DNA from: a virus | Reading direction: 5' to 3' (one strand) | IMG/VR virus record: IMGVR_UViG_3300050119_000072 | Location: 1-64,000 of that record | Length of the DNA: 64,000 nt | Shown: positions 1 through 64,000 of the stretch, in pieces | Numbering within the stretch: the first letter of the stretch is position 1 | Layout of the letters: each line of letters opens with the position of its first letter | Made by a program: the position numbers and the translations under genes | The notes under the pieces: generated by a model | The model's database searches: none | Told to the model about the DNA's origin: nothing | The model's input: the letters and a program-made list of their open reading frames with translations, nothing else

Positions 1-1
1 T

Positions 2-124
2 CTAAAGTTCGGCGGCCACAAAAACTCAGCGCCGTTTCCTTCTGCGGTTGTCGCCTTCGATGATCGCGTGAGAATGTGGAAACATAATTATTGGGATGCC
101 CGTCAAGCATCCCAGTCAAAATAG
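2..124 (+). CDS. C-terminal end of an unknown protein (cut by window start)
   Basis: One frame is open from the first bases to a TAG at 122-124 and encodes about 40 residues, ending in WDARQASQSK. The stop overlaps the AGGAG that serves the next gene, a usual arrangement for coupled phage genes, which is the main reason to believe it. No family recognised. It could also be chance, because the piece is short. Confidence 0.45.
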   Translation, partial: LKFGGHKNSAPFPSAVVAFDDRVRMWKHNYWDARQASQSK

Positions 125-134
125 GAGCCGGATC

Positions 135-380
135 GTGTCGCGTCTTGAAGGGCCACCAGGGAACGAGAGGCGAGAATGCTTCGGGCCTAACTGTCCCAAG
201 CCGGTTCTCCGGCGCTATGCCGGCAAGTCAAAATATTGGAAGCATGTTGGCCCGTCATTCGGCTACAAAGGAAACGACTACTTTTGCAGTTTACAATGCG
301 CGATGGATTGGGCGGTTTTGAAATGCAGTTCCGGCTCTGAATACGATGGGCCGACAGAGCCGTTCGTAATGACGCCTTAG
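135..380 (+). CDS. Small Cys-rich protein with zinc-ribbon spacing
   Basis: An 81 aa protein with one Cys pair in CFGPNC near residue 16 and a second in FCSLQC near residue 52, a spacing that suits a single zinc-binding knuckle pair. An in-frame ATG exists at 96, but GTG 135 has AGGAG at 123-127 with 7 nt spacing and follows the stop of the preceding frame at 124, so GTG 135 is preferred. Function unknown. The FCS..C pattern resembles FCS-type zinc ribbons found in small phage proteins; that is family resemblance only. Confidence 0.7.
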   Translation: MSRLEGPPGNERRECFGPNCPKPVLRRYAGKSKYWKHVGPSFGYKGNDYFCSLQCAMDWAVLKCSSGSEYDGPTEPFVMTP

Positions 381-396
381 ATTCAGAGGAGCCAAA

Positions 397-594
397 ATGG
401 CCGACGAGAAAGTTCAACGCTGCGGCAGCGAAATGGCATGGGGAAATTGCCGCTTCCGTGGTGCCGAGGAAAATAAGACCGAGGACGGCTGCGAGTGTAA
501 GGCACCACGCGAAATGTATTTCGATTGCGAATACCGCGCGATCTTCAAGCCGCAAGTCATAGATCGAATTTGGCCGGATAGGGTGGAAAAATGA
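397..594 (+). CDS. Small Cys-containing unknown protein
   Basis: A 65 aa acidic protein with cysteines at about residues 9, 18, 32, 34 and 44. ATG 397 is preceded by AGAGGAG with good spacing. It follows the zinc-ribbon gene by 16 nt and overlaps the next start by ATGA, so it belongs to the same transcription unit. No domain recognised; the Cys pattern could bind a metal. Confidence 0.7.
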   Translation: MADEKVQRCGSEMAWGNCRFRGAEENKTEDGCECKAPREMYFDCEYRAIFKPQVIDRIWPDRVEK

Positions 595-686
595 CCGCGC
601 TCGTTATCTGCATCATCCTTCGGGTTGTAGATCGCGCATGTCATCTGATCTGGGCGCGTGAGTGTGCGGCCAAGGCCGCGAGCTAG
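591..686 (+). CDS. 31 aa hydrophobic micro-protein
   Basis: ATG 591 overlaps the stop of the upstream gene as ATGA. The peptide begins MTALVICIILRVV, a short hydrophobic stretch, followed by a basic tail ending KAAS. Its stop at 684-686 touches the GAGGAGGG ribosome site of the next gene. Tight packing between two supported genes makes translation likely. It is probably membrane-associated; role unknown. Confidence 0.5.
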   Translation: MTALVICIILRVVDRACHLIWARECAAKAAS

Positions 687-696
687 AGGAGGGCCA

Positions 697-960
697 ATGC
701 CGCAAGTGCTAAACCAACGCCGCGATGGTCGCCCGGATGGGTCGGTCTACATCGGGCGCCCTTCAAAGTGGGGCAATCCGTTTGTTATCGGCAAGGACGG
801 CTCGCGCGCCGAGGTCATCTTGAAATATGAAAACTGGATTTGCCAAAGCATGTTGGTAGGTCAACTCGACGAGTTGAAGGGCAAAGACCTGGTATGCTGG
901 TGCGCGCCGGCAGGGTGCCACGGCGACGTGTTGCTGCGATTGGCAAACCCACATAATTGA
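697..960 (+). CDS. DUF4326 family protein
   Basis: An 87 aa protein that matches the DUF4326 pattern: an N-terminal VYIGRPSKWGNPF segment (around residues 17-29) and a C-terminal LVCWCAPAGCHGDVLL segment with clustered Cys and His. ATG 697 has GAGGAGGG just upstream; longer in-frame GTG starts (for example 658) lack one and overlap the micro-protein. The family occurs in many phages and its biochemical role is not known. Last gene of the plus-strand group; it converges with the early operon, separated by only 8 nt. Confidence 0.85.
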   Translation: MPQVLNQRRDGRPDGSVYIGRPSKWGNPFVIGKDGSRAEVILKYENWICQSMLVGQLDELKGKDLVCWCAPAGCHGDVLLRLANPHN

Positions 961-968
961 GGAGCGCG

Positions 969-1187
969 CTATTTCAGCGTAAATTTCCGGTTTCCGATTG
1001 CGACGTAGCCGGTGACCTCTCCGAGCTTCTTGGCTTCCTCACAGAGTTTTAGTGCCTTCTGGCCTTCGGCTGTGAGATCGCCGATCGTCATGTTGTCTTT
1101 GGCTGGATAGCTCACCGAAAGCATGATGGTGACCATGTCCATCTTTTTCGCTGTGGCTGGATTGGCTGGCGGTGTTTGCGCGTTCAT
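969..1187 (-). CDS. Unknown 72 aa protein, last gene of the early operon
   Basis: A short soluble protein opening with a Pro/Ala-rich N-terminus, then a hydrophobic beta-like stretch (MVTIMLSVSYPAKDN) and a helical, Lys-rich middle. It ends 8 nt from the convergent DUF4326 gene with no visible terminator between them. Not recognised. Confidence 0.65.
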   Translation of the reverse strand: MNAQTPPANPATAKKMDMVTIMLSVSYPAKDNMTIGDLTAEGQKALKLCEEAKKLGEVTGYVAIGNRKFTLK

Positions 1188-1194
1188 GCTGTCC

Positions 1195-1641
1195 TCATTG
1201 AGGTGATGGCTCCAGCCTCGGCTGCGGCGTCACGCGCGGAACCGGATCGCGTGACATATTTTCCCACTCTCGCTCTGTGCAGACGCGCATGGAGCGCCCG
1301 GGGCGGCGCAACATGACGTGCCCCTTCACGCGCGCGATCATGCGAATTTCCCCAAATGTGTCGTACCGGCGCTCATCCGGGTAAATGGCTTTGATTTTGG
1401 CTTGGAGCCTGTTGGCGCGCTTTTCAGCCCGGAAGCGGTCGCGGGCGAACGCCGTAAGGGCTTTGCGGAGAGCCAGCGGCAAGCGACCGCGTCTGGTCAC
1501 CCCGGCAAAGGCAGCAACGGGAAAACCAATCCGCGCAAGCTCGCCCCATGCCTTGTCGATCTCTTTCTCGCGCGCGACAGCACGCAGTCGCAAGGATCGG
1601 CTCACAGGATGCGGGCGTTCGATGGTGCGCGGGCGGCTCAT
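1195..1641 (-). CDS. Basic unknown protein, 148 aa
   Basis: A very Arg/Lys-rich protein (MSRPRTIERPHPV...) with a predicted helical, basic centre (RFRAEKRANRLQAKIKA). The start at 1641 is chosen because it overlaps the stop of the upstream membrane peptide as ATGA; a longer in-frame start at 1713 would run through that gene. Charge suggests nucleic-acid binding, but no domain is recognised. Confidence 0.6.
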   Translation of the reverse strand: MSRPRTIERPHPVSRSLRLRAVAREKEIDKAWGELARIGFPVAAFAGVTRRGRLPLALRKALTAFARDRFRAEKRANRLQAKIKAIYPDERRYDTFGEIRMIARVKGHVMLRRPGRSMRVCTEREWENMSRDPVPRVTPQPRLEPSPQ

Positions 1642-1796
1642 CGGATGCGTCCCCTCAGTTCCACGGGAAGACCGTTGGCGTCTAGGTCCGGACGTAAGCT
1701 TATCAGCGCCCAATGCAAAGCGAAGACGATGAAGAAGGCAACGGCGATTGCGGCGAGGGAGCCGAGAATGGCGTGGATGGCGTCGCGGAGGATCAT
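1638..1796 (-). CDS. Single-span membrane peptide, 52 aa
   Basis: One clear transmembrane segment (about residues 8-30, LGSLAAIAVAFFIVFALHWAL) near the N-terminus. It starts at 1796, overlapping the methylase stop as ATGA, and ends overlapping the next gene as ATGA. It could be a holin-like or inhibitory membrane peptide, but its place in an early operon argues against lysis. Function unknown. Confidence 0.6.
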   Translation of the reverse strand: MILRDAIHAILGSLAAIAVAFFIVFALHWALISLRPDLDANGLPVELRGRIR

Positions 1797-2656
1797 GCTG
1801 CGTCTCCTATGCGATCGAACAGGGGGCCATGCCCGAGCGCGGCAACGCAGGCCGGATTGAGCCATAGAACCTCGGTGCGCTTGCGCGCGCCATCGGCTAG
1901 AGCTGCTATCTCCACTCGGCGCCAGCCCGTCAACCGCTTTTCGTACAGGGCAGAGGCGTAACCTGAGAGCGCCACCATGCCGGTGAGGGACCGCAGCGCG
2001 GTCATGAGGTGCGCATGCTGGCGCGCCGTCATTTCGTGGCTGTAGGCGTGATAGCGGAGTTTTCCGCGACGGCTCTTGTTCGAGCGCGTTTCCGGCATGT
2101 AGGGGGGGTCGACGTAGTGCAGCGTGTCCGGGCCGTCGTGGCGGCGCATCACGTCAACCGCCGGCCGGCACTCGATGACCACACCGTCGAGGCGGTCAAC
2201 AATCAGACGGTAGCAGTCCCGTAGGTTGCGCCAGTCGTGCGCCGGCGTAGTGCCTGATCGGTTCGATGCCGCCCTGAATCCGGTGCGGACCTGGGCGTTA
2301 TGGCCATCGGAGCCAAACCCCATGAAGGATCGAACGACCAACCGCCGCGCTCGCTCAACGGGGTCCTTTGTTTCTTGGTACGATAATTCAAACTCGCCGC
2401 GCGCAAACGGCGTCAGTTCCAGGGCCGCGATGAGATCCGGGGCCTGTGACGACCGCAGGACGCGGAACAGGTTCACCACCTCAACGTCGAGGTCGTTGTA
2501 AATCTCGGCGTAGCTGCGCTCCTTCCGCAGCAGTACGGAAGCCGCGCCGCCATAGGGCTCGACATATACCCGATGCGCTGGAAAATGCGCAATAATCCAT
2601 GGGGCGAGCATCCACTTGCCTCCGTGCCAGCGCAGGACCGGGCGCGTTGGTGTCAT
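1793..2656 (-). CDS. Dam-type (D12 class) adenine-N6 DNA methyltransferase
   Basis: A 287 aa protein with the D12-class order: an N-terminal LRWHGGK motif (residues 9-15, SAM-binding region), VEPYGGAASVLL, YNDLD, and the catalytic DPPY motif in HYVDPPYMPE. It transfers a methyl group from SAM to adenine in a short recognition site. Start 2656 has GGGAAG upstream and lies 2 nt after the preceding stop; a longer start at 2707 would overlap that gene. No cognate restriction enzyme is visible. In phages such enzymes usually protect the genome from host restriction or mark DNA for packaging. Confidence 0.95.
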   Translation of the reverse strand: MTPTRPVLRWHGGKWMLAPWIIAHFPAHRVYVEPYGGAASVLLRKERSYAEIYNDLDVEVVNLFRVLRSSQAPDLIAALELTPFARGEFELSYQETKDPVERARRLVVRSFMGFGSDGHNAQVRTGFRAASNRSGTTPAHDWRNLRDCYRLIVDRLDGVVIECRPAVDVMRRHDGPDTLHYVDPPYMPETRSNKSRRGKLRYHAYSHEMTARQHAHLMTALRSLTGMVALSGYASALYEKRLTGWRRVEIAALADGARKRTEVLWLNPACVAALGHGPLFDRIGDAA

Positions 2657-2658
2657 AG

Positions 2659-2865
2659 CTACCGCTTCCCCAGACTGCGCTGCAGTTCCTCGGCTTGGCG
2701 CTTCCACCGCTCCTGCACGGCGCGTCCGGTGGGGGATTTCATCGGTGTGCCACGGATGGCCTTGTTCGTGCAGCCAAGACAGATGCCGCTATCGACGGCA
2801 CCTCCCTTCCCGCACTCGGCGCATTTCCGGTCGAGGTGCACGGTAACGGTTGGGGCGCTGGTCAT
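2659..2865 (-). CDS. Small protein with CxxC pairs (zinc-ribbon-like)
   Basis: A 68 aa protein with CAEC (about residues 15-18) and CLGC (about 29-32), a compact four-Cys zinc knuckle, followed by a basic helical tail ending RSLGKR. Start 2865 overlaps the stop of the upstream gene as ATGA. Function unknown; zinc binding is inferred from Cys spacing. Confidence 0.7.
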   Translation of the reverse strand: MTSAPTVTVHLDRKCAECGKGGAVDSGICLGCTNKAIRGTPMKSPTGRAVQERWKRQAEELQRSLGKR

Positions 2866-3113
2866 GCTGCATCTTCCTTTGGTTTTGCCGCCTTTGGCTT
2901 GCCGGCGGCGATCCACTCGACGAGATCTGCGCGATTGTCCTTGACCCAATTCAATGTCTCCAAGGCGGTCTCCATGATGGCGACGTGCATGTCGGCCTCG
3001 GCTTGGCTGCGGAAGGCTTTGCCGGCGCCGATCTGACGAGGGTAAACCTTGGCCCGCATTTTCAATTCGCGCTCAACCTCGGAGATTTGGGCCTGGATGG
3101 AGTGCTTGCTCAT
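2862..3113 (-). CDS. Conserved phage protein of unknown function, 83 aa
   Basis: The protein reads as an amphipathic helix bundle: SEVERELKMRAKVYPR, then EADMHVAIMETALETL and a Lys/Pro tail. This arrangement is common in small phage proteins of unknown role that sit in early operons. Start 3113 overlaps the upstream stop as ATGA; an in-frame ATG at 3137 would overlap further and is not preferred. Confidence 0.7.
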   Translation of the reverse strand: MSKHSIQAQISEVERELKMRAKVYPRQIGAGKAFRSQAEADMHVAIMETALETLNWVKDNRADLVEWIAAGKPKAAKPKEDAA

Positions 3114-3307
3114 TCCGGCCACCGTCCCTTTCCACAATCACCGCACTGATGCTGCCATAGGCCGTCGCTTTCGCGCTTGCGCCCGCGCCAGCCGTCCTCT
3201 TTCGCCCGGCCCCACAACGCGCCGAATTCCTCGCCATCGCTGCCGGCGATGAACTCGCCGCAGCCGTCGCAGACAAAGTTGATGACGCCCTTCTGCCGCT
3301 CGATCAT
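3110..3307 (-). CDS. Small protein with two CxxC pairs
   Basis: A 65 aa protein with CDGC (around residues 13-16) and CGDC (around 55-58), which together could hold one zinc. It starts at 3307, overlapping the HNH gene stop as ATGA. No enzyme motif. Several such mini zinc-ribbons occur in this operon (2659, 7158, 9797, 10458, 10962). Confidence 0.65.
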   Translation of the reverse strand: MIERQKGVINFVCDGCGEFIAGSDGEEFGALWGRAKEDGWRGRKRESDGLWQHQCGDCGKGRWPE

Positions 3308-3708
3308 CGGCGCCCTCGCAGGTCGTTGCGGCTCATGATCTTGCGGTTGCCTTCGGGGAACGGTCGCGACGGTATCTTCTGCTTACGGCGTGGCTTATTG
3401 AGCCCCTGCGCCCGCCGCACCTTGGCGCGTTTGTTTGCGTCCGAGCCCGCGCTGGTCGCCGGCGAGCCATAGGTCTTTATTGAGTTGCAGCTCGTGCGGC
3501 CGCCCTGCGTACACAGCGCTTGAAAGGTATCCGGCTCGTCGCTGCCGGTGAACACCCTCTGGTCGATGTGGTCAAATACGCAGGTCTTGGCCGTGATCGG
3601 AACGCCGCACTCAATGCCCCGATTCGGCAGCCCTGGGCACTTGCCGCCCTGCCGCGCGAGGATTGCGGCCTTCTCTTTGTCGGTGAGCTTGCGGCGCCGA
3701 TCGGCCAT
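3304..3708 (-). CDS. HNH-like nuclease or Cys-rich DNA-binding protein
   Basis: A 134 aa protein. Residues about 15-75 carry CPG...C, then VFDHIDQ, then C...C before a basic tail. The order (Cys pair, D-H, Cys pair with Asn) fits a divergent HNH/ββα-metal fold. Unlike the late-region HNH genes it sits co-directionally inside the early operon with 1-4 nt overlaps, so it looks like a resident gene rather than an invader. Possible roles are recombination or host DNA cleavage; not proven. Confidence 0.6.
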   Translation of the reverse strand: MADRRRKLTDKEKAAILARQGGKCPGLPNRGIECGVPITAKTCVFDHIDQRVFTGSDEPDTFQALCTQGGRTSCNSIKTYGSPATSAGSDANKRAKVRRAQGLNKPRRKQKIPSRPFPEGNRKIMSRNDLRGRR

Positions 3709-3941
3709 TAGACGCGCTCCAATCGCAGGGGCAGGATCGCATGCGCCTCGTCGGCCGGGGTGGTAACCACGCCTTCGCTCACCTGTTCGGTCCCGCGATG
3801 GATGGCGCGGCGCATCGCGTCGATGAAATCTTCGCTCTCCCGGCGCCGGCGCACTAGCCAGAAGCTTCCATCGGTATCCCCCTCGTCGTCAGGATCGAGA
3901 CCGTGCGGCGGATGACGGCACTTTTTCCCCTTGGTGCTCAT
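3708..3941 (-). CDS. Unknown 77 aa protein
   Basis: Contains an acidic N-terminal third (LDPDDEGDTDG) and an Arg/Glu-rich helix. Start 3941 is preferred to 3953 because it has GGAGG 6 nt upstream and overlaps the preceding stop as ATGA. The stop overlaps the HNH start as TAATG. Not recognised. Confidence 0.65.
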   Translation of the reverse strand: MSTKGKKCRHPPHGLDPDDEGDTDGSFWLVRRRRESEDFIDAMRRAIHRGTEQVSEGVVTTPADEAHAILPLRLERV

Positions 3942-4153
3942 TGCGCCCTCCAATACACGCGCCGGAAGCCCTTCGGCAGAGGCTCGGAGGATTCATGAAC
4001 ACGCCCGGTGGCAGCGAGGGTGCGGCAAGCGTTGTTGACCGTTGTTGGCGACCAGCAATCGATGCGCTTCCAAATTTCGCGGGAGCATCGCGGCTTGGCG
4101 TCGATTGCCGCCTCGACCATGGCAATCGTTTGCGGGCTCTGATGTGTAGTCAT
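3938..4153 (-). CDS. Small winged-helix-like DNA-binding protein
   Basis: A 71 aa protein that fits a single winged-helix unit: helices SPQTIAMVEAAID and REIWKRI, a recognition-like helix SPTTVNNACRTLAATG, and a wing RVHESS...RRVYWR. A similar layout occurs in the 9472 protein. It could regulate early transcription or assist replication. Role inferred from fold only. Confidence 0.6.
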   Translation of the reverse strand: MTTHQSPQTIAMVEAAIDAKPRCSREIWKRIDCWSPTTVNNACRTLAATGRVHESSEPLPKGFRRVYWRAQ

Positions 4154-4311
4154 GTGGCCTCCTTCTTTTTACGCGGTGCTCGTTTAACGGGGATGGCGGC
4201 GACAGCCCGCCGCAGGTCGGGAACGGATTGCGCTGGCAGCTTGGCACTCTTGAAGCGCTGCTCGCGCATGGCGCGGAGAGCATCGGCCTTTGGCGAAGGC
4301 TGCTTGCTCAC
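4150..4311 (-). CDS. Basic 53 aa protein
   Basis: GTG 4311 overlaps the preceding stop as GTGA. The protein is Lys/Arg-rich (ends KRAPRKKKEAT) with no hydrophobic core, so it may be a nucleic-acid-binding peptide. An upstream ATG at 4443 in the same frame would overlap the previous gene and is rejected. Confidence 0.55.
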   Translation of the reverse strand: MSKQPSPKADALRAMREQRFKSAKLPAQSVPDLRRAVAAIPVKRAPRKKKEAT

Positions 4312-4604
4312 GCCACGCGCTCCTGCTTCTTTGCCACGGACGGCGCCGGCTGCATGAGGCGGCGAATGGCGTCGACAATGGCGCTTTCCATATCGTCTTC
4401 GCCGGTCTGTGAATTGAGGCAAGCTATCCCGTCCACAAACCATCGCTTGGTGACGATGCCATCAAGGCTCTTTAGTTCATCGCAGCGCGATAGGCGCGGG
4501 AATTGCTCGCAGCGATACCACATGCGCCATTCGCCGCTCGGGAGGACGATCATATCGCCTTCCGTTTTGTACGTGGCTCGCTTTATGTCGGCTCCGGTAA
4601 TCAT
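4308..4604 (-). CDS. Unknown 98 aa protein
   Basis: Starts MITGADIKRATYK with AGAGGGAG upstream of 4604; a longer frame up to 4691 would overlap the next gene. Two cysteines, several Trp/Tyr residues and a helical C-terminus (MESAIVDAIRRLM). No recognised domain. Confidence 0.7.
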   Translation of the reverse strand: MITGADIKRATYKTEGDMIVLPSGEWRMWYRCEQFPRLSRCDELKSLDGIVTKRWFVDGIACLNSQTGEDDMESAIVDAIRRLMQPAPSVAKKQERVA

Positions 4605-4623
4605 GCGCGGTGGCTCCCTCTGT

Positions 4624-4872
4624 TCAAGTCGTGAATTTCTTATCGATATGCACTTTCGTATTCGGGCCGATGCCGCCGGCAAAGGCCTCAAGCAAGACCT
4701 GCTCTGTCTCGGCGGCGGTGATGAGAATGTCGTGGGGAATGTCCATGTCGGCGGCTTTGATCTCGATATAGCCGCTCAAGCCCATGGAGCGGAGACGATC
4801 GAGATTGGCGTGTGACAGGCCAAGCAGCACAACGCGGGTGCCATCGGGATTTACCAGGATGGCTTTCATCAT
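4624..4872 (-). CDS. Unknown 82 aa protein
   Basis: Predicted alternating strands and helices (MMKAILVNPDGTRVVLLGLS, then IEIKAADMDIPHDILITAAET). Two adjacent ATG codons (4872, 4869) could start it; the first overlaps a TGA in another frame as ATGA (see the finding about 4869-4990). Function unknown. Confidence 0.7.
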   Translation of the reverse strand: MMKAILVNPDGTRVVLLGLSHANLDRLRSMGLSGYIEIKAADMDIPHDILITAAETEQVLLEAFAGGIGPNTKVHIDKKFTT

Positions 4873-4986
4873 GCCGCAACCCCGCTTATAGGTGCCACCC
4901 TGGCCGCCGCGGGAATTGTGGGGGGATCGGCAGCCAGGGTGGGCTTTACCGCAGCGTCGGGGGAACGGACGCGTGCGGATGGGGAA

Positions 4987-5430
4987 TTACCAAGGACATG
5001 CCTCGCCGACCAGGTCCTGGACGCGGGCGTAGACATCGCGGCGCTCGACGCGCGGAAGATAGAGTTCAAAAATCTTTTCCACGGACTCGGCGCGGAACAC
5101 CGAGAAGTCCGGGCCCGACATGGCGTCGAAGGCAACCGACTTGTATTGCTTCCACGTCCCAAAGACTGGCGACGTGTAGACGTTGTGCCAAAGCTGGCAG
5201 TGGTCTTTGAGCTCCAGCTTGAGTATTTCTGGCGGCTTGCCGAGTCCCTCGGCAACCACCCCGACCAAAGCGTGCCACCACCGGTTTTCCGGTGACGATC
5301 GGTCGTAACTGATGCGGACCACGAGCGGCTTGCCACGGCGCACGCGCTCGAGCACCGCAAGATCATCCATTGTGCAGGGGATGATGCTCGGGGTCGGCCG
5401 CAGGGTGAATTCACCGCGAAATGCCACCAT
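4987..5430 (-). CDS. DUF1367-like protein
   Basis: A 147 aa protein. The pattern LVVRISYDRSSPENRWWHALVGVV in the first half and SVAFDAMSGPDFSVFRAESVEKIF with a helical end resembles DUF1367, a phage family often placed in recombination or replication operons. Here it follows the YqaJ exonuclease gene. Biochemical role unknown. The homology is judged by eye and is moderate. An adjacent frame stays open for about 110 nt past the stop. Confidence 0.65.
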   Translation of the reverse strand: MVAFRGEFTLRPTPSIIPCTMDDLAVLERVRRGKPLVVRISYDRSSPENRWWHALVGVVAEGLGKPPEILKLELKDHCQLWHNVYTSPVFGTWKQYKSVAFDAMSGPDFSVFRAESVEKIFELYLPRVERRDVYARVQDLVGEACPW

Positions 5431-5465
5431 GTCCGTTGCTCTATCATCTGCTTACTTTCGTTCCG

Positions 5466-6107
5466 TTAACCGTTGCCCATGGCTTTGATCTTCTCGACTA
5501 GGCGCCGCAGCTCATGGTCGAAAATCTCGATGGAGTTGCTCAATTCCTTGATAAAGACCGGGTCGCGCTTGACCGGGAATATCGGCGCCTTCGGCATGCC
5601 GCGGTAGAAAAGCATGAGGTCGATCTCGTCCAATTCGCCGACCATGATGCCGCCCTGGACCTGGGCGCGGTGCTCTGGCGGCATGATGTCGCCCTTGAGC
5701 AATTGCGCGATCAATAGGTCCGGCGCCATCGTCTTGATCTCAAGCGCCTTCTTTTTTCCGATCAGGCCATCCGGGCTGTAGCCGACGATGACGTTAGTGC
5801 CCTTGATGGTGTTGCGGATAAAGCCGGTTTGGGTCACCTCGACGTTGCGGATGAAGGCATAATAATCGCGCGCTGCGGCCTCCATCCGGTTTCCTCGATC
5901 GGTATATTTGTTCGAGTATTCCTCTGCCGGCGCGCCCGTGAGCCGTTCGCCGGCCAAGCGGTAGAGCAACTTGCGGCGGGTCTTTGATGCCTCGCCGTCC
6001 TTGGCGTCGGCAAGGATGGTGGCGAAGTTCGATGCCGTCGGCAGGCCAAGCCGCAACAGCTTCCAATCCTCGGTCCCCTGGACCACGTCGTCGAACCGCT
6101 CGATCAT
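5466..6107 (-). CDS. YqaJ-family viral recombinase exonuclease
   Basis: A 213 aa protein with YqaJ features: N-terminal GTEDWKLLRLGLPTASNF (residues about 10-27), a central IVGYSPDGLI and ALEIKTM (the Asp and Glu-x-Lys of the PD-(D/E)xK nuclease core) and HRAQVQGGIMV. It degrades one strand of duplex DNA to give a 3' tail for the annealing protein. Start 6107 overlaps the preceding stop as ATGA. Together with the ERF gene at 6352 it forms a two-component recombination system analogous to lambda Exo/Beta. Confidence 0.93.
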   Translation of the reverse strand: MIERFDDVVQGTEDWKLLRLGLPTASNFATILADAKDGEASKTRRKLLYRLAGERLTGAPAEEYSNKYTDRGNRMEAAARDYYAFIRNVEVTQTGFIRNTIKGTNVIVGYSPDGLIGKKKALEIKTMAPDLLIAQLLKGDIMPPEHRAQVQGGIMVGELDEIDLMLFYRGMPKAPIFPVKRDPVFIKELSNSIEIFDHELRRLVEKIKAMGNG

Positions 6108-6355
6108 GGTGCGGCTCTTCCTGTAGTGTCCCGGTAAATCAGCCCAGGTGCGATCACGCACTCGTTCGGCGCAAGCTGGGAGAGGGCGACAAGACCGTCG
6201 TCGTCCTCGACGGCAATCCGGTCGAACACGCTCTTAGCGCCGGCAGCCGTTACGATGTAGGCCGGGATATCCAATCCGTAATGGCTGCCGCAGGACGGGC
6301 CGTGCTCGACGATCTTCCGCTCGTCGTTCATGCTGGTTGTCGTGGTATCGATCAT
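6104..6355 (-). CDS. Unknown 83 aa protein between ERF and YqaJ genes
   Basis: It overlaps both neighbours by ATGA. It contains a conserved-looking HGPSCGSHYGLDIPAYIV stretch. Its position between the annealing protein and the exonuclease suggests an accessory role in recombination, but no domain is recognised. Confidence 0.6.
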   Translation of the reverse strand: MIDTTTTSMNDERKIVEHGPSCGSHYGLDIPAYIVTAAGAKSVFDRIAVEDDDGLVALSQLAPNECVIAPGLIYRDTTGRAAP

Positions 6356-7161
6356 GCCGCAGTCTCCCCCTGCTCGCCTGCCGCCTTCGCGGCGCCTGCC
6401 CGGAAGCCATTAAGCGCGGCGACGGCCTCGTTGAAGCGCTTGGCGGGGATCGAGGCGTAGCTGTCCACGCCCATAAAAGCGCAGAACTTGCGCTTGTCGA
6501 CGCCGTATTTGTCGGACTTGTCGATCAGATCGTCGAGCTGCTTGTCGCTGACCACCGCGTTGGAGCCGACGCCGTCGTTGTCCTCGCCGATCAGCGCCAC
6601 GTCAAAAATCAGCACTTTGAGATAGCGGCGCCCGTAGCTCACGGTCGAGCCAATTCCCTGCACGCCGGTCTTGTTGGCGCCCCCCTTTGGCCCGGTCATG
6701 TCGCTGGGCAGGTCAATGAAATAGTCGCGCGAGTGGCCGGCAACGTGCGAGAGCTTCGCCGTGATGCGGTAATGGCCCGGCATGTTGCTGTCGGCGGTGC
6801 CGTAGGAGAGCGAGAACCCGTATTTGTGCGCCACGGGGTCGATGGCGTCGCTGATATCTTCGAGCGCAGCGTACTTGTTGTTCTCGCCCTTCTTGCGCTT
6901 GACGACTCGGGGAAGCGCGACCTGGGCCATTTGCAGGGCTTCGTTGAATTGCAGTTCGGCGATGCGGGCCTTTTCAGCGTTGCCCATGTCGATCAGCGCC
7001 TGCATCTTGCCGACATCGACGGACGGGTCCTTTGCCGCAGCCAGCAATAGCTCTAGCGTGGTCCGGGGCGGTGCGGCGATCGCGATAGCGGTGCCGGTGG
7101 TCTGCTTGTGGACCGCGACGGCGCGGGATTTGGTCTTGGCTTTGGTTTTCTTCTTCGTCAT
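6352..7161 (-). CDS. ERF-family single-strand annealing protein
   Basis: A 269 aa protein. After a Lys-rich leader, residues about 60-200 match the ERF pattern: FNEALQMAQVALP, KKGENNKYAALEDISDAI, KYGFSLSY, then GPKGGANKTGVQGIGSTVSYGRRYL, which carries the conserved glycine-rich ERF core. ERF proteins form rings that anneal complementary single strands during phage recombination and genome circularisation. The Ala/Gly C-terminal tail may bind a partner. Overlaps neighbours by ATGA. Confidence 0.93.
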   Translation of the reverse strand: MTKKKTKAKTKSRAVAVHKQTTGTAIAIAAPPRTTLELLLAAAKDPSVDVGKMQALIDMGNAEKARIAELQFNEALQMAQVALPRVVKRKKGENNKYAALEDISDAIDPVAHKYGFSLSYGTADSNMPGHYRITAKLSHVAGHSRDYFIDLPSDMTGPKGGANKTGVQGIGSTVSYGRRYLKVLIFDVALIGEDNDGVGSNAVVSDKQLDDLIDKSDKYGVDKRKFCAFMGVDSYASIPAKRFNEAVAALNGFRAGAAKAAGEQGETAA

Positions 7162-7409
7162 TGGTCTCTCCGATCGGGCGTGCCAAACTCGGCGTTATAC
7201 ATTTTCTCCCAGTGCCGTCCTTCGCGCCATTGATCGAGGCGGAACAGCCACCATCGCCAGCGCCACACGCGCGTCACCGGCTCTTCGCGGCTTTCGTCCT
7301 CATTGCAGCAACGGCATCCGTAAAATTCCGGCTCGTAGTAGCCGTCCACAAAGCCGCCTTTGCCGGCGCAATGTGGGCAGACGGGGCGAATAAAGTCGAA
7401 CAGCGCCAC
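7158..7409 (-). CDS. Zinc-ribbon protein, 83 aa
   Basis: Carries CPHC (around residues 10-13) and CRCC (around 28-31), then a Trp/Arg-rich segment (RVWRWRWWLFRLDQW). The likely start is GTG 7409, 3 nt past the preceding stop with GAGGGG upstream; an ATG at 7436 would overlap that gene. Zinc binding is inferred; function unknown. Confidence 0.6.
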   Translation of the reverse strand: MALFDFIRPVCPHCAGKGGFVDGYYEPEFYGCRCCNEDESREEPVTRVWRWRWWLFRLDQWREGRHWEKMYNAEFGTPDRRDQ

Positions 7410-7411
7410 CC

Positions 7412-7771
7412 CTAAGCCCCCTCGTCCTGATCGCAATTATTCTCTTCCTCGCTGCATTGCGAGGACGTGCCACGCGAGGCGCCTGCCAACCGGGCGGTTT
7501 CTTGCTCGCGGTACTCCAGCGGGCGCACCGGGCGCATGTCGCCGTCATAGGCATTTTTGATGTGGTCGCGCACAATGTCCTCTGTGCACGGGCGCAGGGC
7601 GTAGACCGAGCTACAGCCATAGAATTCCGTGACCGTCTTGTCTGTCGTCACCGGAATATCGATGCGCAGCAATTTGCCGCCGAACATTTCCACGTCCTTG
7701 ACGTACCCGCAGCGCTGGCGGTGGCCCATCAGTTCAAGGATCGCCCACCCGTCGAATTGAACCTCTGCCAT
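7412..7771 (-). CDS. Conserved phage protein, 119 aa
   Basis: Begins MAEVQFDGWAILELMGHRQR, an opening seen in a widespread phage protein family of unknown function, followed by beta-rich GGKLLRIDIPV and FYGCSSVYALRPC. It lies next to recombination genes. The Glu/Gln-rich C-terminus is low complexity. Confidence 0.75.
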   Translation of the reverse strand: MAEVQFDGWAILELMGHRQRCGYVKDVEMFGGKLLRIDIPVTTDKTVTEFYGCSSVYALRPCTEDIVRDHIKNAYDGDMRPVRPLEYREQETARLAGASRGTSSQCSEEENNCDQDEGA

Positions 7772-7774
7772 GTC

Positions 7775-8053
7775 CTATTTCCCTTCCTCGTTTGGCTTGC
7801 CGTATTCAAGAACGTATTTTTTGGCGTCATCCTTCGACATCGCCTCACCTTCCCAATCGTTGTAGATGTCGCCTTTCACCTCGTCGATCAGATCGCAGAT
7901 GATCTGCTTTTGCTCGGGCGTGTCGTGTTGGGCCATCGCGCTCATGGATGAACCGAGTTCAACGTACCGCTTCATCATCTCCATGCAGCGCGGGCTCTCG
8001 TTCTCAAAGTCCCATCCCTTGAGGGTGCCCCACTTCAATGTGATTGCTAACAT
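7775..8053 (-). CDS. Unknown 92 aa protein
   Basis: Begins MLAITLKWGTLKGWDFE, rich in Met and Glu, with a helical middle and a Lys-rich end (YVLEYGKPNEEGK). Start 8053 lies 7 nt inside the preceding gene; longer frames to 8242 would cover that gene completely. Resembles small phage acidic proteins but no family is named. Confidence 0.65.
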   Translation of the reverse strand: MLAITLKWGTLKGWDFENESPRCMEMMKRYVELGSSMSAMAQHDTPEQKQIICDLIDEVKGDIYNDWEGEAMSKDDAKKYVLEYGKPNEEGK

Positions 8054-8265
8054 GCAGAATCCTCCCTCACATACGGGCCTACCAGTTTCATCCCGCGATT
8101 GCGGACGCTGTGATCCGCGCAGGCATCGCACATGCGGTAGGGGCCTTCGCTGCTTCCCGGCCGGTTCACGTCGATGATCTTCGTTGCCGGCTGGTTGCAG
8201 GGGAGAACGCCGCCGCCCGGCAGGGCGACGACCTCTTGGCATCTGCCGGGCTGAGCTTCGATCAT
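8047..8265 (-). CDS. Small Cys-containing protein, 72 aa
   Basis: Contains C at about residue 8, CN at 23 and CDAC near 46-49, which may hold a metal. Start 8265 overlaps the upstream stop as ATGA. Its end overlaps the next gene by 7 nt. Unknown function. Confidence 0.65.
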   Translation of the reverse strand: MIEAQPGRCQEVVALPGGGVLPCNQPATKIIDVNRPGSSEGPYRMCDACADHSVRNRGMKLVGPYVREDSAC

Positions 8266-9206
8266 CGCGTCACGCCTTTTGTGCGCCAGCCGATCTCGGC
8301 GCCCGCCATCTTCTCGTTGTGCCCGGTCGCGCGGGCCCACTTGCGGACGGCCTTCTCGACCTCGTCGTCGGAAAACATATTCCAGACCTTGACCTTGTCG
8401 AGTTTGTCGCGATCAGTGACGTAGGCGTAGGACTCCCGCGCCTTCGTGAGCGTGACGCCAGCGCCGTCCTCAGTTACGCCACGGGTTCGGACGAGATCGG
8501 CCGACTTTGCCAACGTCGCTATATGGGCGTCTTGAGCTGCGTCGATCGCCTTCTGCGCATGATGCTCGGCGCCGATCGCTGTCCCGGCTTGAACACCCGC
8601 CGCTTGCGACGCCTGGGTCGCGATCTCCGCTTTGATCTCGATCTGGGCAGGAGCGCGAGCGCGCTCAGCTTCGAGCTGCCGCTCTTCCGCCGCGCGTTTC
8701 AGCCGATCTTCTTCGGCCCGCGCTCGGTCAGCCCTTTCCTGCGCTTCGCGCGCAAGCCGTGCAGTTTCCGCCGCCTCAATGGCCAGTCGTTTGCGCTCGG
8801 CCTCTTCCTTGCGGTCCTGGTGGGCATTGATCTTCGCCTGCAAGATGTCGATCCAGCCAGGGCTGGTCCGGCGCTCGTTCTTGTCCTCCGGCTGGATCAT
8901 CTTCTGGAGGCCCTTGAAGAAGGCGTTGGCCGCGTTCATGCGACGGAGGTTAGGCTCAACCTCGACGACGCGGGTATTCTCCAGCCGCGCATAAAGATCG
9001 CGGAACCGCTTGATGATGCCGCCGGTCTGCAGCGCGGTCGGATCGTCGGTAACTTCCTCGATCTTCTTGGCCTCCGCTCCCAACTCTTCGAGCGTGTTCA
9101 CAAGGCCACGGCATTCGTCGACGAGGCGCGCGGTCTCCATCTTGGCGTAGTCGGGCGCCTCGTTTGAGCCGATGACGGCGCGCGGGTTAGCGGCTGCGGT
9201 GTTCAT
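8262..9206 (-). CDS. Long coiled-coil protein, 314 aa
   Basis: Residues about 110-200 are almost purely Ala/Arg/Glu/Lys heptads (DRKEEAERKRLAIEAAETAR and following), a strong coiled coil. The C-terminal 90 residues are globular. The start at 9206 (MNTAAANPRA) is chosen because 9269 would run into the next gene. Proteins of this type often accompany ERF/YqaJ modules in phages; the role is unknown, possibly a scaffold or single-strand DNA-associated factor. Confidence 0.75.
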   Translation of the reverse strand: MNTAAANPRAVIGSNEAPDYAKMETARLVDECRGLVNTLEELGAEAKKIEEVTDDPTALQTGGIIKRFRDLYARLENTRVVEVEPNLRRMNAANAFFKGLQKMIQPEDKNERRTSPGWIDILQAKINAHQDRKEEAERKRLAIEAAETARLAREAQERADRARAEEDRLKRAAEERQLEAERARAPAQIEIKAEIATQASQAAGVQAGTAIGAEHHAQKAIDAAQDAHIATLAKSADLVRTRGVTEDGAGVTLTKARESYAYVTDRDKLDKVKVWNMFSDDEVEKAVRKWARATGHNEKMAGAEIGWRTKGVTR

Positions 9207-9220
9207 TGTCGGTGTTCCCT

Positions 9221-9475
9221 CTATGCGGCGTGTTTGCCGCGAACGGGAAGCTTCGCAGCCTCCCACCAATCACCATCCGGTAGCTCGATCAGCACGTAGG
9301 GATGGTCCTCGACCTCCATGCCGAATTGATCGCAGGTGACGGCCATCGCGGCGCCTTCACCCATCATTTCCTCGTTGGCCTCAAGCGCCACCTCAAAGTC
9401 GATCGCCTTGCGCTCTGCCTTGGTGAGGTGGCCGGATCTCAGAACCTCTTTTACGTCCCTGCTCATGACCCTCAT
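9221..9475 (-). CDS. Unknown 84 aa protein
   Basis: Start 9475 overlaps the previous stop as ATGA; an in-frame ATG at 9466 is an alternative. Helical N-terminal half, then VLIELPDGDWWEAAKLPV. Not recognised. Confidence 0.6.
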   Translation of the reverse strand: MRVMSRDVKEVLRSGHLTKAERKAIDFEVALEANEEMMGEGAAMAVTCDQFGMEVEDHPYVLIELPDGDWWEAAKLPVRGKHAA

Positions 9476-9804
9476 CCTGCGTTCATGATCGTGGCGATCT
9501 GGCTCAACGCTCTCGGCCGGTACTTAACGGCGCTCCGGCCGGAGCGGTTCTTGTGGCGCTCGTGGGTGCGCTCGATCATCTCGGCGCGCTCCAATTCGGT
9601 CAGGCGACGATTGACCGCGACATGGTCGATGCCAATCTTGTCGCCGATCTGCTCGGCGGCGAGAGGCGCAGCAGACGCATTCAATGCCCCCATGATCGCC
9701 GCATGGTGGCGCGCGGCGAGATCGTGGGCGCGCTGCGCTGCCTCTTTCGAGGTGGCTGGGTCATGCCGCCGCGCGGCTTTCTCGTAGTCGAATAGGTCAG
9801 TCAC
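9472..9804 (-). CDS. Winged-helix protein, 110 aa
   Basis: Residues about 30-95 fit a winged helix: HHAAIMGALN, APLAAEQIGDKIGIDHVAVNRRLTELERAEMI as helices 2-3, then the wing RTHERHKNRSGRSAVKYRP. It opens with a DLFDYEKAARRHDPATSKEA segment typical of phage early-region regulators. Likely DNA-binding; target unknown. Its start lies 8 nt inside the preceding gene. Confidence 0.7.
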   Translation of the reverse strand: MTDLFDYEKAARRHDPATSKEAAQRAHDLAARHHAAIMGALNASAAPLAAEQIGDKIGIDHVAVNRRLTELERAEMIERTHERHKNRSGRSAVKYRPRALSQIATIMNAG

Positions 9805-10081
9805 CGGCCAAGGCCTCCAAGAACGTGCGCCCGGCTTCGGTCAGGTCGTAGCGCTCGCCGCGATTGAGCAAGCCAAGCTCGATCGCCTGTTGCTCAAGCC
9901 GTTCGATGACCTCCGGAGGCCTCTGATCCCGCCCGCGGCAACGGCGCAGGGTGCCGGCAATGGCCTGCGACTTGTACCTGATCGAGCACTGTCGATCGAG
10001 GCAGGCGTCGCGCGCGGCGAGCATCGCGGCGGAAACGGTCACTCCGCAGCGCTCGCATTTGATTTTAACGCCGGTGTTCAT
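9797..10081 (-). CDS. Zn-ribbon plus helix-turn-helix-like small protein
   Basis: N-terminal CERC (residues 9-12) and two later cysteines (C27, C32) suggest a zinc site. The C-terminus VIERLEQQAIELGLLNRGERYDLTEAGRTFLEAL reads like a winged-helix fragment. Start 10081 overlaps the upstream stop as ATGA. Function unknown. Confidence 0.65.
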   Translation of the reverse strand: MNTGVKIKCERCGVTVSAAMLAARDACLDRQCSIRYKSQAIAGTLRRCRGRDQRPPEVIERLEQQAIELGLLNRGERYDLTEAGRTFLEALAGD

Positions 10082-10461
10082 GTTACCCCCATGGCCTTGG
10101 CGATGAATCTCTCGCTCACCTTCGGCTCTTTCGTCTCGCCGAGGATGAATTGCACGTCGATCACATCGCCGTCTTTCAGGTCGGCCCAGTGCTCGATGAT
10201 GTATCGGTGCGCGACGGCATAGGTGCGATCACTCCAAAAATACGAATCGTTCGAGCAGGCCATGCCGTCACAGGATAAGTGTGTGATGGCAATGTTCGGT
10301 TCGCCGTCGCAAGGGTAGCCGCAGCGGCGCAGTAGATAGCGCTGTGCGCCGGGGTCGGCCTTGGTGCCGTATGGCGATTCGGGGATCGTCGGGTTCATGT
10401 CCACGCACAGGAGCGGAATGAACGTGCCCTCGTCGCGCAGCTCCAGGAGTTTGACTTTCAT
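10078..10461 (-). CDS. Unknown 127 aa protein
   Basis: A mixed alpha/beta protein with five Cys (LLCVDMNP, RRCGYPCDG, LSCDGMACSND) and an acidic C-terminus. Overlaps both neighbours by ATGA. No family recognised. Confidence 0.7.
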   Translation of the reverse strand: MKVKLLELRDEGTFIPLLCVDMNPTIPESPYGTKADPGAQRYLLRRCGYPCDGEPNIAITHLSCDGMACSNDSYFWSDRTYAVAHRYIIEHWADLKDGDVIDVQFILGETKEPKVSERFIAKAMGVT

Positions 10462-10712
10462 GTGGCCCCTCCTGTCGTCGGCTCGCGCCAGATCGCGGCG
10501 CCGCCCGTCTTAAAATGGAACTGCATGCACATCCCGCACCTGCACCTGACCGGCGCGATCGCGCCAGGATCAGGGTAAGTCTCGTGGCAGGATGGGCACT
10601 CGACGATGCGCACCACGGCCATCATGCCGGGCACGAATTGCGACGGGCGCTCGCTGATTTTGAAGATGGAGCCGTAAGAGACCTCGTCGGCGTAGTCGGG
10701 GACCTCGGCCAT
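10458..10712 (-). CDS. Zinc-ribbon protein, 84 aa
   Basis: Contains CPSC (about residues 40-43) and CRCGMC (about 57-62), a four-Cys zinc ribbon. The start at 10712 overlaps the previous stop (TAATG); a longer frame to 10805 would run through that gene. Role unknown. Confidence 0.65.
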   Translation of the reverse strand: MAEVPDYADEVSYGSIFKISERPSQFVPGMMAVVRIVECPSCHETYPDPGAIAPVRCRCGMCMQFHFKTGGAAIWREPTTGGAT

Positions 10713-10960
10713 TACCGCGCTCCCTTGGCCAACTGGCTGTTGACGTAGGCGAGAGCATTCTGCTCGACTTTTACTGACTCGCGAAAGGTATCGTCCAATC
10801 GGCACTGGGCCAGATCGAGCAGAACCTCAACGTCACTGATGGCGTCGACCGGGTCGCGCTGATCTAGCGCGCAGATGGCCGTTTTTAGCCACGTCGATGC
10901 GGCCCGATCATCCATAATCGCGTTGCGTTGAGCCTTGTAGGCTTCGGTGAATTGCGCCAT
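10712..10960 (-). CDS. Unknown 82 aa helical protein
   Basis: Almost entirely helical by sequence (FTEAYKAQRNAIMDDRAA, ISDVEVLLDLAQCRLDD). One nucleotide separates it from the preceding gene. Not recognised. Confidence 0.65.
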   Translation of the reverse strand: MAQFTEAYKAQRNAIMDDRAASTWLKTAICALDQRDPVDAISDVEVLLDLAQCRLDDTFRESVKVEQNALAYVNSQLAKGAR

Positions 10961-10961
10961 T

Positions 10962-11309
10962 TTAACACCCCATCCTGCGTTCAGCTTCTTCCTCGGCGCG
11001 GCAATAATCTTCCGCGTCCTGCTGCTGGCGAAGCTCGCGGCGCTGCGCTTTGGTCATCTTGGAGTGGTCGGCAACCTGGACTTTCCCGCTGCCGTCGCAG
11101 GCGCCACAGGTACGGTCGTAGCCGCCGCTGATGTATTCCTCGAAGAACTCTGGACCCTGCTGGTCCATTTCGTCCTGCGTATAGGCGCCGAGGTATGCGC
11201 TGGATTTTCCGTGTCCATCGCAAGCTGAGCAGATCACCCATTTGGACGGTAGCGCGACTTCGCTGCCGTCGTCGCAAAAGAGGATTGGTGCCTTCGTCCC
11301 CGGTCTCAT
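10962..11309 (-). CDS. First gene of the early operon: DnaJ-like Cys-repeat protein
   Basis: A 115 aa protein with two CxxCxGxG-like repeats, CSACDGHGK (about residues 26-34) and CGACDGSGKV (about 68-77), as in DnaJ zinc domains but without a J domain. The C-terminus is a basic helix (MTKAQRRELRQQQDAE). Start 11309 follows AAGGGGGAAA. As the promoter-proximal gene it should be transcribed first. Possible role in chaperone mimicry or nucleic-acid binding; not proven. Confidence 0.7.
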   Translation of the reverse strand: MRPGTKAPILFCDDGSEVALPSKWVICSACDGHGKSSAYLGAYTQDEMDQQGPEFFEEYISGGYDRTCGACDGSGKVQVADHSKMTKAQRRELRQQQDAEDYCRAEEEAERRMGC

Positions 11310-11339
11310 GGTTTCCCCCTTGTGACTCGGTGCACCATG

Positions 11340-11367
11340 CACATAGGGCGCGGGTCAACCCCGTCAA
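11340..11367 (-). promoter_or_regulatory. Candidate early promoter, leftward
   Basis: On the minus strand TTGACG (11362-11367) is followed after 16 nt by TATGTG (11340-11345), a fair sigma-70-like pair placed 30 nt ahead of the first early gene. It lies on the side of the inverted repeat facing that gene. Matched by eye only. Confidence 0.45.
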
Positions 11368-11371
11368 GTGA

Positions 11372-11394
11372 ATAATTACGCCGCGCGGAATTAT
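11372..11394. promoter_or_regulatory. Inverted repeat, candidate operator
   Basis: ATAATT (11372-11377) and its exact complement AATTAT (11389-11394) flank an 11 nt spacer that itself contains the palindrome CCGCGCGG (11381-11388). It lies in the divergent control region between the early operon and the XRE regulator gene, where a Cro/CI-type operator is expected. Binding is inferred from position and symmetry. Confidence 0.45.
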
Positions 11395-11465
11395 CTTGTG
11401 ATGGGTCAGCTATGCTGTCCTATTATCCCTTGATTTTTGATTGCGGGGCCTGTAACTAGCGAATC

Positions 11466-11693
11466 ATGGCAAAAACACCATCCACGGGCAAACTCATCAT
11501 TGCGCTGCGCGACAAGAAAAAGCTCAATCAAAAGGCCTTTGCGAAGCGCCTTGGCATCAGCGCGGCCAACCTGTGCCGGCTGGAAAACGACCAGCAGGCG
11601 GTATCGGCACCGCTGATGCGCAAATTCATGCGCATGGGCCTGTCCGCCGCTGATCTTCTTCGCGAACCGCCGTCCCGCACCAAAGCGGCCTGA
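11466..11693 (+). CDS. XRE/Cro-like helix-turn-helix regulator
   Basis: A 75 aa protein. Residues about 18-45 (LNQKAFAKRLGISAANLCRLENDQQAV) form the XRE helix-turn-helix, with a short C-terminal extension. It is divergent from the early operon and faces the candidate operator. Such proteins repress one of two divergent promoters in temperate phages, yet lytic phages carry them too. A TATTAT hexamer at 11421-11426 may be its -10 box, with only a weak -35. Confidence 0.85.
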   Translation: MAKTPSTGKLIIALRDKKKLNQKAFAKRLGISAANLCRLENDQQAVSAPLMRKFMRMGLSAADLLREPPSRTKAA

Positions 11694-11713
11694 TCCCACT
11701 CCAAAGGGCACCC

Positions 11714-12091
11714 ATGACACTTCCAGGAAGTACGTGGAAACCGTTGACGGACGAGGATCGGAAGTCGCGCCTGGATGCGGCGTTCGATATCGTGTGCACC
11801 GCTGCGGCCGCTGGCCATCGCTGTCCACAGAATGGCGAGCATGGTCTGGCCTCTGGCGCGCTGCCTGAACTCGCGCGCGCCGGCCGGATCAAAATCTATA
11901 TCTACCCGCACAATTACCGAGTGATTTTAATCCTCGAAGGGCCGCACCGCGGCTGCCGCACTGCTGACGCTCCAACGGGCCGTCATCCCTGGAAACTCAT
12001 CGACAAAAACGGCACCCGCGTCAACGGGGCCTTGAAAACTCCTGCGTCACGATCGATCCCGTCACTCGCCAAGATCACTGCGTTCGATTAA
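11714..12091 (+). CDS. Unknown 125 aa protein
   Basis: Contains a conserved-looking RKSRLDAAFDIVCTAAAAGHRCPQN helix and ARAGRIKIYIYPHNYRVILI, which reads as beta strands. Cotranscribed 20 nt after the XRE gene. It might be a small DNA-binding or modulator protein; no family named. Confidence 0.7.
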   Translation: MTLPGSTWKPLTDEDRKSRLDAAFDIVCTAAAAGHRCPQNGEHGLASGALPELARAGRIKIYIYPHNYRVILILEGPHRGCRTADAPTGRHPWKLIDKNGTRVNGALKTPASRSIPSLAKITAFD

Positions 12092-12109
12092 CAGTAAGGG
12101 AGAATGGCA

Positions 12110-12853
12110 ATGACCGCTTTAATCTTGCAAACGCGCCTGTCGTTACGCTTCGGTTTAGTCTGGGTCATCGAGGCGATTGCTCTCTTGCTTTGGTTGGCTG
12201 TGGTTTTTATCGTCAGTGCGATCGTGTTGCTGGTGTGGCAAACCTCTGTGTTCGCCGCGCCGAGGCACCCGCAGTTATCCGCGCAATCGTCTTATACTTT
12301 TGATGGGGACCGGTATGTTTGGTCCAGCAGCTCCGCCGCCGCCACCGCCGCAACGGGCTCGTCGGCGAAGCGTGCCGCGCGTCGTTCATCCTCCCGAGTT
12401 GGACAAGCCCGGGGTGGTGAGCGGCGCGCGGCCGCGCGGGATGGCTACGTCACGATCGACACAGCGGCCGGCATCGCCATCACCGTTGCATCCGAATTTG
12501 CCCCGAAAATTCAAGGGTTTATAGCCGATGTGGTCGCGAGCGGGTATCACCCGAAGAAAATCCACTGCGCTGCCGGTGGTGGCCATGTGGCCCACTCGCT
12601 GCACTACGTCGGCCGGGCCTGCGATTTCGACCAACGGGGGTGGGGGCTGACGGCGCGCTTCATGTACCACGTCAGCGCACTCGCCGAAAAATGGGGTCTG
12701 CGAGACGGCAAGGAATTTGCCGACTCCGGCCACATCGACGATGGCCCGCACCTCAACCGGCATGCGCGCATCGCGGCGATCAAGGCGACACCGTTCTATG
12801 GCGCGACGTCGCTTTACCACGACAAGCACAACATTCGCGTCAGCCGCCAATGA
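12110..12853 (+). CDS. Membrane-anchored M15-type peptidase (endolysin candidate)
   Basis: Residues about 10-45 form a long hydrophobic segment (signal anchor). A Ser/Ala/Arg-rich linker follows, then a C-terminal domain with GGHVAHSLHYVGRACDFD and EFADSGHID. These give the His, Asp and His zinc ligands of M15/D-Ala-D-Ala carboxypeptidase-like enzymes (SxHxxGxAxD pattern), which cut peptidoglycan crosslinks. Two ATG codons compete; ATG 12110 is better spaced from GGGAGA than ATG 12104. The anchor would place the enzyme in or across the inner membrane, as for signal-anchor endolysins. The adjacent gene encodes another exported protein. Confidence 0.75.
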   Translation: MTALILQTRLSLRFGLVWVIEAIALLLWLAVVFIVSAIVLLVWQTSVFAAPRHPQLSAQSSYTFDGDRYVWSSSSAAATAATGSSAKRAARRSSSRVGQARGGERRAAARDGYVTIDTAAGIAITVASEFAPKIQGFIADVVASGYHPKKIHCAAGGGHVAHSLHYVGRACDFDQRGWGLTARFMYHVSALAEKWGLRDGKEFADSGHIDDGPHLNRHARIAAIKATPFYGATSLYHDKHNIRVSRQ

Positions 12854-13260
12854 CCCGCCGCACCGCCGGCCCGTGGCGCCCGTTGCCGCCGCGCCCGTTT
12901 CTCGGGCGCATCATCCTGGTTGGTTTGGCGGTGGTGATCGGCGCCTCCGCGCTTTGCATTTTCGCCCCGCGTGCGCGCGCGGAGTGCAACGCAAACCTCA
13001 TGAAAATCCTTGCCTACGAGCACTCCAAGGACATGGCGCGGCGCAACAGCCTCGACCATGCTGGGTTCGAGGCGCGCGCGCGGCGAGGTGCCAGGGCCGA
13101 GAACGTGGCCTATGGGTATAAAACCCTTGAGGGCACCATGGAGCAATGGCGCAGGTCCCCGCCGCACGCGGCCAATCTCGCGCTACCAGGATGCCGTGGT
13201 GTTGCGTCGGCGCGGTCCGCCAGCGGGCGAATTTTTTGGACTCTCGAAATAGGTGAGTAG
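12850..13260 (+). CDS. Secreted CAP (SCP/PR-1) domain protein
   Basis: A 136 aa protein. A hydrophobic signal peptide (about residues 16-42, ending APRARA) precedes a compact CAP domain: HSKDMARRNSLDHAGF (first active-site-region His), ENVAYGY, and EQWRRSPPHAANL with the second His, ending in WTLEIGE. These are the CAP signature boxes in order. ATG 12850 overlaps the peptidase stop as ATGA, so the two exported proteins are coupled. In bacteria CAP proteins sit in the envelope and their chemistry is mostly unknown. Unusual cargo for a phage; could assist lysis or protect the infected cell. Confidence 0.8.
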   Translation: MTRRTAGPWRPLPPRPFLGRIILVGLAVVIGASALCIFAPRARAECNANLMKILAYEHSKDMARRNSLDHAGFEARARRGARAENVAYGYKTLEGTMEQWRRSPPHAANLALPGCRGVASARSASGRIFWTLEIGE

Positions 13261-13274
13261 GGCCTTGTGGATTT

Positions 13275-13302
13275 CGGGGAAAATCCCGTAGCTTTGTTTT
13301 TT
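13275..13302 (+). terminator. Weak rho-independent terminator candidate
   Basis: CGGGG-AAAA-TCCCG (13275-13288) forms a 5 bp stem with one G-U pair, followed within 5 nt by GTTTTTT (13296-13302). It lies just after the CAP gene, before the replication-type gene. Confidence 0.45.
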
Positions 13303-13373
13303 ACCGAGTCTGTCTTGTCGTGCGTCCTGTACCCTGCGTTCGTGCAACCGACCTTCCTACAGGAATGCGTGCA

Positions 13374-14180
13374 ATGAGCCTTCCGCGAATGTCTCTCCAC
13401 ATCGGAGATTATCGCAAGGACACCGGCCATCTGCGGGCCGCACTGCACGGCGCCTACCTCTTGCTCATCATGCACTACTGGGCGACCGGCGGCCTGCCGG
13501 CCGATGATTATCAACTTGCCTCCATCGCCTGCATGTCTGACGCGGAATGGAGGCGCGCAAAGCCCATAATACAAGGGTTTTTCGGGCCAGACTGGAAGCA
13601 TAAACGGATCGAGACCGAGATCGCGGCGGCCACGGCAAAATACCAAAAGCGTGTTGCCGCCGGCAAGAAAGGGGGTCAGCAGAAGTCTAGCAATGCTACA
13701 GCAAAGGCCAAGCAACCAATAACCCTAACCAATAGCAAGAGCGAAGATGGTGGTGGTGGGGCGCGCGCGCGCGAGGCTGTGCCGGGTTCCTCTAGCTTAA
13801 TCTCGAATGAAGCTATGGCGTTGGCCGACGATCTTGCGGTTGTAGCTGGGCACGATCCTAAATTCGTCCCCCCCGCATGGTGCGGCGCACCGATGCGTGT
13901 GCAGATGTGGCTCGATCGAGGTTGGACCCGCGAGGTAATTTTGATCGCCGCCAAGGGTGCGATGAGCGCCAAGCGAGACGGCTCTCCATCCACCGTAAAT
14001 TATTTCGAGAAGCCGATCTCGCGGATGGTCGCGCAGCAATCAATTCCAATCGCAACCGTGGAGGCACTAAATGGAGCACCTGCAATACGTCCAGCAAAAC
14101 AAGCCGGATGGCAGCAGCGCAGAGACGACTGGTTTGATGCTCTCGGAGAGCTCGGTGAGCACAACGCAGCAAACGGATAG
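13374..14180 (+). CDS. DUF1376 (YdaU-like) replication-region protein
   Basis: A 268 aa protein. Residues about 5-70 match DUF1376: LHIGDYRKDTGHLRAALHGAYLLLIMHYWATGGLPADDYQLASIA. DUF1376 proteins occur at the position of phage replication initiators. The middle is low complexity (Lys, Ser, Gly). The last 90 residues are a second globular part (VQMWLDRGWTREVILIAAK). Start 13374 has AGGAA 9 nt upstream; upstream in-frame starts lack a site. Overlaps the next gene by 110 nt. Confidence 0.8.
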   Translation: MSLPRMSLHIGDYRKDTGHLRAALHGAYLLLIMHYWATGGLPADDYQLASIACMSDAEWRRAKPIIQGFFGPDWKHKRIETEIAAATAKYQKRVAAGKKGGQQKSSNATAKAKQPITLTNSKSEDGGGGARAREAVPGSSSLISNEAMALADDLAVVAGHDPKFVPPAWCGAPMRVQMWLDRGWTREVILIAAKGAMSAKRDGSPSTVNYFEKPISRMVAQQSIPIATVEALNGAPAIRPAKQAGWQQRRDDWFDALGELGEHNAANG

Positions 14181-14697
14181 TCCGCAGGTGCGCCGCGCTA
14201 AACTGGCGACGCAAGCCCTATTCAAATTGTTGCCGCCTCAGACCTTCGGCGACGCGCGTGCTTTTCTAGCAGCGACGACGGCAATCTTTTCTACTTATCC
14301 GTTGGGGGTCATGCGCGCCGCGATCGTAGAGATCGCCGTGCGCACGGAGCGGCCGAGTCTGAAGGTTATCAAGGAAGTGTGTGAGGAAATTTACGAGCCG
14401 ATTCGGCACCAGGAATGGCGCGCGCAGGTCGCACTTGACATCAAGCGGTCCCTAGCCCCACCGCGGCATCCGCGCACGCCGGAACAGCAAGCCGCAATCG
14501 ACGCCCAGGTCGAGGCGGCACGGCGCCAACTCGGCATCCAAGCGGGTGGGATGGGCCCCAAGGCGGTGCTCATGCCGCCATCGGCTGACGCGCCCTATTC
14601 CTCGCGCATTCCGCGGCCGGATGACGGCAAGCACGCGCAGCGCATCGCTGCGGATTGTGCAGCGCGGGCGGCGCGAAATGCGGTGCTGTCGGCATAG
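14071..14697 (+). CDS. Replication-associated unknown protein, 208 aa
   Basis: GGAGG at 14060-14064 serves ATG 14071, which lies 110 nt inside the DUF1376 gene in another frame, an unusually long overlap. The central part (LATQALFKLLPPQTFGDARAFLAATTAIFSTYP and PSLKVIKEVCEEIYEP) is helical, like phage helicase-loader or accessory proteins. No motif proves this. The C-terminus is Ala-rich. Confidence 0.65.
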   Translation: MEHLQYVQQNKPDGSSAETTGLMLSESSVSTTQQTDSPQVRRAKLATQALFKLLPPQTFGDARAFLAATTAIFSTYPLGVMRAAIVEIAVRTERPSLKVIKEVCEEIYEPIRHQEWRAQVALDIKRSLAPPRHPRTPEQQAAIDAQVEAARRQLGIQAGGMGPKAVLMPPSADAPYSSRIPRPDDGKHAQRIAADCAARAARNAVLSA

Positions 14698-14783
14698 CCG
14701 GTTCCGGCTTTACCATGTCATTGATATAGCACTAGATTTTTAGTCTCAAATCAGGCATATCGACCTTCGCAACCGGGGGTCGG

Positions 14784-14987
14784 ATGCCGGCGAATACGCT
14801 CTCAGAATTTGAAGACTTGCAGCCCGGCGATGAGGTCACCCTCACCGCGCGCATCGCGTATCCCAGCATCAAAAACGACCCGACTGTCTGCGGCGAGTGG
14901 CTCAACGTCACCATCGGCGCAAAGGGGTTTTTTCATAGGTTGTGGGTACACCGCAGCATTATCCCATCGCGGAAGGCTGCATCATGA
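14784..14987 (+). CDS. Unknown 67 aa protein
   Basis: Begins MPANTLSEFEDLQPGDEVTL, a small beta-barrel-like pattern (DEVTLTARIAYPSIKND, CGEWLNVTIG). It follows an 86 nt gap. Not recognised. Confidence 0.6.
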   Translation: MPANTLSEFEDLQPGDEVTLTARIAYPSIKNDPTVCGEWLNVTIGAKGFFHRLWVHRSIIPSRKAAS

Positions 14988-15047
14988 AATTCTACAGGTA
15001 ATCCAGTCTATTATCTCGCCGTTGTACCTGCAATGTTGTGAGGGAGT

Positions 15048-15884
15048 ATGCTGGTGGCTGGACGTCCGAGAGAGAACGGCGCGCGCTATCCCAGCGGGAA
15101 GCTGCGCCCGCGCAAAACATCAAAGCCCGACATCGAGCCGATATCGCCGGCGCTGTGGGGGCGCATCAAGACGCACGGCAAGCAACTCTGCCTCGATCCT
15201 CGTCTCTCCACCGAACTCGGGCGCCTCGCCCTCCACGGTGAGCTGACAGCGGCCATGGTGGTCGCTGGATTTCGGGTGGCGGAGATTTACGGGCGCTACG
15301 AGGGCTTCAAGCGCCTGCGCCGATCGCCGAAAAGCCCATCGTACAACGCCAGTTACGGCGAGGCCGGCGTCGCCGAGGAATTGCTCGGAGCGCAGCAGAT
15401 CGAAGACCTCGAGCGCAGAATCCGTGAGGCGACGCGGTCAGTCGAGTTGCTCGAAGCCGAGATACCGCACAATTTGCGCGGGCCCGTCCAGGACCTGTGC
15501 GTCTCCAGTCAGCCAATAAGCCCAGCGATTTATGAGGATATCCGGCAATTGCTCCAGCGCCTGGCGATTGGCTGGCACTTGCACGGCGCGCCGCGGGGAG
15601 ACGCCGCGACCCCAGGGCGCAACGGGCGGCACGGGCCGGCGCTACATTTCAACAAGCACGAAGAGGCGCCGGAGGCGGTCACAGTGGCGATCCCCACACC
15701 GGAAAGCCCCAAAAAACCCAATTACGACCGCATTTATTTCATTGAGATCCTATGCCGGGAAAACCCTCAGATCGATAGCCGCCGAGCGGCCGAGCTCTAC
15801 GACGAGACGCAGGCGCGCAAGCAGCGAGAACTCTTTAGGGCGGCGAAGGCGAAGCGGTCGATCGTCGCGTTGCGCGCTCAGTGA
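15048..15884 (+). CDS. Unknown 278 aa protein with helix-turn-helix-like middle
   Basis: Opens with a basic GRPRENGARYPSGKLRPRK stretch typical of many phage or prophage unknowns. Residues about 55-90 (LSTELGRLALHGELTAAMVVAGFRVAEIYGRYEGF) suggest a helical DNA-binding unit, followed by a coiled-coil-like segment (IEDLERRIREATRSVELLEAE) and a basic C-terminal helix. A replication or recombination role is conceivable; no family assigned. Confidence 0.65.
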   Translation: MLVAGRPRENGARYPSGKLRPRKTSKPDIEPISPALWGRIKTHGKQLCLDPRLSTELGRLALHGELTAAMVVAGFRVAEIYGRYEGFKRLRRSPKSPSYNASYGEAGVAEELLGAQQIEDLERRIREATRSVELLEAEIPHNLRGPVQDLCVSSQPISPAIYEDIRQLLQRLAIGWHLHGAPRGDAATPGRNGRHGPALHFNKHEEAPEAVTVAIPTPESPKKPNYDRIYFIEILCRENPQIDSRRAAELYDETQARKQRELFRAAKAKRSIVALRAQ

Positions 15885-15890
15885 GCGCAT

Positions 15891-15976
15891 TTCGGAAGGC
15901 GTGCGCGGAATAGTTTTCGGAATAAAAATCCCCCTTTCAATTCCCAAAATCTATTGATGGGCCAATCTGTTCGGAA
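15891..15976 (+). repeat. Three TTCGGAA copies in a gene-free stretch
   Basis: The 15885-16128 gap (244 nt) holds no convincing gene. The heptamer TTCGGAA occurs at 15891, 15916 and 15970, all in the same orientation and partly in an AT-richer context (AATAAAAATC at 15921-15930). It could be a protein-binding array or chance. Confidence 0.3.
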
Positions 15977-16128
15977 TTCAGTAACCACGTCGGCGGTCAC
16001 CGCTTGCCTCGCGCGCGCGAAAGTTCGATTACCGAAATGCAGGATGGTCGTGGTGTGCTGCGTTATCGCCGCCCAGACCATCTAACCCCTTAACGCCACA
16101 GCAATTATTTCGGCCGAGAACGGCACCC

Positions 16129-16599
16129 ATGTCCGGCCGCGTTAGGTGGTTCCGCGACGGAGAGCTCGTTGTCGGCCACCGCAAGACCGATCGCAGAAAC
16201 AAGGCGCGGCGGCCGATCGCCGAGCGCTTGCGCGAGATCAATCTCCGCTCGATCGACAAGGCCGCGGCTCCGGATGCGCCGGCGGTGCGCATGGCCTTCC
16301 TCCTGCCCGCCAGCCTTCAAGGCTTTGTCGCGTCCGGTCAGCACGGCATCGGGGTGACCGTCATGGCGCGCGGCTTTGTGCAGGTGCGCGGCCACTCCGC
16401 CGAGCAATGCTTTGGCCTGGCGCGCGACTTTTTGGGCGGCGTCGCCCGCGATCGCCCGGCTTTCACCGCCTACGCCAGCCTCATGTCCTGCCGGGACCCG
16501 GACAGGTCTTTCGGCCGCCACCTGACGGTGGTGTCCGGCGCCCTGGTGGTCTCGGCCGGCTATGCCCAGCCCAAGGTGTTCGAGGCGCGCACCACATGA
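16129..16599 (+). CDS. Unknown 156 aa protein
   Basis: Basic N-terminus (RWFRDGELVVGHRKTDRRNKARR) followed by a mixed alpha/beta half with two Cys. No domain recognised. The end overlaps the next start as ATGA. Confidence 0.6.
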   Translation: MSGRVRWFRDGELVVGHRKTDRRNKARRPIAERLREINLRSIDKAAAPDAPAVRMAFLLPASLQGFVASGQHGIGVTVMARGFVQVRGHSAEQCFGLARDFLGGVARDRPAFTAYASLMSCRDPDRSFGRHLTVVSGALVVSAGYAQPKVFEARTT

Positions 16600-16847
16600 A
16601 CGGCCTGGATCTTCGAACGATTGCCCACGACCTGCGGGAGGCGGCTGGCCGCGTCGAGCGCTTGCCGGCGCCGAGCGCGCGGGACCCAGAGGCCTTCCAT
16701 ATTGGCCGGTCCGAGCGCGGCAAGGAGCTTCGCGACATCGCCCGGCGCCTATGGCCGGAGCCGGTCCAGACCACCACCGGGACCGCGGCAACCCGCCGCT
16801 CATTCGCGCCTGCAGCCGGGCTCCCCCGGTCGCCACGTCGCAAGTAG
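16596..16847 (+). CDS. Unknown 83 aa protein
   Basis: ATG 16596 overlaps the preceding stop as ATGA. A helical N-terminal half (LRTIAHDLREAAGRVE) and an Arg/Pro/Ser-rich tail. The choice of frame rests on coupling; upstream sequence in the same frame has no good start. Confidence 0.55.
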   Translation: MNGLDLRTIAHDLREAAGRVERLPAPSARDPEAFHIGRSERGKELRDIARRLWPEPVQTTTGTAATRRSFAPAAGLPRSPRRK

Positions 16848-16857
16848 GGAGGGCAGC

Positions 16858-17187
16858 ATGACCAGTCTCGCTCGCAAGAGGGGCACACCGCGCCCGGCCG
16901 GAAGCTACCGCGCCGCTCGCCGCAACGGAGCCCGGGACATCGCCCGGCCGCTTCGTCCGGCAGGTGTCCCACGGCAGGCATGGCGCTTCTGGCAGGGGGT
17001 GACGCCGAACAAGCGCATCGACCCCACGGTGCGCATGCGCAAGGTGGTCTGGCTCAACGACGCATCAGGCAAGCCGGTCCCCGTCAGGACGCCAAGAGCG
17101 CCGGCAAAGTGCTATCCGGCAGGATGGCTGACCATGGCCGAGCGCAGGCAGGCAGCGGAGCGTTACGCTGTCACGGGCGCCCTGTAA
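16858..17187 (+). CDS. Basic unknown protein, 109 aa
   Basis: AGGGAGGG precedes ATG 16858 with good spacing; an earlier in-frame ATG at 16621 lies inside the previous gene. Strongly basic (TSLARKRGTPRPAGSYRAARR), then VTPNKRIDPTVRMRKVVWLN. Possibly DNA-binding. Confidence 0.6.
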   Translation: MTSLARKRGTPRPAGSYRAARRNGARDIARPLRPAGVPRQAWRFWQGVTPNKRIDPTVRMRKVVWLNDASGKPVPVRTPRAPAKCYPAGWLTMAERRQAAERYAVTGAL

Positions 17188-17291
17188 CGCACAACGCCTT
17201 AACCGGGGAGAAAGCATAACCGGGCCACATAGGCGCGTCGGGGACTTATGGCACACTTGACCCCCCCTAATCGGGCAGTGCGGACGGCGGA

Positions 17292-17546
17292 ATGACCCCA
17301 GATACGTCAAAACAGTCTCTCGCCGCGGCGAAAAAACCGAAATTGGCGGCGTCGACGGACCTGCACGAAATCAAGCGGGCCGATAGCATCACGGTGACGC
17401 TGTCCGACCCGGTCAAGGACGGCCGGATTCGCATCAGCATCGCGTCGTTGGATGGCCAGCCTGTGATCGACAAGGACGAGCGGCTGGTGATCCGTCCGGA
17501 GCGCGGGCAGATCGTGCTCTACCGGCAGACGAAGGCCAAGAAATGA
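17292..17546 (+). CDS. Unknown 84 aa protein
   Basis: Lys-rich start then a beta-rich core (DSITVTLSDPVKDGRIRISIA, VIDKDERLVIRPERGQIVLY). GGCGG precedes the ATG. Overlaps the next gene as ATGA. Unknown. Confidence 0.65.
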   Translation: MTPDTSKQSLAAAKKPKLAASTDLHEIKRADSITVTLSDPVKDGRIRISIASLDGQPVIDKDERLVIRPERGQIVLYRQTKAKK

Positions 17547-17902
17547 AGCGCGATGACGCCATTGCGCTCGCCCGCGCGGCTCTCAAGCGCGAGCACGTTC
17601 CGTTCGAGGCCACCGATCAGTTTGGCCACCAGGCGCTTGCCCTGCTGGACGCGCTCGAAGCGCTCGGGGTGCTCAAGTTTGACGAGGCGCGCGCCGCGCC
17701 ACCCTTTCAGCCCTACATCGGGCTTGTGCACGGGGACGAAAAGCCGACCACGTCGTCCGATGTGCTCAGCGATCTCATGCTCGGGCCGCGCCAGTACGAA
17801 CTAACCGGGAAGCGCTACTGGATTCTCGACCGCGTCGACGCGTGGCAGATCGTGAAGGCGCTGGAAGACGCAGGCTTCAAGATTGTTCGAACGGAGACAT
17901 GA
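17543..17902 (+). CDS. Unknown 119 aa protein
   Basis: Starts by ATGA overlap. Helical N-terminus (AIALARAALKREHVPFE) and a compact C-terminus (LDRVDAWQIVKALEDAGFKIV). No family recognised. Confidence 0.65.
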   Translation: MKRDDAIALARAALKREHVPFEATDQFGHQALALLDALEALGVLKFDEARAAPPFQPYIGLVHGDEKPTTSSDVLSDLMLGPRQYELTGKRYWILDRVDAWQIVKALEDAGFKIVRTET

Positions 17903-18039
17903 CGGTGGACCCCACCCCCATCCAATCGTGCTACTTCGTCATCGTCAGCCCGGGCACGCTGATGACGGGGCTGGGCGGCCTGCTCGCCCTGTTCCTGTTC
18001 GCCTTTGTGGGCATGCTCATCACGGGGAGACACCGGTAA
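17899..18039 (+). CDS. 46 aa single-span membrane peptide
   Basis: ATG 17899 overlaps the upstream stop as ATGA. The transmembrane segment is about residues 21-42 (LMTGLGGLLALFLFAFVGMLI), followed by GRHR, which fits an N-out topology. Possible holin-like peptide; not proven. Confidence 0.6.
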   Translation: MTVDPTPIQSCYFVIVSPGTLMTGLGGLLALFLFAFVGMLITGRHR

Positions 18040-18375
18040 GTGGCTGATATTCAAGCTCAAATCCGCGAAGAACTGGCTGGCGTCGCCCGCCGCTTCGTGC
18101 AGATCGAGACCCTCGACTATGCCGAGATCATGGCTGCGGTAGGCCGGGTCCAGGCGCTCGCGCGCCAATTGCCCGACGCGCCGACACCGGAAACGGCACC
18201 GACTGCTGCCGCTGACGGGGCGCCAGCGCCGCAATCCGTTGCGCCTGCCGCCGCGGGCGCGCCGCTGACGCTCACCCAGCACATCGAAAACCTCGAGCAC
18301 CTGGTCGCTGACGACCTGTGGACGCTGGCAGCCGCCGCCAAGCGCGCCGCGCGCGCCGCGGTCGCGAAGGTCTGA
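18040..18375 (+). CDS. Ala/Pro-rich unknown protein, 111 aa
   Basis: GTG 18040 directly follows the stop of the membrane peptide. Helical ends are separated by an Ala/Pro linker (PDAPTPETAPTAAADGAP). GGGGAGA lies upstream inside the preceding gene. Unknown function. Confidence 0.6.
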   Translation: MADIQAQIREELAGVARRFVQIETLDYAEIMAAVGRVQALARQLPDAPTPETAPTAAADGAPAPQSVAPAAAGAPLTLTQHIENLEHLVADDLWTLAAAAKRAARAAVAKV

Positions 18376-18377
18376 CC

Positions 18378-18737
18378 ATGCGGGTGGTGATCTCGGGGAT
18401 CGGCGATCACCTAGGCACCGGTGGCCAACCGGTCTCCGCCGGCACGCGCCTCATGCTGGTGGACGACCCCGCCAAAGGCGTTAAAAACCGCTGCTTTCTC
18501 ATAGACTTATCCAAGGTTCCTGGGGATTTGGTTGATCCTGCCATCGTGCAGGTCCAGTGGGGGCTGCTCGGCCGCAACGGCGAGCAGCGCCCAGGCGGCA
18601 CCATCACCCGCCGGGACGGCGGCCGGCAGGTCTTCTTCGACGCCACCATCCTCAAGCCCTACCTCGACGCGTGGCACGCGCGCGCCGCCGAGCTCGCCGC
18701 GGCCGCACCCGTCGAAGCGCACCGGGCCGAGCCATGA
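18378..18737 (+). CDS. Unknown 119 aa protein
   Basis: Starts 2 nt after the previous stop. A beta-rich first half (MRVVISGIGDHLGTGGQPV, RLMLVDDPAKGV) and an Ala-rich C-terminal helix. No homology recognised. Confidence 0.6.
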   Translation: MRVVISGIGDHLGTGGQPVSAGTRLMLVDDPAKGVKNRCFLIDLSKVPGDLVDPAIVQVQWGLLGRNGEQRPGGTITRRDGGRQVFFDATILKPYLDAWHARAAELAAAAPVEAHRAEP

Positions 18738-18910
18738 CCGACCACGTCATCAGCCGCACCGTCGGCCACGTCATCCCCCGACAGGACCAGCGCTGGCGCA
18801 TTGACGACGGCCCACCGCGCTACGAGACTTTCGAAGAGGCGATTCGCGCGCTGCCGCCCGAGTCGGTCGAGCGCTTCGGCCCGCGGTGCCCGTATCCCAA
18901 GGGCGTGTGA
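18734..18910 (+). CDS. Unknown 58 aa protein
   Basis: ATG 18734 overlaps the stop as ATGA. Short soluble protein (ISRTVGHVIPRQDQRWRIDD). The frame upstream of this ATG is a shadow of the previous gene. Confidence 0.55.
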   Translation: MTDHVISRTVGHVIPRQDQRWRIDDGPPRYETFEEAIRALPPESVERFGPRCPYPKGV

Positions 18911-18988
18911 GGCGCCAAAACTCCATGTTTCACGTGAGTTGTAAGAGATATCAACGTCTTAGCCACGGCGGATAGCGAGCGCGGCAAC

Positions 18989-19048
18989 ATGCTCACCTTT
19001 CTCATCGGTGTGGCGTGCGTGATCTGGGCGGCGAGGGGGCTGCATTGA
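18989..19048 (+). CDS. 19 aa hydrophobic peptide
   Basis: A tiny reading frame, MLTFLIGVACVIWAARGLH, which is essentially one membrane helix. Its stop overlaps a TTG that can start the next peptide (TTGA). Coupling and hydrophobic pattern give moderate support. Confidence 0.4.
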   Translation: MLTFLIGVACVIWAARGLH

Positions 19049-19143
19049 GCGACGAGCAAATGGCGCTCCTGATGCTGGTGATCGGCGTAGCCGTCGTGTC
19101 GCTGGTCGCCGTCCTCATGGGGCTCAGCGACATTCCGCACTGA
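19045..19143 (+). CDS. 32 aa single-span membrane peptide with TTG start
   Basis: TTG 19045 overlaps the previous stop. The peptide has a membrane segment (LLMLVIGVAVVSLVAVLMGL) between short polar ends. Paired micro-proteins in this way resemble spanin or holin-type small proteins, but nothing proves it. Confidence 0.4.
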   Translation: MSDEQMALLMLVIGVAVVSLVAVLMGLSDIPH

Positions 19144-19171
19144 AAAGGGGATATTGCCCTCGACCTGCGAT

Positions 19172-19195
19172 GGGGCAAAAACCCCTTTTTGCCCC
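19172..19195 (+). terminator. Perfect 10 bp hairpin after the micro-protein genes
   Basis: GGGGCAAAAA (19172-19181) and TTTTTGCCCC (19186-19195) are exact complements with a CCCC loop. Only TT follows before mixed sequence, so as a terminator it would rely on the T-run inside the stem. The hairpin sits in a 168 nt gap and could instead be a regulatory stem. Confidence 0.5.
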
Positions 19196-19311
19196 TTGGT
19201 CATCTTACCTGACCGATGCTCAAAACGCGTCCTGGGGCTTCCTAGAGGGTCGTTTTTGCTGGATTTGGCCGAAAACGGCGCTTAAACGCCAAAATCAGCG
19301 GATTTTAGCAA

Positions 19312-19671
19312 ATGACGATCGCCCCGCTCCGCGACGCCCTTTCGACGCTGCGCGCCGCCTTCCGAAGACCCGACGTCCTCGGCGTAGGCGAGGATCTGAC
19401 CATCGATCTGCCGCTCGCCGCCGGCCTGCGCTTCGAGCTTTGGCTGACTGCCAACGCGCCGGCCGGCATGGCGATGGACGCCAATTGGATGAAGACCACC
19501 GGTGTCGCCGGCAGCTGGACCCGCGAAGTTACGATCGACGGCGCGCGCATCCGATGGCCGCTCCAAAGCGAATCGGGCCAGGACAACACCGTGCGACCGC
19601 GGCCGATGGCGCGGCTACCGAACCCAGAGGATCAGGACCATGGCAAAACCGTTCCGGCCAGGTGGCCATAA
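19312..19671 (+). CDS. Unknown 119 aa protein
   Basis: Starts MTIAPLRDALSTLRAAFRR, with a helical first third, then beta-rich (DLTIDLPLAAGLRFELWLTAN) and a short C-terminus. Overlaps the next gene by 32 nt. Not recognised. Confidence 0.6.
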   Translation: MTIAPLRDALSTLRAAFRRPDVLGVGEDLTIDLPLAAGLRFELWLTANAPAGMAMDANWMKTTGVAGSWTREVTIDGARIRWPLQSESGQDNTVRPRPMARLPNPEDQDHGKTVPARWP

Positions 19672-19849
19672 AGGAAAGCTACACCGAGAGTTGGGCATCC
19701 CGACCTCGGAGAAAATCCCGGCCGCGCGCCTCGAAGCCGCAGCCCATTCAAGCGATCGCGAAGTCCGCAACGACGCGATCCGCGCCGAGACCATGAAGCG
19801 ATGGAAGCACGGCGCGCAGGGGCACGGCCATCGCGTAGGGCATCGTTGA
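19640..19849 (+). CDS. Small basic phage protein, 69 aa
   Basis: AGAGGATCAGG precedes ATG 19640. The pattern KPFRPGGHKGKLHRELG followed by EKIPAARLEAAA is common in small phage proteins encoded near structural modules. Function unknown. Confidence 0.65.
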   Translation: MAKPFRPGGHKGKLHRELGIPTSEKIPAARLEAAAHSSDREVRNDAIRAETMKRWKHGAQGHGHRVGHR

Positions 19850-20031
19850 TGCCGCGGCTCACCGCCACGCACACCTATGCCGAGCTCGAACTCAGCCCGG
19901 CGGCCTATGACGAGATCGCGGAGAAGCTCAAGGCTGCTGGCTACGACCACTCGTTCATGGTCGGCGAGGACGTCAACGGCCACGACACCATCGACATGCA
20001 CGGCATCGGCGTGACACGCGCAATCGCGTAA
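19849..20031 (+). CDS. Unknown 60 aa protein
   Basis: ATG 19849 overlaps the previous stop by one base (TGATG). Reads ELELSPAAYDEIAEKLKAAGYDH and ends with an acidic His-containing segment (DVNGHDTIDMHG), alpha/beta in character. Unknown. Confidence 0.6.
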   Translation: MPRLTATHTYAELELSPAAYDEIAEKLKAAGYDHSFMVGEDVNGHDTIDMHGIGVTRAIA

Positions 20032-20062
20032 GAACGAGCCGCGCTTTCGAACGCGCGACCCG

Positions 20063-20191
20063 CTACGCGACTAACGGCAGATCAATCGGCCGAGGACGGT
20101 GCGCCGCGAACTCGCGGCGTGCTCCGCACACACAGACAAAGTCGTAGTGGTCCGGTCCGGAGGGGCAGATTTCAATCACCTGCACCTTCAT
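20063..20191 (-). CDS. 42 aa antisense micro-protein with CxC
   Basis: A frame on the minus strand starting MKVQVIEICPSG and containing CVCG. The ATG at 20191 overlaps the stop of the tiny upstream frame 20188-20241 as ATGA. It lies in a gap between plus-strand genes. Translational coupling is the main support. Confidence 0.45.
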   Translation of the reverse strand: MKVQVIEICPSGPDHYDFVCVCGARREFAAHRPRPIDLPLVA

Positions 20192-20241
20192 ATATGCGAC
20201 CCGCACTCAACGCACAGCACTTGACCCGTTTTCGTGAACAT
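20188..20241 (-). CDS. 17 aa antisense leader-like peptide
   Basis: Reads MFTKTGQVLCVECGSHI. AGGAG lies 6 nt upstream of ATG 20241, the best ribosome site on this strand locally, and the stop couples to 20191. CVEC plus the downstream CVCG could form one split zinc knuckle. May be a leader peptide. Confidence 0.4.
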   Translation of the reverse strand: MFTKTGQVLCVECGSHI

Positions 20242-20365
20242 TGGCCGCTCCTTTTGTGGGGCGGCTCATTGCCAGTCTGGTGACGCCGACTGCGATCTAT
20301 CAAGTCTTGGCGCCAGCGGCTGTTCCGAACGGCTCACATATCTCCGTTCATTACCTGGATACCGA

Positions 20366-20824
20366 ATGGCAGAAACTTGGACCGTCTCGCCAGATCAGAC
20401 CAGCGCGACGGTCACGGGTCGCGCCCTCGTTTCGATCTGGAAAAAGCTCAATCCGATCTGGTGGTTTGGTAACGACACCGAGCAGACGCTGGCGCAGGTC
20501 CCGACTTATCTGCCGACGTGGCCGCAATGGATGCGCGTCATCGCGTGGAACCTGCGCAATCCATTGCAGAATTTCCGCTGCTTCGTCGTCGGCGTCCAGG
20601 ACCGCAACTACACGGTCACCGGCAAAGCGCCGGTGCAGGCTGTCCAGCGCAATGATATCAGCCCGACAACGACCGGCTGGCAATGGTGCGTGCTGCACTT
20701 AGCCGTGCCGCTATTCTTCGTGAGCTACAGCGGGACATACGTGGTCTGGTATATCGGCTGGCAGCCGTCCGGCTTCTTTGGAATTAAATTCAATCTGGCG
20801 AATTCGCCCATCCAAGCTGTGTGA
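20366..20824 (+). CDS. Membrane-associated unknown protein, 152 aa
   Basis: Rich in Trp and hydrophobic stretches: KLNPIWWFGNDTEQ, RVIAWNLRNPLQNF, WQWCVLHLAVPLFFVSYSG and VVWYIGWQPSGFFGIKF. The alternation suggests one or two membrane-associated segments. It resembles a phage family with an RNPxxNF motif that I cannot name with certainty. The frame is open up to GTG 20234, but MAETWTV at 20366 is the most likely start. Confidence 0.65.
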   Translation: MAETWTVSPDQTSATVTGRALVSIWKKLNPIWWFGNDTEQTLAQVPTYLPTWPQWMRVIAWNLRNPLQNFRCFVVGVQDRNYTVTGKAPVQAVQRNDISPTTTGWQWCVLHLAVPLFFVSYSGTYVVWYIGWQPSGFFGIKFNLANSPIQAV

Positions 20825-20830
20825 CGTTTC

Positions 20831-21583
20831 ATGGACCCCTCGATCCGCGACACCATAGCCAGGGTGGCGCAGGAAGAGGGCATCGATCCCAGCTACGCTC
20901 TCGCCGTGGCTGACCGGGAATCCGGCTTTAACCCGAACGCGCGCGCGTCACGCACGATCGCCGGCCTCTACCAAATGACCGGCACGCTGCGCAATCAATA
21001 CGGCGCTGGCGACAGCGCGGATCCCGCGACGCAGACGCGCGCCTTCGCCGCCTTTACCAAAGACAACCAGGCGCAGATGGCGTCACAGCTTGGTCGTCAG
21101 CCGACCGGTCCAGAATTATATATGGGACATTTTTGGGGCGCGAACCGCGCTGCCGGCGTCATCGCTGGGCAGCACGCCGGATTAGCGCCATCCGATGTGT
21201 TCACGCCCAATGAGTTGGCGCAGAACCCGGAACTGGCGAAGGGCTCGAGCGCCGGCGGACTGGCCGGCACCATCATGGCCGATATCAGCCGGCGCCAAGC
21301 CAAGTATGGCGGAAACAGTGATAATCCTATCGGACACGGGGATAATTCTCCGGCCGGCGGTACAGATTTCGCCAGCTATGGCGACCCCAAAGGCTTCAAT
21401 TTCGCGCAGTTCGGACAGTCCGCCGATGATGGCATGTCGAGTTCTTCGCCCGCCCAGGCGGGCGCAAAAATCGACACGGGCTCCGTTATCCCAGGCGGCC
21501 GACCAGGCACCGAGATTGATCTCGCCCAATTCGGGCAACCCGCGCAGCCGCCGGCCGCGCCACCAGCAACAGCACAGGTCTAA
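20831..21583 (+). CDS. Lytic transglycosylase (SLT-like), virion-associated
   Basis: A 250 aa protein. Residues about 10-120 match the SLT fold: IDPSYALAVADRESGFNPNARA with catalytic Glu30 in the ES motif, then AGLYQMTGTLRNQYG and PELYMGHFWGANRAAGVI. It cleaves the glycan backbone of peptidoglycan. The C-terminal third is a Gly/Asp/Pro-rich linker with repeated AQFGQ or SYGDPKGF-like elements, and the polyvalent protein at 60289 also has QFGxx pieces (DQFGK, TQFGS). That favours a virion or ejection role rather than host lysis. Confidence 0.85.
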   Translation: MDPSIRDTIARVAQEEGIDPSYALAVADRESGFNPNARASRTIAGLYQMTGTLRNQYGAGDSADPATQTRAFAAFTKDNQAQMASQLGRQPTGPELYMGHFWGANRAAGVIAGQHAGLAPSDVFTPNELAQNPELAKGSSAGGLAGTIMADISRRQAKYGGNSDNPIGHGDNSPAGGTDFASYGDPKGFNFAQFGQSADDGMSSSSPAQAGAKIDTGSVIPGGRPGTEIDLAQFGQPAQPPAAPPATAQV

Positions 21584-21739
21584 ATGAGCAAAAAGCCCCA
21601 CCACATGCACGCCCTGACAAAGGGCTCGGCCACCCACCTGCACAAGGAAGGCCACATCACCAAGGAACAGCACGACGAGATCGTGCGCCACGCCGAGCGC
21701 GGCATGAAGGCCGCGCGCAAGGGCAAAGAGAAAGACTGA
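21584..21739 (+). CDS. His/Lys-rich 51 aa protein
   Basis: Starts immediately after the transglycosylase stop. Reads SKKPHHMHALTKGSATHLHKEG and ends in Lys-rich KAARKGKEKD. It resembles small basic phage proteins preceding terminases. No known function. Confidence 0.6.
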   Translation: MSKKPHHMHALTKGSATHLHKEGHITKEQHDEIVRHAERGMKAARKGKEKD

Positions 21740-21742
21740 GCC

Positions 21743-21850
21743 GTGGCCGAAAAATCGAACCCGGACATGGGCGTCATCATCGCAGGCGCCGGCGCCGCGC
21801 TGATCGTATTCGGCGCGCTCGCGGTGTTCCTCGGCTTTTGCGTGGACTGA
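21743..21850 (+). CDS. 35 aa single-span membrane peptide (GTG start)
   Basis: GTG 21743 lies 3 nt after the preceding stop. A membrane helix covers residues about 10-33 (GVIIAGAGAALIVFGALAVF). Function unknown; holin-like in size only. Confidence 0.5.
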   Translation: MAEKSNPDMGVIIAGAGAALIVFGALAVFLGFCVD

Positions 21851-21853
21851 CCC

Positions 21854-22396
21854 ATGGCGCGCGTTTCGTGGCACGGGCAGACATTCAACGCCGTGCCCTT
21901 GGAGCAACTGGCCAATGGCGACTGGTTGATGGAGGCGCGGGAGCACGGCGCGCGCTTCACCGTCGGCACCAAGATCGTCGTCACCACCAAGCAGATCGTC
22001 AGCATGGACGCCGCGGAAATGCCGGCGCCGGCCGAGTCCGCCACCGCCCTGCAGTCGGCTATGGACGCCGAGCGCGAGACGCTGCCAACCGTCGCCGAAC
22101 TCCTGGCCAAGCGTAACGACCCGCCGCCGGCACCCACAGCGCCATCACCAGCACCGGACACCACCGACATGCCGTCAAAGCTCGCGCAGCTCGCCGCCCT
22201 CGCGGCAACGACCAACACCGAGATCGAAGCCCAGGCTGACAAGTCACTCAACCGGCTCACCGCCGCGCGCGCCAAGGCCCAGGACGGCCTCGGCAAGCTC
22301 GACGGCCTCACCGCGGAGATCGAGGCCGGCACCGCGGCGATCGAGGACATGGCCAACCAACTCACCAATGGTGCGCCATCCTTGGGAAAGTCCTGA
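21854..22396 (+). CDS. Unknown protein with helical C-terminus, 180 aa
   Basis: N-terminal domain of about 45 residues with beta character (VSWHGQTFNAVPLEQLANGDW), a Pro/Ala linker (DPPPAPTAPSPAPD), then a coiled-coil-like helix (SKLAQLAALAATTNTEIEAQ). The last codons overlap the next frame by 4 nt (CTGA). Not recognised. Confidence 0.65.
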   Translation: MARVSWHGQTFNAVPLEQLANGDWLMEAREHGARFTVGTKIVVTTKQIVSMDAAEMPAPAESATALQSAMDAERETLPTVAELLAKRNDPPPAPTAPSPAPDTTDMPSKLAQLAALAATTNTEIEAQADKSLNRLTAARAKAQDGLGKLDGLTAEIEAGTAAIEDMANQLTNGAPSLGKS

Positions 22397-22578
22397 TCGC
22401 GCTGCTGATCGTCTTCCTGACGGTCACAGCGCTCGACGAGAAAAACACCGTTCTCGAAACATCGGTCGCCGCCAAAAAGGTCGACCGCATCACTCCGCAC
22501 CACTCTGCACCGCATCGCACCATTGTGCACCACATTGCACCACCGCTGCAGATCGTGCCGTCCTACTACCTCAAATAG
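22393..22578 (+). CDS. Membrane-anchored His-rich peptide, possible CTG start
   Basis: A frame open from at least 22393 encodes LIALLIVFLTVTALDEKN (a membrane segment), then a His/Pro/Thr-rich tail ending PLQIVPSYYLK, with the stop 8 nt before the next gene. No ATG/GTG/TTG start is available; CTG 22393 overlaps the preceding stop and GGGAAAG lies just upstream. Composition looks like a small exported peptide. Start uncertain. Confidence 0.4.
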   Translation: MIALLIVFLTVTALDEKNTVLETSVAAKKVDRITPHHSAPHRTIVHHIAPPLQIVPSYYLK

Positions 22579-22586
22579 GAGGCCAC

Positions 22587-22880
22587 ATGGCCCACAAGAA
22601 ACACGCCCACAAAGGCGCGCCCCGCAAAATGGAGAACGACAAGTTTGCCGTCGAACGGCGTACTTTCGGCCACGAGCGCAAGCCGCCTCACCCACACCAG
22701 GCCGGCGGGTTGCCGCCGATGGCCGCGTCCGGCCCGATGCCCGGTCAATCCGAGTTCGACGGCGGCGAGGAAGCCGCCCAGCGCCAGGGCATGCGCTCCG
22801 CCCGCGGCGCGCCGCCGACCGACGGCAGCAACGCGCCCGCGCCGCAGATGTCCGGCGACGGCGATTTCGACGACCTGTAG
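22587..22880 (+). CDS. Low-complexity protein, 97 aa
   Basis: TAGGAGG precedes ATG 22587. Starts MAHKKHAHKGAPRKMEND; then Pro/Gly/Asp-rich. Resembles disordered small proteins found before phage structural genes. No function assigned. Confidence 0.55.
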   Translation: MAHKKHAHKGAPRKMENDKFAVERRTFGHERKPPHPHQAGGLPPMAASGPMPGQSEFDGGEEAAQRQGMRSARGAPPTDGSNAPAPQMSGDGDFDDL

Positions 22881-22886
22881 GCGCTC

Positions 22887-23225
22887 ATGCCGGACCCGCG
22901 CTGCCGCATTGTCAACGTGCGGCCGAAGGGCAATCTGCGGCTGTTCCCGGGCGTTTCCAGGATCAACATGCCGCTGGCCTTACAGCCAGAGCCCAACGTG
23001 ATCGCGATGGTCGAGCACCTGCTCGATCGCGCCAAACGCGGCGAGATCCAGGGCGTTGCGGCCGCGCTCGTCACCGCCGACGGGCAGACCGCGTCGAATT
23101 GGGCTGGCGCCGGGCGGTTCTCCTGCGCGCTTCTGATCGGCTCGCTCCAGGTCCTTGCGACTGAACTGGGGCTGGATTCTCTGCGGAAGCCTGCAATTTC
23201 ACCATTTCCAGACGAGAGCGCCTGA
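22887..23225 (+). CDS. Unknown 112 aa protein
   Basis: The middle reads EPNVIAMVEHLLDRAKRGEIQGVAAALVTADGQTASNW, an alpha/beta element found in small phage proteins of unknown function. The stop overlaps the next start (TGATG). Confidence 0.65.
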   Translation: MPDPRCRIVNVRPKGNLRLFPGVSRINMPLALQPEPNVIAMVEHLLDRAKRGEIQGVAAALVTADGQTASNWAGAGRFSCALLIGSLQVLATELGLDSLRKPAISPFPDESA

Positions 23226-23473
23226 TGCGATACCTCGCGCCGCTTGCCGTTGCTGCCGTCATGGCGGCGTCGTTCCCCGCGCGCGCCGGCGTCGAGGACA
23301 CCATGCGCGGGGCAATCGATTCCGAATGGTCCGGCAACCACGAAGCGCAGGACCGCGACTGGCAGCAGTTCAACGACCAGCGCAATGTGCCCCGCCCGCG
23401 CGCGCGCCATTTCGATCCGATCCCCGGCAAGCCCTGCGACAAGTGCAAGACCTTCCGGAAGCCGCGGGATTGA
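23225..23473 (+). CDS. Small exported protein, 82 aa
   Basis: A clear signal peptide (MRYLAPLAVAAVMAASFPARA, residues 1-21) is followed by a polar mature part ending in CDKCKTFRKPRD (CxxC). Starts by overlap with the previous stop. Presumably periplasmic; function unknown. Confidence 0.65.
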   Translation: MRYLAPLAVAAVMAASFPARAGVEDTMRGAIDSEWSGNHEAQDRDWQQFNDQRNVPRPRARHFDPIPGKPCDKCKTFRKPRD

Positions 23474-23476
23474 AGC

Positions 23477-23713
23477 ATGCCGTGGGGCCCCGAAGACGCC
23501 AGCGCCAAGACCAAGAAGGCGAACACGCCGAAACGCCAGCGACAATGGAGCCACATCGCCAACGGCGTCCTCGCCAAGACCGGCGACGATAAGCGGGCGA
23601 TCATGGAGGCAAACGGCGTGCTCGCGCGCGAGGCGCACATGCCGGGCAAGACGGAATTCAGCGCCGACGAAGAGCGCGCCATGCGCCACGCCCGCCGCAA
23701 AAAGCGCAGGTAA
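23477..23713 (+). CDS. Conserved small phage protein near TerS, 78 aa
   Basis: Begins MPWGPEDASAKTKKANTPKRQRQW and has a helix (HIANGVLAKTGDDKRAIMEANGVLA), an arrangement frequent in alphaproteobacterial phages ahead of packaging genes. Basic tail. Function unknown. Confidence 0.7.
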   Translation: MPWGPEDASAKTKKANTPKRQRQWSHIANGVLAKTGDDKRAIMEANGVLAREAHMPGKTEFSADEERAMRHARRKKRR

Positions 23714-23716
23714 CCC

Positions 23717-24361
23717 ATGGGCTTTACCCCGATCATCCCGTGGAAGTCCGCCTGCAACACGGACAGAGAGGCGCGCGCGGCGCTCGACGGCCATTCGCCG
23801 GACGTCCCAAAGATACCTGCGGTCATGGGTCCCCCGACCCTTTGGACCGAGGCGCTGGCCGACAAGATCATCGAGCACCTCGGCGCGGGCATGACCTTCG
23901 CCGCGATCGGGCGCTTGGAGGATTGCCCAAGCCGGCGCACGCTTTACCGCTGGTGCCGGGACGACCTCGAATTTGCCTTTGACTGCGCCCGCGCGGAGAG
24001 AGACCACAGCGCGGCCGAAGCCAAGCGCATGCTCGATGAAATGTTCCGCGCCTGCCGGGAGGGCGTCCAAGCCGGCACGCCGCAGTCGATAGGCGAGGGC
24101 GAGACCACGCTGATCCTCGAAGCCAACCCCAAGATGACGCAGACATACGCCGACAAGCTGCAATGGGCGATCGAGTGCGAGTATCCGGAGAAATACGCGC
24201 CGTTCCGATATCGGCAGGTCGTGGCGGCGCCGGTGGCCGCGATCGGTAACGGCGACGGCGCCAAGCTCATCAACCCCACCATGCCGCCGCGCGTGATCGA
24301 GAGCGATCCGATGCACGAGGCCATCGCGGCGTGGGGCAAAGCCTTGGCCACATTCAAATAA
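23717..24361 (+). CDS. terS: Terminase small subunit
   Basis: A 214 aa protein with a helix-turn-helix in TFAAIGRLEDCPSRRTLYRWCRDDLEFAFDCARA (about residues 58-95), as in terminase small subunits of the IS3/HTH-like group, and a C-terminal part that may oligomerise. It should recognise the packaging site and hand DNA to TerL. Located 16 nt before TerL, the expected partner position. Confidence 0.8.
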   Translation: MGFTPIIPWKSACNTDREARAALDGHSPDVPKIPAVMGPPTLWTEALADKIIEHLGAGMTFAAIGRLEDCPSRRTLYRWCRDDLEFAFDCARAERDHSAAEAKRMLDEMFRACREGVQAGTPQSIGEGETTLILEANPKMTQTYADKLQWAIECEYPEKYAPFRYRQVVAAPVAAIGNGDGAKLINPTMPPRVIESDPMHEAIAAWGKALATFK

Positions 24362-24377
24362 TGACGCGGTCTATACA

Positions 24378-26186
24378 ATGGCAACGAGGGAATTGCGCGG
24401 CAGTCGATATCTGACCGCGCGCAATGAGCCGCTCGCTAGGTTCATCCTCGACCAACTGCCGTTCCTGGACTTTCAGGAGACCCTGGAGTTCTACCGGCGC
24501 ATTGAGCCGACGCTCGACGACAGCGGACGGGCACTCCTAGGATGCAATGATCGCTACTACCTTTTCACTGGACTGCTCGGCCGCATCGACGGGCTGCATC
24601 CGTGGCTATTCGATCGCTGCCGAGAGGTCGAGGCCGATCCCGACGGCCACATCGATTTGTGGTCCCGGTTCCATTTTAAGTCTAGTTTGATTACTCTCGC
24701 CGGTGCCATTCAAGAGATCGTGGTCAATCCCGAGATCAAGATCGCCATCTTCTCGGTGGTCAAACCGATCGCCGCCGCCTTCCTTTCGCAAATCAAGGAA
24801 GAGTTCGAGAACAACGATCATCTCAAGGCCGTCTACCACGACGTTCTCTACGCCAATCCGCGCACGCTTGGCTCCGATGGGCGCCCGGCAAAGTGGGGTG
24901 TCGCGCGCGGTATCACGGTCAAGCGCAAATCGCGGCCGAAGGAGGCGACGGTCGAGGCGCACGGCCTGATCGACGGGCAGCCGACCTCCCGCCACTTTGA
25001 CCTGCAGATTTACGACGACGTTGTCACGCAGGACTATCTTTCAGAAGAGAGCATCCGCAAGACCACCGCGCGCTGGGAAATGGCCGATAACCTCGGCTCG
25101 CACCTTGGCGTGCGCAAATGGATGCCTGGCACGCGCTACCACTACGCCGACACTTACGGCATTATCATCGAGCGCAAGTCGCTCAAGCCACGCATCTATC
25201 CGGCGACGGACGACGGCACGCTCGAAGGCAAGCCGGTCTTTTTGACGCAAGCCCGCTGGGACGAGATCAAGCGGGACCAGCGATCGACCGTCTCCGCGCA
25301 GTGCCTGCTCAACCCAATCGCCGGCAACGAGGCGACGTTCCGCTCGACCTGGCTCAGGTTCTACGATGTCATCCCGGCGTTGATGAACGTCTACGTCCTT
25401 GTCGACCCCTCGAAGGGCTCCGGCGATAGGTCTGACCGAACGGCGATCGCAGTGATTGGCGTGGACGCTGGCTCGAACAAGTACCTGCTGGATGGCGTTC
25501 GCCACCGCATGAAGCTGTCAGAGCGATGGGAGTTCGTGAAGCAGCTCAAGCGCAAGTGGGAAAGCCACCCCGGCGTGCAGATGGTCAAGGTTGGCTATGA
25601 GCGCTACGGCATGCAGGTAGACCTCGAGGTGATCGAGGACAATATGCAGCGCGAGAACAACCACTTCGAGATCGAGGAAATGAACACGCCGCGGCAGGGC
25701 GGCCACTCCAAGGACGACCGCATCGGCCGGCTTGAGCCAGACCTAAAAGGAGGCCGCTTCTATATCCCCGGCATCGCGCACCACCCGGATTTCAACGACA
25801 AGGGCACCGGCGTCTGCATGGTTGGCGTCTGGACCGAGGAAATGGCCAAGATATCCAAGGAGCAAGGGCGCCCCTCGCCGAACAATGTCGGGCAGGTATT
25901 CTACCGGCCCATGCGCGGGCTGACCAAGCGCCAGCAGAATTGCGAGATCACGGCGCAGAAGCACCGCATCGTCACCGCCATCAAGCGCCGGGACGAGAAC
26001 AACGACGTCTACGACGTGACGCGCGCCTTCCTGGAAGAGCTGCTCCGTCACCCCTTTGCCCAGTACGTCGACTTTATCGACGCGGCGAGCCGCATTTACG
26101 ACCTTGATCCCCAACCGCCCGTCGCCTACGAAGCTCAGAGCACAGAGCCAATCGGCATGGAATCGGACCAGGTGGCGCAGCTATGA
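24378..26186 (+). CDS. terL: Terminase large subunit
   Basis: A 602 aa protein with both halves of TerL. The ATPase half holds an unusual P-loop-like SRFHFKSSL (about residues 96-104), Walker B IYDDVV (211-216) and the coupling motif MPGTRYH (250-256). The nuclease half starts VLVDPSKGSGDRSDRTAIAVI (about 340-360), the first acidic cluster of the RNase H-like nuclease. It pumps DNA into the prohead and cuts concatemers. The Walker A lacks the GxGKS/T consensus, as in some podoviral large terminases. Confidence 0.93.
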   Translation: MATRELRGSRYLTARNEPLARFILDQLPFLDFQETLEFYRRIEPTLDDSGRALLGCNDRYYLFTGLLGRIDGLHPWLFDRCREVEADPDGHIDLWSRFHFKSSLITLAGAIQEIVVNPEIKIAIFSVVKPIAAAFLSQIKEEFENNDHLKAVYHDVLYANPRTLGSDGRPAKWGVARGITVKRKSRPKEATVEAHGLIDGQPTSRHFDLQIYDDVVTQDYLSEESIRKTTARWEMADNLGSHLGVRKWMPGTRYHYADTYGIIIERKSLKPRIYPATDDGTLEGKPVFLTQARWDEIKRDQRSTVSAQCLLNPIAGNEATFRSTWLRFYDVIPALMNVYVLVDPSKGSGDRSDRTAIAVIGVDAGSNKYLLDGVRHRMKLSERWEFVKQLKRKWESHPGVQMVKVGYERYGMQVDLEVIEDNMQRENNHFEIEEMNTPRQGGHSKDDRIGRLEPDLKGGRFYIPGIAHHPDFNDKGTGVCMVGVWTEEMAKISKEQGRPSPNNVGQVFYRPMRGLTKRQQNCEITAQKHRIVTAIKRRDENNDVYDVTRAFLEELLRHPFAQYVDFIDAASRIYDLDPQPPVAYEAQSTEPIGMESDQVAQL

Positions 26187-26659
26187 CGCGGGAATGGTCG
26201 GCGAACGGCATGCCCACGGCCGACGATATCGCCCTGGCGATCGTGCTCGCAGCACGCGAATACGGCGAGGACCCGATCGAGGTGGCGTCCAGTGGGGGCT
26301 CCTGCTGCGGCGCGCGGGAGGCGGCCTTCGTGTCGCTTGAGTGCGTCTTCCCCTTGGCGCCGAAACCGATCCTTGCTCGCCTGGTCGGTGCCGGACCGAA
26401 TTTTCTCGCCACCTTCCGCCGCGGATGGGGCAAGCCGGACCGCAAGAAGGCGTATCAAATTCAGGTCAGCATTACTGACGCAATCTACGCGCAGCATTCC
26501 GAGGCGCGAATTATCAAGCCGGCACCGACGGTTAAGGCCCCGATGCGGCTCGGCATGCGCCGCAGGGCCGTCGTCGATTGTCTCGACGTTACGGCCCATG
26601 TTATGGGTGATCCTGCGCCGGGCCGCTCTGCGCTCGCGCAACGAGGCAAGGATGGTTGA
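26183..26659 (+). CDS. Unknown 158 aa protein after TerL
   Basis: Begins by overlap ATGA. Residues about 10-50 (MPTADDIALAIVLAAREYGEDPIEVASS, then two adjacent Cys) suggest a helical domain; the rest includes MRLGMRRRAVVDCLDVTAHVMGDPAPGRSA. Possibly a small DNA-binding protein; not recognised. Confidence 0.6.
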   Translation: MTREWSANGMPTADDIALAIVLAAREYGEDPIEVASSGGSCCGAREAAFVSLECVFPLAPKPILARLVGAGPNFLATFRRGWGKPDRKKAYQIQVSITDAIYAQHSEARIIKPAPTVKAPMRLGMRRRAVVDCLDVTAHVMGDPAPGRSALAQRGKDG

Positions 26660-26662
26660 ACT

Positions 26663-26893
26663 ATGCCGCCCAACATCGCCTACGCCCCAGTGAAGAGCGG
26701 GAACATCAAGGAAGTCGGCTACGATCCGGCTTCGCGAACGCTTGGCGTGCGCTTCCACTCCGGCGCGACGTACCACTATGCGGACGTGTCGGCAGAGAAG
26801 CATGCCGCCCTGATGGCGGCTCCGAGCGTTGGTTCTCACCTGCACTCCAATATCAAAGGCGCGCATGCCTCGACGAAAGTAGATGCTCGTTAA
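26663..26893 (+). CDS. KTSC domain protein
   Basis: A 76 aa protein matching the KTSC domain: SGNIKEVGYDPASRTLGVRFHSGATYHYADVSAEKH...SVGSHLHSNIKGAH. KTSC domains occur in bacteria and phages; some are linked to nucleic-acid metabolism proteins. Function of stand-alone copies is unknown. Compact domain with no extra region. Confidence 0.85.
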   Translation: MPPNIAYAPVKSGNIKEVGYDPASRTLGVRFHSGATYHYADVSAEKHAALMAAPSVGSHLHSNIKGAHASTKVDAR

Positions 26894-26918
26894 GCGCATC
26901 AACGAATAGGGGCTTCCC

Positions 26919-27227
26919 ATGGCGCCGCTCTATAAACCGCCAACCAAGGTGGTGACCACGGAGGTGCCGTACCTCGCGCTGGTGACCCAGTACGATCCCG
27001 ACTTCGAGCGACGCAAGCACCGCGAGGTGCAATACACATTTTCCGGCCAGATATTCTTTGCCGATCCGTACACCGCAAACACCTATGACCGGCGCTCCAA
27101 CACGTACCCAGTCGGCCAACCGTACGGCGGACTCGATCCGCTCATCGAAGCTGCGCTCGCGCCGACCGTGGGCAACCCTGTGCCTGGCCTTTACGAAGGC
27201 GTCGACGACGGGATGGGCTGGGCCTGA
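26919..27227 (+). CDS. Unknown 102 aa protein
   Basis: Pro/Tyr-rich (PLYKPPTKVVTTEVPYLALVTQYDPD). Ends VDDGMGWA. Probably a minor structural or accessory protein; no domain recognised. Confidence 0.6.
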   Translation: MAPLYKPPTKVVTTEVPYLALVTQYDPDFERRKHREVQYTFSGQIFFADPYTANTYDRRSNTYPVGQPYGGLDPLIEAALAPTVGNPVPGLYEGVDDGMGWA

Positions 27228-27231
27228 CCGC

Positions 27232-27447
27232 ATGGCGAAGAAGTGCGACACGCCGCGCAAGGTCACTCTGCGTGGCGATCACTACGACGTGTGGGTCTGC
27301 GAGCACGGCCATGTCCACATCACTTTTTGCGAGGATGGCGTCTCGGTCATGATCGAGACGAGCATCGAGGCCTACGATTTGGGCAACGCGATCCTTCGCG
27401 GCTACGACGAGATTGAGGGCATTCCTCCCGCGTCGCGCCGCGCCTGA
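27232..27447 (+). CDS. Unknown 71 aa protein
   Basis: Begins MAKKCDTPRKVTLRGDHYDVWVCEHGHVHITF, with two CxH-like elements, and has a helical end. The ATG follows the preceding stop by 4 nt. Before a terminator, so last gene of this transcript. Confidence 0.6.
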   Translation: MAKKCDTPRKVTLRGDHYDVWVCEHGHVHITFCEDGVSVMIETSIEAYDLGNAILRGYDEIEGIPPASRRA

Positions 27448-27477
27448 CACCAATCCACCCTTATCCGTAACCTGATG

Positions 27478-27504
27478 AACCCGCCTTGGCGGGTTTCTTC
27501 TTTT
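27478..27504 (+). terminator. Rho-independent terminator
   Basis: AACCCGCC (27478-27485), TT loop, GGCGGGTT (27488-27495), then TCTTCTTTT. A strong GC stem with a T-rich tail separates the packaging-related genes from the next transcription unit. Confidence 0.8.
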
Positions 27505-27519
27505 GGAGAGAGAAACGCC

Positions 27520-28143
27520 ATGGCGCAACAGACAGTCAACAGCAATTCCGTGCAGCCCTTGGGCATCCCGAACACGGGCTCAAGCACAGAACAGGGCGAT
27601 ACCTGGGACGCGGCCGTCGTCAAAATCAATGCGATGTTCACCGACCTCTACACCGGCGCGAAGGCGATGATCGCCGGTCTGGGAACCGCAGTGTTCGGCG
27701 CGTCCGGCAATATCAGCACGCAGGTCGGCGTCATCGGTTCCTCGGCCACCAACACCACGCAGACGCTTTTGAGCTATGTGCTGCCGGCGAAGACGCTCAA
27801 TGCAGTCGGCAACGGCATCATGGTAACGGCCTTTGGCCAGAAGGCGGCGAACGCTGCCGGCTGCACGCTGGCTCTCACCGTCGGCGGCATGACGGTCAAT
27901 ACCGGCAACGTCACTTCGAGCGGCTCGAGCTGGATGATGGAGGCCATGTTCTTCAAGAGCGCCTCGAACGCCCAGGTCGGCAACCTCAACGCATTGACCG
28001 GTCTCACCCCGGTGAAGACGGTTTCCGGCACCGACACGTCCGTCGACACCGGCACGATCAACATCGCGGTGACCATGCTGGACGCCTCCGCCGGCCAGTC
28101 GAATATCCTGCTCGACGGACTCATCGTCGAGTTCTTCAACTAA
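27520..28143 (+). CDS. Beta-rich putative virion protein, 207 aa
   Basis: Starts MAQQTVNSNSVQPLGIPNTGSSTEQGDTWDAAVVKINAMFTDLY, an opening used by a class of phage virion proteins. The remaining 150 residues are Gly/Ser/Thr/Val-rich strands ending LLDGLIVEFFN. GGAGAGAG precedes the ATG. It lies next to a glycosyltransferase gene, so it may be a surface decoration. The 51958 and 56306 proteins have similar context. Confidence 0.6.
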   Translation: MAQQTVNSNSVQPLGIPNTGSSTEQGDTWDAAVVKINAMFTDLYTGAKAMIAGLGTAVFGASGNISTQVGVIGSSATNTTQTLLSYVLPAKTLNAVGNGIMVTAFGQKAANAAGCTLALTVGGMTVNTGNVTSSGSSWMMEAMFFKSASNAQVGNLNALTGLTPVKTVSGTDTSVDTGTINIAVTMLDASAGQSNILLDGLIVEFFN

Positions 28144-28161
28144 CCGCGCGGCGTTTACCTT

Positions 28162-28180
28162 CCCGCAAGGCAATTGCGGG
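28162..28180 (+). promoter_or_regulatory. Hairpin in glycosyltransferase leader
   Basis: CCCGCAA (28162-28168) and TTGCGGG (28174-28180) pair around a 5 nt loop; no T-run follows. It lies directly upstream of the ribosome site of the 28193 gene and could modulate translation or mRNA stability. Confidence 0.35.
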
Positions 28181-28192
28181 TAAGGGGACGCC

Positions 28193-29584
28193 ATGTGGTT
28201 CATGCCTTCCTACGGCCGCCCGGACGCTCTCCGACGCATGTTGGAGGCGCCCGGCGGCTGGCCGGATCATGTGGTTGTCCTTGTCAACGAGGACGATCCG
28301 GCGCTGAAAGAGTACGGGCGCGTATTCACAAGCGCACTCCCGCGCGATCCTCCGTGGCGCCTGCACTTCATCCCCGCCGGCTCCCGCTGCTCCGACGCCC
28401 ACCGCTACATCACCACCAAATGGCCGGACGAAGCCTTCTACGGGCTGCTGTGCGACGATCAGTGGCCGGTGACGCCAGGCTGGCATGAGGCGCTGGTCAG
28501 GGCGGCCGGCTCCAAGTTCATCTCGACGCCGGCGGGCGAGCCGAATTTCCCGCTGCTGCGCAACGCCCTCGTCCTGGGCGGCGACCTGGTGCGCGCCATG
28601 GGCACGCTGGTCCCGGCGCCCGTGAAGCACAACTTCGAGGACAATATCTGGGACCGCATCGCGGCCGACTTCAATATCCTGGTGCCGCTGCCGGACGTTA
28701 TCGTCGAGCACCGCCATTGGGTGCACGGCACGGCAAAAAAAGACGCCACCTATGAGCGGGGTTCCGCCGACGCCATCGAGGACCGCAAAATCTTCGAGAC
28801 GTGGCTGGCGAGCGCCGATCGCATGGAAATGTGCCGCCGCATCGGCAAACTGCTTGATGTGTCGGGCATAACGACCATTGACCCCAAAAAGGTCCGGCTT
28901 GCCATCGTGGTGCCGATCGGGGACGAAGTGGTCGATATCGCCTATCACAAGTCGCTCAACGCCACGATTATGCTGCTGGCGCAATGCGGTATCAGCCTCT
29001 CGATCATGGAGGCCGCCGGTGGGAGCCACATCGGCAAGGCGCGAGAGCGCGTGCTCTGGCTGGCAATGCACGACTACAAGCCCACGCATCTGCTGTTTAT
29101 CGATGCCGACATGGGATGGGACGCCAAGCAGGTCACGCGGCTGCTGTGCGCCGACCATGAATTCGCGGCGATCGCCGGCGTGCGCAAGACCGACGAGGTG
29201 AAGGTCTGCTGCAACTTCCTGCCGACCGAAGAGCGCCACCCGGTCACAAACTTCCTCAAGGTCCGTGACGTGGGCTTCGCCTTCGTTCTGCTCAAGACCT
29301 CCGTGGTCGACAAGCTGTGCAAGGCCTATCCGGATCTCGAATACAATTGCGGGGACAAGCGCGAATGGGCGCTGTTCCTCGACATGATCGATAAAAAAGA
29401 CAAGACCAACGGCCTCCGCGGCGAGCGGCTGTCGGAGGACTTTTCCTTCTGCCGGCGCTGGCGCGCCATAGGCGGCGACATCTTCCTCGACGACGAGGCC
29501 GCGATTATCCACGCCGGCCGCAAGGAATACACCGGCAGAGCCGCCGACAAGTTGCCCTACGCAAAACCGGCCGCCACCGCTTAA
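28193..29584 (+). CDS. Two-domain glycosyltransferase (GT-A-like)
   Basis: A 463 aa protein. Residues about 1-220 contain WFMPSYGRPDALRRML, VVLVNEDDPALKEY and YGLLCDDQWPVTPGW, which read as a GT-A nucleotide-sugar domain with acidic metal sites. Residues about 235-460 hold a second unit with LAIVVPIGDEVVDIAYHKSLNATI, then LLFIDADMGWD (DxD motif) and AIAGVRKTDE. Both halves look like GT2-family folds. It would transfer sugar from nucleotide sugar to an unknown acceptor. It starts 50 nt after a beta-rich virion-like gene. Confidence 0.75.
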   Translation: MWFMPSYGRPDALRRMLEAPGGWPDHVVVLVNEDDPALKEYGRVFTSALPRDPPWRLHFIPAGSRCSDAHRYITTKWPDEAFYGLLCDDQWPVTPGWHEALVRAAGSKFISTPAGEPNFPLLRNALVLGGDLVRAMGTLVPAPVKHNFEDNIWDRIAADFNILVPLPDVIVEHRHWVHGTAKKDATYERGSADAIEDRKIFETWLASADRMEMCRRIGKLLDVSGITTIDPKKVRLAIVVPIGDEVVDIAYHKSLNATIMLLAQCGISLSIMEAAGGSHIGKARERVLWLAMHDYKPTHLLFIDADMGWDAKQVTRLLCADHEFAAIAGVRKTDEVKVCCNFLPTEERHPVTNFLKVRDVGFAFVLLKTSVVDKLCKAYPDLEYNCGDKREWALFLDMIDKKDKTNGLRGERLSEDFSFCRRWRAIGGDIFLDDEAAIIHAGRKEYTGRAADKLPYAKPAATA

Positions 29585-29596
29585 AGGCTTCCCATC

Positions 29597-29833
29597 ATGT
29601 CGCAGAGCGAAACCTCCGGCCCAAAGATAGGGCAGACGGTGATCTATTCGCCGTCGGCCGGCGTCACGTACCCCGCCATGCTGATCGCGGTCGCCGCAGG
29701 CACCGGGCTTGTGCGCCTCACCGTGTTTCAGCCAGGCGCGACCTTCCTCGACGCACAAAACGTCCCCTACGACTACACGCGCAACATCGTGTTCCCGTCC
29801 TGGAGCTATCCAGGGCCGCAAAGCGGAATTTGA
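29597..29833 (+). CDS. Unknown 78 aa beta-rich protein
   Basis: Reads GQTVIYSPSAGVTYPAMLIAV, then VRLTVFQPGATFLDAQNVPYD. Strand-rich with no cysteines. Common small phage protein type near portal genes; function unknown. Confidence 0.65.
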   Translation: MSQSETSGPKIGQTVIYSPSAGVTYPAMLIAVAAGTGLVRLTVFQPGATFLDAQNVPYDYTRNIVFPSWSYPGPQSGI

Positions 29834-29836
29834 CGC

Positions 29837-30286
29837 ATGCCGCATGATCCCGTGATCGAGAGCCAAGAAGTCGTCTTTCGCACGGGCAAGGACACGCCCG
29901 ATCGCGTGGTGCTCAACCGGTACGAGGCGCCGGCTACGCCGGACAGCGGCATTGCCGAGGACCCCTATAAGGCGTCCGACCTTGCCGCATGCGCGCAGGC
30001 CATGCGCACGCTGGAAAAGCACTACCCCGGCCACTGCTTCCGCGTCATCCACGACAGCAAGCAAGGCATTTGCCTCATGTCGATCCCGATTCTCATGGGG
30101 ATCAACAACTACATGGCGGTCAATCTCAAGACGCACGCGCTCGACGATAGCCGCGTGATGAAGGCCGGCGGCGAGATACTTGAGCGCTACGGGCTCAAGC
30201 GCGGCGGCTTCGAGCTGACGCCGTTCCTCGACGCGCGGGCCAAACACTCGGCTCTCGTCGTCCCCAGCCGCAAGGTGCCTGGGTGA
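29837..30286 (+). CDS. Unknown 149 aa protein
   Basis: Contains KASDLAACAQAMRTLEKHYPGHCFRVIHDSKQGICLMSIPIL and MGINNYMAVNLKT, mixed alpha/beta. The last codons overlap the next GTG start. A conserved-looking phage protein but not assigned. Confidence 0.65.
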   Translation: MPHDPVIESQEVVFRTGKDTPDRVVLNRYEAPATPDSGIAEDPYKASDLAACAQAMRTLEKHYPGHCFRVIHDSKQGICLMSIPILMGINNYMAVNLKTHALDDSRVMKAGGEILERYGLKRGGFELTPFLDARAKHSALVVPSRKVPG

Positions 30287-30495
30287 AAACCCGGGCCCCG
30301 CGCCTCGCGACCAACCAGCAACTCTATCGCTCGCTGCTGGTCCTGCGCCAAGACGCGATCGCCCGCGGCTTTCTCGGTCCCGGCACGCGCGTCTATGGCA
30401 ACTCGCTGATCAGGCTCGGCACCGAACTGCTGGCGGCCGGAGTGACGTTCGATCAACTGCCGCGCCTAACCGCAAAGGGACCGCATGAAACCTAA
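30283..30495 (+). CDS. Unknown 70 aa protein (GTG start)
   Basis: GTG 30283 overlaps the previous stop as GTGA. Helical (LYRSLLVLRQDAIARGFL). Ends overlapping the next gene by 11 nt. Confidence 0.55.
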   Translation: MKTRAPRLATNQQLYRSLLVLRQDAIARGFLGPGTRVYGNSLIRLGTELLAAGVTFDQLPRLTAKGPHET

Positions 30496-30814
30496 GATGA
30501 TCGCCGGAGCGAATGCCAACCCGGGCGCGCCGCGCGGCTGGGACCCGAAGAAAGACGGCCACTGTGGCACGCTTCCGATCCGCTACACGGAAGACGCAGA
30601 CGGCCGCATTGCACAATGCGAGAGCGCATGGGAGCCGAGCGCGGAAGAACTCGCCCTGTTGAACGCCGGCGGCTCCGTCATCCTTCGCGTAATCGGTTGG
30701 CAGGTTCCGGTCGCGCTGTATGTCGAGCCTGCGGACAAGGCGTTTCAAAACAGCAGAAGAAGCCCACGCGGCATATTGTGCCGCTGCTTCAAAATACTTC
30801 GGCAAATTCGCTAG
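30485..30814 (+). CDS. Unknown 109 aa protein before the portal
   Basis: Contains PGAPRGWDPKKDGHCGTLPIRYTEDADG and EELALLNAGGSVILRVIGWQVPVALYVEP, patterns seen in small phage proteins of unknown function. The C-terminal stretch is basic with two Cys. Confidence 0.65.
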   Translation: MKPKMIAGANANPGAPRGWDPKKDGHCGTLPIRYTEDADGRIAQCESAWEPSAEELALLNAGGSVILRVIGWQVPVALYVEPADKAFQNSRRSPRGILCRCFKILRQIR

Positions 30815-30943
30815 AGCCGCCTAACCAATCACTGCACGGATTGAGAACCGCGCGATCGACGCGCAGCAATCCTGTATGCGGGAGTGCTCCCCATTCTTCG
30901 ATCAAAACCAAGTGGCGAGGACGGCACCAATGGTGTCCGGGCG

Positions 30944-33439
30944 ATGCCAATTACGATAAACCAGAATGCCGTCCCACCGGGCGAGGACGGCTTGACCAAT
31001 GGCGCCGGCTACGAGAACGACGCGGCCGCGCAGGCTGAGCATCCGGACGGCAACGACACCACCACCTCGCGGCCCAGTATCGACTTCCTTCAATTGGTCC
31101 GCGAGGCCGAGGATCAGTCGTCGCTCTATCAGGCGCAGGTCAACCGCACAGCATGGTCGCAATCCCTGCGCGCCTTCCACAACGAGCATTACGTCGGCTC
31201 AAAATACACCAAGCCGGAATGGCGCGGCAGATCCCGCCTGTTTGTGCCAAAGACGCGCGCCGCAGTGCGCAAGGATGGCGCCGCGGTCGCGGCCTCGATG
31301 TTCAACAACATCGACGCCATCAACTGCCTGGCCGGCAATGACGGCGATCCCGTACAGCGCGCATCGGCCGCGCTCATGGAGGAACTGGTCAACTACCGGA
31401 CCAACCGGTCGTCGGGCAAAGCGGCGCTGCCGTGGTTCCTGGTCTCGATGGGCTGCCGGCAGGATTCGGTGCTCACCGGCGTTTGCCTATCAAAGCAAAG
31501 CTGGAAGCAGACATGGCGCAAGACCGGCGCCACCCGCGCGCACGAACTCAATCCCGCGACGAACGTCTATGAGGAACGCGAGCGCGCTCACTATTCGCTC
31601 GATATCGACCGGCCCGACATGCAGGGCATCCCGGCGGAGAACTATTGCATCGATCCGGCCGCGGACTGGACCAATCCGGCGCAAACAGCGGCCTATCTTC
31701 TCATCAAATGGCCGATGCAGATTGACGAAATTCGCGAGAAGCAGGACGCGCCGGTCAATCCATGGAACGAAGTCGACGAGTCGGTGCTGAAAAGCTCGGT
31801 CGAGAACACCAAGTTTGACGCCTCTGCAATCCGCCGCGCGCGAGAAATGGGCCTCGATCGATACGACGAAACCCAGACCGGCATGACCTTCCAAATCGTG
31901 TGGGTCTATGAAGTCTTTATGCGGGTCGAGGGCGAGGATTATACCTTCTACTCGGTCGGCGATAAGGACTTTCTGACCAACCCCAAGCCCGTCAGCGAGG
32001 TTTACCCGGAGCAATTCGGCGAGCGACCGCTTGCCTTGGGCTACGGCGCGCTCGAAGCGCACCGCATTTACCCCATGGCGCCGGTCGAGTCGTGGCAGCC
32101 ATTGCAAATCGAGACCAACGATATCCGCAATCTGGCCTTGGACGCGACCAAGCAGAACGTAATGCCGATCTCGAAGGTGAGACGCGGTCGCCAGATCGAC
32201 CTCGACCAGGTGCGCAGGCGCTCGGCGGGGGCCTCGATCATCGTCACGGACCCCACCGACGTCACATGGGAGACGCCGCCGCAGCTAGGGCAGGCCCCGG
32301 TGGAAATGGGGCGCGAGCTTGGCCTCGAGTTTGACGACCTCTCCGGCCAGCAGAACTACGGCACGGTCGAAAACAACAACGCCCTTGGCAAGACCTTGGG
32401 CGGCTTGAAGCTTGCGGCTGGTTCCGCCAACGCTGTGCAGGAATACGATATCCGGGTCTGGATCGAGACATGGGCGCAGCCAGCGCTGTCTCAAGTCGTG
32501 CGCCTCGAACAATACTACGAGAGCAGCGCCAAGGTGCTCGGCTTGTGCGGGCAGAAGGCAAAGCTCCTGCAAAAGTATGGCGTCAGCGCCATCACCAACG
32601 AACTGCTGGAAAACGAGATCACCGTCCGCGTTTCGGTCGGGCTTGGCGCCGGCGATCCCCAGCAGCGCCTAGCCAAGTTTCAATCGGCGACGCAAGTCGT
32701 CGCCCCATTGCTGGCGCAGACCAAGGAATTCCAGTCAGGCCAAGTCGAACTCAATTGGGAAGCTGTGGCAGAGGAAGTGTTTGGCGCGGCCGGCTATCAC
32801 GACGGCGGCTCGCGCTTCTTCAAGGACAACGGCGCGCCGGCGCAGAACCCCACCGCCGCCCTCAATATCCAGAAGCTGCAATCGGAAATCGAGAAAAACG
32901 ACCGGATGGGCAAGGGGTCATTGCTCACGGGCCTTGCCAACGTCGCGAAGGTCGCGCTGGGCAAGAAAGACTTGGAAGCGAGCACCGTCGATATGCTCAT
33001 GGGGCACCAGGAGACGGCGCGGCAGATGGGTCAGGCGCACGGTCACCAGACTAACCAGACGCGGCTTGCCGCCATGGAACACGGCCACCGTCACGGCATG
33101 GCCATCAACGAACATCGCCGCAGCTTGACCAACGACGCGCATTCGCGCGCCCAGGCCGAGCGCGAATTTCAGCAGAATCAGTCTGACGCTGCTGGTGGGG
33201 GTGCGGGGATGGATGGTGCCGAGGCGGGAAGCGGGCCTTCCGGCCCCGCTCCGGCCGCACCGTCTAGCGCGGGTGCTCCGGCCTCGCCCTCTGCATCCCC
33301 ACCTCCCGACCATGCAATGCTCGCCCAACTACTTGCGGCCGGGCACCTGCAATTCACGCGCGGCCCTGACGGTCGCATATCCGGCATAGCGATGCCGCCG
33401 CAGCGCGCGCTCCCGCCGCCGCAACCAGCACAGCAATAG
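30944..33439 (+). CDS. Portal protein
   Basis: An 831 aa protein. Residues about 40-110 (LYQAQVNRTAWSQSLRAFHNEHYVGSKY, then WRGRSRLFVPKTRAAVRKDGAAVAASMF) and about 230-560 follow the pattern of large podoviral portal proteins, with the long helical C-terminus ending in a Gln/Ala/Gly-rich tail. Twelve copies would form the vertex ring through which DNA enters and leaves. The tail (residues about 725-831) is Pro/Ala-rich and probably disordered. ATG 30944 has no good SD; GTG 30884 is in frame but its SD overlaps it. Confidence 0.85.
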   Translation: MPITINQNAVPPGEDGLTNGAGYENDAAAQAEHPDGNDTTTSRPSIDFLQLVREAEDQSSLYQAQVNRTAWSQSLRAFHNEHYVGSKYTKPEWRGRSRLFVPKTRAAVRKDGAAVAASMFNNIDAINCLAGNDGDPVQRASAALMEELVNYRTNRSSGKAALPWFLVSMGCRQDSVLTGVCLSKQSWKQTWRKTGATRAHELNPATNVYEERERAHYSLDIDRPDMQGIPAENYCIDPAADWTNPAQTAAYLLIKWPMQIDEIREKQDAPVNPWNEVDESVLKSSVENTKFDASAIRRAREMGLDRYDETQTGMTFQIVWVYEVFMRVEGEDYTFYSVGDKDFLTNPKPVSEVYPEQFGERPLALGYGALEAHRIYPMAPVESWQPLQIETNDIRNLALDATKQNVMPISKVRRGRQIDLDQVRRRSAGASIIVTDPTDVTWETPPQLGQAPVEMGRELGLEFDDLSGQQNYGTVENNNALGKTLGGLKLAAGSANAVQEYDIRVWIETWAQPALSQVVRLEQYYESSAKVLGLCGQKAKLLQKYGVSAITNELLENEITVRVSVGLGAGDPQQRLAKFQSATQVVAPLLAQTKEFQSGQVELNWEAVAEEVFGAAGYHDGGSRFFKDNGAPAQNPTAALNIQKLQSEIEKNDRMGKGSLLTGLANVAKVALGKKDLEASTVDMLMGHQETARQMGQAHGHQTNQTRLAAMEHGHRHGMAINEHRRSLTNDAHSRAQAEREFQQNQSDAAGGGAGMDGAEAGSGPSGPAPAAPSSAGAPASPSASPPPDHAMLAQLLAAGHLQFTRGPDGRISGIAMPPQRALPPPQPAQQ

Positions 33440-33447
33440 AGGACGAC

Positions 33448-33879
33448 ATGGCAGATTTTGGCGTCGGCAATAACACATTGGCCCCGACGATTGGGCAGCC
33501 ACAAACGGTCGTCGATAGCGGCGCGATTATCACGCTCACCAATGCCGGCGCTGGAACGACCAATAGCGCTGACCAGGAAAACAATGGCGGCCGTGGTCTT
33601 GCCGTCGTGCTCGATATCACCGCCAATTCCGGGACTATCGACGTCACGCTCAACATTCAGGTCAAGGACAAGGCGTCCGGCAAATATATCACGTTACTGT
33701 CGTCCGTCTCAAAAACGGCCACCGGGACATACCGGTACGTGGTCTATCCGACCATTACCGCGTCAGCCAATTTGATTGCGCAAGACGTTCTGCCGGAAAT
33801 CTGGCGCCTGCAAGTCGTATGCGGCGCCGGCTCATCCCCGCAGGTCACCTTGACCGCCGGCGCGTGCGTCATCCCCTAA
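33448..33879 (+). CDS. Small beta-sandwich-like putative virion protein
   Basis: A 143 aa strand-rich protein (VVDSGAIITLTNAGAGTTN, GLAVVLDITANSGTIDVTLN, TYRYVVYPTIT). No catalytic residues. The gene follows the portal and precedes a glycosyltransferase, the same arrangement as at 36325. Likely surface decoration; inferred. Confidence 0.55.
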   Translation: MADFGVGNNTLAPTIGQPQTVVDSGAIITLTNAGAGTTNSADQENNGGRGLAVVLDITANSGTIDVTLNIQVKDKASGKYITLLSSVSKTATGTYRYVVYPTITASANLIAQDVLPEIWRLQVVCGAGSSPQVTLTAGACVIP

Positions 33880-33894
33880 CGCTGGAAACGCTGA

Positions 33895-35424
33895 ATGCGA
33901 GAGGAAACCCGCGACCTCACCATCGGCGAAGCGCTCGACCTCGGCTGCCAGATGGCGCTGGCAGGCCGCAATCTCGATGCCATCGGGCTCTTCAAAGGCG
34001 TCCTCATCCATGAGCCGGAGAACTTTGAGGCGATGGAGCGGCTCGGCTCATCCCTCTTCGAGCTCAAGCGCTACCACGAAGCGCTGTATTATTTCTGGCG
34101 CGGCCGCAAGCTATGCCGCCGCCATCCGCTCGCCCTGACCAATTACGGGCTCACCGTCTCCCAGCTTGGGCACTGGGAGGAAGGGTTGGCCGAGCTTCAA
34201 AAAGCCGTTGCCATCATCGAGCGCGGCAAGCATGAGGTCGCGCCGGCGGTCAAGTCCTTGGTCTACAACAACCTGGGCAACGCCTTGCAGCGGGTCGAGA
34301 AATTCGCGGAAGCGCTCGCCTACCTCGACAAAGGCATTGCGCTCAACCCGCAGGATCACTTCCCGCACTACAATCGCGGCGTCGCGCTCCTGCGACTCAA
34401 CCGGCACAAGGAAGCGGTCGCGTCTCTAGATCGTTGCCTGACGCTCAAGCCAAACGACCAGGAGGCGCTTTACAATCGGTCCATGGGGCGCCTGCTGCTC
34501 GGCGACATGCAAGGCGGCTTTGCCGACTACGATGCTCGGCTGCTGACCTCTGAGAACACCGTCGTCAACCTTGGTCTGCCGGCGGACAAGAAGTGGGACG
34601 GTGGCGACCTCGCCGGCAAGACCATCCTTGTGCACTGCGAGCAAGGGCTTGGCGACGATATCCAGTTTCTGCGGTTCCTGCCGGCGCTGCGCGAGAAGAA
34701 CCCCGCGCGAATCCTGCTGGTGCCGCACTCAGCCATCACGCCAATGATCGCTCCGATGGAGGGCATGACCATCCGGCCCTCTGGCGTCCCAATCGACTTC
34801 GGAGAATTCGATTGCTGGGTAGCGCTGATGTCGCTCCCGCACTACCTCGGGCTGGATCAGGAGACATTGCTGCCGGCTTCGTGGCAGCCCGTTATCGAAC
34901 CCTCGCGGATCGCCGCATGGCGCATGAAGCTGGACCTTGACGCGAAGCGCCTCAAGGTCGGGGTGTGCTGGGCCGGCAACTGGCTCCATAAAAACGACAA
35001 GCATCGCTCAATCCCCTTGGCCAAGTTTGCGCCATTGTTCGACGCGATGGGTGTCACCTTCGTCAGCCTGCAACAGTTGCGCCCTGGCGAGAACAAGGAA
35101 TTTGATACGCTGGTCGCGAACAACACGGACCTGCGCTCGTTCTACTTCGACGACTTTCGCGACACTGCGGCAGCCATGCTCAATCTCGACATGGTGATAT
35201 CGGTAGATACGTCAGTGGCTCATCTTGCGGCGACGCTCGGCATCCCGACCAAAGTGCTGGTTCCTGCCTTCGGAACCGATTGGCGATGGGGACTGGGGCG
35301 CTCTGACTCGCCATGGTATCGGTCGGCCACCATTTATCGACAGCCGAAAGTCGGAGATTGGGTCTCCGTCATCGACAAGCTTCGCGCCGAATTGACGCGC
35401 CAAGCCATGATCTGGCCCGCATGA
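33895..35424 (+). CDS. TPR-glycosyltransferase
   Basis: A 509 aa protein. About residues 5-215 hold TPR units (for example FKGVLIHEPENFEAMERLGSSL, YHEALYYFWRG, YHNLGN-like VYNNLGNALQRVEKFAEALAYLDKGI). About residues 220-505 form a GT-B-like glycosyltransferase: ILVHCEQGLGDDIQFLRFLPAL, VGVCWAGNWLHKNDKHRSI, VISVDTSVAHLAATLGIPTKVLVPA. The pattern resembles GT9/heptosyltransferase-like domains joined to TPR, a common bacterial type that glycosylates proteins or surface sugars. A paralogue is at 37648. Confidence 0.8.
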   Translation: MREETRDLTIGEALDLGCQMALAGRNLDAIGLFKGVLIHEPENFEAMERLGSSLFELKRYHEALYYFWRGRKLCRRHPLALTNYGLTVSQLGHWEEGLAELQKAVAIIERGKHEVAPAVKSLVYNNLGNALQRVEKFAEALAYLDKGIALNPQDHFPHYNRGVALLRLNRHKEAVASLDRCLTLKPNDQEALYNRSMGRLLLGDMQGGFADYDARLLTSENTVVNLGLPADKKWDGGDLAGKTILVHCEQGLGDDIQFLRFLPALREKNPARILLVPHSAITPMIAPMEGMTIRPSGVPIDFGEFDCWVALMSLPHYLGLDQETLLPASWQPVIEPSRIAAWRMKLDLDAKRLKVGVCWAGNWLHKNDKHRSIPLAKFAPLFDAMGVTFVSLQQLRPGENKEFDTLVANNTDLRSFYFDDFRDTAAAMLNLDMVISVDTSVAHLAATLGIPTKVLVPAFGTDWRWGLGRSDSPWYRSATIYRQPKVGDWVSVIDKLRAELTRQAMIWPA

Positions 35425-36209
35425 TGGCAAAGCTCGATCTGCGGACGGTTACCCTCGTCGCCGTAGAAACAAGGGCGCATGAATTGATGCGCATGGCGAT
35501 CGACGATTGCCTGGCGCTGGCCGACTTCGGCGGCATCCTGATCTGCTCGGATAACTTCAAGCACCTCAATGTGCTCGGCGCGGACCTTGTGCAGGTCAAG
35601 GATTGGCCGGAGAAGGTCGGCTGGTCGCGCTATTTCTGGCAGGGCGTCGGGCAACACGTGCACACGCCGTACACGCTCAATATCCAATGGGATAGCTGGA
35701 TCTGGTGTCCGGCGATGTGGTTCCCGGAATACCTCGATTACGACTACATCGGCGCGCCCTGGTGGCACGAAGATGGGCTCAACGTCGGCAACGGCGGGTT
35801 CTGCATCCGGTCGAAGCGGTTGCTCGACTACATGGCGAGGCACAGCGAGACCTTCCCGATCACCACCAGCAATGACGACGCTCTGGTTTGCCGCACCTAT
35901 CGCAGGAAGCTAGAACAAGAGGGCTTCCGCTGGGCGCCGGAAGGCTTGGCCTTCCAGTTCTCGCTCGAATGTCCGCGCGACGTGCTCATCAACAACGAGC
36001 TAAAAACCTCGATCCCTCTGCCAGACCTGCCGCATTTCGGGTTTCACGGAATGCACGCATGGCCGTTTGTGCTCAATGAGAACGCGCTGGTAAAGCGCAC
36101 GCTGCTGGCGCTCTCGAACAAGTACATTCGCAATACCCGTATGCCGGGCCAACTCTTCAATATGGCCCCATGGCTCGCGCCGCTCGTCGGCGCTGAACTC
36201 GCCTCTTAA
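35421..36209 (+). CDS. DUF5672-like protein (putative sugar transferase)
   Basis: A 262 aa protein that begins with MAKLDLRTVTLVAVETRAHELMRMAIDDCLALADFGGILICSD and contains WIWCPAMWFPEYLDYDYIGAPWW, then NVGNGGFCIRSKRLLDYM and FSLECPRDV. The order YDYIGAPW...VGNGGFSLRS fits the DUF5672 family, often annotated as a carbohydrate-active enzyme. Start 35421 overlaps the previous stop as ATGA (ATG 35424 is also possible). Confidence 0.75.
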   Translation: MMAKLDLRTVTLVAVETRAHELMRMAIDDCLALADFGGILICSDNFKHLNVLGADLVQVKDWPEKVGWSRYFWQGVGQHVHTPYTLNIQWDSWIWCPAMWFPEYLDYDYIGAPWWHEDGLNVGNGGFCIRSKRLLDYMARHSETFPITTSNDDALVCRTYRRKLEQEGFRWAPEGLAFQFSLECPRDVLINNELKTSIPLPDLPHFGFHGMHAWPFVLNENALVKRTLLALSNKYIRNTRMPGQLFNMAPWLAPLVGAELAS

Positions 36210-36324
36210 TCCGTCGTCGATAGAGCTTCGGGGAGATATCCCCCGTGAGAACGGCGCAGCGCGCCGCGTTACGCAGCATTGCGCTGCACCACCACACCCC
36301 AGACCAAACAAGAAGGAATATCGC

Positions 36325-36795
36325 ATGGCCTATTATGCGCTCTCGGGCACTCAAGCTACCGTCACATCAGCCTACAAAGGCGTTGCTGCTACTTGGTGCC
36401 CGGCCACCGTGCGCCGTGCCAAATGGTACGAATTCACGCTTGGCGCGACCGCCAATCCGAACGCGACCGACACCTATTTGCAGTTCGACATTTCACGCTT
36501 GTCCGGCACCACATCGCTCGCCGGCACCGCGCTCACGCCGAATCCGCTCGATCCGGCCGACCAGGCTGCGGCGACGCTCGCCGCCGGCAACCTGACCACG
36601 GAGGTCAATTCGGCCATCCTGGGTGTCTCGCTCTACAACACCGGCATCAACCAGCGCGCCACGACCCGCTGGATTGCGGCGCAGGAATCGCAATTCCTGA
36701 TCTCGCCGGCGACGGCTCAGAACGGCCTGGAACTGCGGGTTCAGTCCTCGACGTTTGCTTCGACCTGCGATGGCCAAGTGAGTTTTGTGGAATAG
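36325..36795 (+). CDS. Small beta-rich putative virion protein, 156 aa
   Basis: Starts MAYYALSGTQATVTSAYKGVAATWCPATVRR; strands dominate and Cys residues are few. AAGGAA lies upstream. It immediately precedes an FkbM methyltransferase gene. Candidate decoration or tail accessory protein. Confidence 0.55.
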   Translation: MAYYALSGTQATVTSAYKGVAATWCPATVRRAKWYEFTLGATANPNATDTYLQFDISRLSGTTSLAGTALTPNPLDPADQAAATLAAGNLTTEVNSAILGVSLYNTGINQRATTRWIAAQESQFLISPATAQNGLELRVQSSTFASTCDGQVSFVE

Positions 36796-36850
36796 GCCGT
36801 AGCGATTCGGTAACCAAGTCTGGGTATCCCAATCAAAAGGAAGCCCAGAC

Positions 36851-37651
36851 ATGGCCCAGCGCGTCAAGACACCTTTTGTCCTCGCATCTACCGCGCATGG
36901 GCCGGTGATCTTAAACCACCTCGATTTTCGCCAGTTGGATAAGGGCGGCGTCGAGCTTGGCGTCGGTCTCGATATCCTCGTCCACGGCGAATTCGATCTG
37001 CCGCTAATCTCCATGACCTGCGGCGCGCTGGAAATACGCCGGCGCGAACGCGGGGCTGGCGTCGTCGCGCTCGATTGCGGCGCCAACATCGGGATTTACA
37101 CGCTCGAATGGGCGCGAAGAATGGAAGGCTGGGGCCGCGTCCTAGCCTTTGAGCCGCAAGAGCGAATCTATTACGCCCTTGCCGGCAATATCGCGCTCAA
37201 CAACCTGTTCAACGCCCAAGCGATCAATAGCGCTATCGGTGCCAAGCGTGACGTCATCGATATGCGTGTGCCGGATTACTGTGTGCCGGGCCAGTTTGGC
37301 GGCCTATCGCTGAATGGCCGACTTGAAATTGGGCAAGAAGTTACGACGTTGGCTCCGCTTCAAGTCATCCCGATCGATGATCTTGGGCTGCGTCGCGTTG
37401 ATTTCATCAAACTCGATATCGAGGGGATGGAGCCGGACGCGCTCGCCGGCGCCCGCAAGACCATCGAGACCAGCAAGCCATTTATGCTGGTAGAGTGGAT
37501 CAAATGCGGCAAAGAGCCGATTGAGGCGTTCATGGCCTCTGTAAGCTTTGAGACCGTCACGCTCGGCATGAATTTGCTGTGCGGGCCGGCCGGCAATGAA
37601 TTCACGGCGCGCATGCGGGAATTGTCCGAGCAGCGGGCAGTGCCGCAATGA
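36851..37651 (+). CDS. FkbM-family methyltransferase
   Basis: A 266 aa protein. The SAM site reads VVALDCGANIGIYTLEWARR (motif I, about residues 73-92), with AFEPQERIYYAL (motif II) and a C-terminal VDFIKLDIEGMEPDALAGARKTI. These are FkbM hallmarks. The family adds methyl groups to sugar hydroxyls, so this enzyme would cap glycans made by the neighbouring glycosyltransferases. ATGA overlap with the next gene. Substrate not determinable from sequence. Confidence 0.88.
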   Translation: MAQRVKTPFVLASTAHGPVILNHLDFRQLDKGGVELGVGLDILVHGEFDLPLISMTCGALEIRRRERGAGVVALDCGANIGIYTLEWARRMEGWGRVLAFEPQERIYYALAGNIALNNLFNAQAINSAIGAKRDVIDMRVPDYCVPGQFGGLSLNGRLEIGQEVTTLAPLQVIPIDDLGLRRVDFIKLDIEGMEPDALAGARKTIETSKPFMLVEWIKCGKEPIEAFMASVSFETVTLGMNLLCGPAGNEFTARMRELSEQRAVPQ

Positions 37652-39072
37652 GCGAGTTAGCCGAACGCCTCTTTGAGCAGGCTTTGACCGCCATCCGCGG
37701 GCGCGCCACCGATCACGCCAAGGCGCTTCTGGTCGAGGTGATTAAGCTCAAGCCGGAAATGTACGAGGCCTGGTTGCTTCGCGGCAATCTGCTTCACTCG
37801 ACCGAGCAGCCGTTCGAGGCGCTTTTACATTACGACCGCGCCATATCGATCAACGGCAAGCGCCACGATGCCTGGAACAATCGCGGGCTGGCGTTTGGCG
37901 ATATCGGCATGTTTGCCGCTGCCGAAGATTGCTTCCGCAAGTCGCTTGCGATTGCGCCGTCGGTCGAGCCCCACATGGGCTTGGCCAATATGTTCTGCAC
38001 GCTCATGCGGCTTGAGGACGCGGCTACCGAATATCGGGCCGCAATCTCCATCGAGCGAAACCCGGAAGCCAGTTTCAATCTGGGTGTCACGTTGCTTGGC
38101 CTTGGCCAATGGGACGAGGGCTTTGGCGAATACGAACAGCGCTGGCTCAATACGCCGATGCCGCCGCGGGCCTATCGGGATTATCCGAAATGGACTGGCG
38201 AGGATTTGACCGGCAAGCGCATTGTGCTTTACCCGGAGCAAGGGTACGGCGACGAGATCATGGCGCTGCGGTTTGCAGGTCTGCTTACACAGCGCTACCC
38301 CATCGCGGAAATCGTCGTTCAGGCGCGCGGGCCGATGCTGCGGCTGGTCAAAGGCAACAGTGCGTTTATCGAGTACGTGGTGCCGATGCACGCCGACGAA
38401 CAGCCGGCAGCCGATTTTTCGTGCCCGCTGCTCGATGTTCCGATGGTGCTGGGCCTCACGCCCAAAGACGCTCCATTCATGGGGCAGTGGACGAAATATC
38501 TGCGAGCGCCGGATCAGCGCATGGTGGACACCTGGCGCAAGCGGCTCAAAGCCAATTTGCCGCCGGGCCTCAATGTCGGGCTGTGCTGGTCGTCCGGTTC
38601 GCACATGAACACCGCCAAGGCTTCGGCCTTGATGAAATCCATTCCACTACCCCGGTTAAAAGGTCTCGCGTTGCCGGGTGTAAATCTAATCTCGCTGCAA
38701 AAGCCTGCCGAGACTATTCCTAACGGGTTTCCGATCACGGCAGATTGGATCGATGATTGCCACGACTTTGCGGATACTGCGGCGCTAATCGAAGCGCTCG
38801 ATCTGGTGATATCGGTCGATACCTCCGTCGCGCACCTGGCCGGGGCGCTGGGCAAGCCGGTCTGGAATTTCGTGCGCTTTAGCGGCTACTGGCCGTGGCT
38901 GGCGCCAAGCCTATTGCCAAATCCACATAATGCGATCTGGTATCCGTCAATGCGGCTTTTACGCCAACCGGGCCTGAGTAATTGGGTCGGACCGATCGAG
39001 ACCGCGACCGCTTGGCTCAGGTCGGAAGTCGAGGCGTGGAAGCAACGCCCAGAGAGCAAAGCCTCCGCATGA
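37648..39072 (+). CDS. TPR-glycosyltransferase (paralogue of the 33895 protein)
   Basis: A 474 aa protein. TPR units cover about residues 1-170 (VEVIKLKPEMYEAWLLRGNLLHSTE-like). The catalytic half contains IVLYPEQGYGDEIMALRFAG, NVGLCWSSGSHMNTAKASA, VISVDTSVAHLAGALGKPVWNFV. The order matches the 33895 gene but with different residues (GYGDEI for GLGDDI), so it may use another sugar or acceptor. Overlaps the FkbM stop (ATGA) and the next start (ATGA). Confidence 0.8.
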   Translation: MSELAERLFEQALTAIRGRATDHAKALLVEVIKLKPEMYEAWLLRGNLLHSTEQPFEALLHYDRAISINGKRHDAWNNRGLAFGDIGMFAAAEDCFRKSLAIAPSVEPHMGLANMFCTLMRLEDAATEYRAAISIERNPEASFNLGVTLLGLGQWDEGFGEYEQRWLNTPMPPRAYRDYPKWTGEDLTGKRIVLYPEQGYGDEIMALRFAGLLTQRYPIAEIVVQARGPMLRLVKGNSAFIEYVVPMHADEQPAADFSCPLLDVPMVLGLTPKDAPFMGQWTKYLRAPDQRMVDTWRKRLKANLPPGLNVGLCWSSGSHMNTAKASALMKSIPLPRLKGLALPGVNLISLQKPAETIPNGFPITADWIDDCHDFADTAALIEALDLVISVDTSVAHLAGALGKPVWNFVRFSGYWPWLAPSLLPNPHNAIWYPSMRLLRQPGLSNWVGPIETATAWLRSEVEAWKQRPESKASA

Positions 39073-39437
39073 AAACCATGGTCATCACCATTGCCGATCC
39101 GGCCGACGGCGATCTGGTCATCGTGAACGCGGAAGCGCCGCGCGGCGGCAAAACCAGTGTTAAACACCGCGTCATTGGCGCTCGCCAGCGGCCAGTGCTC
39201 GACGAGCATGGCTTTGCTACGTCCGTCGAGGACGTGCCGGCACAGACCGCGCGCGATATAGCCGTAATCATGGCCGAACTGCTCACCGGCGGCTGGTTGC
39301 CGGGGCAGATGGAAGCCAAGCCAAAAGGTGACAACGGCGCACTTGTCGTCCATTGCACACAGGATTTTAGCGACCTCAAATTCTCGACTGAGGTGCACGG
39401 CGACGGCGGGACGAAAGCAACCTTGGAAGAATTCTGA
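39069..39437 (+). CDS. Unknown 122 aa protein
   Basis: Starts MKTMVITIADPADGDLVIVN by ATGA overlap. A helical middle (AQTARDIAVIMAELLTGGWLPGQ) and a beta-rich end. No match recognised. Confidence 0.6.
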   Translation: MKTMVITIADPADGDLVIVNAEAPRGGKTSVKHRVIGARQRPVLDEHGFATSVEDVPAQTARDIAVIMAELLTGGWLPGQMEAKPKGDNGALVVHCTQDFSDLKFSTEVHGDGGTKATLEEF

Positions 39438-39736
39438 TGCTGCGCGAAGGCGGCTACATCGTCACGACCGATCCAGACCCTACCAAGAGCAAGGGGCAAA
39501 AGGCGGTCGTGGAAATGTCAACCGTTACCTGCGGCCACAACGGCGAACTGGTCGCGGTGCCGGCGATGTGCAAGCCGGAAAATATGCCATACGAGCTTTG
39601 CTGGGGCTGCCGGCGGTTTATCTGTCGCCGCTGCGCCGCCGAAATGCACCGCACACTTAAGTGCGAAGTTATAGAGACCAAGCTTGAGCGCGAGGAAGAG
39701 CGGGCGCGGTTTGGGCGTAGTCTGGTGGGAGGATGA
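39437..39736 (+). CDS. Cys-rich unknown protein, 99 aa
   Basis: Contains CGH, MCKPEN and a CWGCRRFICRRC cluster (about residues 55-66), a plausible zinc-binding knuckle. ATG overlaps the previous stop by one base (TGATG). Function unknown. Confidence 0.6.
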   Translation: MLREGGYIVTTDPDPTKSKGQKAVVEMSTVTCGHNGELVAVPAMCKPENMPYELCWGCRRFICRRCAAEMHRTLKCEVIETKLEREEERARFGRSLVGG

Positions 39737-40032
39737 CCAAGATGAGCGCAGCAAGACGACAGCGTAAGGGCGTTCCTCAACCGGCTCCCGCAGGTCCGCA
39801 AGCGCCACCGGAACGCCGTGTCCCGGCGGTCAACTGCGCTGGCTGCAAGTTCGTCGATGCACTCAATGTGCAGCAACCATTCTGCCGCCGCTTTCCGGCC
39901 CAGCTTGTTGTCGTACCCCGCGTCAACGACGCCGACACCGGCGTGCGCAAGTTCTTTCCTATCGTCGATCTGATCTACGATTGGTGCGGCGAGCACGTGC
40001 CACAATCAACGCCGGATAAAACCGTCGGCTAG
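39733..40032 (+). CDS. Unknown 99 aa Cys-containing protein
   Basis: Basic Pro-rich start (SAARRQRKGVPQPAPAGPQAPP) then CAGCKFVDALNVQQPFCRRFP with a third and fourth Cys later (DWCGEH). Starts by ATGA overlap. Ends before a terminator, so last gene of this unit. Confidence 0.6.
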   Translation: MTKMSAARRQRKGVPQPAPAGPQAPPERRVPAVNCAGCKFVDALNVQQPFCRRFPAQLVVVPRVNDADTGVRKFFPIVDLIYDWCGEHVPQSTPDKTVG

Positions 40033-40058
40033 TTTGTCGTTTCATTCCACTGCGATCT

Positions 40059-40087
40059 AAGGCGCCTTTACCGGCGCCTTTTTCTTT
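40059..40087 (+). terminator. Rho-independent terminator
   Basis: AAGGCGCC (40059-40066), TTTACC loop, GGCGCCTT (40073-40080), then TTTCTTT. A GC stem with T-rich end; its core GGCGCC is shared with the terminator at 43095. Confidence 0.8.
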
Positions 40088-40102
40088 GGGCGGCCGCGAT
40101 CA

Positions 40103-41590
40103 ATGACAGTCATCTATCTCACCGTCGGCACAAAATGGGTCGCGCCGCAAAATTGGAGCAACACCGGCGCGACGATTGAGTTGATTGGCGGAGGCGGTGG
40201 TGGCGTCTCAGTTGCCGGCGGCGTCGGTGGCGGCGGTGGCGGCGGCCAATATGTAGTCACGACGACGCCAAATATCGTAGCCGGCACAACCTACTCTTAC
40301 GTGATCGGCCAAGGCGGCGCGGCCAACGCCAACGGCACAAATACAACCTTCACCGATGGCGGCGGGACTTACACCGCACACGCCGGTCAGACCGGATCAA
40401 CCATCACTGGCGGGGCAGGTGGCACCGGCGCAGGCGGTGGGACTGGCTCGAACGTCGGTGGCGCTGGCGGCAACGCATCGACGGATGCAGGCGGCGGCGG
40501 CGGCGCTGGTGGCGCGACCGGCGCAGGCACGGCGGGCGCAGCCGGCACAATCGGCGGCGATGGTGCTGGTGGTTCGGGCGACGCTGGCGCAGGCGGCGCT
40601 GGCGGTACGGCGGCAGGCGGCGTTGGCGGCGCAGGCTCCGAATGGACCGCGACAGGATTAAACGGCGGCGCGGCAGGCTCCGGCGGCGGCGGCGGCGGCA
40701 AGCAAGCTGGGACCGGCGGCGCCGGCGGATTGTATGGGGCGGGCGGCGGCGGCGGCGCGACGGGTGGTGCGGGCAAAAACGGCATCATCGTCATCACCTA
40801 TACGCCGACATCGCAGCCAACGATTTACATTTTCAAAGACCTCACGGTCACGAATTTTTCGACGCCATCCGATTGCATAGTCGCAAATTATCTTGTCGTC
40901 GCTGGCGGCGGCGGGGCCGGCTATTCGCAGGCCGGCGGCGGCGGCGGCGGCCAAGTATTGACCGGCGGCCAAACTCCGGTCGCCGGCGCGAATTACGCAC
41001 TATCAATTGGCGCCGGCGGCACGGCTGGTACAGGCGCCGGCGTCGCAACGAATGGTTCCAACTCTGTCTTTACTGGGGTTTCCACTGTCACGGCGACGGG
41101 CGGCTTAAAATCTGGCGATAACGGCGCTAACAACGGCGCTAATTCAGGCTCGGGAAATGCCGGCGGCACCGGCGGCGGCGGTGGTGGCGGCGGCGGTGGT
41201 GGCGGTGGCAACGGCGGAGTCGGCTCAAATAATTCCGGTAATAACGGCGGCAATGGCGGCATCGGTACATCGAGCACCATATCGGGAGCCTCGGTTGGTT
41301 ACGGCGGCGGTGGTGGCGGCGGCGGCCATGCGGGAGGGAGCGGCGGCACTGCGACCTCTGGCGGTGGCAATGCTGGTCAAACGCCGGATTCGCCAGGGCT
41401 CAACGGCACTGCAAATACTGGCGGCGGTGGTGGCGGCGGCAGCAATAGCGCGGCAGCCCAAGCCGGCGGTGGCGGCGGTTCGGGCATCATCATTATCAGT
41501 TACTCGACCACGCCATCGCATGTGCCATACGATCAAAGCGCAGACGCCCTCATTCGTGAAATGAACCGCTCGCAGATGGTGGCATACTAA
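40103..41590 (+). CDS. Glycine-rich tail fibre or adhesin-tip protein
   Basis: A 495 aa protein. Two beta leaders (about residues 1-60, IYLTVGTKWVAPQNWSNTG; and about 230-310, IYIFKDLTVTNFSTPSD) each precede very long Gly-rich tracts (GGGGGG, GGSGGGGG). The arrangement suggests two polyglycine-II-type sandwiches like those at phage adhesin tips, where glycine loops contact host receptors. Ends VPYDQSADALIREMNRSQM. Long Gly codon tracts also create large Pro-rich shadow frames on the minus strand, which are not genes. Confidence 0.7.
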   Translation: MTVIYLTVGTKWVAPQNWSNTGATIELIGGGGGGVSVAGGVGGGGGGGQYVVTTTPNIVAGTTYSYVIGQGGAANANGTNTTFTDGGGTYTAHAGQTGSTITGGAGGTGAGGGTGSNVGGAGGNASTDAGGGGGAGGATGAGTAGAAGTIGGDGAGGSGDAGAGGAGGTAAGGVGGAGSEWTATGLNGGAAGSGGGGGGKQAGTGGAGGLYGAGGGGGATGGAGKNGIIVITYTPTSQPTIYIFKDLTVTNFSTPSDCIVANYLVVAGGGGAGYSQAGGGGGGQVLTGGQTPVAGANYALSIGAGGTAGTGAGVATNGSNSVFTGVSTVTATGGLKSGDNGANNGANSGSGNAGGTGGGGGGGGGGGGGNGGVGSNNSGNNGGNGGIGTSSTISGASVGYGGGGGGGGHAGGSGGTATSGGGNAGQTPDSPGLNGTANTGGGGGGGSNSAAAQAGGGGGSGIIIISYSTTPSHVPYDQSADALIREMNRSQMVAY

Positions 41591-42654
41591 TGTCACGCAA
41601 AATTTTATACCCGGCGATTGCGCTCATAGCAGCGCAAAGCGCTGGCATGGGGCCGAACGACATTGTCGGCGGCTTTCACCCGGAATCGCCAGTCGTTTTT
41701 GTGCGGCCGTTCAACGCGGCATTGCAGCAGCACACCACGCAAGTGCTGCGGCCGATTCCCAATCAGTTAAGCGTTGAAGGCGTCTACGCGCAGCCGCCTG
41801 ATGTTTTTGCCAAGCCATTTCCGGCGAGCGAACAGCAATTCTCGGCGCATGATCCACGCGCCGTACCAGACCAATTAAATGTTGAGGGCGTCTATTTTCA
41901 GTCGCCGGACGTTTTCGCAAAACCGTTCCCGGCGCACGAACAACAGTTCAACAGTTTCCAGCCGCAAGGGTTTGTCAAATCGACGTTCCCCGATGGCTGG
42001 CGCAGTTACCAGTGGGAATATCGGTTTGCCAAGCCGTTCCCCGTCGCTGAACAGCAATTCTCGACCTATTTCAAATTCCCGCCTGGCGTTGTCCCGCAGG
42101 GCTGGTATCCGCACGAACCGGAAGTATTTGCCAAACCGTTCCCGGTCACCGAGCAAAGCTTCCAGCCGGTCCGGGAACCGGTGCCACCACCGCCTCCTGG
42201 CTTTGGCTGGTGGGGTTATCAGTTCAATTATGCTTTCACCAAGCCGTTTAACGCGGCATTGCAGCAATTTCAGGCGTGGGATTTGGTCGGCGCTGTTCCG
42301 CCGAACCTGCCGCCTGGCGCCGGCAAGCGCTACAAAAAGCCCACCGATTATCTCCCCGAGCCGCCTTGGGACGTTAAGCCCAATAAGCCGTTCCGTCCGG
42401 TCTGGGATAAACCCAAGGGCGGCGAGATCGAGCAGCCGGCCAAGGTCGCCACGCCAGCCGGACCGCCGCCGCTGCCGCCGGCGAGCATCTTCGGCCCACC
42501 GGGATATGCACAGCGGCCGGCGCTCAATCTGCCGAATTTTAACAATTATGCGCCACAAGACCCGCACGGACTCGCGCAGCGCATGAACGACGCGCAGGAC
42601 TTGAGCGATGCCGTCGCCGTGCTCAAGGCATTAGGGCTGATATCGCAAGGGTAG
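41590..42654 (+). CDS. KPFP/EQQF-repeat protein, 354 aa
   Basis: Six tandem units of 34-37 residues start at about residues 35, 71, 107, 144, 178 and 214. The core is F(A/V/T)KPF(P/N)..xQQF, best seen as DVFAKPFP..EQQF. Units 2 and 3 are nearly identical; unit 1 and unit 6 share the KPFNAALQQ variant. The C-terminal third is Pro-rich and ends in a helical segment (NDAQDLSDAVAVLKALGLIS). ATG overlaps the fibre stop (TAATG). No known function; repeat length and aromatic cores suggest a fibrous or sugar-binding protein. Confidence 0.7.
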   Translation: MSRKILYPAIALIAAQSAGMGPNDIVGGFHPESPVVFVRPFNAALQQHTTQVLRPIPNQLSVEGVYAQPPDVFAKPFPASEQQFSAHDPRAVPDQLNVEGVYFQSPDVFAKPFPAHEQQFNSFQPQGFVKSTFPDGWRSYQWEYRFAKPFPVAEQQFSTYFKFPPGVVPQGWYPHEPEVFAKPFPVTEQSFQPVREPVPPPPPGFGWWGYQFNYAFTKPFNAALQQFQAWDLVGAVPPNLPPGAGKRYKKPTDYLPEPPWDVKPNKPFRPVWDKPKGGEIEQPAKVATPAGPPPLPPASIFGPPGYAQRPALNLPNFNNYAPQDPHGLAQRMNDAQDLSDAVAVLKALGLISQG

Positions 42655-42657
42655 CGT

Positions 42658-43062
42658 ATGGCGGAAGACCCGGTCCAGCGGCTTGCAAAACTGCGGATCA
42701 TCAAGGCCAGCGCCGACCTCGACGTCCAATTCTCGGTCAAGCGCGCCGATCGCCCCTCGATCGAGATATTGCGCTTGCTGCGCGATGCCGCGGCAACATC
42801 ACTCGCCGCAATGGTCTTCCTCAACCTCGACGACCCGGCAGACCTTATCAAATGCAAGGTCATGCAGAATGAGGTCAAGCGCTACGACGAGTGGGTCGGC
42901 TGGCTGCGCCAGATCGTAAATGAAGGGCGCGAACTCGACCGCCAAATGAGCGACGACGAGCGCAACGAAATGCTCGATATCCTCATGTCGACCGGCGAAG
43001 GCCAGGAAGAAGCGATCGCGCTCGGCCTGGTCGACCCCAATAAGCGCGGCGCCGAAGAATAA
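42658..43062 (+). CDS. Unknown helical protein, 134 aa
   Basis: Helical throughout (DPVQRLAKLRIIKASADLDVQ, IKCKVMQNEVKRYDEWVGWLRQIV). Three nt after the previous stop. May be a head-assembly accessory; no family recognised. Confidence 0.6.
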   Translation: MAEDPVQRLAKLRIIKASADLDVQFSVKRADRPSIEILRLLRDAAATSLAAMVFLNLDDPADLIKCKVMQNEVKRYDEWVGWLRQIVNEGRELDRQMSDDERNEMLDILMSTGEGQEEAIALGLVDPNKRGAEE

Positions 43063-43094
43063 GGCCGCCGGCTATCAAGCACTGATTTCGCAAG

Positions 43095-43116
43095 AGGCGC
43101 CACCCGGCGCCTTTTT
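43095..43116 (+). terminator. Rho-independent terminator
   Basis: AGGCGCC (43095-43101), ACCC loop, GGCGCCT (43106-43112), TTTT. Separates the fibre region from the head genes. Confidence 0.75.
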
Positions 43117-43140
43117 GCATTTGAGGGAGCCAAGACCCGT

Positions 43141-44466
43141 ATGCCTGCACCGGACAAGCAGACCCAAGAGAGAGAATCGGCGGACCGCGCCAAAGCGGGC
43201 GTAGTCCCCGGGGAGGGCGGCGAAGCCCTCAATGCCATCGACGACGGCGCGCCAGGCGCCGATCCCGCACCGGCAGCCCGGCAAGCGCCGGCAGCCGAAC
43301 CCGCACCGAAGCCTGCGCCCGTCCCGCGCAGTCGGCAGGACGACGCGCGCAACGCCATCACGGCGCGCTTCCGCACCGATCGCGGGCAGGAAGCCGCAGA
43401 CAACGCCGACGATGTGAGCGAATTCACCCGCAGCGGCATGCCTCCGGAATTCGCGGAGAACAACGCGGCTGTCGCCGAACCGCCGCCGCAAGAACCCGAG
43501 CCGGCCGCGCCAGAGCCCACTGCCGCTGAGCCCGTCGCACTGCCCAAGACCGTGAAGGTCAAGGTGCGCGGCCAGGAGCAGGAACTCCCGCTCGAAACCG
43601 TTATTGCCGAAGCGCAAAAGGCGCTCGCCGGCGAAAGCTATCTCAGCGAAGGCCGAAAAGCGCTCGAAGAGATCGAGCGCCGCCTTCGCGCGACCCCAGA
43701 TCCGGCTGTACGTGGCCAGACGCAGCAACACCCCGCTGCGACGAACGACGTGCAGCCTACTGCCCCGGCTCCCGCCGATGGCGTCGATCCTCAGCACCCC
43801 GAGGACCTGATCCAGAAGCTTATGGAGACGATGCAATTTGGCGACCCCGCCGAAGCCCGCAACCTGCTCGAAAACACCCTTTCGGGAATGGTCGCAGCCA
43901 AAGTGGCGCCCGCCGTCAACGCGGCACTGCAATCCGATCGCCTTAAAGACGAAGGCGCCAAGACCGCAGCCGTCCTCGCTGACTTTGAGACCAAGCACGC
44001 CGACATTGCAGCCGATCCACGCGCTCGCGCGGTGATCGAGCAAGATGTCATCGGCCAACAGGTCGATGATCTCCGCAAGCTCGGCGTCGACCCCGCCAAG
44101 ATCAGGCCAGACGGATTGTCCCCGACACCAGGGGACATTGCCGAGGCCCACAAATGGTATCGCTCGCAAGGGCACAAGCTGACCACTCCGGCAGACATGC
44201 TCGAGACCGGCTTGAAAAATTACCTCGATTGGCGCGGGCCGAAAACGAACACGCCACCGGCCAACCCGGCAACGCCGCCAACGCTCGACGTCACTGTCGA
44301 TCGCACGGTGCGCCGCCAGGCCATCCCACAACAGCCCGGACGAGCCGCAGTACCCCGTCAGGACCCTCAACGCAGCCAGCCCGCGCCAGCGCGGGACCGC
44401 TCGAGGATCGTCCAAGACGAGATCGCACGGCGCAACGCCCCACGGGGAAAAGTCGCCGTCAGCTAA
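43141..44466 (+). CDS. Scaffolding protein
   Basis: A 441 aa protein of low complexity: Ala/Pro/Glu-rich N-terminal half (GADPAPAARQAPAAEPAP), a predicted helical centre with a basic segment (KVRGQEQELPLETVIAEAQKALAGES), and a basic C-terminal tail (RRNAPRGKVAVS). It sits directly before the capsid gene, the normal place of a scaffold, and its charge pattern fits one. Recognised from context and composition, not a conserved motif. Confidence 0.7.
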   Translation: MPAPDKQTQERESADRAKAGVVPGEGGEALNAIDDGAPGADPAPAARQAPAAEPAPKPAPVPRSRQDDARNAITARFRTDRGQEAADNADDVSEFTRSGMPPEFAENNAAVAEPPPQEPEPAAPEPTAAEPVALPKTVKVKVRGQEQELPLETVIAEAQKALAGESYLSEGRKALEEIERRLRATPDPAVRGQTQQHPAATNDVQPTAPAPADGVDPQHPEDLIQKLMETMQFGDPAEARNLLENTLSGMVAAKVAPAVNAALQSDRLKDEGAKTAAVLADFETKHADIAADPRARAVIEQDVIGQQVDDLRKLGVDPAKIRPDGLSPTPGDIAEAHKWYRSQGHKLTTPADMLETGLKNYLDWRGPKTNTPPANPATPPTLDVTVDRTVRRQAIPQQPGRAAVPRQDPQRSQPAPARDRSRIVQDEIARRNAPRGKVAVS

Positions 44467-44502
44467 AGCCGACGGGCTAAGTCACGAAAGGAAACTGCCA
44501 CC

Positions 44503-47500
44503 ATGGCAGGGCAACTCTGGGTTAATGCCCCCATCTGATCGCAAGATCAGAATGTGCACCGGATGAATTGCTGGGATAGCCTTAGAGCCTTGATCGCTAC
44601 AGCGTGGCCCGCAAGGGCGAGCGCGAACGCGAAAAAGATCAAGGATTGGCCAATCAGCAGCCAAGCGCCATAGGAATATGGCGAAGGTTCAACGACTAGG
44701 TAAAGTAATCCAGACCGGATGAAATGCCCAAGAGCCTCCGGGACTTCACTGCCAATAATTGAGGTATACGCGGCGCTTTCTGCGAAGAGAGATAGTAGCG
44801 TCGCGGTAAATCCAGTGCAGCACCTTCGCGCTGCCACCATATCCTGACAACCTCCAGCATTCTTTTGCTCTGGCCTTCGTAAGGCTTATGCCAGTGTGAG
44901 TGTGGATGGCGTTCGCAACACCATCAATAAAAGCGGACGTACCAAGAAAATAGAACGCCTTTTTCGGCAACGCGCGAATGTGCCCGTCGCCGTCTAAAGA
45001 ACCTCTCAGAAAATGTCGTTCTAAATGCCATGGAATGTTGGGATATCGAAGCGTCACCGACTTACCGGGAACGATGCCGTGTTTCGCTAGATCAGCTACG
45101 AGCTTCTTGCTGTCGAATGTAATCTGTTTTCGCGGGCCTGATCCTGGAAAACCACCAGGGGCCTTATCGAAAACACGAGCATCCGATTGCATCGCTCGCC
45201 GCAGATCATAAAGAATGTGTTTGTCTCGCACCTGTAGGGCAATACTGACTTGCTTTCCAGACCGAGAGACAGACCCATCGGCTGAAAGAAGGCCAAGGGC
45301 GTAAGCCTTTTGCTCGGTGTTAATTACCGCAAAAAAGTCGTGATCGAGGGCGTACCGATTGACCCTCGGCTTCGTTGGAATGCCGTAATGCCGTCTCCAA
45401 TCGCCAACTGATCGGCCAGTAACGCCGAACATCTTGCCGATTTGCTCATCGTGCTTGGTCTCGTAAAGCGCCATGAGCTTTGTTTTGGATACGCGCATTC
45501 GTGGTAACCTCCGGTACATACGTGTATCGTACCAGCAGAAGAAGTCAAGATATAGTCTGTGCTGCATGGAGACATGCAGGAGCGCTTCATAAACAGGAGC
45601 GCGCGAACATCAGCGATACCCGCCGAGGGTGGATATATGTACAGCGACGAGCTGTCCGATGTCCTCCGTCAGCAGGTTCAGCCCCTGACCAAGATGAGGC
45701 AACTTTGCGATGCCGAGGACGGCACCAAAAAGGGTCTCAATCGCGGTGATAAATACAACTGGGACGTCTATTCCAACGTCGGTACGCAAGGCCGGCGCTT
45801 GGACGAAAGCGCACCGATCCCGGAGACGGGCTTCACCATCATCCAACATCAGTTGACTGTCTACGAAGCCGGCAATTCGGTTCTCTTAAACGGAGCCGCC
45901 TTGTCTCTTGCTGCCTAGCTTCTTGATGTAGAGCCTCACTTTTGGACCGTATGTCTCGGTCTTTTTGTGGCACTCAAAACATAATGTGCGCGCGTTTGTT
46001 GGGTCTAGCGCCCGATCTAGCGCGACGCAGATTGGCTCGATGTGATCGACGTTAAGAACGATCCTTGAACCTCTGCCTTTATGATTGCGGTCCCCGCATT
46101 CTTGGCAAGTCCAACGGTCACGCTTCAATATCGATCTACGAAACTCCTTGTATGCGGCGGTATCGCGAACTCCGCCGTCACCACCGAGCCAGTTACCGTG
46201 GTCCGGACCAGATGCAATGCCGTTCGGGTATTGCGCCTTAGTCAGACCAGCATTCCAGGCCACTTGGCCTTTCTTCGATTGAAGCCACCGTTTGCGAAGC
46301 TTCGGATCATTCCGAAGTCTCTCGTTGACCTTGGACCAATCGTTGAACGGCTCATGCCCTGGTTGAAAGCCCATCCGTTCCAATGACGGGTGATCGGCCT
46401 TTGTCAGACCGTCGTTCCATGCCGGGATATTTCCGGTTTGGGTTTTACGGCAGTTTGGATGATGCCCGCGCTTGTAAATGGGGAATGTCGCTTTCCCATT
46501 TCGATCGCGATGGCGGTAGTTAAGACGCGCCTTAAAGCGCTCTTTGCAGCCGCATTGGCAGACCTTGGTTTGATAGACGGCTTTCGTTGGCATACGGTAC
46601 ATTATACAGGAAAGCAGAAACAGAAGGCAAGGAAAATCGCGTGAAACGGGGAAACTCTCTCTGAGACAATCCCGTAGGAAGCTACCGAGGGCCTTTGGTT
46701 CGGTAGAACCTCTAGAGACTAGGCTGTGAGTCCCAACAATAATCAGCCCACGAGCGCGCGACGCGAAAGCGAAAAGATAGTCCCATCAGCACGGCGACGT
46801 GTTGGAAGCCGCGGATAAAGAGCCGCAGCGAAGAAGAAATGTCCGTACACCGGCAAGCTAGTTGCGTTGGCGAAGCATCAAGTCGCCGCGATCATCGACA
46901 AGACGTTGAAGGACGACGCGCGCAAGTATTTTGACATCGAAGCGTATTTGCAGTTCAAGAACACTGCACTGCGCGCCGAACCGTCGAGCGGCACGTCCAC
47001 CACCGCGATCAACCTCGACACCACGGGCACTGCCTCGGTGACGAACAACGTCGCGTTGGGCACCGGTCACATCAAGGCGATCGTCGACACGATGAAAGAA
47101 CGCAACGTGCCGCCATTTACGGCGGACGATTACGTTGGCGTGTCGCACCCATCGACCTGGCGTAACCTCAAGAACTCGCTCGAGACCATTCACCAATACA
47201 CGGAGACTGGCCTCGCGCACATCTTCAACGGCGAGATTGGCCGTTACGAAAGCTGCCGCTTTGTCGAGCAGACCTTCATTCCGAAGGGCGGCGCGGCAAA
47301 TGCGACGAGCTACGATCCGTGGGGCGGCGTTGCGCAGCCCTGGACTAACGGGCTCAGCTCGTGGGCTTTCATCATGGGCGGCGACACGGTGACGGAAGCC
47401 GTATGCGTGCCCGAAGAAATCCGCGCGAAAATCCCTGGTGACTTCGGCCGCTCACGCGGCATCGCCTGGTATTACCTCGGCGGCTTTGGTCTGGTCCACA

Positions 47501-47547
47501 CCGATGCGCTTAATGCGCGCGTCGTGATGTGGGACAGCGCAGCTTGA
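44503..47547 (+). CDS. Major capsid protein, N4-gp56 family, split gene
   Basis: The coding sequence is join(44503..44535 or 44536, 45628 or 45629..45881, 46842..47547), 330 aa after splicing. Exon 1 gives MAGQLWVNAPI (AAAGGAAA precedes the ATG); exon 2 starts GGYMYSDELSDVLRQQVQP and ends YEAGNSV; exon 3 gives PYTGKLVALAKHQVAAIID and runs to the stop. Together they follow the N4-gp56 pattern: MAGQLW, GYMYSD, GNSVPYTGKL, NNVALGTGHIKAIVDTMKERN, HIFNGEIGRYE. Each unspliced reading hits a stop just inside the intron (TGA at 44536; TAG at 45916), so splicing is needed. Confidence 0.88.
44537..45627 (+). ncRNA. Group I intron 1 in the capsid gene
   Basis: Core elements appear in order: P AATTGCTGGGA (44566-44576), Q AATCAGCAGCCAAG (44652-44665), R GTTCAACGACTA (44687-44698) and S AAGATATAGTC (45547-45557). 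GACTA (44694-44698) pairs with TAGTC (45553-45557) as P7. GATC-GCAA-GATC (44537-44548) forms a tetraloop hairpin; CTGCATG-GAGA-CATGCAG (45562-45579) fits P9. CATCT (44532-44536) pairs with GGATG (44561-44565) as P1, and CACC (44557-44560) with GGTG (45628-45631) as P10. The exact junction is uncertain by 1 nt. The endonuclease gene fills the loop between the two P7 strands. Confidence 0.85.
44746..45498 (-). CDS. LAGLIDADG homing endonuclease, antisense in intron 1
   Basis: A 250 aa protein with two LAGLIDADG-type motifs, YALGLLSADG (about residues 66-75) and FLRGSLDGDG (about 163-172), and an N-terminal helix-turn-helix (about residues 17-40, DEQIGKMFGVTGRSVGDWRR). Such monomeric enzymes cut long asymmetric sites and spread their host element. 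Start 45498 has GGAGG about 9 nt upstream; the longer frame to 45567 runs over the P7 strand. It is transcribed opposite to the capsid gene, unlike most intron-borne endonuclease genes. Confidence 0.85.
   Translation of the reverse strand: MRVSKTKLMALYETKHDEQIGKMFGVTGRSVGDWRRHYGIPTKPRVNRYALDHDFFAVINTEQKAYALGLLSADGSVSRSGKQVSIALQVRDKHILYDLRRAMQSDARVFDKAPGGFPGSGPRKQITFDSKKLVADLAKHGIVPGKSVTLRYPNIPWHLERHFLRGSLDGDGHIRALPKKAFYFLGTSAFIDGVANAIHTHTGISLTKARAKECWRLSGYGGSAKVLHWIYRDATISLRRKRRVYLNYWQ
45886..46593 (-). CDS. HNH homing endonuclease, antisense in intron 2
   Basis: About 235 aa. N-terminal zinc-like pattern (CQCGCKERF), two related NUMOD-like stretches (IPAWNDGLTKADHP and VAWNAGLTKAQYP), then a C-terminal HNH domain: CQECGDRNHKG, NVDHIEPICVALD, CFECHKK. 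The last codons (GGSV) are antisense to the intron guide sequence. ATG 46593 is chosen since ATG 46602 overlaps a TATAAT hexamer that may be its own promoter. Confidence 0.85.
   Translation of the reverse strand: MPTKAVYQTKVCQCGCKERFKARLNYRHRDRNGKATFPIYKRGHHPNCRKTQTGNIPAWNDGLTKADHPSLERMGFQPGHEPFNDWSKVNERLRNDPKLRKRWLQSKKGQVAWNAGLTKAQYPNGIASGPDHGNWLGGDGGVRDTAAYKEFRRSILKRDRWTCQECGDRNHKGRGSRIVLNVDHIEPICVALDRALDPTNARTLCFECHKKTETYGPKVRLYIKKLGSKRQGGSV
46601..46630 (-). promoter_or_regulatory. Candidate promoter for the intron 2 endonuclease
   Basis: On the minus strand TTGCCT (46625-46630) and TATAAT (46601-46606) are spaced by 18 nt. Transcription would start close to ATG 46593, giving a nearly leaderless message. 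The consensus -10 is notable in a GC-rich region. Confidence 0.45.
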
Positions 47548-47562
47548 GGAGGGTCAGCACAC

Positions 47563-48315
47563 ATGGCATACGAACAGGCTGACATTCGCGAGTATAGCTG
47601 GGGTCTAGATCAGACCTTCGGCGCCACCACCGTCACGCATCAGATCGTCGGGCCCAAGGGCAAGGTCGGTTTTGTGCGCGATATCTCGGTCGATTGCGCC
47701 ACGTCGTTCTCTGGAACGGTTATTCCGGAAATCGACATTGGCCTTTCCTCTGGCGATTACACCTTTGGGCGCTATCGTCTTGGAACGACCGCGTCCTCCG
47801 GTTACGGCGTTGGCCCGCACAGCGCGAGCCAGGAGGCCATCACCGGCAACCCGCCGCGCACTCTTGCGGATTACACGGGCCACGTCGTTCTCGACGGCGG
47901 CCCGCTCACGTCGCAAGGCATCGCCGGCGGCTCGTACAGCACGCAAGTGCCGGCGGGCCGTATTCCGGCATCGGGCTGGACGATCACGAACGTCGTCAAT
48001 GGCACTAGCAACGTCTGTCGCGTTTACGCGAACGGATTGTCGGCGGCGCCTGGTGGCATTCAGGTCGGACAGACCGTGACGGTGCAGGGCGTCAGTGGCG
48101 CTACCGGCGTCAACGGCATCGCCAAAGTGTCGGCGGTCGACACCACGAACTACCAGTGGTTCGAACTCGGCGGCACGACCTTCGGCGGCACTTACACCAA
48201 CGGAGGTATCGCCTTCCTGAGCGTGTTCGTGACCTTGCTGCAGGGCACGGGTTCTGGCGCTGGCGGCGGTTACGTCCGCGTCAAGATCCAGTGGATCGGT
48301 CCGGATACGCCGTAA
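47563..48315 (+). CDS. Capsid-adjacent structural protein, 250 aa
   Basis: Follows the capsid gene by 15 nt with GAGGAGGG upstream. Beta-rich; the first 120 residues (QTFGATTVTHQIVGPKGKVGFVRDISVDCATSF) look like a structural shell. Residues about 130-225 form an extra module, VCRVYANGLSAAPGG...VGQTVTVQGVSGATGVNGIAKVSAVDTTNY, which resembles an insertion in the 51062, 51958 and 54199 proteins. Probably a decoration or head-completion protein. Confidence 0.7.
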   Translation: MAYEQADIREYSWGLDQTFGATTVTHQIVGPKGKVGFVRDISVDCATSFSGTVIPEIDIGLSSGDYTFGRYRLGTTASSGYGVGPHSASQEAITGNPPRTLADYTGHVVLDGGPLTSQGIAGGSYSTQVPAGRIPASGWTITNVVNGTSNVCRVYANGLSAAPGGIQVGQTVTVQGVSGATGVNGIAKVSAVDTTNYQWFELGGTTFGGTYTNGGIAFLSVFVTLLQGTGSGAGGGYVRVKIQWIGPDTP

Positions 48316-48338
48316 TAGGCGGATTGCGAACACCAAAG

Positions 48339-48366
48339 AACGGGGGGCCATCCGGCTCCCCGTTTT
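48339..48366 (+). terminator. Rho-independent terminator
   Basis: AACGGGG (48339-48345) and CCCCGTT (48358-48364) with a 12 nt loop, followed by TT. It lies after the capsid-adjacent gene. Confidence 0.65.
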
Positions 48367-48386
48367 CACCAAGAAGGAGCACGCGC

Positions 48387-48623
48387 ATGCGTGGCATCGG
48401 ACTTTTCTTCGGCGGCATGAACGGCAAACGAAACGACCCGGTCAAAGTTGTTGACCCTCATCCGGTCCATGACTACGGCGATGACGTCGAGAAAGGAAAT
48501 GCTGGACTTGACGGCTATACTTGCCTCAGTCGGGCAAATCCAAATGCGCAGGGATCACCACCGCCCGTCGCTGGCGTAATTGGTCCGGTCTACAACGGGC
48601 CAGCAAATGATTTTGAGCAATGA
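48387..48623 (+). CDS. Unknown 78 aa protein
   Basis: AAGGAG precedes ATG 48387. Reads MRGIGLFFGGMNGKRNDPVKVVD and ends in a Pro/Asn-rich stretch (PPPVAGVIGPVYNGPANDFEQ). A minor head protein by position; no family known. Confidence 0.6.
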   Translation: MRGIGLFFGGMNGKRNDPVKVVDPHPVHDYGDDVEKGNAGLDGYTCLSRANPNAQGSPPPVAGVIGPVYNGPANDFEQ

Positions 48624-48629
48624 CGGGAC

Positions 48630-49343
48630 CTACAGTAAGCGTCCGTTCCTTTGCGCAAAGACAAGCGGGTCTGTCGCGTGCTTTTCCCGATTGCATTTAA
48701 TACAAAGTAACTGAATGTTCTCAATGTAATTTGAGCCGCCTTTTGCTAATGGAACATAATGGTCGACTTCGTACTTTCCATTTAGCCTGCGGAAACAGAA
48801 CGCGCATTTGCCGGACTGTTTATCATATAGGGCGTTGACTTGTTTCTGCGTGTGGCGACCTGCTGCCCCTCTTTCTTTGGCGCGACGGTTGCGGCGTTTT
48901 TGTTTACGCACGTCAGGATGACGTTTCTCCCACGCGCGTTTGGTGGCGTTTATCCGTATTTTGTGGCGCTCTCGGATGCGCCTGTCTTGTTTTCTTACTT
49001 TCGCAGGGTGCGTTTGCCTTTCTTTCTTATGTTTCTCTCTAATCGTTTCCGCGTTCCGCGAATAATAATCTTCGCCACAAGCTCGCAGCCCTTTTTGATA
49101 CGCCTTAGCGCGCGGTAGTTCTACGTCTCTATTCCTCTCGTAGTGCCTGCGCCTCGCAGCCTTTTTCTTCGACGGATTTGCTGCGCTCCATATACGATAG
49201 GCTTCTGCGCAACACTCAACACATTGATTTTGGTGAGTGTAGCGCTCGCATACATGACCGTTCTTGCACGAGACGCCAGAGTAATAACGCTTTAGCCCAG
49301 CGGCTTTGGCGTCGCGTCTACGCAGAATCATGGTGGTGCCCAT
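48630..49343 (-). CDS. Freestanding HNH endonuclease, antisense
   Basis: A 237 aa protein. N-terminal zinc cluster (SCKNGHVCERYTHQNQCVECC), a long basic middle, then a C-terminal HNH domain: KCAFCFRRLNGKYEVDHYVPLAKGGSNYIENIQLLCIKCN. It is a paralogue of the 58112 protein. Start 49343 gives an N-terminus of about the length of that paralogue. It sits between two small plus-strand genes without disrupting either, as expected of freestanding homing endonucleases. Confidence 0.85.
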   Translation of the reverse strand: MGTTMILRRRDAKAAGLKRYYSGVSCKNGHVCERYTHQNQCVECCAEAYRIWSAANPSKKKAARRRHYERNRDVELPRAKAYQKGLRACGEDYYSRNAETIREKHKKERQTHPAKVRKQDRRIRERHKIRINATKRAWEKRHPDVRKQKRRNRRAKERGAAGRHTQKQVNALYDKQSGKCAFCFRRLNGKYEVDHYVPLAKGGSNYIENIQLLCIKCNREKHATDPLVFAQRNGRLL

Positions 49344-49393
49344 GACAAAAACTAGCACCGCCCCACGATAGCAATCAACCGAAAGGAAACACA

Positions 49394-49708
49394 ATGGCTA
49401 AAGATATGTCGAAGGGTCCCTACAAAAAGGATCACCCAGAAAATTTTATTGAAGGAGCCTTGACCGGTGGTCATGGTCCCTCGGAAGGCATCCACGAAAC
49501 GCACGTCGATCGCCCGCACCAGACCATCAATACCGCGGTCGCAATGGACAACGTCAAGCTCGCAATGCCGATCAAGACCTCGATCCTCGACGATGAGTTC
49601 CCCGGCGGCGTGGACAACCTCAAGCATTCACTCAGCGGCGCGTCCGCGGTGAACGAGGAAGTCGGCGCGGCTGGACCGGTACGCCACATTATCGTACCTG
49701 GGCATTGA
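49394..49708 (+). CDS. Unknown 104 aa protein
   Basis: GAAAGGAAA precedes ATG 49394. Reads MAKDMSKGPYKKDHPENFIEGALTGGHGPSEGIHE. Middle is Asp/Glu-containing (TSILDDEFPGGVDN). Head-region gene of unknown role; flanked by two HNH genes. Confidence 0.6.
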   Translation: MAKDMSKGPYKKDHPENFIEGALTGGHGPSEGIHETHVDRPHQTINTAVAMDNVKLAMPIKTSILDDEFPGGVDNLKHSLSGASAVNEEVGAAGPVRHIIVPGH

Positions 49709-49709
49709 C

Positions 49710-50306
49710 CTACAAGTTGCTCCCGCCTGTCTCATCGATGGGCGGGGGCTTCTTGTGGTATCGTCGGTCTGCGCGTTTGGGTCGGCGGTTTAATGCCTGC
49801 TCGCTCCAAGTTGCCCATCGACAATTTGACGGCATGTAATTGCCGTCCCGGTCTGGGTATCTGTCGAGGGTTAGGTGTTCTGCGAAGCCGTTGGCTAATG
49901 CCCAATCACGGAAGCAGTGGACCGAATGCCATTCGGCGCACACGCGAATCCCGCGGCCGCCGTAGTATTCAAATTTCTCGGTCTTTGGATTCTCGCATCT
50001 ATTCAGCATTGCCCTCCAAGCCCTGTATATCTTCGTGCCGTCCAATCCATGCTTCCGGTTAGCGCGGCCAGTCGCGGCAATAGCTTCGCGCTTTTGACAC
50101 CCGCAACTCTTGGTATTGCCGCTTCTGACGCTTTCGAGGCGAGCGACCACCATTGTTCCGCAGTCGCATCGAAACCGCCAAAGTATCTTTCGACGTGTCC
50201 CCGCTTCGCGGCCCGCAGATTTAACCGCGGTCAATCTATTGAACCGCTGTCCAGGAGAGGTTTTTCGGCTATAGGGTGCGGCAGCCTTTGTCATGGGTCC
50301 ATCCAT
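49710..50306 (-). CDS. Homing-type HNH protein with YGGRGI motif, antisense
   Basis: A 198 aa protein. N-terminal Cys knuckle (RCDCG, CGCQ), then RAWRAMLNRCENPKTEKFEYYGGRGIRVCAEW, FRDWALANGF and LDRYPDRDGNYMPSNCRWATWSEQ. This order (Tyr-Gly-Gly-Arg-Gly-Ile, then Asn-Cys-Arg-Trp) is typical of a phage homing-type family with HNH relationship. Not related by sequence to the other HNH proteins here. Starts at 50306 or 50294; no clear SD. Confidence 0.75.
   Translation of the reverse strand: MDGPMTKAAAPYSRKTSPGQRFNRLTAVKSAGREAGTRRKILWRFRCDCGTMVVARLESVRSGNTKSCGCQKREAIAATGRANRKHGLDGTKIYRAWRAMLNRCENPKTEKFEYYGGRGIRVCAEWHSVHCFRDWALANGFAEHLTLDRYPDRDGNYMPSNCRWATWSEQALNRRPKRADRRYHKKPPPIDETGGSNL
49719..49749 (+). 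terminator. Terminator embedded antisense in an HNH gene
   Basis: GCTCCCGCC (49719-49727) pairs with GGCGGGGGC (49741-49749), 9 bp with one wobble, and TTCTT follows. It terminates the 49394 gene but also encodes the C-terminal PPPIDETGG residues of the HNH protein on the opposite strand. Confidence 0.6.
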
Positions 50307-50318
50307 CGACTGAGGTTA

Positions 50319-50351
50319 GGCCCCCACAAGCGCGTCAACGCGGTGGGGGCC
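50319..50351 (+). terminator. Rho-independent terminator downstream of the antisense HNH gene
   Basis: GGCCCCCAC (50319-50327) and GTGGGGGCC (50343-50351) are exact complements; GCACTTTTAT follows. It lies between the HNH gene (starting at 50306 on the other strand) and the next head gene. Confidence 0.7.
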
Positions 50352-50411
50352 GCACTTTTATAGAACTGAGTCGTACTCTACGCAACGCTTACCAACCAAA
50401 GGAACCTCTCT

Positions 50412-50984
50412 ATGAGCGATACCGTACCCGTCATCCGTCTCGACCGATCAAAAGTTTTCTCCGAGGTGCACGGCGAGCGCACCCCGGAAGATCCGCACTA
50501 CCACGTACATTATTGGCAAGGCGGCAAGGTCGGCAACGCCATCGTGCTCTTGCCATTCGACGCCAACGGTCTGCTCGTCCCCGACGATGGCCGCAAAGAG
50601 CCTTTCATGGGCATGGGGTCGGACAGCAAGCCGGTCGAATATCGACCGCTCTATAACCAGGCCATGCGCGACATGCTTGAGCGCAGGATGAAGCGGCTGG
50701 CTGTGCCGGCGGCGGCCGCCGACGCGGAAACCGACGAAACGCCTGGCGAAGGCGAGCCGGGAGATATGCCGGGCAATGATGGCGTGAACCTGGAGTCGTG
50801 GCTGCGCGGCGAAGCGCAATATCAGCCGCACCAGATCAAATCGGCGTTCAAAGAACGCTACCACCGCAATGTGCAGAAGGTGTCGGAGATCGTCGTCGAG
50901 TTGGTCCTCGACGAAAAGCTGGTCGGGGAAGATGAAGTTTGCCCTGCTCTGGCCAAGCACCTGCCGGCGAAAGTCGCAGCCTAA
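50412..50984 (+). CDS. Unknown 190 aa protein, head region
   Basis: Reads DTVPVIRLDRSKVFSEVHGERTPEDPHYHVHYWQGGKVGN and later ELVLDEKLVGEDEVCPALAKHL, with an acidic linker (DAETDETPGEGEPGDMPGN). Position between capsid and adaptor genes suggests a head-completion or accessory function. No family recognised. Confidence 0.65.
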   Translation: MSDTVPVIRLDRSKVFSEVHGERTPEDPHYHVHYWQGGKVGNAIVLLPFDANGLLVPDDGRKEPFMGMGSDSKPVEYRPLYNQAMRDMLERRMKRLAVPAAAADAETDETPGEGEPGDMPGNDGVNLESWLRGEAQYQPHQIKSAFKERYHRNVQKVSEIVVELVLDEKLVGEDEVCPALAKHLPAKVAA

Positions 50985-51004
50985 AACCACAGGCGATTTG
51001 TTGA

Positions 51005-51031
51005 AACGGCCGCTCCATCGGGGCGGCCGTT
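51005..51031 (+). terminator. Rho-independent terminator
   Basis: AACGGCCGC (51005-51013) and GCGGCCGTT (51023-51031) form a 9 bp stem with a 9 nt loop; GTCGTTTCT follows. Separates the head genes from the adaptor/tail genes. Confidence 0.65.
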
Positions 51032-51061
51032 GTCGTTTCTCTCGCGTGATCGAGTTTTGCC

Positions 51062-51961
51062 ATGGCGATGACGTATTCAAGCTTAATCGCCAGCAAAGGC
51101 AGTTCCGGCTCGATCGCCACGTGGGTGGCCTACTCGCTTCTGGATTTGCCGCCGATCGTCGATGAGGCACAATCGCTGGTGTACGGCTTGTTGCGCTGCC
51201 GGGAAATGATGACGGAGTTAAGCTTCTCCGTTCCGGTCAACGGCTCATATATCGACCTCCCGGACCGCTTTCTCGACCCTATCGGGCGCATGAAGCTAAC
51301 GAGCTTCAACACGCCAATTCGCCACAAGGATTCCGGCTCGCTCCAACAAAACCGCAATTACGACGAGCTGTCCGGCACGCTCGGCGCCAATCCGTTCACA
51401 ACCGTAGCGTCCTCCAATCTGGTGACAGTCGCGCTCGATGGCAGCGGGTTCACCCAGGACTCGGTGTTCAATACGTCGGGCGCCACGGCCTTTAACGGCG
51501 CCGCAATCAACGGCACGTTTCCGATCACGGATATTGCCGCCGATGGTAATAGCTTCACCATCGATATCTCCATTCTCGGCACCACGCCAAGCGCGTCTGG
51601 CGCAGGCGGCGGATCGGCTGTGGATTATATCTGCGACCAGCTTATCGCTGGCATACCGCAGTGGTGGGCAATCTGGAACGAGCAACTCAAGTTTGACGTG
51701 GCGTTTAGCCAACAATCGCTCGGCAAGTTGCAATACTACCGCAGCCTCCCGTTGCTCTCGACCAGCAACCAAAGCAATTTTCTCACCAATCGATACCCGC
51801 AGTTAATGCGAACGGCCTGCGTCACCGCAGCCGCCGATTTTATGAAAGACGACGCCGAATATCAAAAGGGGCTCACGCGCCTCGAAACCCTCGTGCAGAC
51901 CATCAGCATCGAAAATGATGGCCAGTTGCGCGGGATGGAATTGGACCCGTTCATCCCATGA
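51062..51961 (+). CDS. Head-tail adaptor protein with insertion domain
   Basis: A 299 aa protein. The N-terminal (WVAYSLLDLPPIVDEAQSLVYGLLRCREM) and C-terminal parts (FDVAFSQQSLGKLQYYRSLP, QLMRTACVTAAADFMKDDAEYQ) resemble podoviral adaptor proteins that form the ring below the portal. Residues about 105-190 are an extra beta module (FTTVASSNLVTVALDGSGFT...NGTFPITDIAADGNSF). ATGA overlap links it to the next tail gene. Family assigned by pattern and position. Confidence 0.7.
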   Translation: MAMTYSSLIASKGSSGSIATWVAYSLLDLPPIVDEAQSLVYGLLRCREMMTELSFSVPVNGSYIDLPDRFLDPIGRMKLTSFNTPIRHKDSGSLQQNRNYDELSGTLGANPFTTVASSNLVTVALDGSGFTQDSVFNTSGATAFNGAAINGTFPITDIAADGNSFTIDISILGTTPSASGAGGGSAVDYICDQLIAGIPQWWAIWNEQLKFDVAFSQQSLGKLQYYRSLPLLSTSNQSNFLTNRYPQLMRTACVTAAADFMKDDAEYQKGLTRLETLVQTISIENDGQLRGMELDPFIP

Positions 51962-54195
51962 CGTCCGATACATATTCCAGCACACTTGGCGTCCTCTTCA
52001 TGGGGACAGGAAACGACAACAATACGTGGGGCACCAACGCCAACGCGGCCGTCTTTCAGATATTGGAAGATGCGATTGCCAATGTGCTCACATCGTCCGT
52101 CACCGGCGGCACGCTCGATCTTTCCGGTAGTCCGCCCCCGGCTGCGGCCTCACAAGTGCGCTTTGCTGCACTCGTGTTCACCGGTACGCTTGCCAGCGCG
52201 CAGACGATCCGCGTTCCGAACCTGCCAAAATTCTGGTGGGTCCAGAATGCGACCAGCGGCGCCTTCGCGCTGCAAATAGAAACTTATGCCAGTTCCACTG
52301 CCGGCACGCCGCAGACAATTCCGCAGAACTCTGGGTGGCAGCTTGTCTATTGCGATGGGGCCGGCGATATCGTGGTATTCCCGTTCAATTCCATCCAGGT
52401 TCAAATGCCGGACGGCTCAAAGCTGCTGCCGAGCTATGCCTTTATAAACGACAGCACGAGCGGCTTGTTTCTCCCGAGTGTAACGGTCACCGACGGCGCC
52501 ATGGATGGCAGTACGTCGGCATTGCAATGCACGACGTCAAACCCGTTCCAGCCTTCCGATGTAGGGCGGCGTATTGTGGTGGCGGGCGCTGGCGCAGCCG
52601 GTGCCAATCTAGTTACTACGATTGCCGCGTATACGAGCCCAAGCGAGGTCTCCACAACCGCCAACTCGCAGACTTTAGTGAGCGGCGCAACCGTCGCCTA
52701 CGACGGCTTCAAAGTTGGCATCACTGCCGAGGGTGGCACATTCGGCATCATCATCAATCCATTGGGGATGAAGGCGTCTACAATTGGCTCAATAGTCGCC
52801 GGCGGCACAAATTACGCAATTGGCGACACCGTCGTTCCAACGGGCGGCACTGCACTACGGAATTTCTTGCTCACTGTAGAGAGCGTGTCCGGCGGAGTGG
52901 TGACCGGGCTCACGATCACGGACGCCGGTCTCTATCATGCGGTGCCACCAAATCCTGTGGCTCAAGGGTCGACGTCTGGGTCCGGTTCAGGATTGACGGT
53001 CGATATTACTTGGGTGAATGCTAACCTTCTCTCCGCGCCAACGGGAACGTCGTTGCTGCCTGCGCTTGGTCTTTCAAGTTTTATGCAGGCGTTTGTCATT
53101 TTGGAAAGCGCGGTGGCGGCCGGCACCGCGCTAATCGCTGGCGGCGGCTTCGGCGCTCTTGCTGCCGCAAACACTGTTACGCAGCCGCTTCTTGCGCCTG
53201 GCGCAGCGCCGCTTCCTTACGTCGCCGCACAAATCAACGACAATCTGCACATCTTAAACGACGCCACAAACGCGACCCGCGATATTAACGTCACGCCTGG
53301 TCGCGTGCGCGATGACAGCGACGCCACAAATATCCAAGTCGCCGCGACTATGTATAAGCGGCTCGATACCTCGTGGGTAGCCGGCGGCATTAGCGGGACG
53401 CCACAAGGCGCGTGCGATAGCGGCAGCAAAGGCACCAACCAAACTTGGCATGTTTTTGCTATAGGCTCATTGGCCAATTCGCCGGCAACCTACTCCCGCT
53501 CTGGCAGTACGGTGACGTTGAAGTTTGCCACAACGCCGCCAGGCGGAATTGGCAGCACTCTCCGTGTTATCGGGATTGGCGCAGGCTTCGACGGCATCTA
53601 TCCTGTCACCGGCACCGGCACAGACGCGCTAACCTATACCAGTGGGACGTCCGGGACCGTAAACACCACTTCGGTCCCCGCTGGAACTACAGCCGACCTA
53701 TTCGATATTCTAGCGTCGCAAAGCTATAGCTCGCCAACCCTTCCGTCGGGCTGGACGGTTAAACAATGCTTGGGCTCGATCCTTACGGACGTCGCAGACG
53801 CCAACATCATGCAGTTCACACAAGTCGGGGACGAATTCCGGCTGAGTGTGATGGTGCCAACGACCGCATCAATGTCGACCACTGCGTCTCTGGTCACGCT
53901 GGCAGCGTTGCCATTGGGTGTGAAGGTATATGCGGAACTGCGAATCTATTTCAGTCCCGGTGCAGCCGGCACTCAAATTGGTTTTATGCTGCAATCGCCG
54001 GATGAAACAGGCGTCAACGCCGCTCTCACCATTCCTGGTACGTGGCAGAGCATCGTACAGCAGGCGAGCGAATTTGAAGCGGTAGAGCGCACGAATACGT
54101 CCGCTCAAGTTCTTACGTCTCTTTCGGGCACTGGCGGCACCGTTGTCACGTTCGCGGTCAAAGGCTGGCGCGATCCACGACGCCGATTGTTCTAA
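51958..54195 (+). CDS. Large tail protein, 745 aa
   Basis: Starts MTSDTYSSTLGVLFMGTGNDNNTWGTNANAAVFQILEDAIAN, an opening shared by many phage tail or fibre proteins. Gly/Thr/Ser/Val-rich throughout. About residues 270-350 carry VVPTGGTALRNFLLTVESVSGGVVTGLTITDAG, a repeat element with a counterpart in the 54199 protein; a second inserted beta module lies near residues 510-580. Likely a fibre or baseplate-like component. Confidence 0.7.
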   Translation: MTSDTYSSTLGVLFMGTGNDNNTWGTNANAAVFQILEDAIANVLTSSVTGGTLDLSGSPPPAAASQVRFAALVFTGTLASAQTIRVPNLPKFWWVQNATSGAFALQIETYASSTAGTPQTIPQNSGWQLVYCDGAGDIVVFPFNSIQVQMPDGSKLLPSYAFINDSTSGLFLPSVTVTDGAMDGSTSALQCTTSNPFQPSDVGRRIVVAGAGAAGANLVTTIAAYTSPSEVSTTANSQTLVSGATVAYDGFKVGITAEGGTFGIIINPLGMKASTIGSIVAGGTNYAIGDTVVPTGGTALRNFLLTVESVSGGVVTGLTITDAGLYHAVPPNPVAQGSTSGSGSGLTVDITWVNANLLSAPTGTSLLPALGLSSFMQAFVILESAVAAGTALIAGGGFGALAAANTVTQPLLAPGAAPLPYVAAQINDNLHILNDATNATRDINVTPGRVRDDSDATNIQVAATMYKRLDTSWVAGGISGTPQGACDSGSKGTNQTWHVFAIGSLANSPATYSRSGSTVTLKFATTPPGGIGSTLRVIGIGAGFDGIYPVTGTGTDALTYTSGTSGTVNTTSVPAGTTADLFDILASQSYSSPTLPSGWTVKQCLGSILTDVADANIMQFTQVGDEFRLSVMVPTTASMSTTASLVTLAALPLGVKVYAELRIYFSPGAAGTQIGFMLQSPDETGVNAALTIPGTWQSIVQQASEFEAVERTNTSAQVLTSLSGTGGTVVTFAVKGWRDPRRRLF

Positions 54196-54198
54196 GCC

Positions 54199-56289
54199 AT
54201 GTCGCAGGTTTCCCCGCTTCCGATTGCACCACCGCCAGGCGTGGTGGTTACGGAGACTGATCGTGTGGCAGAGGGGCGCTGGATTGCGCCGTTCGATAAA
54301 ATACGATTTGTAAAAGCGCGCGCGCAGAAGATTGGCGGCAATATCCGCGTTACTTCGACGCCTATGTCTGGCACCCCGCGCGCAATGTTGGCGTGGCGCG
54401 ACTTTCTGCAAAATCAATACGTTGCGTCCGGGACGTATCGAAAGCTCTACGCCTTCGATAGCGGATACAATCTCACCGATATCACGCCGTTTTCCTCGAC
54501 CGGTTCGCTTAATCAAGGCGGCATCGTCGCTCGCGGCGCGATTACGGGTGGCAGCCTCTATACCAACGGCACCTATACGAATGTGCCTCTTACTGGTGGG
54601 TCTGGCTCCGGGGCCAAGGCAACAGTCGTCGTCTCCGGCGGTGTCGTAAGCGCGGTCACGATTACAGCACCGGGCGACCTTTACAAAACATCGGATAGCC
54701 TTTCGGCAGTGGCTGCCAATATAGGTGGCACCGGTTCAGGTTTTGCCCTTGCAATCAGTACGATTGGGCCGTTTTTTACGACGTCATCGTCGACCTCGGT
54801 GCAGGTGACGAACAAGGCCCATGGACGCAATGTCGGAGATACCGCAATTTACGCGGCCGCTGCGACATTTAATGGCGTGTCGATGGTCGGCAGCTTTATT
54901 GTCCAGACAGTTGTCGATGCAAACCACTACACTGTAACCGCGACGGCCACCGCGACTGGCACCGGGTTCGGCGGCGGCAACTCCGTCACTTACAGTGACG
55001 AGATCCCGGTCGGGACAGAATTAGGTGCATACGGTCTTGGCTGGGGCGTTGGTCCGTGGGGCCTGGGAGAATGGGGCAACGCGCGCGGCGCATCAACTAT
55101 CTTCACAGAGCCCCGCGTTTGGTCTCTCGATTATTTCGGTGACATTCTGGTCGCCACCTATAACGGCGGCTCGCTCTGGTTTTTTGATCCAACCCAAGAC
55201 GAGCCATGGCCGCGCGCCGTGGCTACCTTCGAAAGCCAAAGTGTCGTCAGCGCCCCGACTAATTTCCGCGCCATGTTTATTACGCCGGAGCGGTTTATCT
55301 TCGGATTGTGCGACGCGATGGTGGTCAACGTCTGTTCGCAGGGCGATCCGACCATATGGACGCCGGCAACGACAAACACGGCCTTCGCACGCACCTTGCA
55401 GAACGGCACCAAGCTCGTCAGCGGACGAGTGCTGGCACCGTTCATTTCGTTGGTATGGTCGGACTCAGCGGTCTACCTGTTCCAATATACTGGCTCGCAA
55501 TTCATCTATAATTCCAGCGTGGCCGGTCTCGATTGCGGCCTGATTGCGCCCGGCGCGGCTGTGACCGTAGATGGCGTCGCCTATTGGATGGGAGCCGATA
55601 ATTTCTACTCCTACAACGGCTCGGTCTCCCGCATGCCGAATGTGGAAGATATCCGCCAATACGTATTCGACGCGGTTCCCGACACATTGGCCTTCCAGTG
55701 CACGGCAATCTACGTCGCCAAGTACCACGAAATATGGTGGTTCTATCCGACGGCCGGCGCGACCAATCCGACCAACTACGTCATCTTTCACATCAACGAT
55801 CAATGCTGGTCGATTGGCACCGCGGATTTCTATTCGAGCGCTGGCGTTACCGCGGCGCGCGCCTCCGGCACGCATTTCACGCAAGGTGATACATCGCCTT
55901 TGATGGCCGGGACGGATGGGTACATATACAACCACGACCCGATTGGCGACACATTCAACGACAACGGCAATCCGCTGACGTGGACGCTGACGCTCGCTCC
56001 CTACGCGTTGCAAGAGGGCATTCAAAATATCGACGTGGAAGGCATCCTGTTCGATTTCTTCGAGCAAAGCGGCAATATATCGGCAACGGTCAATATGTGG
56101 GACCGGCTCACCGACCTAGCGCCGATCGATACGCAGACCTCAATTATCCCAGACGCGCAGGCCGGGTTAACGGATTTTAGAGTGGGCGGCCGCTATCTTG
56201 CCATGACACTCACCTCGTCCGATCTCGGCAACTACATGCGCTACGGAAAGCCGGTCGCTTACCCAAAGACCGCTGGGCGCCGTCGCTGA
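54199..56289 (+). CDS. Tail nozzle-like protein (beta-propeller type), 696 aa
   Basis: N-terminus PLPIAPPPGVVVTETDRVAEGRWIAPFDKIRFVKARAQKIGGNIRVTSTPMSGTPRAMLAWRDF and later RKLYAFDSGYNLTDITP and ATYNGGSLWFFDP, MFITPERFIFGLCD, VDGVAYWMGADNFYSYNGSV match P22 gp10/T7 gp12-type tube-nozzle proteins that close the tail. A Gly/Ser/Val-rich insertion is present near residues 115-190. Two modules match the 51958 protein. Confidence 0.72.
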   Translation: MSQVSPLPIAPPPGVVVTETDRVAEGRWIAPFDKIRFVKARAQKIGGNIRVTSTPMSGTPRAMLAWRDFLQNQYVASGTYRKLYAFDSGYNLTDITPFSSTGSLNQGGIVARGAITGGSLYTNGTYTNVPLTGGSGSGAKATVVVSGGVVSAVTITAPGDLYKTSDSLSAVAANIGGTGSGFALAISTIGPFFTTSSSTSVQVTNKAHGRNVGDTAIYAAAATFNGVSMVGSFIVQTVVDANHYTVTATATATGTGFGGGNSVTYSDEIPVGTELGAYGLGWGVGPWGLGEWGNARGASTIFTEPRVWSLDYFGDILVATYNGGSLWFFDPTQDEPWPRAVATFESQSVVSAPTNFRAMFITPERFIFGLCDAMVVNVCSQGDPTIWTPATTNTAFARTLQNGTKLVSGRVLAPFISLVWSDSAVYLFQYTGSQFIYNSSVAGLDCGLIAPGAAVTVDGVAYWMGADNFYSYNGSVSRMPNVEDIRQYVFDAVPDTLAFQCTAIYVAKYHEIWWFYPTAGATNPTNYVIFHINDQCWSIGTADFYSSAGVTAARASGTHFTQGDTSPLMAGTDGYIYNHDPIGDTFNDNGNPLTWTLTLAPYALQEGIQNIDVEGILFDFFEQSGNISATVNMWDRLTDLAPIDTQTSIIPDAQAGLTDFRVGGRYLAMTLTSSDLGNYMRYGKPVAYPKTAGRRR

Positions 56290-56305
56290 TGTTAAGGAAT
56301 ACACA

Positions 56306-56536
56306 ATGAGACCCGTGACCATTGATCCAAATAATGTCCCGGCGGCCCTCACAGAAATTCAGCGGGCGTCACATGAAAATGACGTTTGCGAAATGGCGCA
56401 GAACTTCGATTTTGACGCGGCGGTGACGCAGACAACGACGCTCGCGGTCGGGACGCCTTCGCTCGACAACGTGGTCAATGTGCTCGGCACGCTTCTGCAA
56501 ATCCATCAGCGCGGCGGCTTGAACCGCACAACCTGA
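56306..56536 (+). CDS. Small virion-associated protein, 76 aa
   Basis: Reads MRPVTIDPNNVPAALTEIQRASHENDVCEMAQNFDFDAAVT and LDNVVNVLGTLLQIHQRGG. Helical, sits between nozzle and ejection genes. Its stop shares one nucleotide with the next start (TGATG). Confidence 0.6.
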   Translation: MRPVTIDPNNVPAALTEIQRASHENDVCEMAQNFDFDAAVTQTTTLAVGTPSLDNVVNVLGTLLQIHQRGGLNRTT

Positions 56537-56946
56537 TGGATGCACTTGGCCCCGTCGAAATTCGCTACGCGAAGTCGGATGAGGATATCGTCGCTATCCA
56601 CAAGTTCCTATGCCATGTGGCTGGCCCGACCTTGCCAGGACCGATCGCGGCCAAAGAAAGCATCGAGGAAATCTGGCGCTGCGTAAATCACGACGTCGCG
56701 CTGATGGCAATTCGCGGGCCACTTTTGGTGGGCACCTTTGGCATCATCAACCCCGCGTTCTGGTGGAACAACAAAATAAAGTTTCTAGCTAATCGCTGGC
56801 TTTTCGTCATCCCAGACTCGCACGCGCTTTTGCCGCTGGTGCGCGAAGGGGTGGCAATAGCCAAAGCGTCCGACCTCGAGCTGCACGTCTATGACGAGGC
56901 CAAAGGTCGCCTCCTGATATTCAACAAAAGCAAAAACAGGAACTAA
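56536..56946 (+). CDS. GNAT-like acetyltransferase, 136 aa
   Basis: Residues follow a GNAT pattern: IRYAKSDEDIVAIHKFL, DVALMAIRGPLLVGTFGIINP (beta 4), KFLANRWLFVIPDSHALLPLVREGVAIAKASDLELHVYDEAKGRLLIF. The acetyl-CoA loop is degenerate. Proteins of this type occur among podoviral ejection genes; the substrate is not known. Confidence 0.6.
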   Translation: MDALGPVEIRYAKSDEDIVAIHKFLCHVAGPTLPGPIAAKESIEEIWRCVNHDVALMAIRGPLLVGTFGIINPAFWWNNKIKFLANRWLFVIPDSHALLPLVREGVAIAKASDLELHVYDEAKGRLLIFNKSKNRN

Positions 56947-56950
56947 AGCC

Positions 56951-58108
56951 ATGTGCTTTGGATCATCCCAGCAATCAACCACCAATACCTCGTCCTCCGG
57001 GCCGTCGTGGCTGACCGGTGCCGCGCAAAGCAATCTTACGTCGGCGCAAAATCTGCAATCGGCTGGCTTCCAGCCTTTCACGGGACAGATGGTTGCGCCG
57101 GCCAGCGGTCAGCAGCAAACCTCGTTCGGGCTCGCTAACAATCTTTCCAATTCGGTCAATGGTGGCCCGATTGGATCGGAAGTGTCGAACGTCGCCAATG
57201 CGGCGCCTGGCTCCGTGACGCCGTCCACAATCTCGTCGGCCATGTCGCCCTACATGAACGCCTATGTTGGCGACGCGCTGGCACCCCAAATCCAAAACCT
57301 GAATAATCAGGAGGCGTTGCAAAGCCAGTTAACGCAAGGGGCCGCGACGTCCGCCGGCGCCTTCGGCGATCCGCGCGCCACGATGTTACAGCAAAACCAG
57401 AACGCCAATAACAGCCTTCAAGAACAAGGCCTTGTTGGCAACGCCTATACCTCGGCGTTTAATACCGCGATCGGCGCCGGCGCGCAGGACGTATCGAACA
57501 ACCTCAATGCGCAGACGACAAACGCCAATCTCGCCAACACCCAGAAGCAAACCGACCTCGCGGCAGCAAATTTGCAGTATGGGCTTTCGAGCGGCGCGGC
57601 CAATCTGGAAAACACTTACGGCGGCCAGCAAACCGCGATCTCGCAGGCAGGTGATACCGCCAACTACAATCAATATCTTTTGGCGCAGCAATATCCCTTC
57701 CTCACCAGCCAGAACCTTAACCAGACGATTCAGGCGGCCACGCCAGGCGCCGGGCAAACCGGGACGTCGACCACATCGACGCCGAACAATTCGGGGTGGG
57801 GATTGCTCGGCACGCTGGCGGGCGTGGCGGCCGCGCCGTTCACAGGCGGACTGTCCCTCGCCGGATCGACGGCTCTCAATTTGGGCAACGCCGGCGGCAC
57901 AGGCGGCGGACTCGGTGGCCTATACGCAGACGGCGGCCGCCCACCTGTCGGGAAGCCTTCAATCGTCGGCGAGCGCGGTCCGGAACTGTTCGTGCCCGAT
58001 CGTCCCGGCACCATCATCCCGCATGAAGTGCTGCAAGCCGCGCGCAACAAGCGCGAGGCCAAGCACGGCAAGCCGAAGAAGAACATCAAACTCGGCATCG
58101 CGGCGTAA
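56951..58108 (+). CDS. Putative DNA-ejection protein, 385 aa
   Basis: Low-complexity, Gln/Asn/Ala/Ser-rich (MCFGSSQQSTTNTSSSGPSWLTGAAQ, then helical QNANNSLQEQGLVGNAYTSA), as in P22-type injected proteins. The C-terminal 60 residues read YADGGRPPVGKPSIVGERGPELFVPDRPGTIIP, a motif otherwise found at the ends of tape-measure proteins. Ends in a basic tail. Likely packed inside the virion and released at infection. Confidence 0.7.
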   Translation: MCFGSSQQSTTNTSSSGPSWLTGAAQSNLTSAQNLQSAGFQPFTGQMVAPASGQQQTSFGLANNLSNSVNGGPIGSEVSNVANAAPGSVTPSTISSAMSPYMNAYVGDALAPQIQNLNNQEALQSQLTQGAATSAGAFGDPRATMLQQNQNANNSLQEQGLVGNAYTSAFNTAIGAGAQDVSNNLNAQTTNANLANTQKQTDLAAANLQYGLSSGAANLENTYGGQQTAISQAGDTANYNQYLLAQQYPFLTSQNLNQTIQAATPGAGQTGTSTTSTPNNSGWGLLGTLAGVAAAPFTGGLSLAGSTALNLGNAGGTGGGLGGLYADGGRPPVGKPSIVGERGPELFVPDRPGTIIPHEVLQAARNKREAKHGKPKKNIKLGIAA

Positions 58109-58111
58109 GGA

Positions 58112-58777
58112 CTATATCAGGCGTCCGGTCTCGCGTGCATAGTCGATGGGGTCCTTGCGGCCCTTCGCCATGTTGCATGCGGGACAAAGGACTTGAATGT
58201 TCTTTGGCCAATTTGAGCCGCCCTTAGATAAGGGAATGATGTGGTCGACGTGATATTGTCTGCCCAGTTTCTTTGGGCAATAAGCGCACTGGCCGGATTG
58301 GCGCTTTATGATGCTTGCCACGTCTGAGGCGGTATGAACGCCTTCGGCATGCTTCTCTCGTGCGCGGCGCGCGCGTGAAGCGTTCGCGCGTTGCGTCGGA
58401 TATCTCTTCGCGTATTCGCGCCATAACGCGCGGCGAACGGATGGCGGCCTGTTCTTTGACTTTGCCACCAACGCAGCCCATTTTTCTGGGTTGCGGCGTT
58501 TCCAATCTCTTAGTTTCTCACGGCGGACTGCCTTGTCTTTTTTGTTAACGTGCTTTCTCCAATAAGCTCTGCACCGCTCTCTATTGTTTTCCTGCCATAT
58601 TTTTCCATAGTTTTTGTCTCTTGGTTTTTTGCATTTGATACAGGCGACACATCTTCCTTCGTAAACGTATCGCTCAGAAACGTGTCCATTCGGACATGGC
58701 TCGCCCGTAAAATATCGCTTTGCGCCGATAGCGCGAGCTTCGCTCTTAGACAGAATCGGGTGCTGCGGATCGGCCAT
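58112..58777 (-). CDS. Freestanding HNH endonuclease, antisense
   Basis: A 221 aa paralogue of the 48630 protein. N-terminal PCPNGHVSERYVYEGRCVACI, basic coiled middle, C-terminal CAYCPKKLGRQYHVDHIIPLSKGGSNWPKNIQVLCPACN. The C-terminal HNH halves align closely with that of the 48630 protein. Sits between two ejection genes without interrupting them. Confidence 0.85.
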   Translation of the reverse strand: MADPQHPILSKSEARAIGAKRYFTGEPCPNGHVSERYVYEGRCVACIKCKKPRDKNYGKIWQENNRERCRAYWRKHVNKKDKAVRREKLRDWKRRNPEKWAALVAKSKNRPPSVRRALWREYAKRYPTQRANASRARRAREKHAEGVHTASDVASIIKRQSGQCAYCPKKLGRQYHVDHIIPLSKGGSNWPKNIQVLCPACNMAKGRKDPIDYARETGRLI

Positions 58778-58848
58778 TTGCTATCTTAGCGGCGCGTAAT
58801 CTGAATCCAACATCAAAAAGCTTCGTCGGAATACGACGGGAGGATATC

Positions 58849-60285
58849 TTGGGCGGCTTGCTTGATTTCTTAGATGATCCAAACGCGCTGTCGAACATTC
58901 TCGGCATTTCGCCGTCGACGCCAGCCGGGCCAATGAACAACATGAACGGCCCGGCTGCGGCCGCTATGTCCGGTCCCGTTCCGATGCCGCCGCCGCGGCC
59001 TGCGCAAGCGCCACAAATGCCGCCGCCCCAGGCAGCACCAGGCGGCAATGGCGCGCCCATGGCCACCAGCGACATGCTCGCCGGTGCCGATCCCATGCAA
59101 GGCCCTCCCGGCATGTATTTGGGCCTGAGCACGCAAACGCCTGACTTTGGCCCGAACGGTCCGCCGATGCCGCCGCCAAACCCGAACGCGCCGAACGGCA
59201 ATGTTGCCGGGGCCGGGGCGATCGCGGCCGGTGGCGATCAGGTGCCATTGCCGACGCCAGCGCCGGGACTCGCGCAAGGTCTGCCGCAGGCGGCCGCTTT
59301 CAACGTCAATCGGCCGCCGGGCATGGAGCCTCCGATACCTCCGGCAGTCGGCGGGGGGGGCCTTCCGCCAGCCGCGCGCACGGCCATGGCGCCGGGTGGC
59401 TCGCCTCCCGGTGGGATGGCCGCATTCCCAGGTGGGCCGGCTGCGCTGGTGCCGGGGGCTACGCCCGGCGGCGCGGTGCCGAGCACGACCAGTGGCGGTC
59501 TCGCGGCGGCGCTCGGCCTCAATAATCCGAACACTGTCCGCAACATGATCGCAGCGGCTGGCAAGGGCCTCTCGGCCGTCGGTGCTCAACGTCCTGGTGC
59601 CAATGCCGGACAGGCATTTGCAGCCGGAGCCGGCGGATCGTTGCAGGGCCTGGCGCAATCGCAGCAGCAGCAATTCAACAACACGTCGACCGCCTTCAAG
59701 GACATGCTGGCGGCGAAGGCGCAGGGGAACAGCGTTGCTTTCAACACCGCGCGCATGAACTACCTCAACGCGCGGGCGCAGAGCCTCACCACGAATGGCG
59801 GCACAGGCTCGAAGGCGTGGCAGAACACGCCGCTCGGTCAGGTCAATGTCATCGAGCAACGCGCGCAAGCCTATGACTCGCCGCGCCGCAAGTCGATCGA
59901 CGCCGCGGTGCGCAGCGGCCAGATGGATGCCGATGCGGCGAAGGCGGCCTACGCCGACCTCGATACAAAGACCGAGCAGTTCAAGCAGAATATGTACAAG
60001 GCCGCGAAGATCGACCCCGCGCAGGCGGAGAAGATTAAGTCGGCTGGCGAGAACGCCACCAACCCGATCTCCACGAAGGGCATGTCGATCGATCAGTTCC
60101 ACGCGCAGGTGCCGATGGGCGCTTGGTACGATAGCGGGAAGACCGACGACAAAGGCAAGCCAATCATCATGCAGCGCACGGTGCCCCCGCCTGGCGCGCA
60201 GGGTCCTAACGCCCAGGCACCGCAGCAGGGCAATCCCATGCAGACTTTCTACGACGATCAAGAAGCCCTGCAACCGGCGGCGTAA
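58849..60285 (+). CDS. Gly/Pro-rich internal virion protein, 478 aa (TTG start)
   Basis: TTG 58849 has GGGAGGA 6 nt upstream. The first 230 residues are Pro/Gly/Met-rich (PPPRPAQAPQMPPPQAAPGG), then a helical region (FKDMLAAKAQGNSVAFNTARMNYLNARAQSL) and a short C-terminal globular part. It resembles podoviral ejection proteins in composition and position. Followed 3 nt later by the polyvalent gene. Confidence 0.65.
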   Translation: MGGLLDFLDDPNALSNILGISPSTPAGPMNNMNGPAAAAMSGPVPMPPPRPAQAPQMPPPQAAPGGNGAPMATSDMLAGADPMQGPPGMYLGLSTQTPDFGPNGPPMPPPNPNAPNGNVAGAGAIAAGGDQVPLPTPAPGLAQGLPQAAAFNVNRPPGMEPPIPPAVGGGGLPPAARTAMAPGGSPPGGMAAFPGGPAALVPGATPGGAVPSTTSGGLAAALGLNNPNTVRNMIAAAGKGLSAVGAQRPGANAGQAFAAGAGGSLQGLAQSQQQQFNNTSTAFKDMLAAKAQGNSVAFNTARMNYLNARAQSLTTNGGTGSKAWQNTPLGQVNVIEQRAQAYDSPRRKSIDAAVRSGQMDADAAKAAYADLDTKTEQFKQNMYKAAKIDPAQAEKIKSAGENATNPISTKGMSIDQFHAQVPMGAWYDSGKTDDKGKPIIMQRTVPPPGAQGPNAQAPQQGNPMQTFYDDQEALQPAA

Positions 60286-60288
60286 AGT

Positions 60289-63200
60289 ATGGCACTCGCT
60301 GACCAGTTGGGCGCGGTTGATCCGCAAGGCATTGTCACCGGCTTGGTTGCCGACCAAGCGCCCGACCTTGTCCAAAACGATGGCAGCGTAGACCCGCAGT
60401 CCGTTCTCGATCGACTGATCCGCAAGGGTCTCAGTTCGGACCAGCAGAAAGCGCTTTCCGACGCGAAAACAAATGCGGCGCCAGACGGGATCGACCAGTT
60501 CGGCAAGACCAAGGAACAGGTCGACGCCGAGCCGCAGCCGGATTTCACCCAGTTCGGATCGGCGACGCCGCAATCCGCTCAACCGATACCAGGTGGTGGC
60601 ACCGTCGCTGGTGGCGCTTGGGCAGGAGCGAAGTCTCTCGCGCAAGCGCCGATCACGGCAACTGGCAAAGCCATTCAGGCGGCGGCGAGGACGGTCAACG
60701 ATATCACCCCGACAATGGTGCAGACGGCCGGCGGCGAAGGTTCGCCGTTGTCCGTGGAGGATTTGACGCCGCCACCGGCTGAGCCGGTCCAGAAAAATCC
60801 GGTTCTGAGCAAAGTCTATAACGCCGGACAGGCGGTGCGAAACTTTGGCGAGCAACAGATCCCGGTCTCCGAGGCGGAGAAGAAAACCTACCCGATATGG
60901 ACCGGAGTCGGCTCTGCGGTCGGGACCCTTGCGCCGCTCGTCGCGCTTGGTGCGCTAAACCCCGAAGCGGCGATCGCTGGTGGCGCGGCCCTGTTCGGTG
61001 GCTCCGGATCGCAGGATACCTATGAGGCCGCGATCGCGCACGGCGCAGATCAAGAAACCGCCAGCGCGGCGGCCAATCTCTCAGGGTTAGCAAACGCCGC
61101 ACTCGGTTCTGCGCCGATCGGCCTCGTCCTGCGGCCGTTCCAGAAGTTCATGCCCGCTGCGTCAGGCTATGCCGTGCGCATGCTCGCGCAGGCAGCGCAG
61201 AACGGCGTTGTTTTCGCCGGCATCGGCGAGGCGCAGGAATACATCGGCGAGCAAATCGCCAAGGCCTATGACCCGAAAGCTGGTTATTCGCTCGATGCGA
61301 ACCGCCTGATTGTGAGCCTCCTGTCCGGCGGATTGCTCGGCGCGGGCCACGCGGCCTACGACCGATATGCCACGGGGAAGGCCGTCTCCGACCTCTACAA
61401 GCTGAACCAACCGGCGGCGGGTGGCGAGGCTGATGATACCGCCCCCGGCGCGCTTCCGCGCCCCGATGCTGGCCCCGGTCCCGGACCTGGTCCTGGACAA
61501 GGGCCCGGGCCTGATACCGGCACAGGCGCAGGTGCTGGTGCCGGGCCTGGCGAAGCCGAGCCAGAATTCCAGCCGGACTTTTCTCCGGCAAAGCGCAGCA
61601 CGCTCGAAAAGGTGGCTGCCGCCTACAGCACAAACCTCAAAGACGGTCACTCGGCAAAGGATATCTCGTCGTGGAGCGACGCCCAGTTGATGGCGTATCT
61701 CAATGATGCGGATAAAAGATCAAATCCGGCGAAAGCTGACGCGCCCGTCGCGACACCCGGCACTCCCGACAACCCGATCAACCTGCAAACACCGCAGGAC
61801 CTTGCGCATGCCGTTTCGGTCGCCGATGAGACATCGAGCCACGCGCAGGGCGAAGCCAATAACGCTCCGCGCGTGCACGCGGTCTGGAACGATCTGCCGA
61901 TTACTTTGGAAACCGCCGGCGCCAACAATGTGCGACGCGGTGTGGCCGAGGACGGAACGCCATGGGAACAATCCATGGGCGGCCCGTCAGGATATTTCAA
62001 AGGAACGATCGGCGCTGACGGCGATCATGTCGATGTGACCGTAGGACCGCAGCCGGGGTCCAAGCAGGTCTACGTCATCGACGAGAAGGCGGCCGACACC
62101 GGAGACTTCCGCCAGCACAAGGTCATGATCGGGTTTGGAAACCAGATCGACGCTCTCAATGCCTATACGCAGCGCACGCAAGGCAAATCGGCAAAGATGG
62201 TCGGCGGCGTGCGCCTGTTCACGCCAGAACAGTTGAAGGACTGGCTCAAGACCGGAGACACCAAAGCGCCTCTCTCCGACACGATGACCGCCGCGGCGAA
62301 AGCCAAGGACGAGAGCATCCTGCCGGAAGATGCCGTACCAACGTCGCAGCACACAGACGCTGTTGATGGCGCGCTGCGAGCCGCCGGCGTCAATCCAGAT
62401 GCCGTCCGCCCTGCCGACAAGGCCCGCGCCGCCGAGATCCACGCCGAAGGCGCGCCGGCAGATCAGGCTTTCCCCGTCGCCGTCGTGCGCGGGCTGGTCG
62501 ATAGCGGCCACATCACACCGGACCAAGTTAGAGAGGCGATAGGCGATGAAGCAGCCGAAGGGGTATTGGGCACCGGCGGCCGGGCTCAACGCGGCGCACG
62601 CGCTGAGACACATGGCGCCGGCCCTGGTGGGGAGGCTGCCGCGCCCGCAAATGGCGTCGGTCCACGCGGCAATGAAGGTGGGAATGCCGAAGCTGCCAGC
62701 GGCGGCGAAAGTGGCGAGCCCGCTGTCGGCCAAAAGCCCGCTGGCAGTGCCGCGGGCGGGGAGCAACGTCGGGAAAACAATGGCGGGGCCGGCAACGGCG
62801 CTGCCGCAGGGGTCGCCAATGACCACAACGTCGCTGGGAGCGAACCCGGCGAGCGCGCTGAGCAAGCCCATCCTGAGCACAAAGCTACCGAAACTCCCGC
62901 CGCTGCCCTGATCGGCGCGCGCGTCAAATCGATGCCCGAGCACAAGGTCGTCGCCGCCGATGGAAAGTCGGTGCGCGTCGTCCCGGTGGTGACCGAGGCA
63001 TCGAAGCTCATTGCGTCGTCAGATCCCGGATACGACAAGGACATTCAGCCGCGCGAGCGCGACCGCGCCGCGGCTCAAGCGCAGGTGCGCGAGATCGCGA
63101 CCCGCCTTGATCCGGAACGTCTTGGATATTCCGCAGAAGCCGACCGTGGGGCGCCGATCGTCGGCCCCGACGGCATGGTCGAAAGCGGCAACGGCCGAGT

Positions 63201-64000
63201 AGCCGCCCTTCGTGCGCTCTACCGCACGAAGTCACCCAATGCCGAGCACTACCGCGCTTGGCTGGCTGTGCAGGGCGTTGACCTCTCAAAATACAAAGAG
63301 CCGGTGCTGGTGCGCCAGCGCGTGACAGAACTCGACGCCGCCGGCCGGCGCGGCTTTGCGATCGCCGCCAACCAGGCAGCCACCCTGTCAATGTCCGCGC
63401 CCGAGCGCGCTTTGGCCGACGCCGACCACCTCTCGTCGAACGTCCTCGGCCTCATCAGAAACGGCGCCAACCTCGGTGCCGCCGAAAACCGTCCCTTCGT
63501 GCGCGCCTTTATTGCAGCGCTGCCTGCCTCCGAGCGCAGCGCGCTTGCAAACAAAGCCGGCGCCCTGAGCCAAGAGGGTCTCACGCGGGTTAAAAACGCC
63601 GTTCTGGCAAAGGCTTATGGCGACGCCGATGTGATCTCCCGGATCACGGAAGCCACCGACGACGAAACGCGATCGGTGTCGAACGGCCTGGTTATGAGTG
63701 CTCCCATTTGGGCAAAATTCCGCGGCGAGGTCGAGGACGGCCGCGTGCGCCGGGAATTCGACTTGACGCCCGATCTTATGGAGGCGGTCAAGCGCGTCAC
63801 CGATATCCGCTCGCGCGGAGAAAATCTGGCTGGCTTCCTTGCGCAACATGATGGCTTTGACCAATTAAAGTCAGAGGTCGAGACCTGGATGCGGATGATG
63901 TACGATCCGCATGGCAAGCGGGTCGCGTCCGCCGCTGACATCGCGAAGGCCATCAGTTTCTACGCCGAAGAGGCAGGCAAGGTAACGACCGACCCGCGCT
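60289..64000 (+). CDS. Giant polyvalent protein with InPase-like and DdrB-ParB domains (3' end outside window)
   Basis: Open from ATG 60289 to the window end, at least 1237 residues. Repeated QFG and Pro-rich N-terminus; a hydrophobic segment near residues 205-235; Gly/Pro linker near 385-425; an inorganic-pyrophosphatase-like domain near 565-625 (YFKGTIGADGDHVDV, VYVIDEKAADTGDFRQHKVMIGF); another disordered stretch near 760-870; a DdrB-like ParB domain near 905-1010 (GYDKDIQPRERDRAAAQAQV, ESGNGRVAALRALYR). Polyvalent proteins of this type are thought to enter the host cell with the DNA and act early. Domain names are from pattern recognition. Confidence 0.8.
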   Translation, partial: MALADQLGAVDPQGIVTGLVADQAPDLVQNDGSVDPQSVLDRLIRKGLSSDQQKALSDAKTNAAPDGIDQFGKTKEQVDAEPQPDFTQFGSATPQSAQPIPGGGTVAGGAWAGAKSLAQAPITATGKAIQAAARTVNDITPTMVQTAGGEGSPLSVEDLTPPPAEPVQKNPVLSKVYNAGQAVRNFGEQQIPVSEAEKKTYPIWTGVGSAVGTLAPLVALGALNPEAAIAGGAALFGGSGSQDTYEAAIAHGADQETASAAANLSGLANAALGSAPIGLVLRPFQKFMPAASGYAVRMLAQAAQNGVVFAGIGEAQEYIGEQIAKAYDPKAGYSLDANRLIVSLLSGGLLGAGHAAYDRYATGKAVSDLYKLNQPAAGGEADDTAPGALPRPDAGPGPGPGPGQGPGPDTGTGAGAGAGPGEAEPEFQPDFSPAKRSTLEKVAAAYSTNLKDGHSAKDISSWSDAQLMAYLNDADKRSNPAKADAPVATPGTPDNPINLQTPQDLAHAVSVADETSSHAQGEANNAPRVHAVWNDLPITLETAGANNVRRGVAEDGTPWEQSMGGPSGYFKGTIGADGDHVDVTVGPQPGSKQVYVIDEKAADTGDFRQHKVMIGFGNQIDALNAYTQRTQGKSAKMVGGVRLFTPEQLKDWLKTGDTKAPLSDTMTAAAKAKDESILPEDAVPTSQHTDAVDGALRAAGVNPDAVRPADKARAAEIHAEGAPADQAFPVAVVRGLVDSGHITPDQVREAIGDEAAEGVLGTGGRAQRGARAETHGAGPGGEAAAPANGVGPRGNEGGNAEAASGGESGEPAVGQKPAGSAAGGEQRRENNGGAGNGAAAGVANDHNVAGSEPGERAEQAHPEHKATETPAAALIGARVKSMPEHKVVAADGKSVRVVPVVTEASKLIASSDPGYDKDIQPRERDRAAAQAQVREIATRLDPERLGYSAEADRGAPIVGPDGMVESGNGRVAALRALYRTKSPNAEHYRAWLAVQGVDLSKYKEPVLVRQRVTELDAAGRRGFAIAANQAATLSMSAPERALADADHLSSNVLGLIRNGANLGAAENRPFVRAFIAALPASERSALANKAGALSQEGLTRVKNAVLAKAYGDADVISRITEATDDETRSVSNGLVMSAPIWAKFRGEVEDGRVRREFDLTPDLMEAVKRVTDIRSRGENLAGFLAQHDGFDQLKSEVETWMRMMYDPHGKRVASAADIAKAISFYAEEAGKVTTDPR

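Follow-up and report, generated by a model that had tools for sequence, protein, structure and literature searches.

The window analysed here, which covers the first 64,000 nucleotides (1-64000) of a virus record 86,655 bp long, carries a gene for a putative exported cell wall peptidase whose end is overlapped by the start of a gene for a predicted secreted CAP (SCP/PR-1) protein. The sequence gives good grounds for an exported wall peptidase adjoined by a CAP protein, and an accessory peptidoglycan-modifying pair appears likelier than the self-contained lysis cassette of a new type put forward in a preliminary description of this DNA. A CAP gene overlapping an M15 gene was seen in this one genome only and nowhere else among the sequences examined. 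The novelty lies in the pairing, an unusual combination of known parts, both kinds of protein being already known in phages. The record seems to originate from a tailed phage whose host is probably an alphaproteobacterium. As the terminase of the closest cultured phage is merely 25% identical, no experimental model is at hand. The features of the locus are as follows.

11466-11693, + strand: HTH regulator, first gene of the run on this strand (PF01381, E 8e-7)
11714-12091, + strand: 125-aa protein, 18 bases upstream of the peptidase (ORF)
12096-12103, + strand: Shine-Dalgarno-like AAGGGAGA before ATG 12110 (read directly)
12110-12853, + strand: putative M15/LAS-type peptidase, 247 aa (ORF list)
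12110-12260, + strand: N-terminal hydrophobic segment of the peptidase, predicted to form a membrane helix acting as signal anchor or signal peptide (hydropathy, model)
12850-12853, + strand: ATGA, shared by the end of the peptidase gene and the beginning of the CAP gene (read directly)
12850-13260, + strand: CAP (SCP/PR-1) protein, 136 aa, predicted secreted (ORF list, PF00188)
13374-14180, + strand: DUF1376 / primosomal replication protein, downstream (PF07120, E 5e-18; phrog_3992, E 4e-22)

Both reading frames were found where the preliminary description had placed them, and the ATGA overlap could be confirmed: the peptidase ends with TGA at 12851-12853 and the CAP frame extends from ATG 12850 to a TAG stop at 13258-13260. 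No clear ribosome-binding site was found upstream of 12850, which fits translational coupling. The likelier start of the peptidase is 12110 rather than 12104, since AAGGGAGA directly abuts 12104 and is normally spaced from 12110. The pair is flanked by the HTH gene and the DUF1376 gene and surrounded by regulatory and replication genes. The 125-aa protein matched no family in Pfam, PHROG and NCBIfam scans. Gaps among the upstream genes are short, and 113 bases separate the CAP gene from the DUF1376 gene. The arm at 1-11.3 kb, on the - strand, contains RecE-like and Erf-like recombination genes; the terminase and virion genes are located to the right of the pair. The region at 11.0-14.2 kb showed no sigma-70-like promoter, promoter and terminator counts around the pair are close to chance, and a terminator candidate 3' of the CAP gene was rejected upon folding no better than shuffled sequences. 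The pair is consequently not delimited as a transcription unit of its own. No tyrosine integrase was found in the 86,655 bp record which, together with the lack of a promoter at 11.0-14.2 kb, leaves both early expression and lysogeny unsupported. Elsewhere in the record, an SLT transglycosylase-domain protein, possibly virion-associated, is encoded upstream of the terminase (20831-21583), a TPR-repeat protein lies amid structural genes (33895-35424), and an ORF of 5142 aa begins at 60289, runs past 64000 and ends at 75717 of the record. The latter displays inorganic pyrophosphatase, ddrB-ParB and LPD38 domains along with sub-threshold RelA/SpoT and SNF2 matches, and is a large polyvalent protein, probably injected.

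The peptidase gave no match above threshold in Pfam, PHROG, NCBIfam or PADLOC, did not match any curated M15 profile and retrieved no relevant PDB entry in sequence searches. Its assignment as a putative M15/LAS-type zinc metallopeptidase, probably cutting the host wall, is based on an invariant signature, on the weak endolysin matches of its relatives and on a predicted fold whose best matches are exclusively of the LAS type; the M15-type peptidase announced in the preliminary description is thereby retained. The signature HxxGxACD...DxGH is present in 14 of the 14 aligned sequences, with H161, S165, H167, G170, D174, D176, D207, G209, H210 and D212 (numbered from ATG 12104) invariant. Within this set, H167, D174 and H210 (H-x6-D...H) are the putative zinc ligands and D207, located three residues before H210 (D-x-x-H), the putative catalytic acid. 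PHROG 894 ('endolysin') is weakly matched by five of nine relatives (best E 0.0019). The AlphaFold2 model (pLDDT 74, pTM 0.50) returns LAS, M15 or Hedgehog structures in all its top 15 PDB fold matches. None of these is strong by itself (best E 0.049); VanY, LdcB and Hedgehog lead the list, in which the RB49 endolysin ranks 14th. The bond cut would be of the L-Ala-D-Glu endopeptidase or of the D,D/L,D-carboxypeptidase type, between which the sequence does not allow a choice.

The spacings H167-x6-D174 and D207-x2-H210 are common to the L-Ala-D-Glu peptidase of T5 (EndoT5; H66, D73, D130, H133), compared through the residue numbers given in PMC10487532 rather than by direct alignment, and to ChiX of Serratia (H68, D75, D120, H123; PMC5778951). 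The model of the window peptidase hints, through weak matches, at the LAS fold of ChiX and of the M15_C enzymes EndoT5 and EndoRB49. In contrast to these three enzymes, the window peptidase appears to be exported and possesses its own membrane segment and a long linker. EndoT5 carries W114 16 residues before D130, whereas the window peptidase has no Trp at that spacing and no M15 model match; its conserved Trp, W180, lies 27 residues before D207 and is missing from two of the 14 sequences. As no counterpart of the conserved M15_C Trp was found at the expected spacing, the protein was not filed as M15_C. In its architecture, a long membrane segment at the N-terminus is followed by a linker and by the M15/LAS-type metallopeptidase domain. 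The N-terminus reaches a top 19-residue hydropathy of 3.1 and is modelled as a helix over residues 2-50 with high pLDDT. Of the membrane anchoring proposed initially, the hydrophobic helix and export signal stand; a retained anchor and a signal cleaved at VFA/AP are indistinguishable.

Scans of viral contigs identified 14 loci with relatives of the peptidase, the best being 65% identical over the domain. Most relatives from other phage contigs are exported proteins: the majority start with a signal-like sequence and one displays a lipobox. Recognised lysis-type neighbours, within a few kb of the relative, are limited to five loci and comprise a chitinase-like endolysin (phrog_181; L001 and L013), a phage lysozyme (L021), a CHAP-like protein (L020) and an Rv2525c-like hydrolase (L004). 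The same kind of domain is contained in tail tape-measure proteins of Rhizobium phages, and a related one in a Synechococcus phage protein. Among 297 genomes from the order to which Rhodoplanes belongs, 5 also encode a relative, in some cases beside housekeeping genes; a class-wide search, run without a positive control, gave 0 of 385 genomes. In three genomes of that order (L057, L058, L059), a chromosomal exported M15-like gene adjoins a phosphomannomutase-like gene. Another exported protein, M15-like by eye and without a Pfam match, is encoded at L068:5289-6035, on a phage contig whose terminase is 72% identical.

The second protein is a CAP protein with a signal peptide, as initially described. 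It matches PF00188 (E 5.4e-6, 27.7 bits, cut-off 21.1) over profile positions 19-114 of 117, placing the CAP domain at residues 47-131, and its predicted fold matches GAPR-1 (1smb; E 7.8e-4 by Foldseek) as well as PR-1 and BB0689. Profile positions 1-18, corresponding to the first helix, are missing from the phage protein and present in its chromosomal relatives. H70, E84 and H106 (LDH, AEN, PPH), which we take to be counterparts of the CAP cavity residues, are invariant in a small alignment with Rhodoplanes proteins. A Sec-type signal can be read from the sequence up to about residue 44, with an h-region at about 20-38 followed by ARA/EC, and no clear lipobox was found. The closest relatives are chromosomal lipoproteins of Rhodoplanes (Hyphomicrobiales; 49-51% identity), and relatives at E < 1e-8 occur in 20 of 297 genomes of that order; a tree of 30 rows puts the phage protein nearest to Rhodoplanes by path, its placement being unsure. 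Two of the Rhodoplanes proteins match NF052539 (E 5e-10 and 2e-9), the model of the DalA-type lipoproteins (RSP_1200) known from Alphaproteobacteria. The phage CAP differs from DalA in that it has no clear lipobox, matches the CAP profile without its initial part and falls far under the DalA cut-off (E 0.06, 13.2 bits against 200). According to a paper that makes no mention of a CAP domain (PMC10470522), DalA is a lipoprotein of the outer membrane and binds both peptidoglycan and proteins of the divisome. A DalA-like binding of peptidoglycan by the phage CAP is suggested by analogy with these relatives.

The reading that we tentatively favour, at somewhat less than even chances, is that the pair serves a tailed phage as an accessory envelope module, in which the CAP protein partners the exported peptidase. 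The sequence supports the two reading frames, their domains, the export signals, the overlap and the gene neighbourhood; the zinc peptidase activity, the bond that is cut, the binding of peptidoglycan by the CAP protein, the physical partnership, the timing and the host are inferred. The proposed mechanism can be summarized as follows. The peptidase would be exported by Sec and then either stay at the inner membrane through its N-terminal hydrophobic segment or be released. Its linker, flexible, basic and about 60 residues long, would enable the LAS/M15 zinc domain to reach the peptidoglycan, whose stem peptides it would cleave. The CAP protein, made by coupled translation and then exported, would bind peptidoglycan and, as the partner of the peptidase, position or restrain it, in the way proposed for DalA with Rhodobacter wall enzymes. 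The outcome would be a local loosening or trimming of the wall that aids the main lysis system, or a wall changed during infection, rather than lysis by the pair alone. Of the two roles suggested earlier, lysis and envelope modification, the second may well apply and is the sounder one.

An alternative that we consider unlikely regards the genes as a moron or superinfection-exclusion pair, which would keep out a second phage by changing the host wall or by covering a site in the periplasm, with no role in lysis. The location beside the HTH and replication genes and away from the lysis genes points in this direction, as do the chromosomal CAP relatives in likely hosts, which are expected for a captured gene. 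The window CAP matched only 3 of 50,697 phage records (tblastn), two of which are contigs; one of these contigs carries bacterial housekeeping genes, and the Acinetobacter 'phage' match, which sits among such genes, was set aside. A different CAP query matched 28 of the 50,697 records. The rarity claimed at the outset is thus sustained in the sense that such genes are uncommon, but they are known. In the Bacillus phages Slash, Staley, Stahl and Stills, likewise tailed and among those 28 records, they are annotated as 'secreted LysM/SCP-PR1 domain protein' or 'sporulation protein', and the Slash copy adjoins an anti-repressor gene, a further point in favour of exclusion. These proteins differ from the window CAP by their annotated LysM domain and Gram-positive host, and the 3.5 kb viewed to the left and to the right of the Slash gene contain no annotated M15 gene. 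Viral-contig scans with the window CAP alone retrieved no relative. CAP-domain genes were observed on four viral contigs (L061, L062, L063, L064), in two cases (L061 and L063) amid head genes (terminase, portal/protease and capsid, judged by inspection), between those resembling portal/protease and capsid. Exclusion is nevertheless weakened by the missing tyrosine integrase, by a PADLOC scan in which the pair matches no defence family and by the lack of any known exclusion protein among the relatives found.

The lysis genes proper are located outside the window, at 76.4-77.2 kb of the record. They comprise a phage lysozyme (GH24; PF00959, E 4e-26) at 76378 and, beside it, a short membrane protein at 76826 that is a probable holin, about 63 kb from the pair. 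No holin, endolysin or spanin was recognised beside the pair itself. With this separate system, with the pair lodged among regulatory and replication genes, and with no CAP gene in any other M15-family record examined, the self-contained new lysis cassette is not supported. A split lysis system, in which the peptidase would be a secreted auxiliary endolysin working with the lysozyme and the probable holin, and the CAP protein a helper or a hitch-hiker, is likewise improbable in our estimation. It is favoured by the proximity of the peptidase gene to an endolysin-type gene in several other phages, and by the gene at 75733, beside the lysozyme, which resembles the small exported CC-motif proteins encoded just downstream of the peptidase relative in L005, L007 and L008. 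This likeness was however judged by eye and not by alignment, and the peptidase gene adjoins replication genes at a great distance from the lysozyme.

Rather unlikely as well is a passenger role, in which a captured host DalA-like gene would simply lie beside the peptidase gene without any joint function. This explanation is consistent with the occurrence of the pair in one genome and with the chromosomal origin of the closest CAP relatives. No CAP gene was found with PF00188 in 11 M15-bearing virus records. Since the PF00188 search of the phage's own genome missed the window CAP, which passes the cut-off in an hmmscan of the protein, absences were rechecked on the fetched loci using a home-made CAP profile that recovers the window copy; no CAP gene was found in any other fetched M15 locus. 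As the pair is confined to one genome, the case for a common function is carried by the overlap. The ATGA overlap, the intact frame and the kept signal and domain suggest selection on co-expression, which argues against a mere passenger. Finally, a bolder scenario is very unlikely. In it, the CAP protein would imitate DalA-type proteins on behalf of the phage: bound to peptidoglycan or to the divisome, it would direct the membrane-tethered peptidase to the site of division early in infection, and host division would be blocked, or the wall remodelled, ahead of lysis.

The locus has implications for both protein families. Little is known of what bacterial CAP proteins do, and a CAP gene overlapping a putative wall peptidase gene in a phage would offer a small system linking CAP domains to peptidoglycan. 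The peptidase, in turn, would belong to an exported LAS family that is found mainly in phages and in a few Hyphomicrobiales genomes and is missed by current profile libraries.
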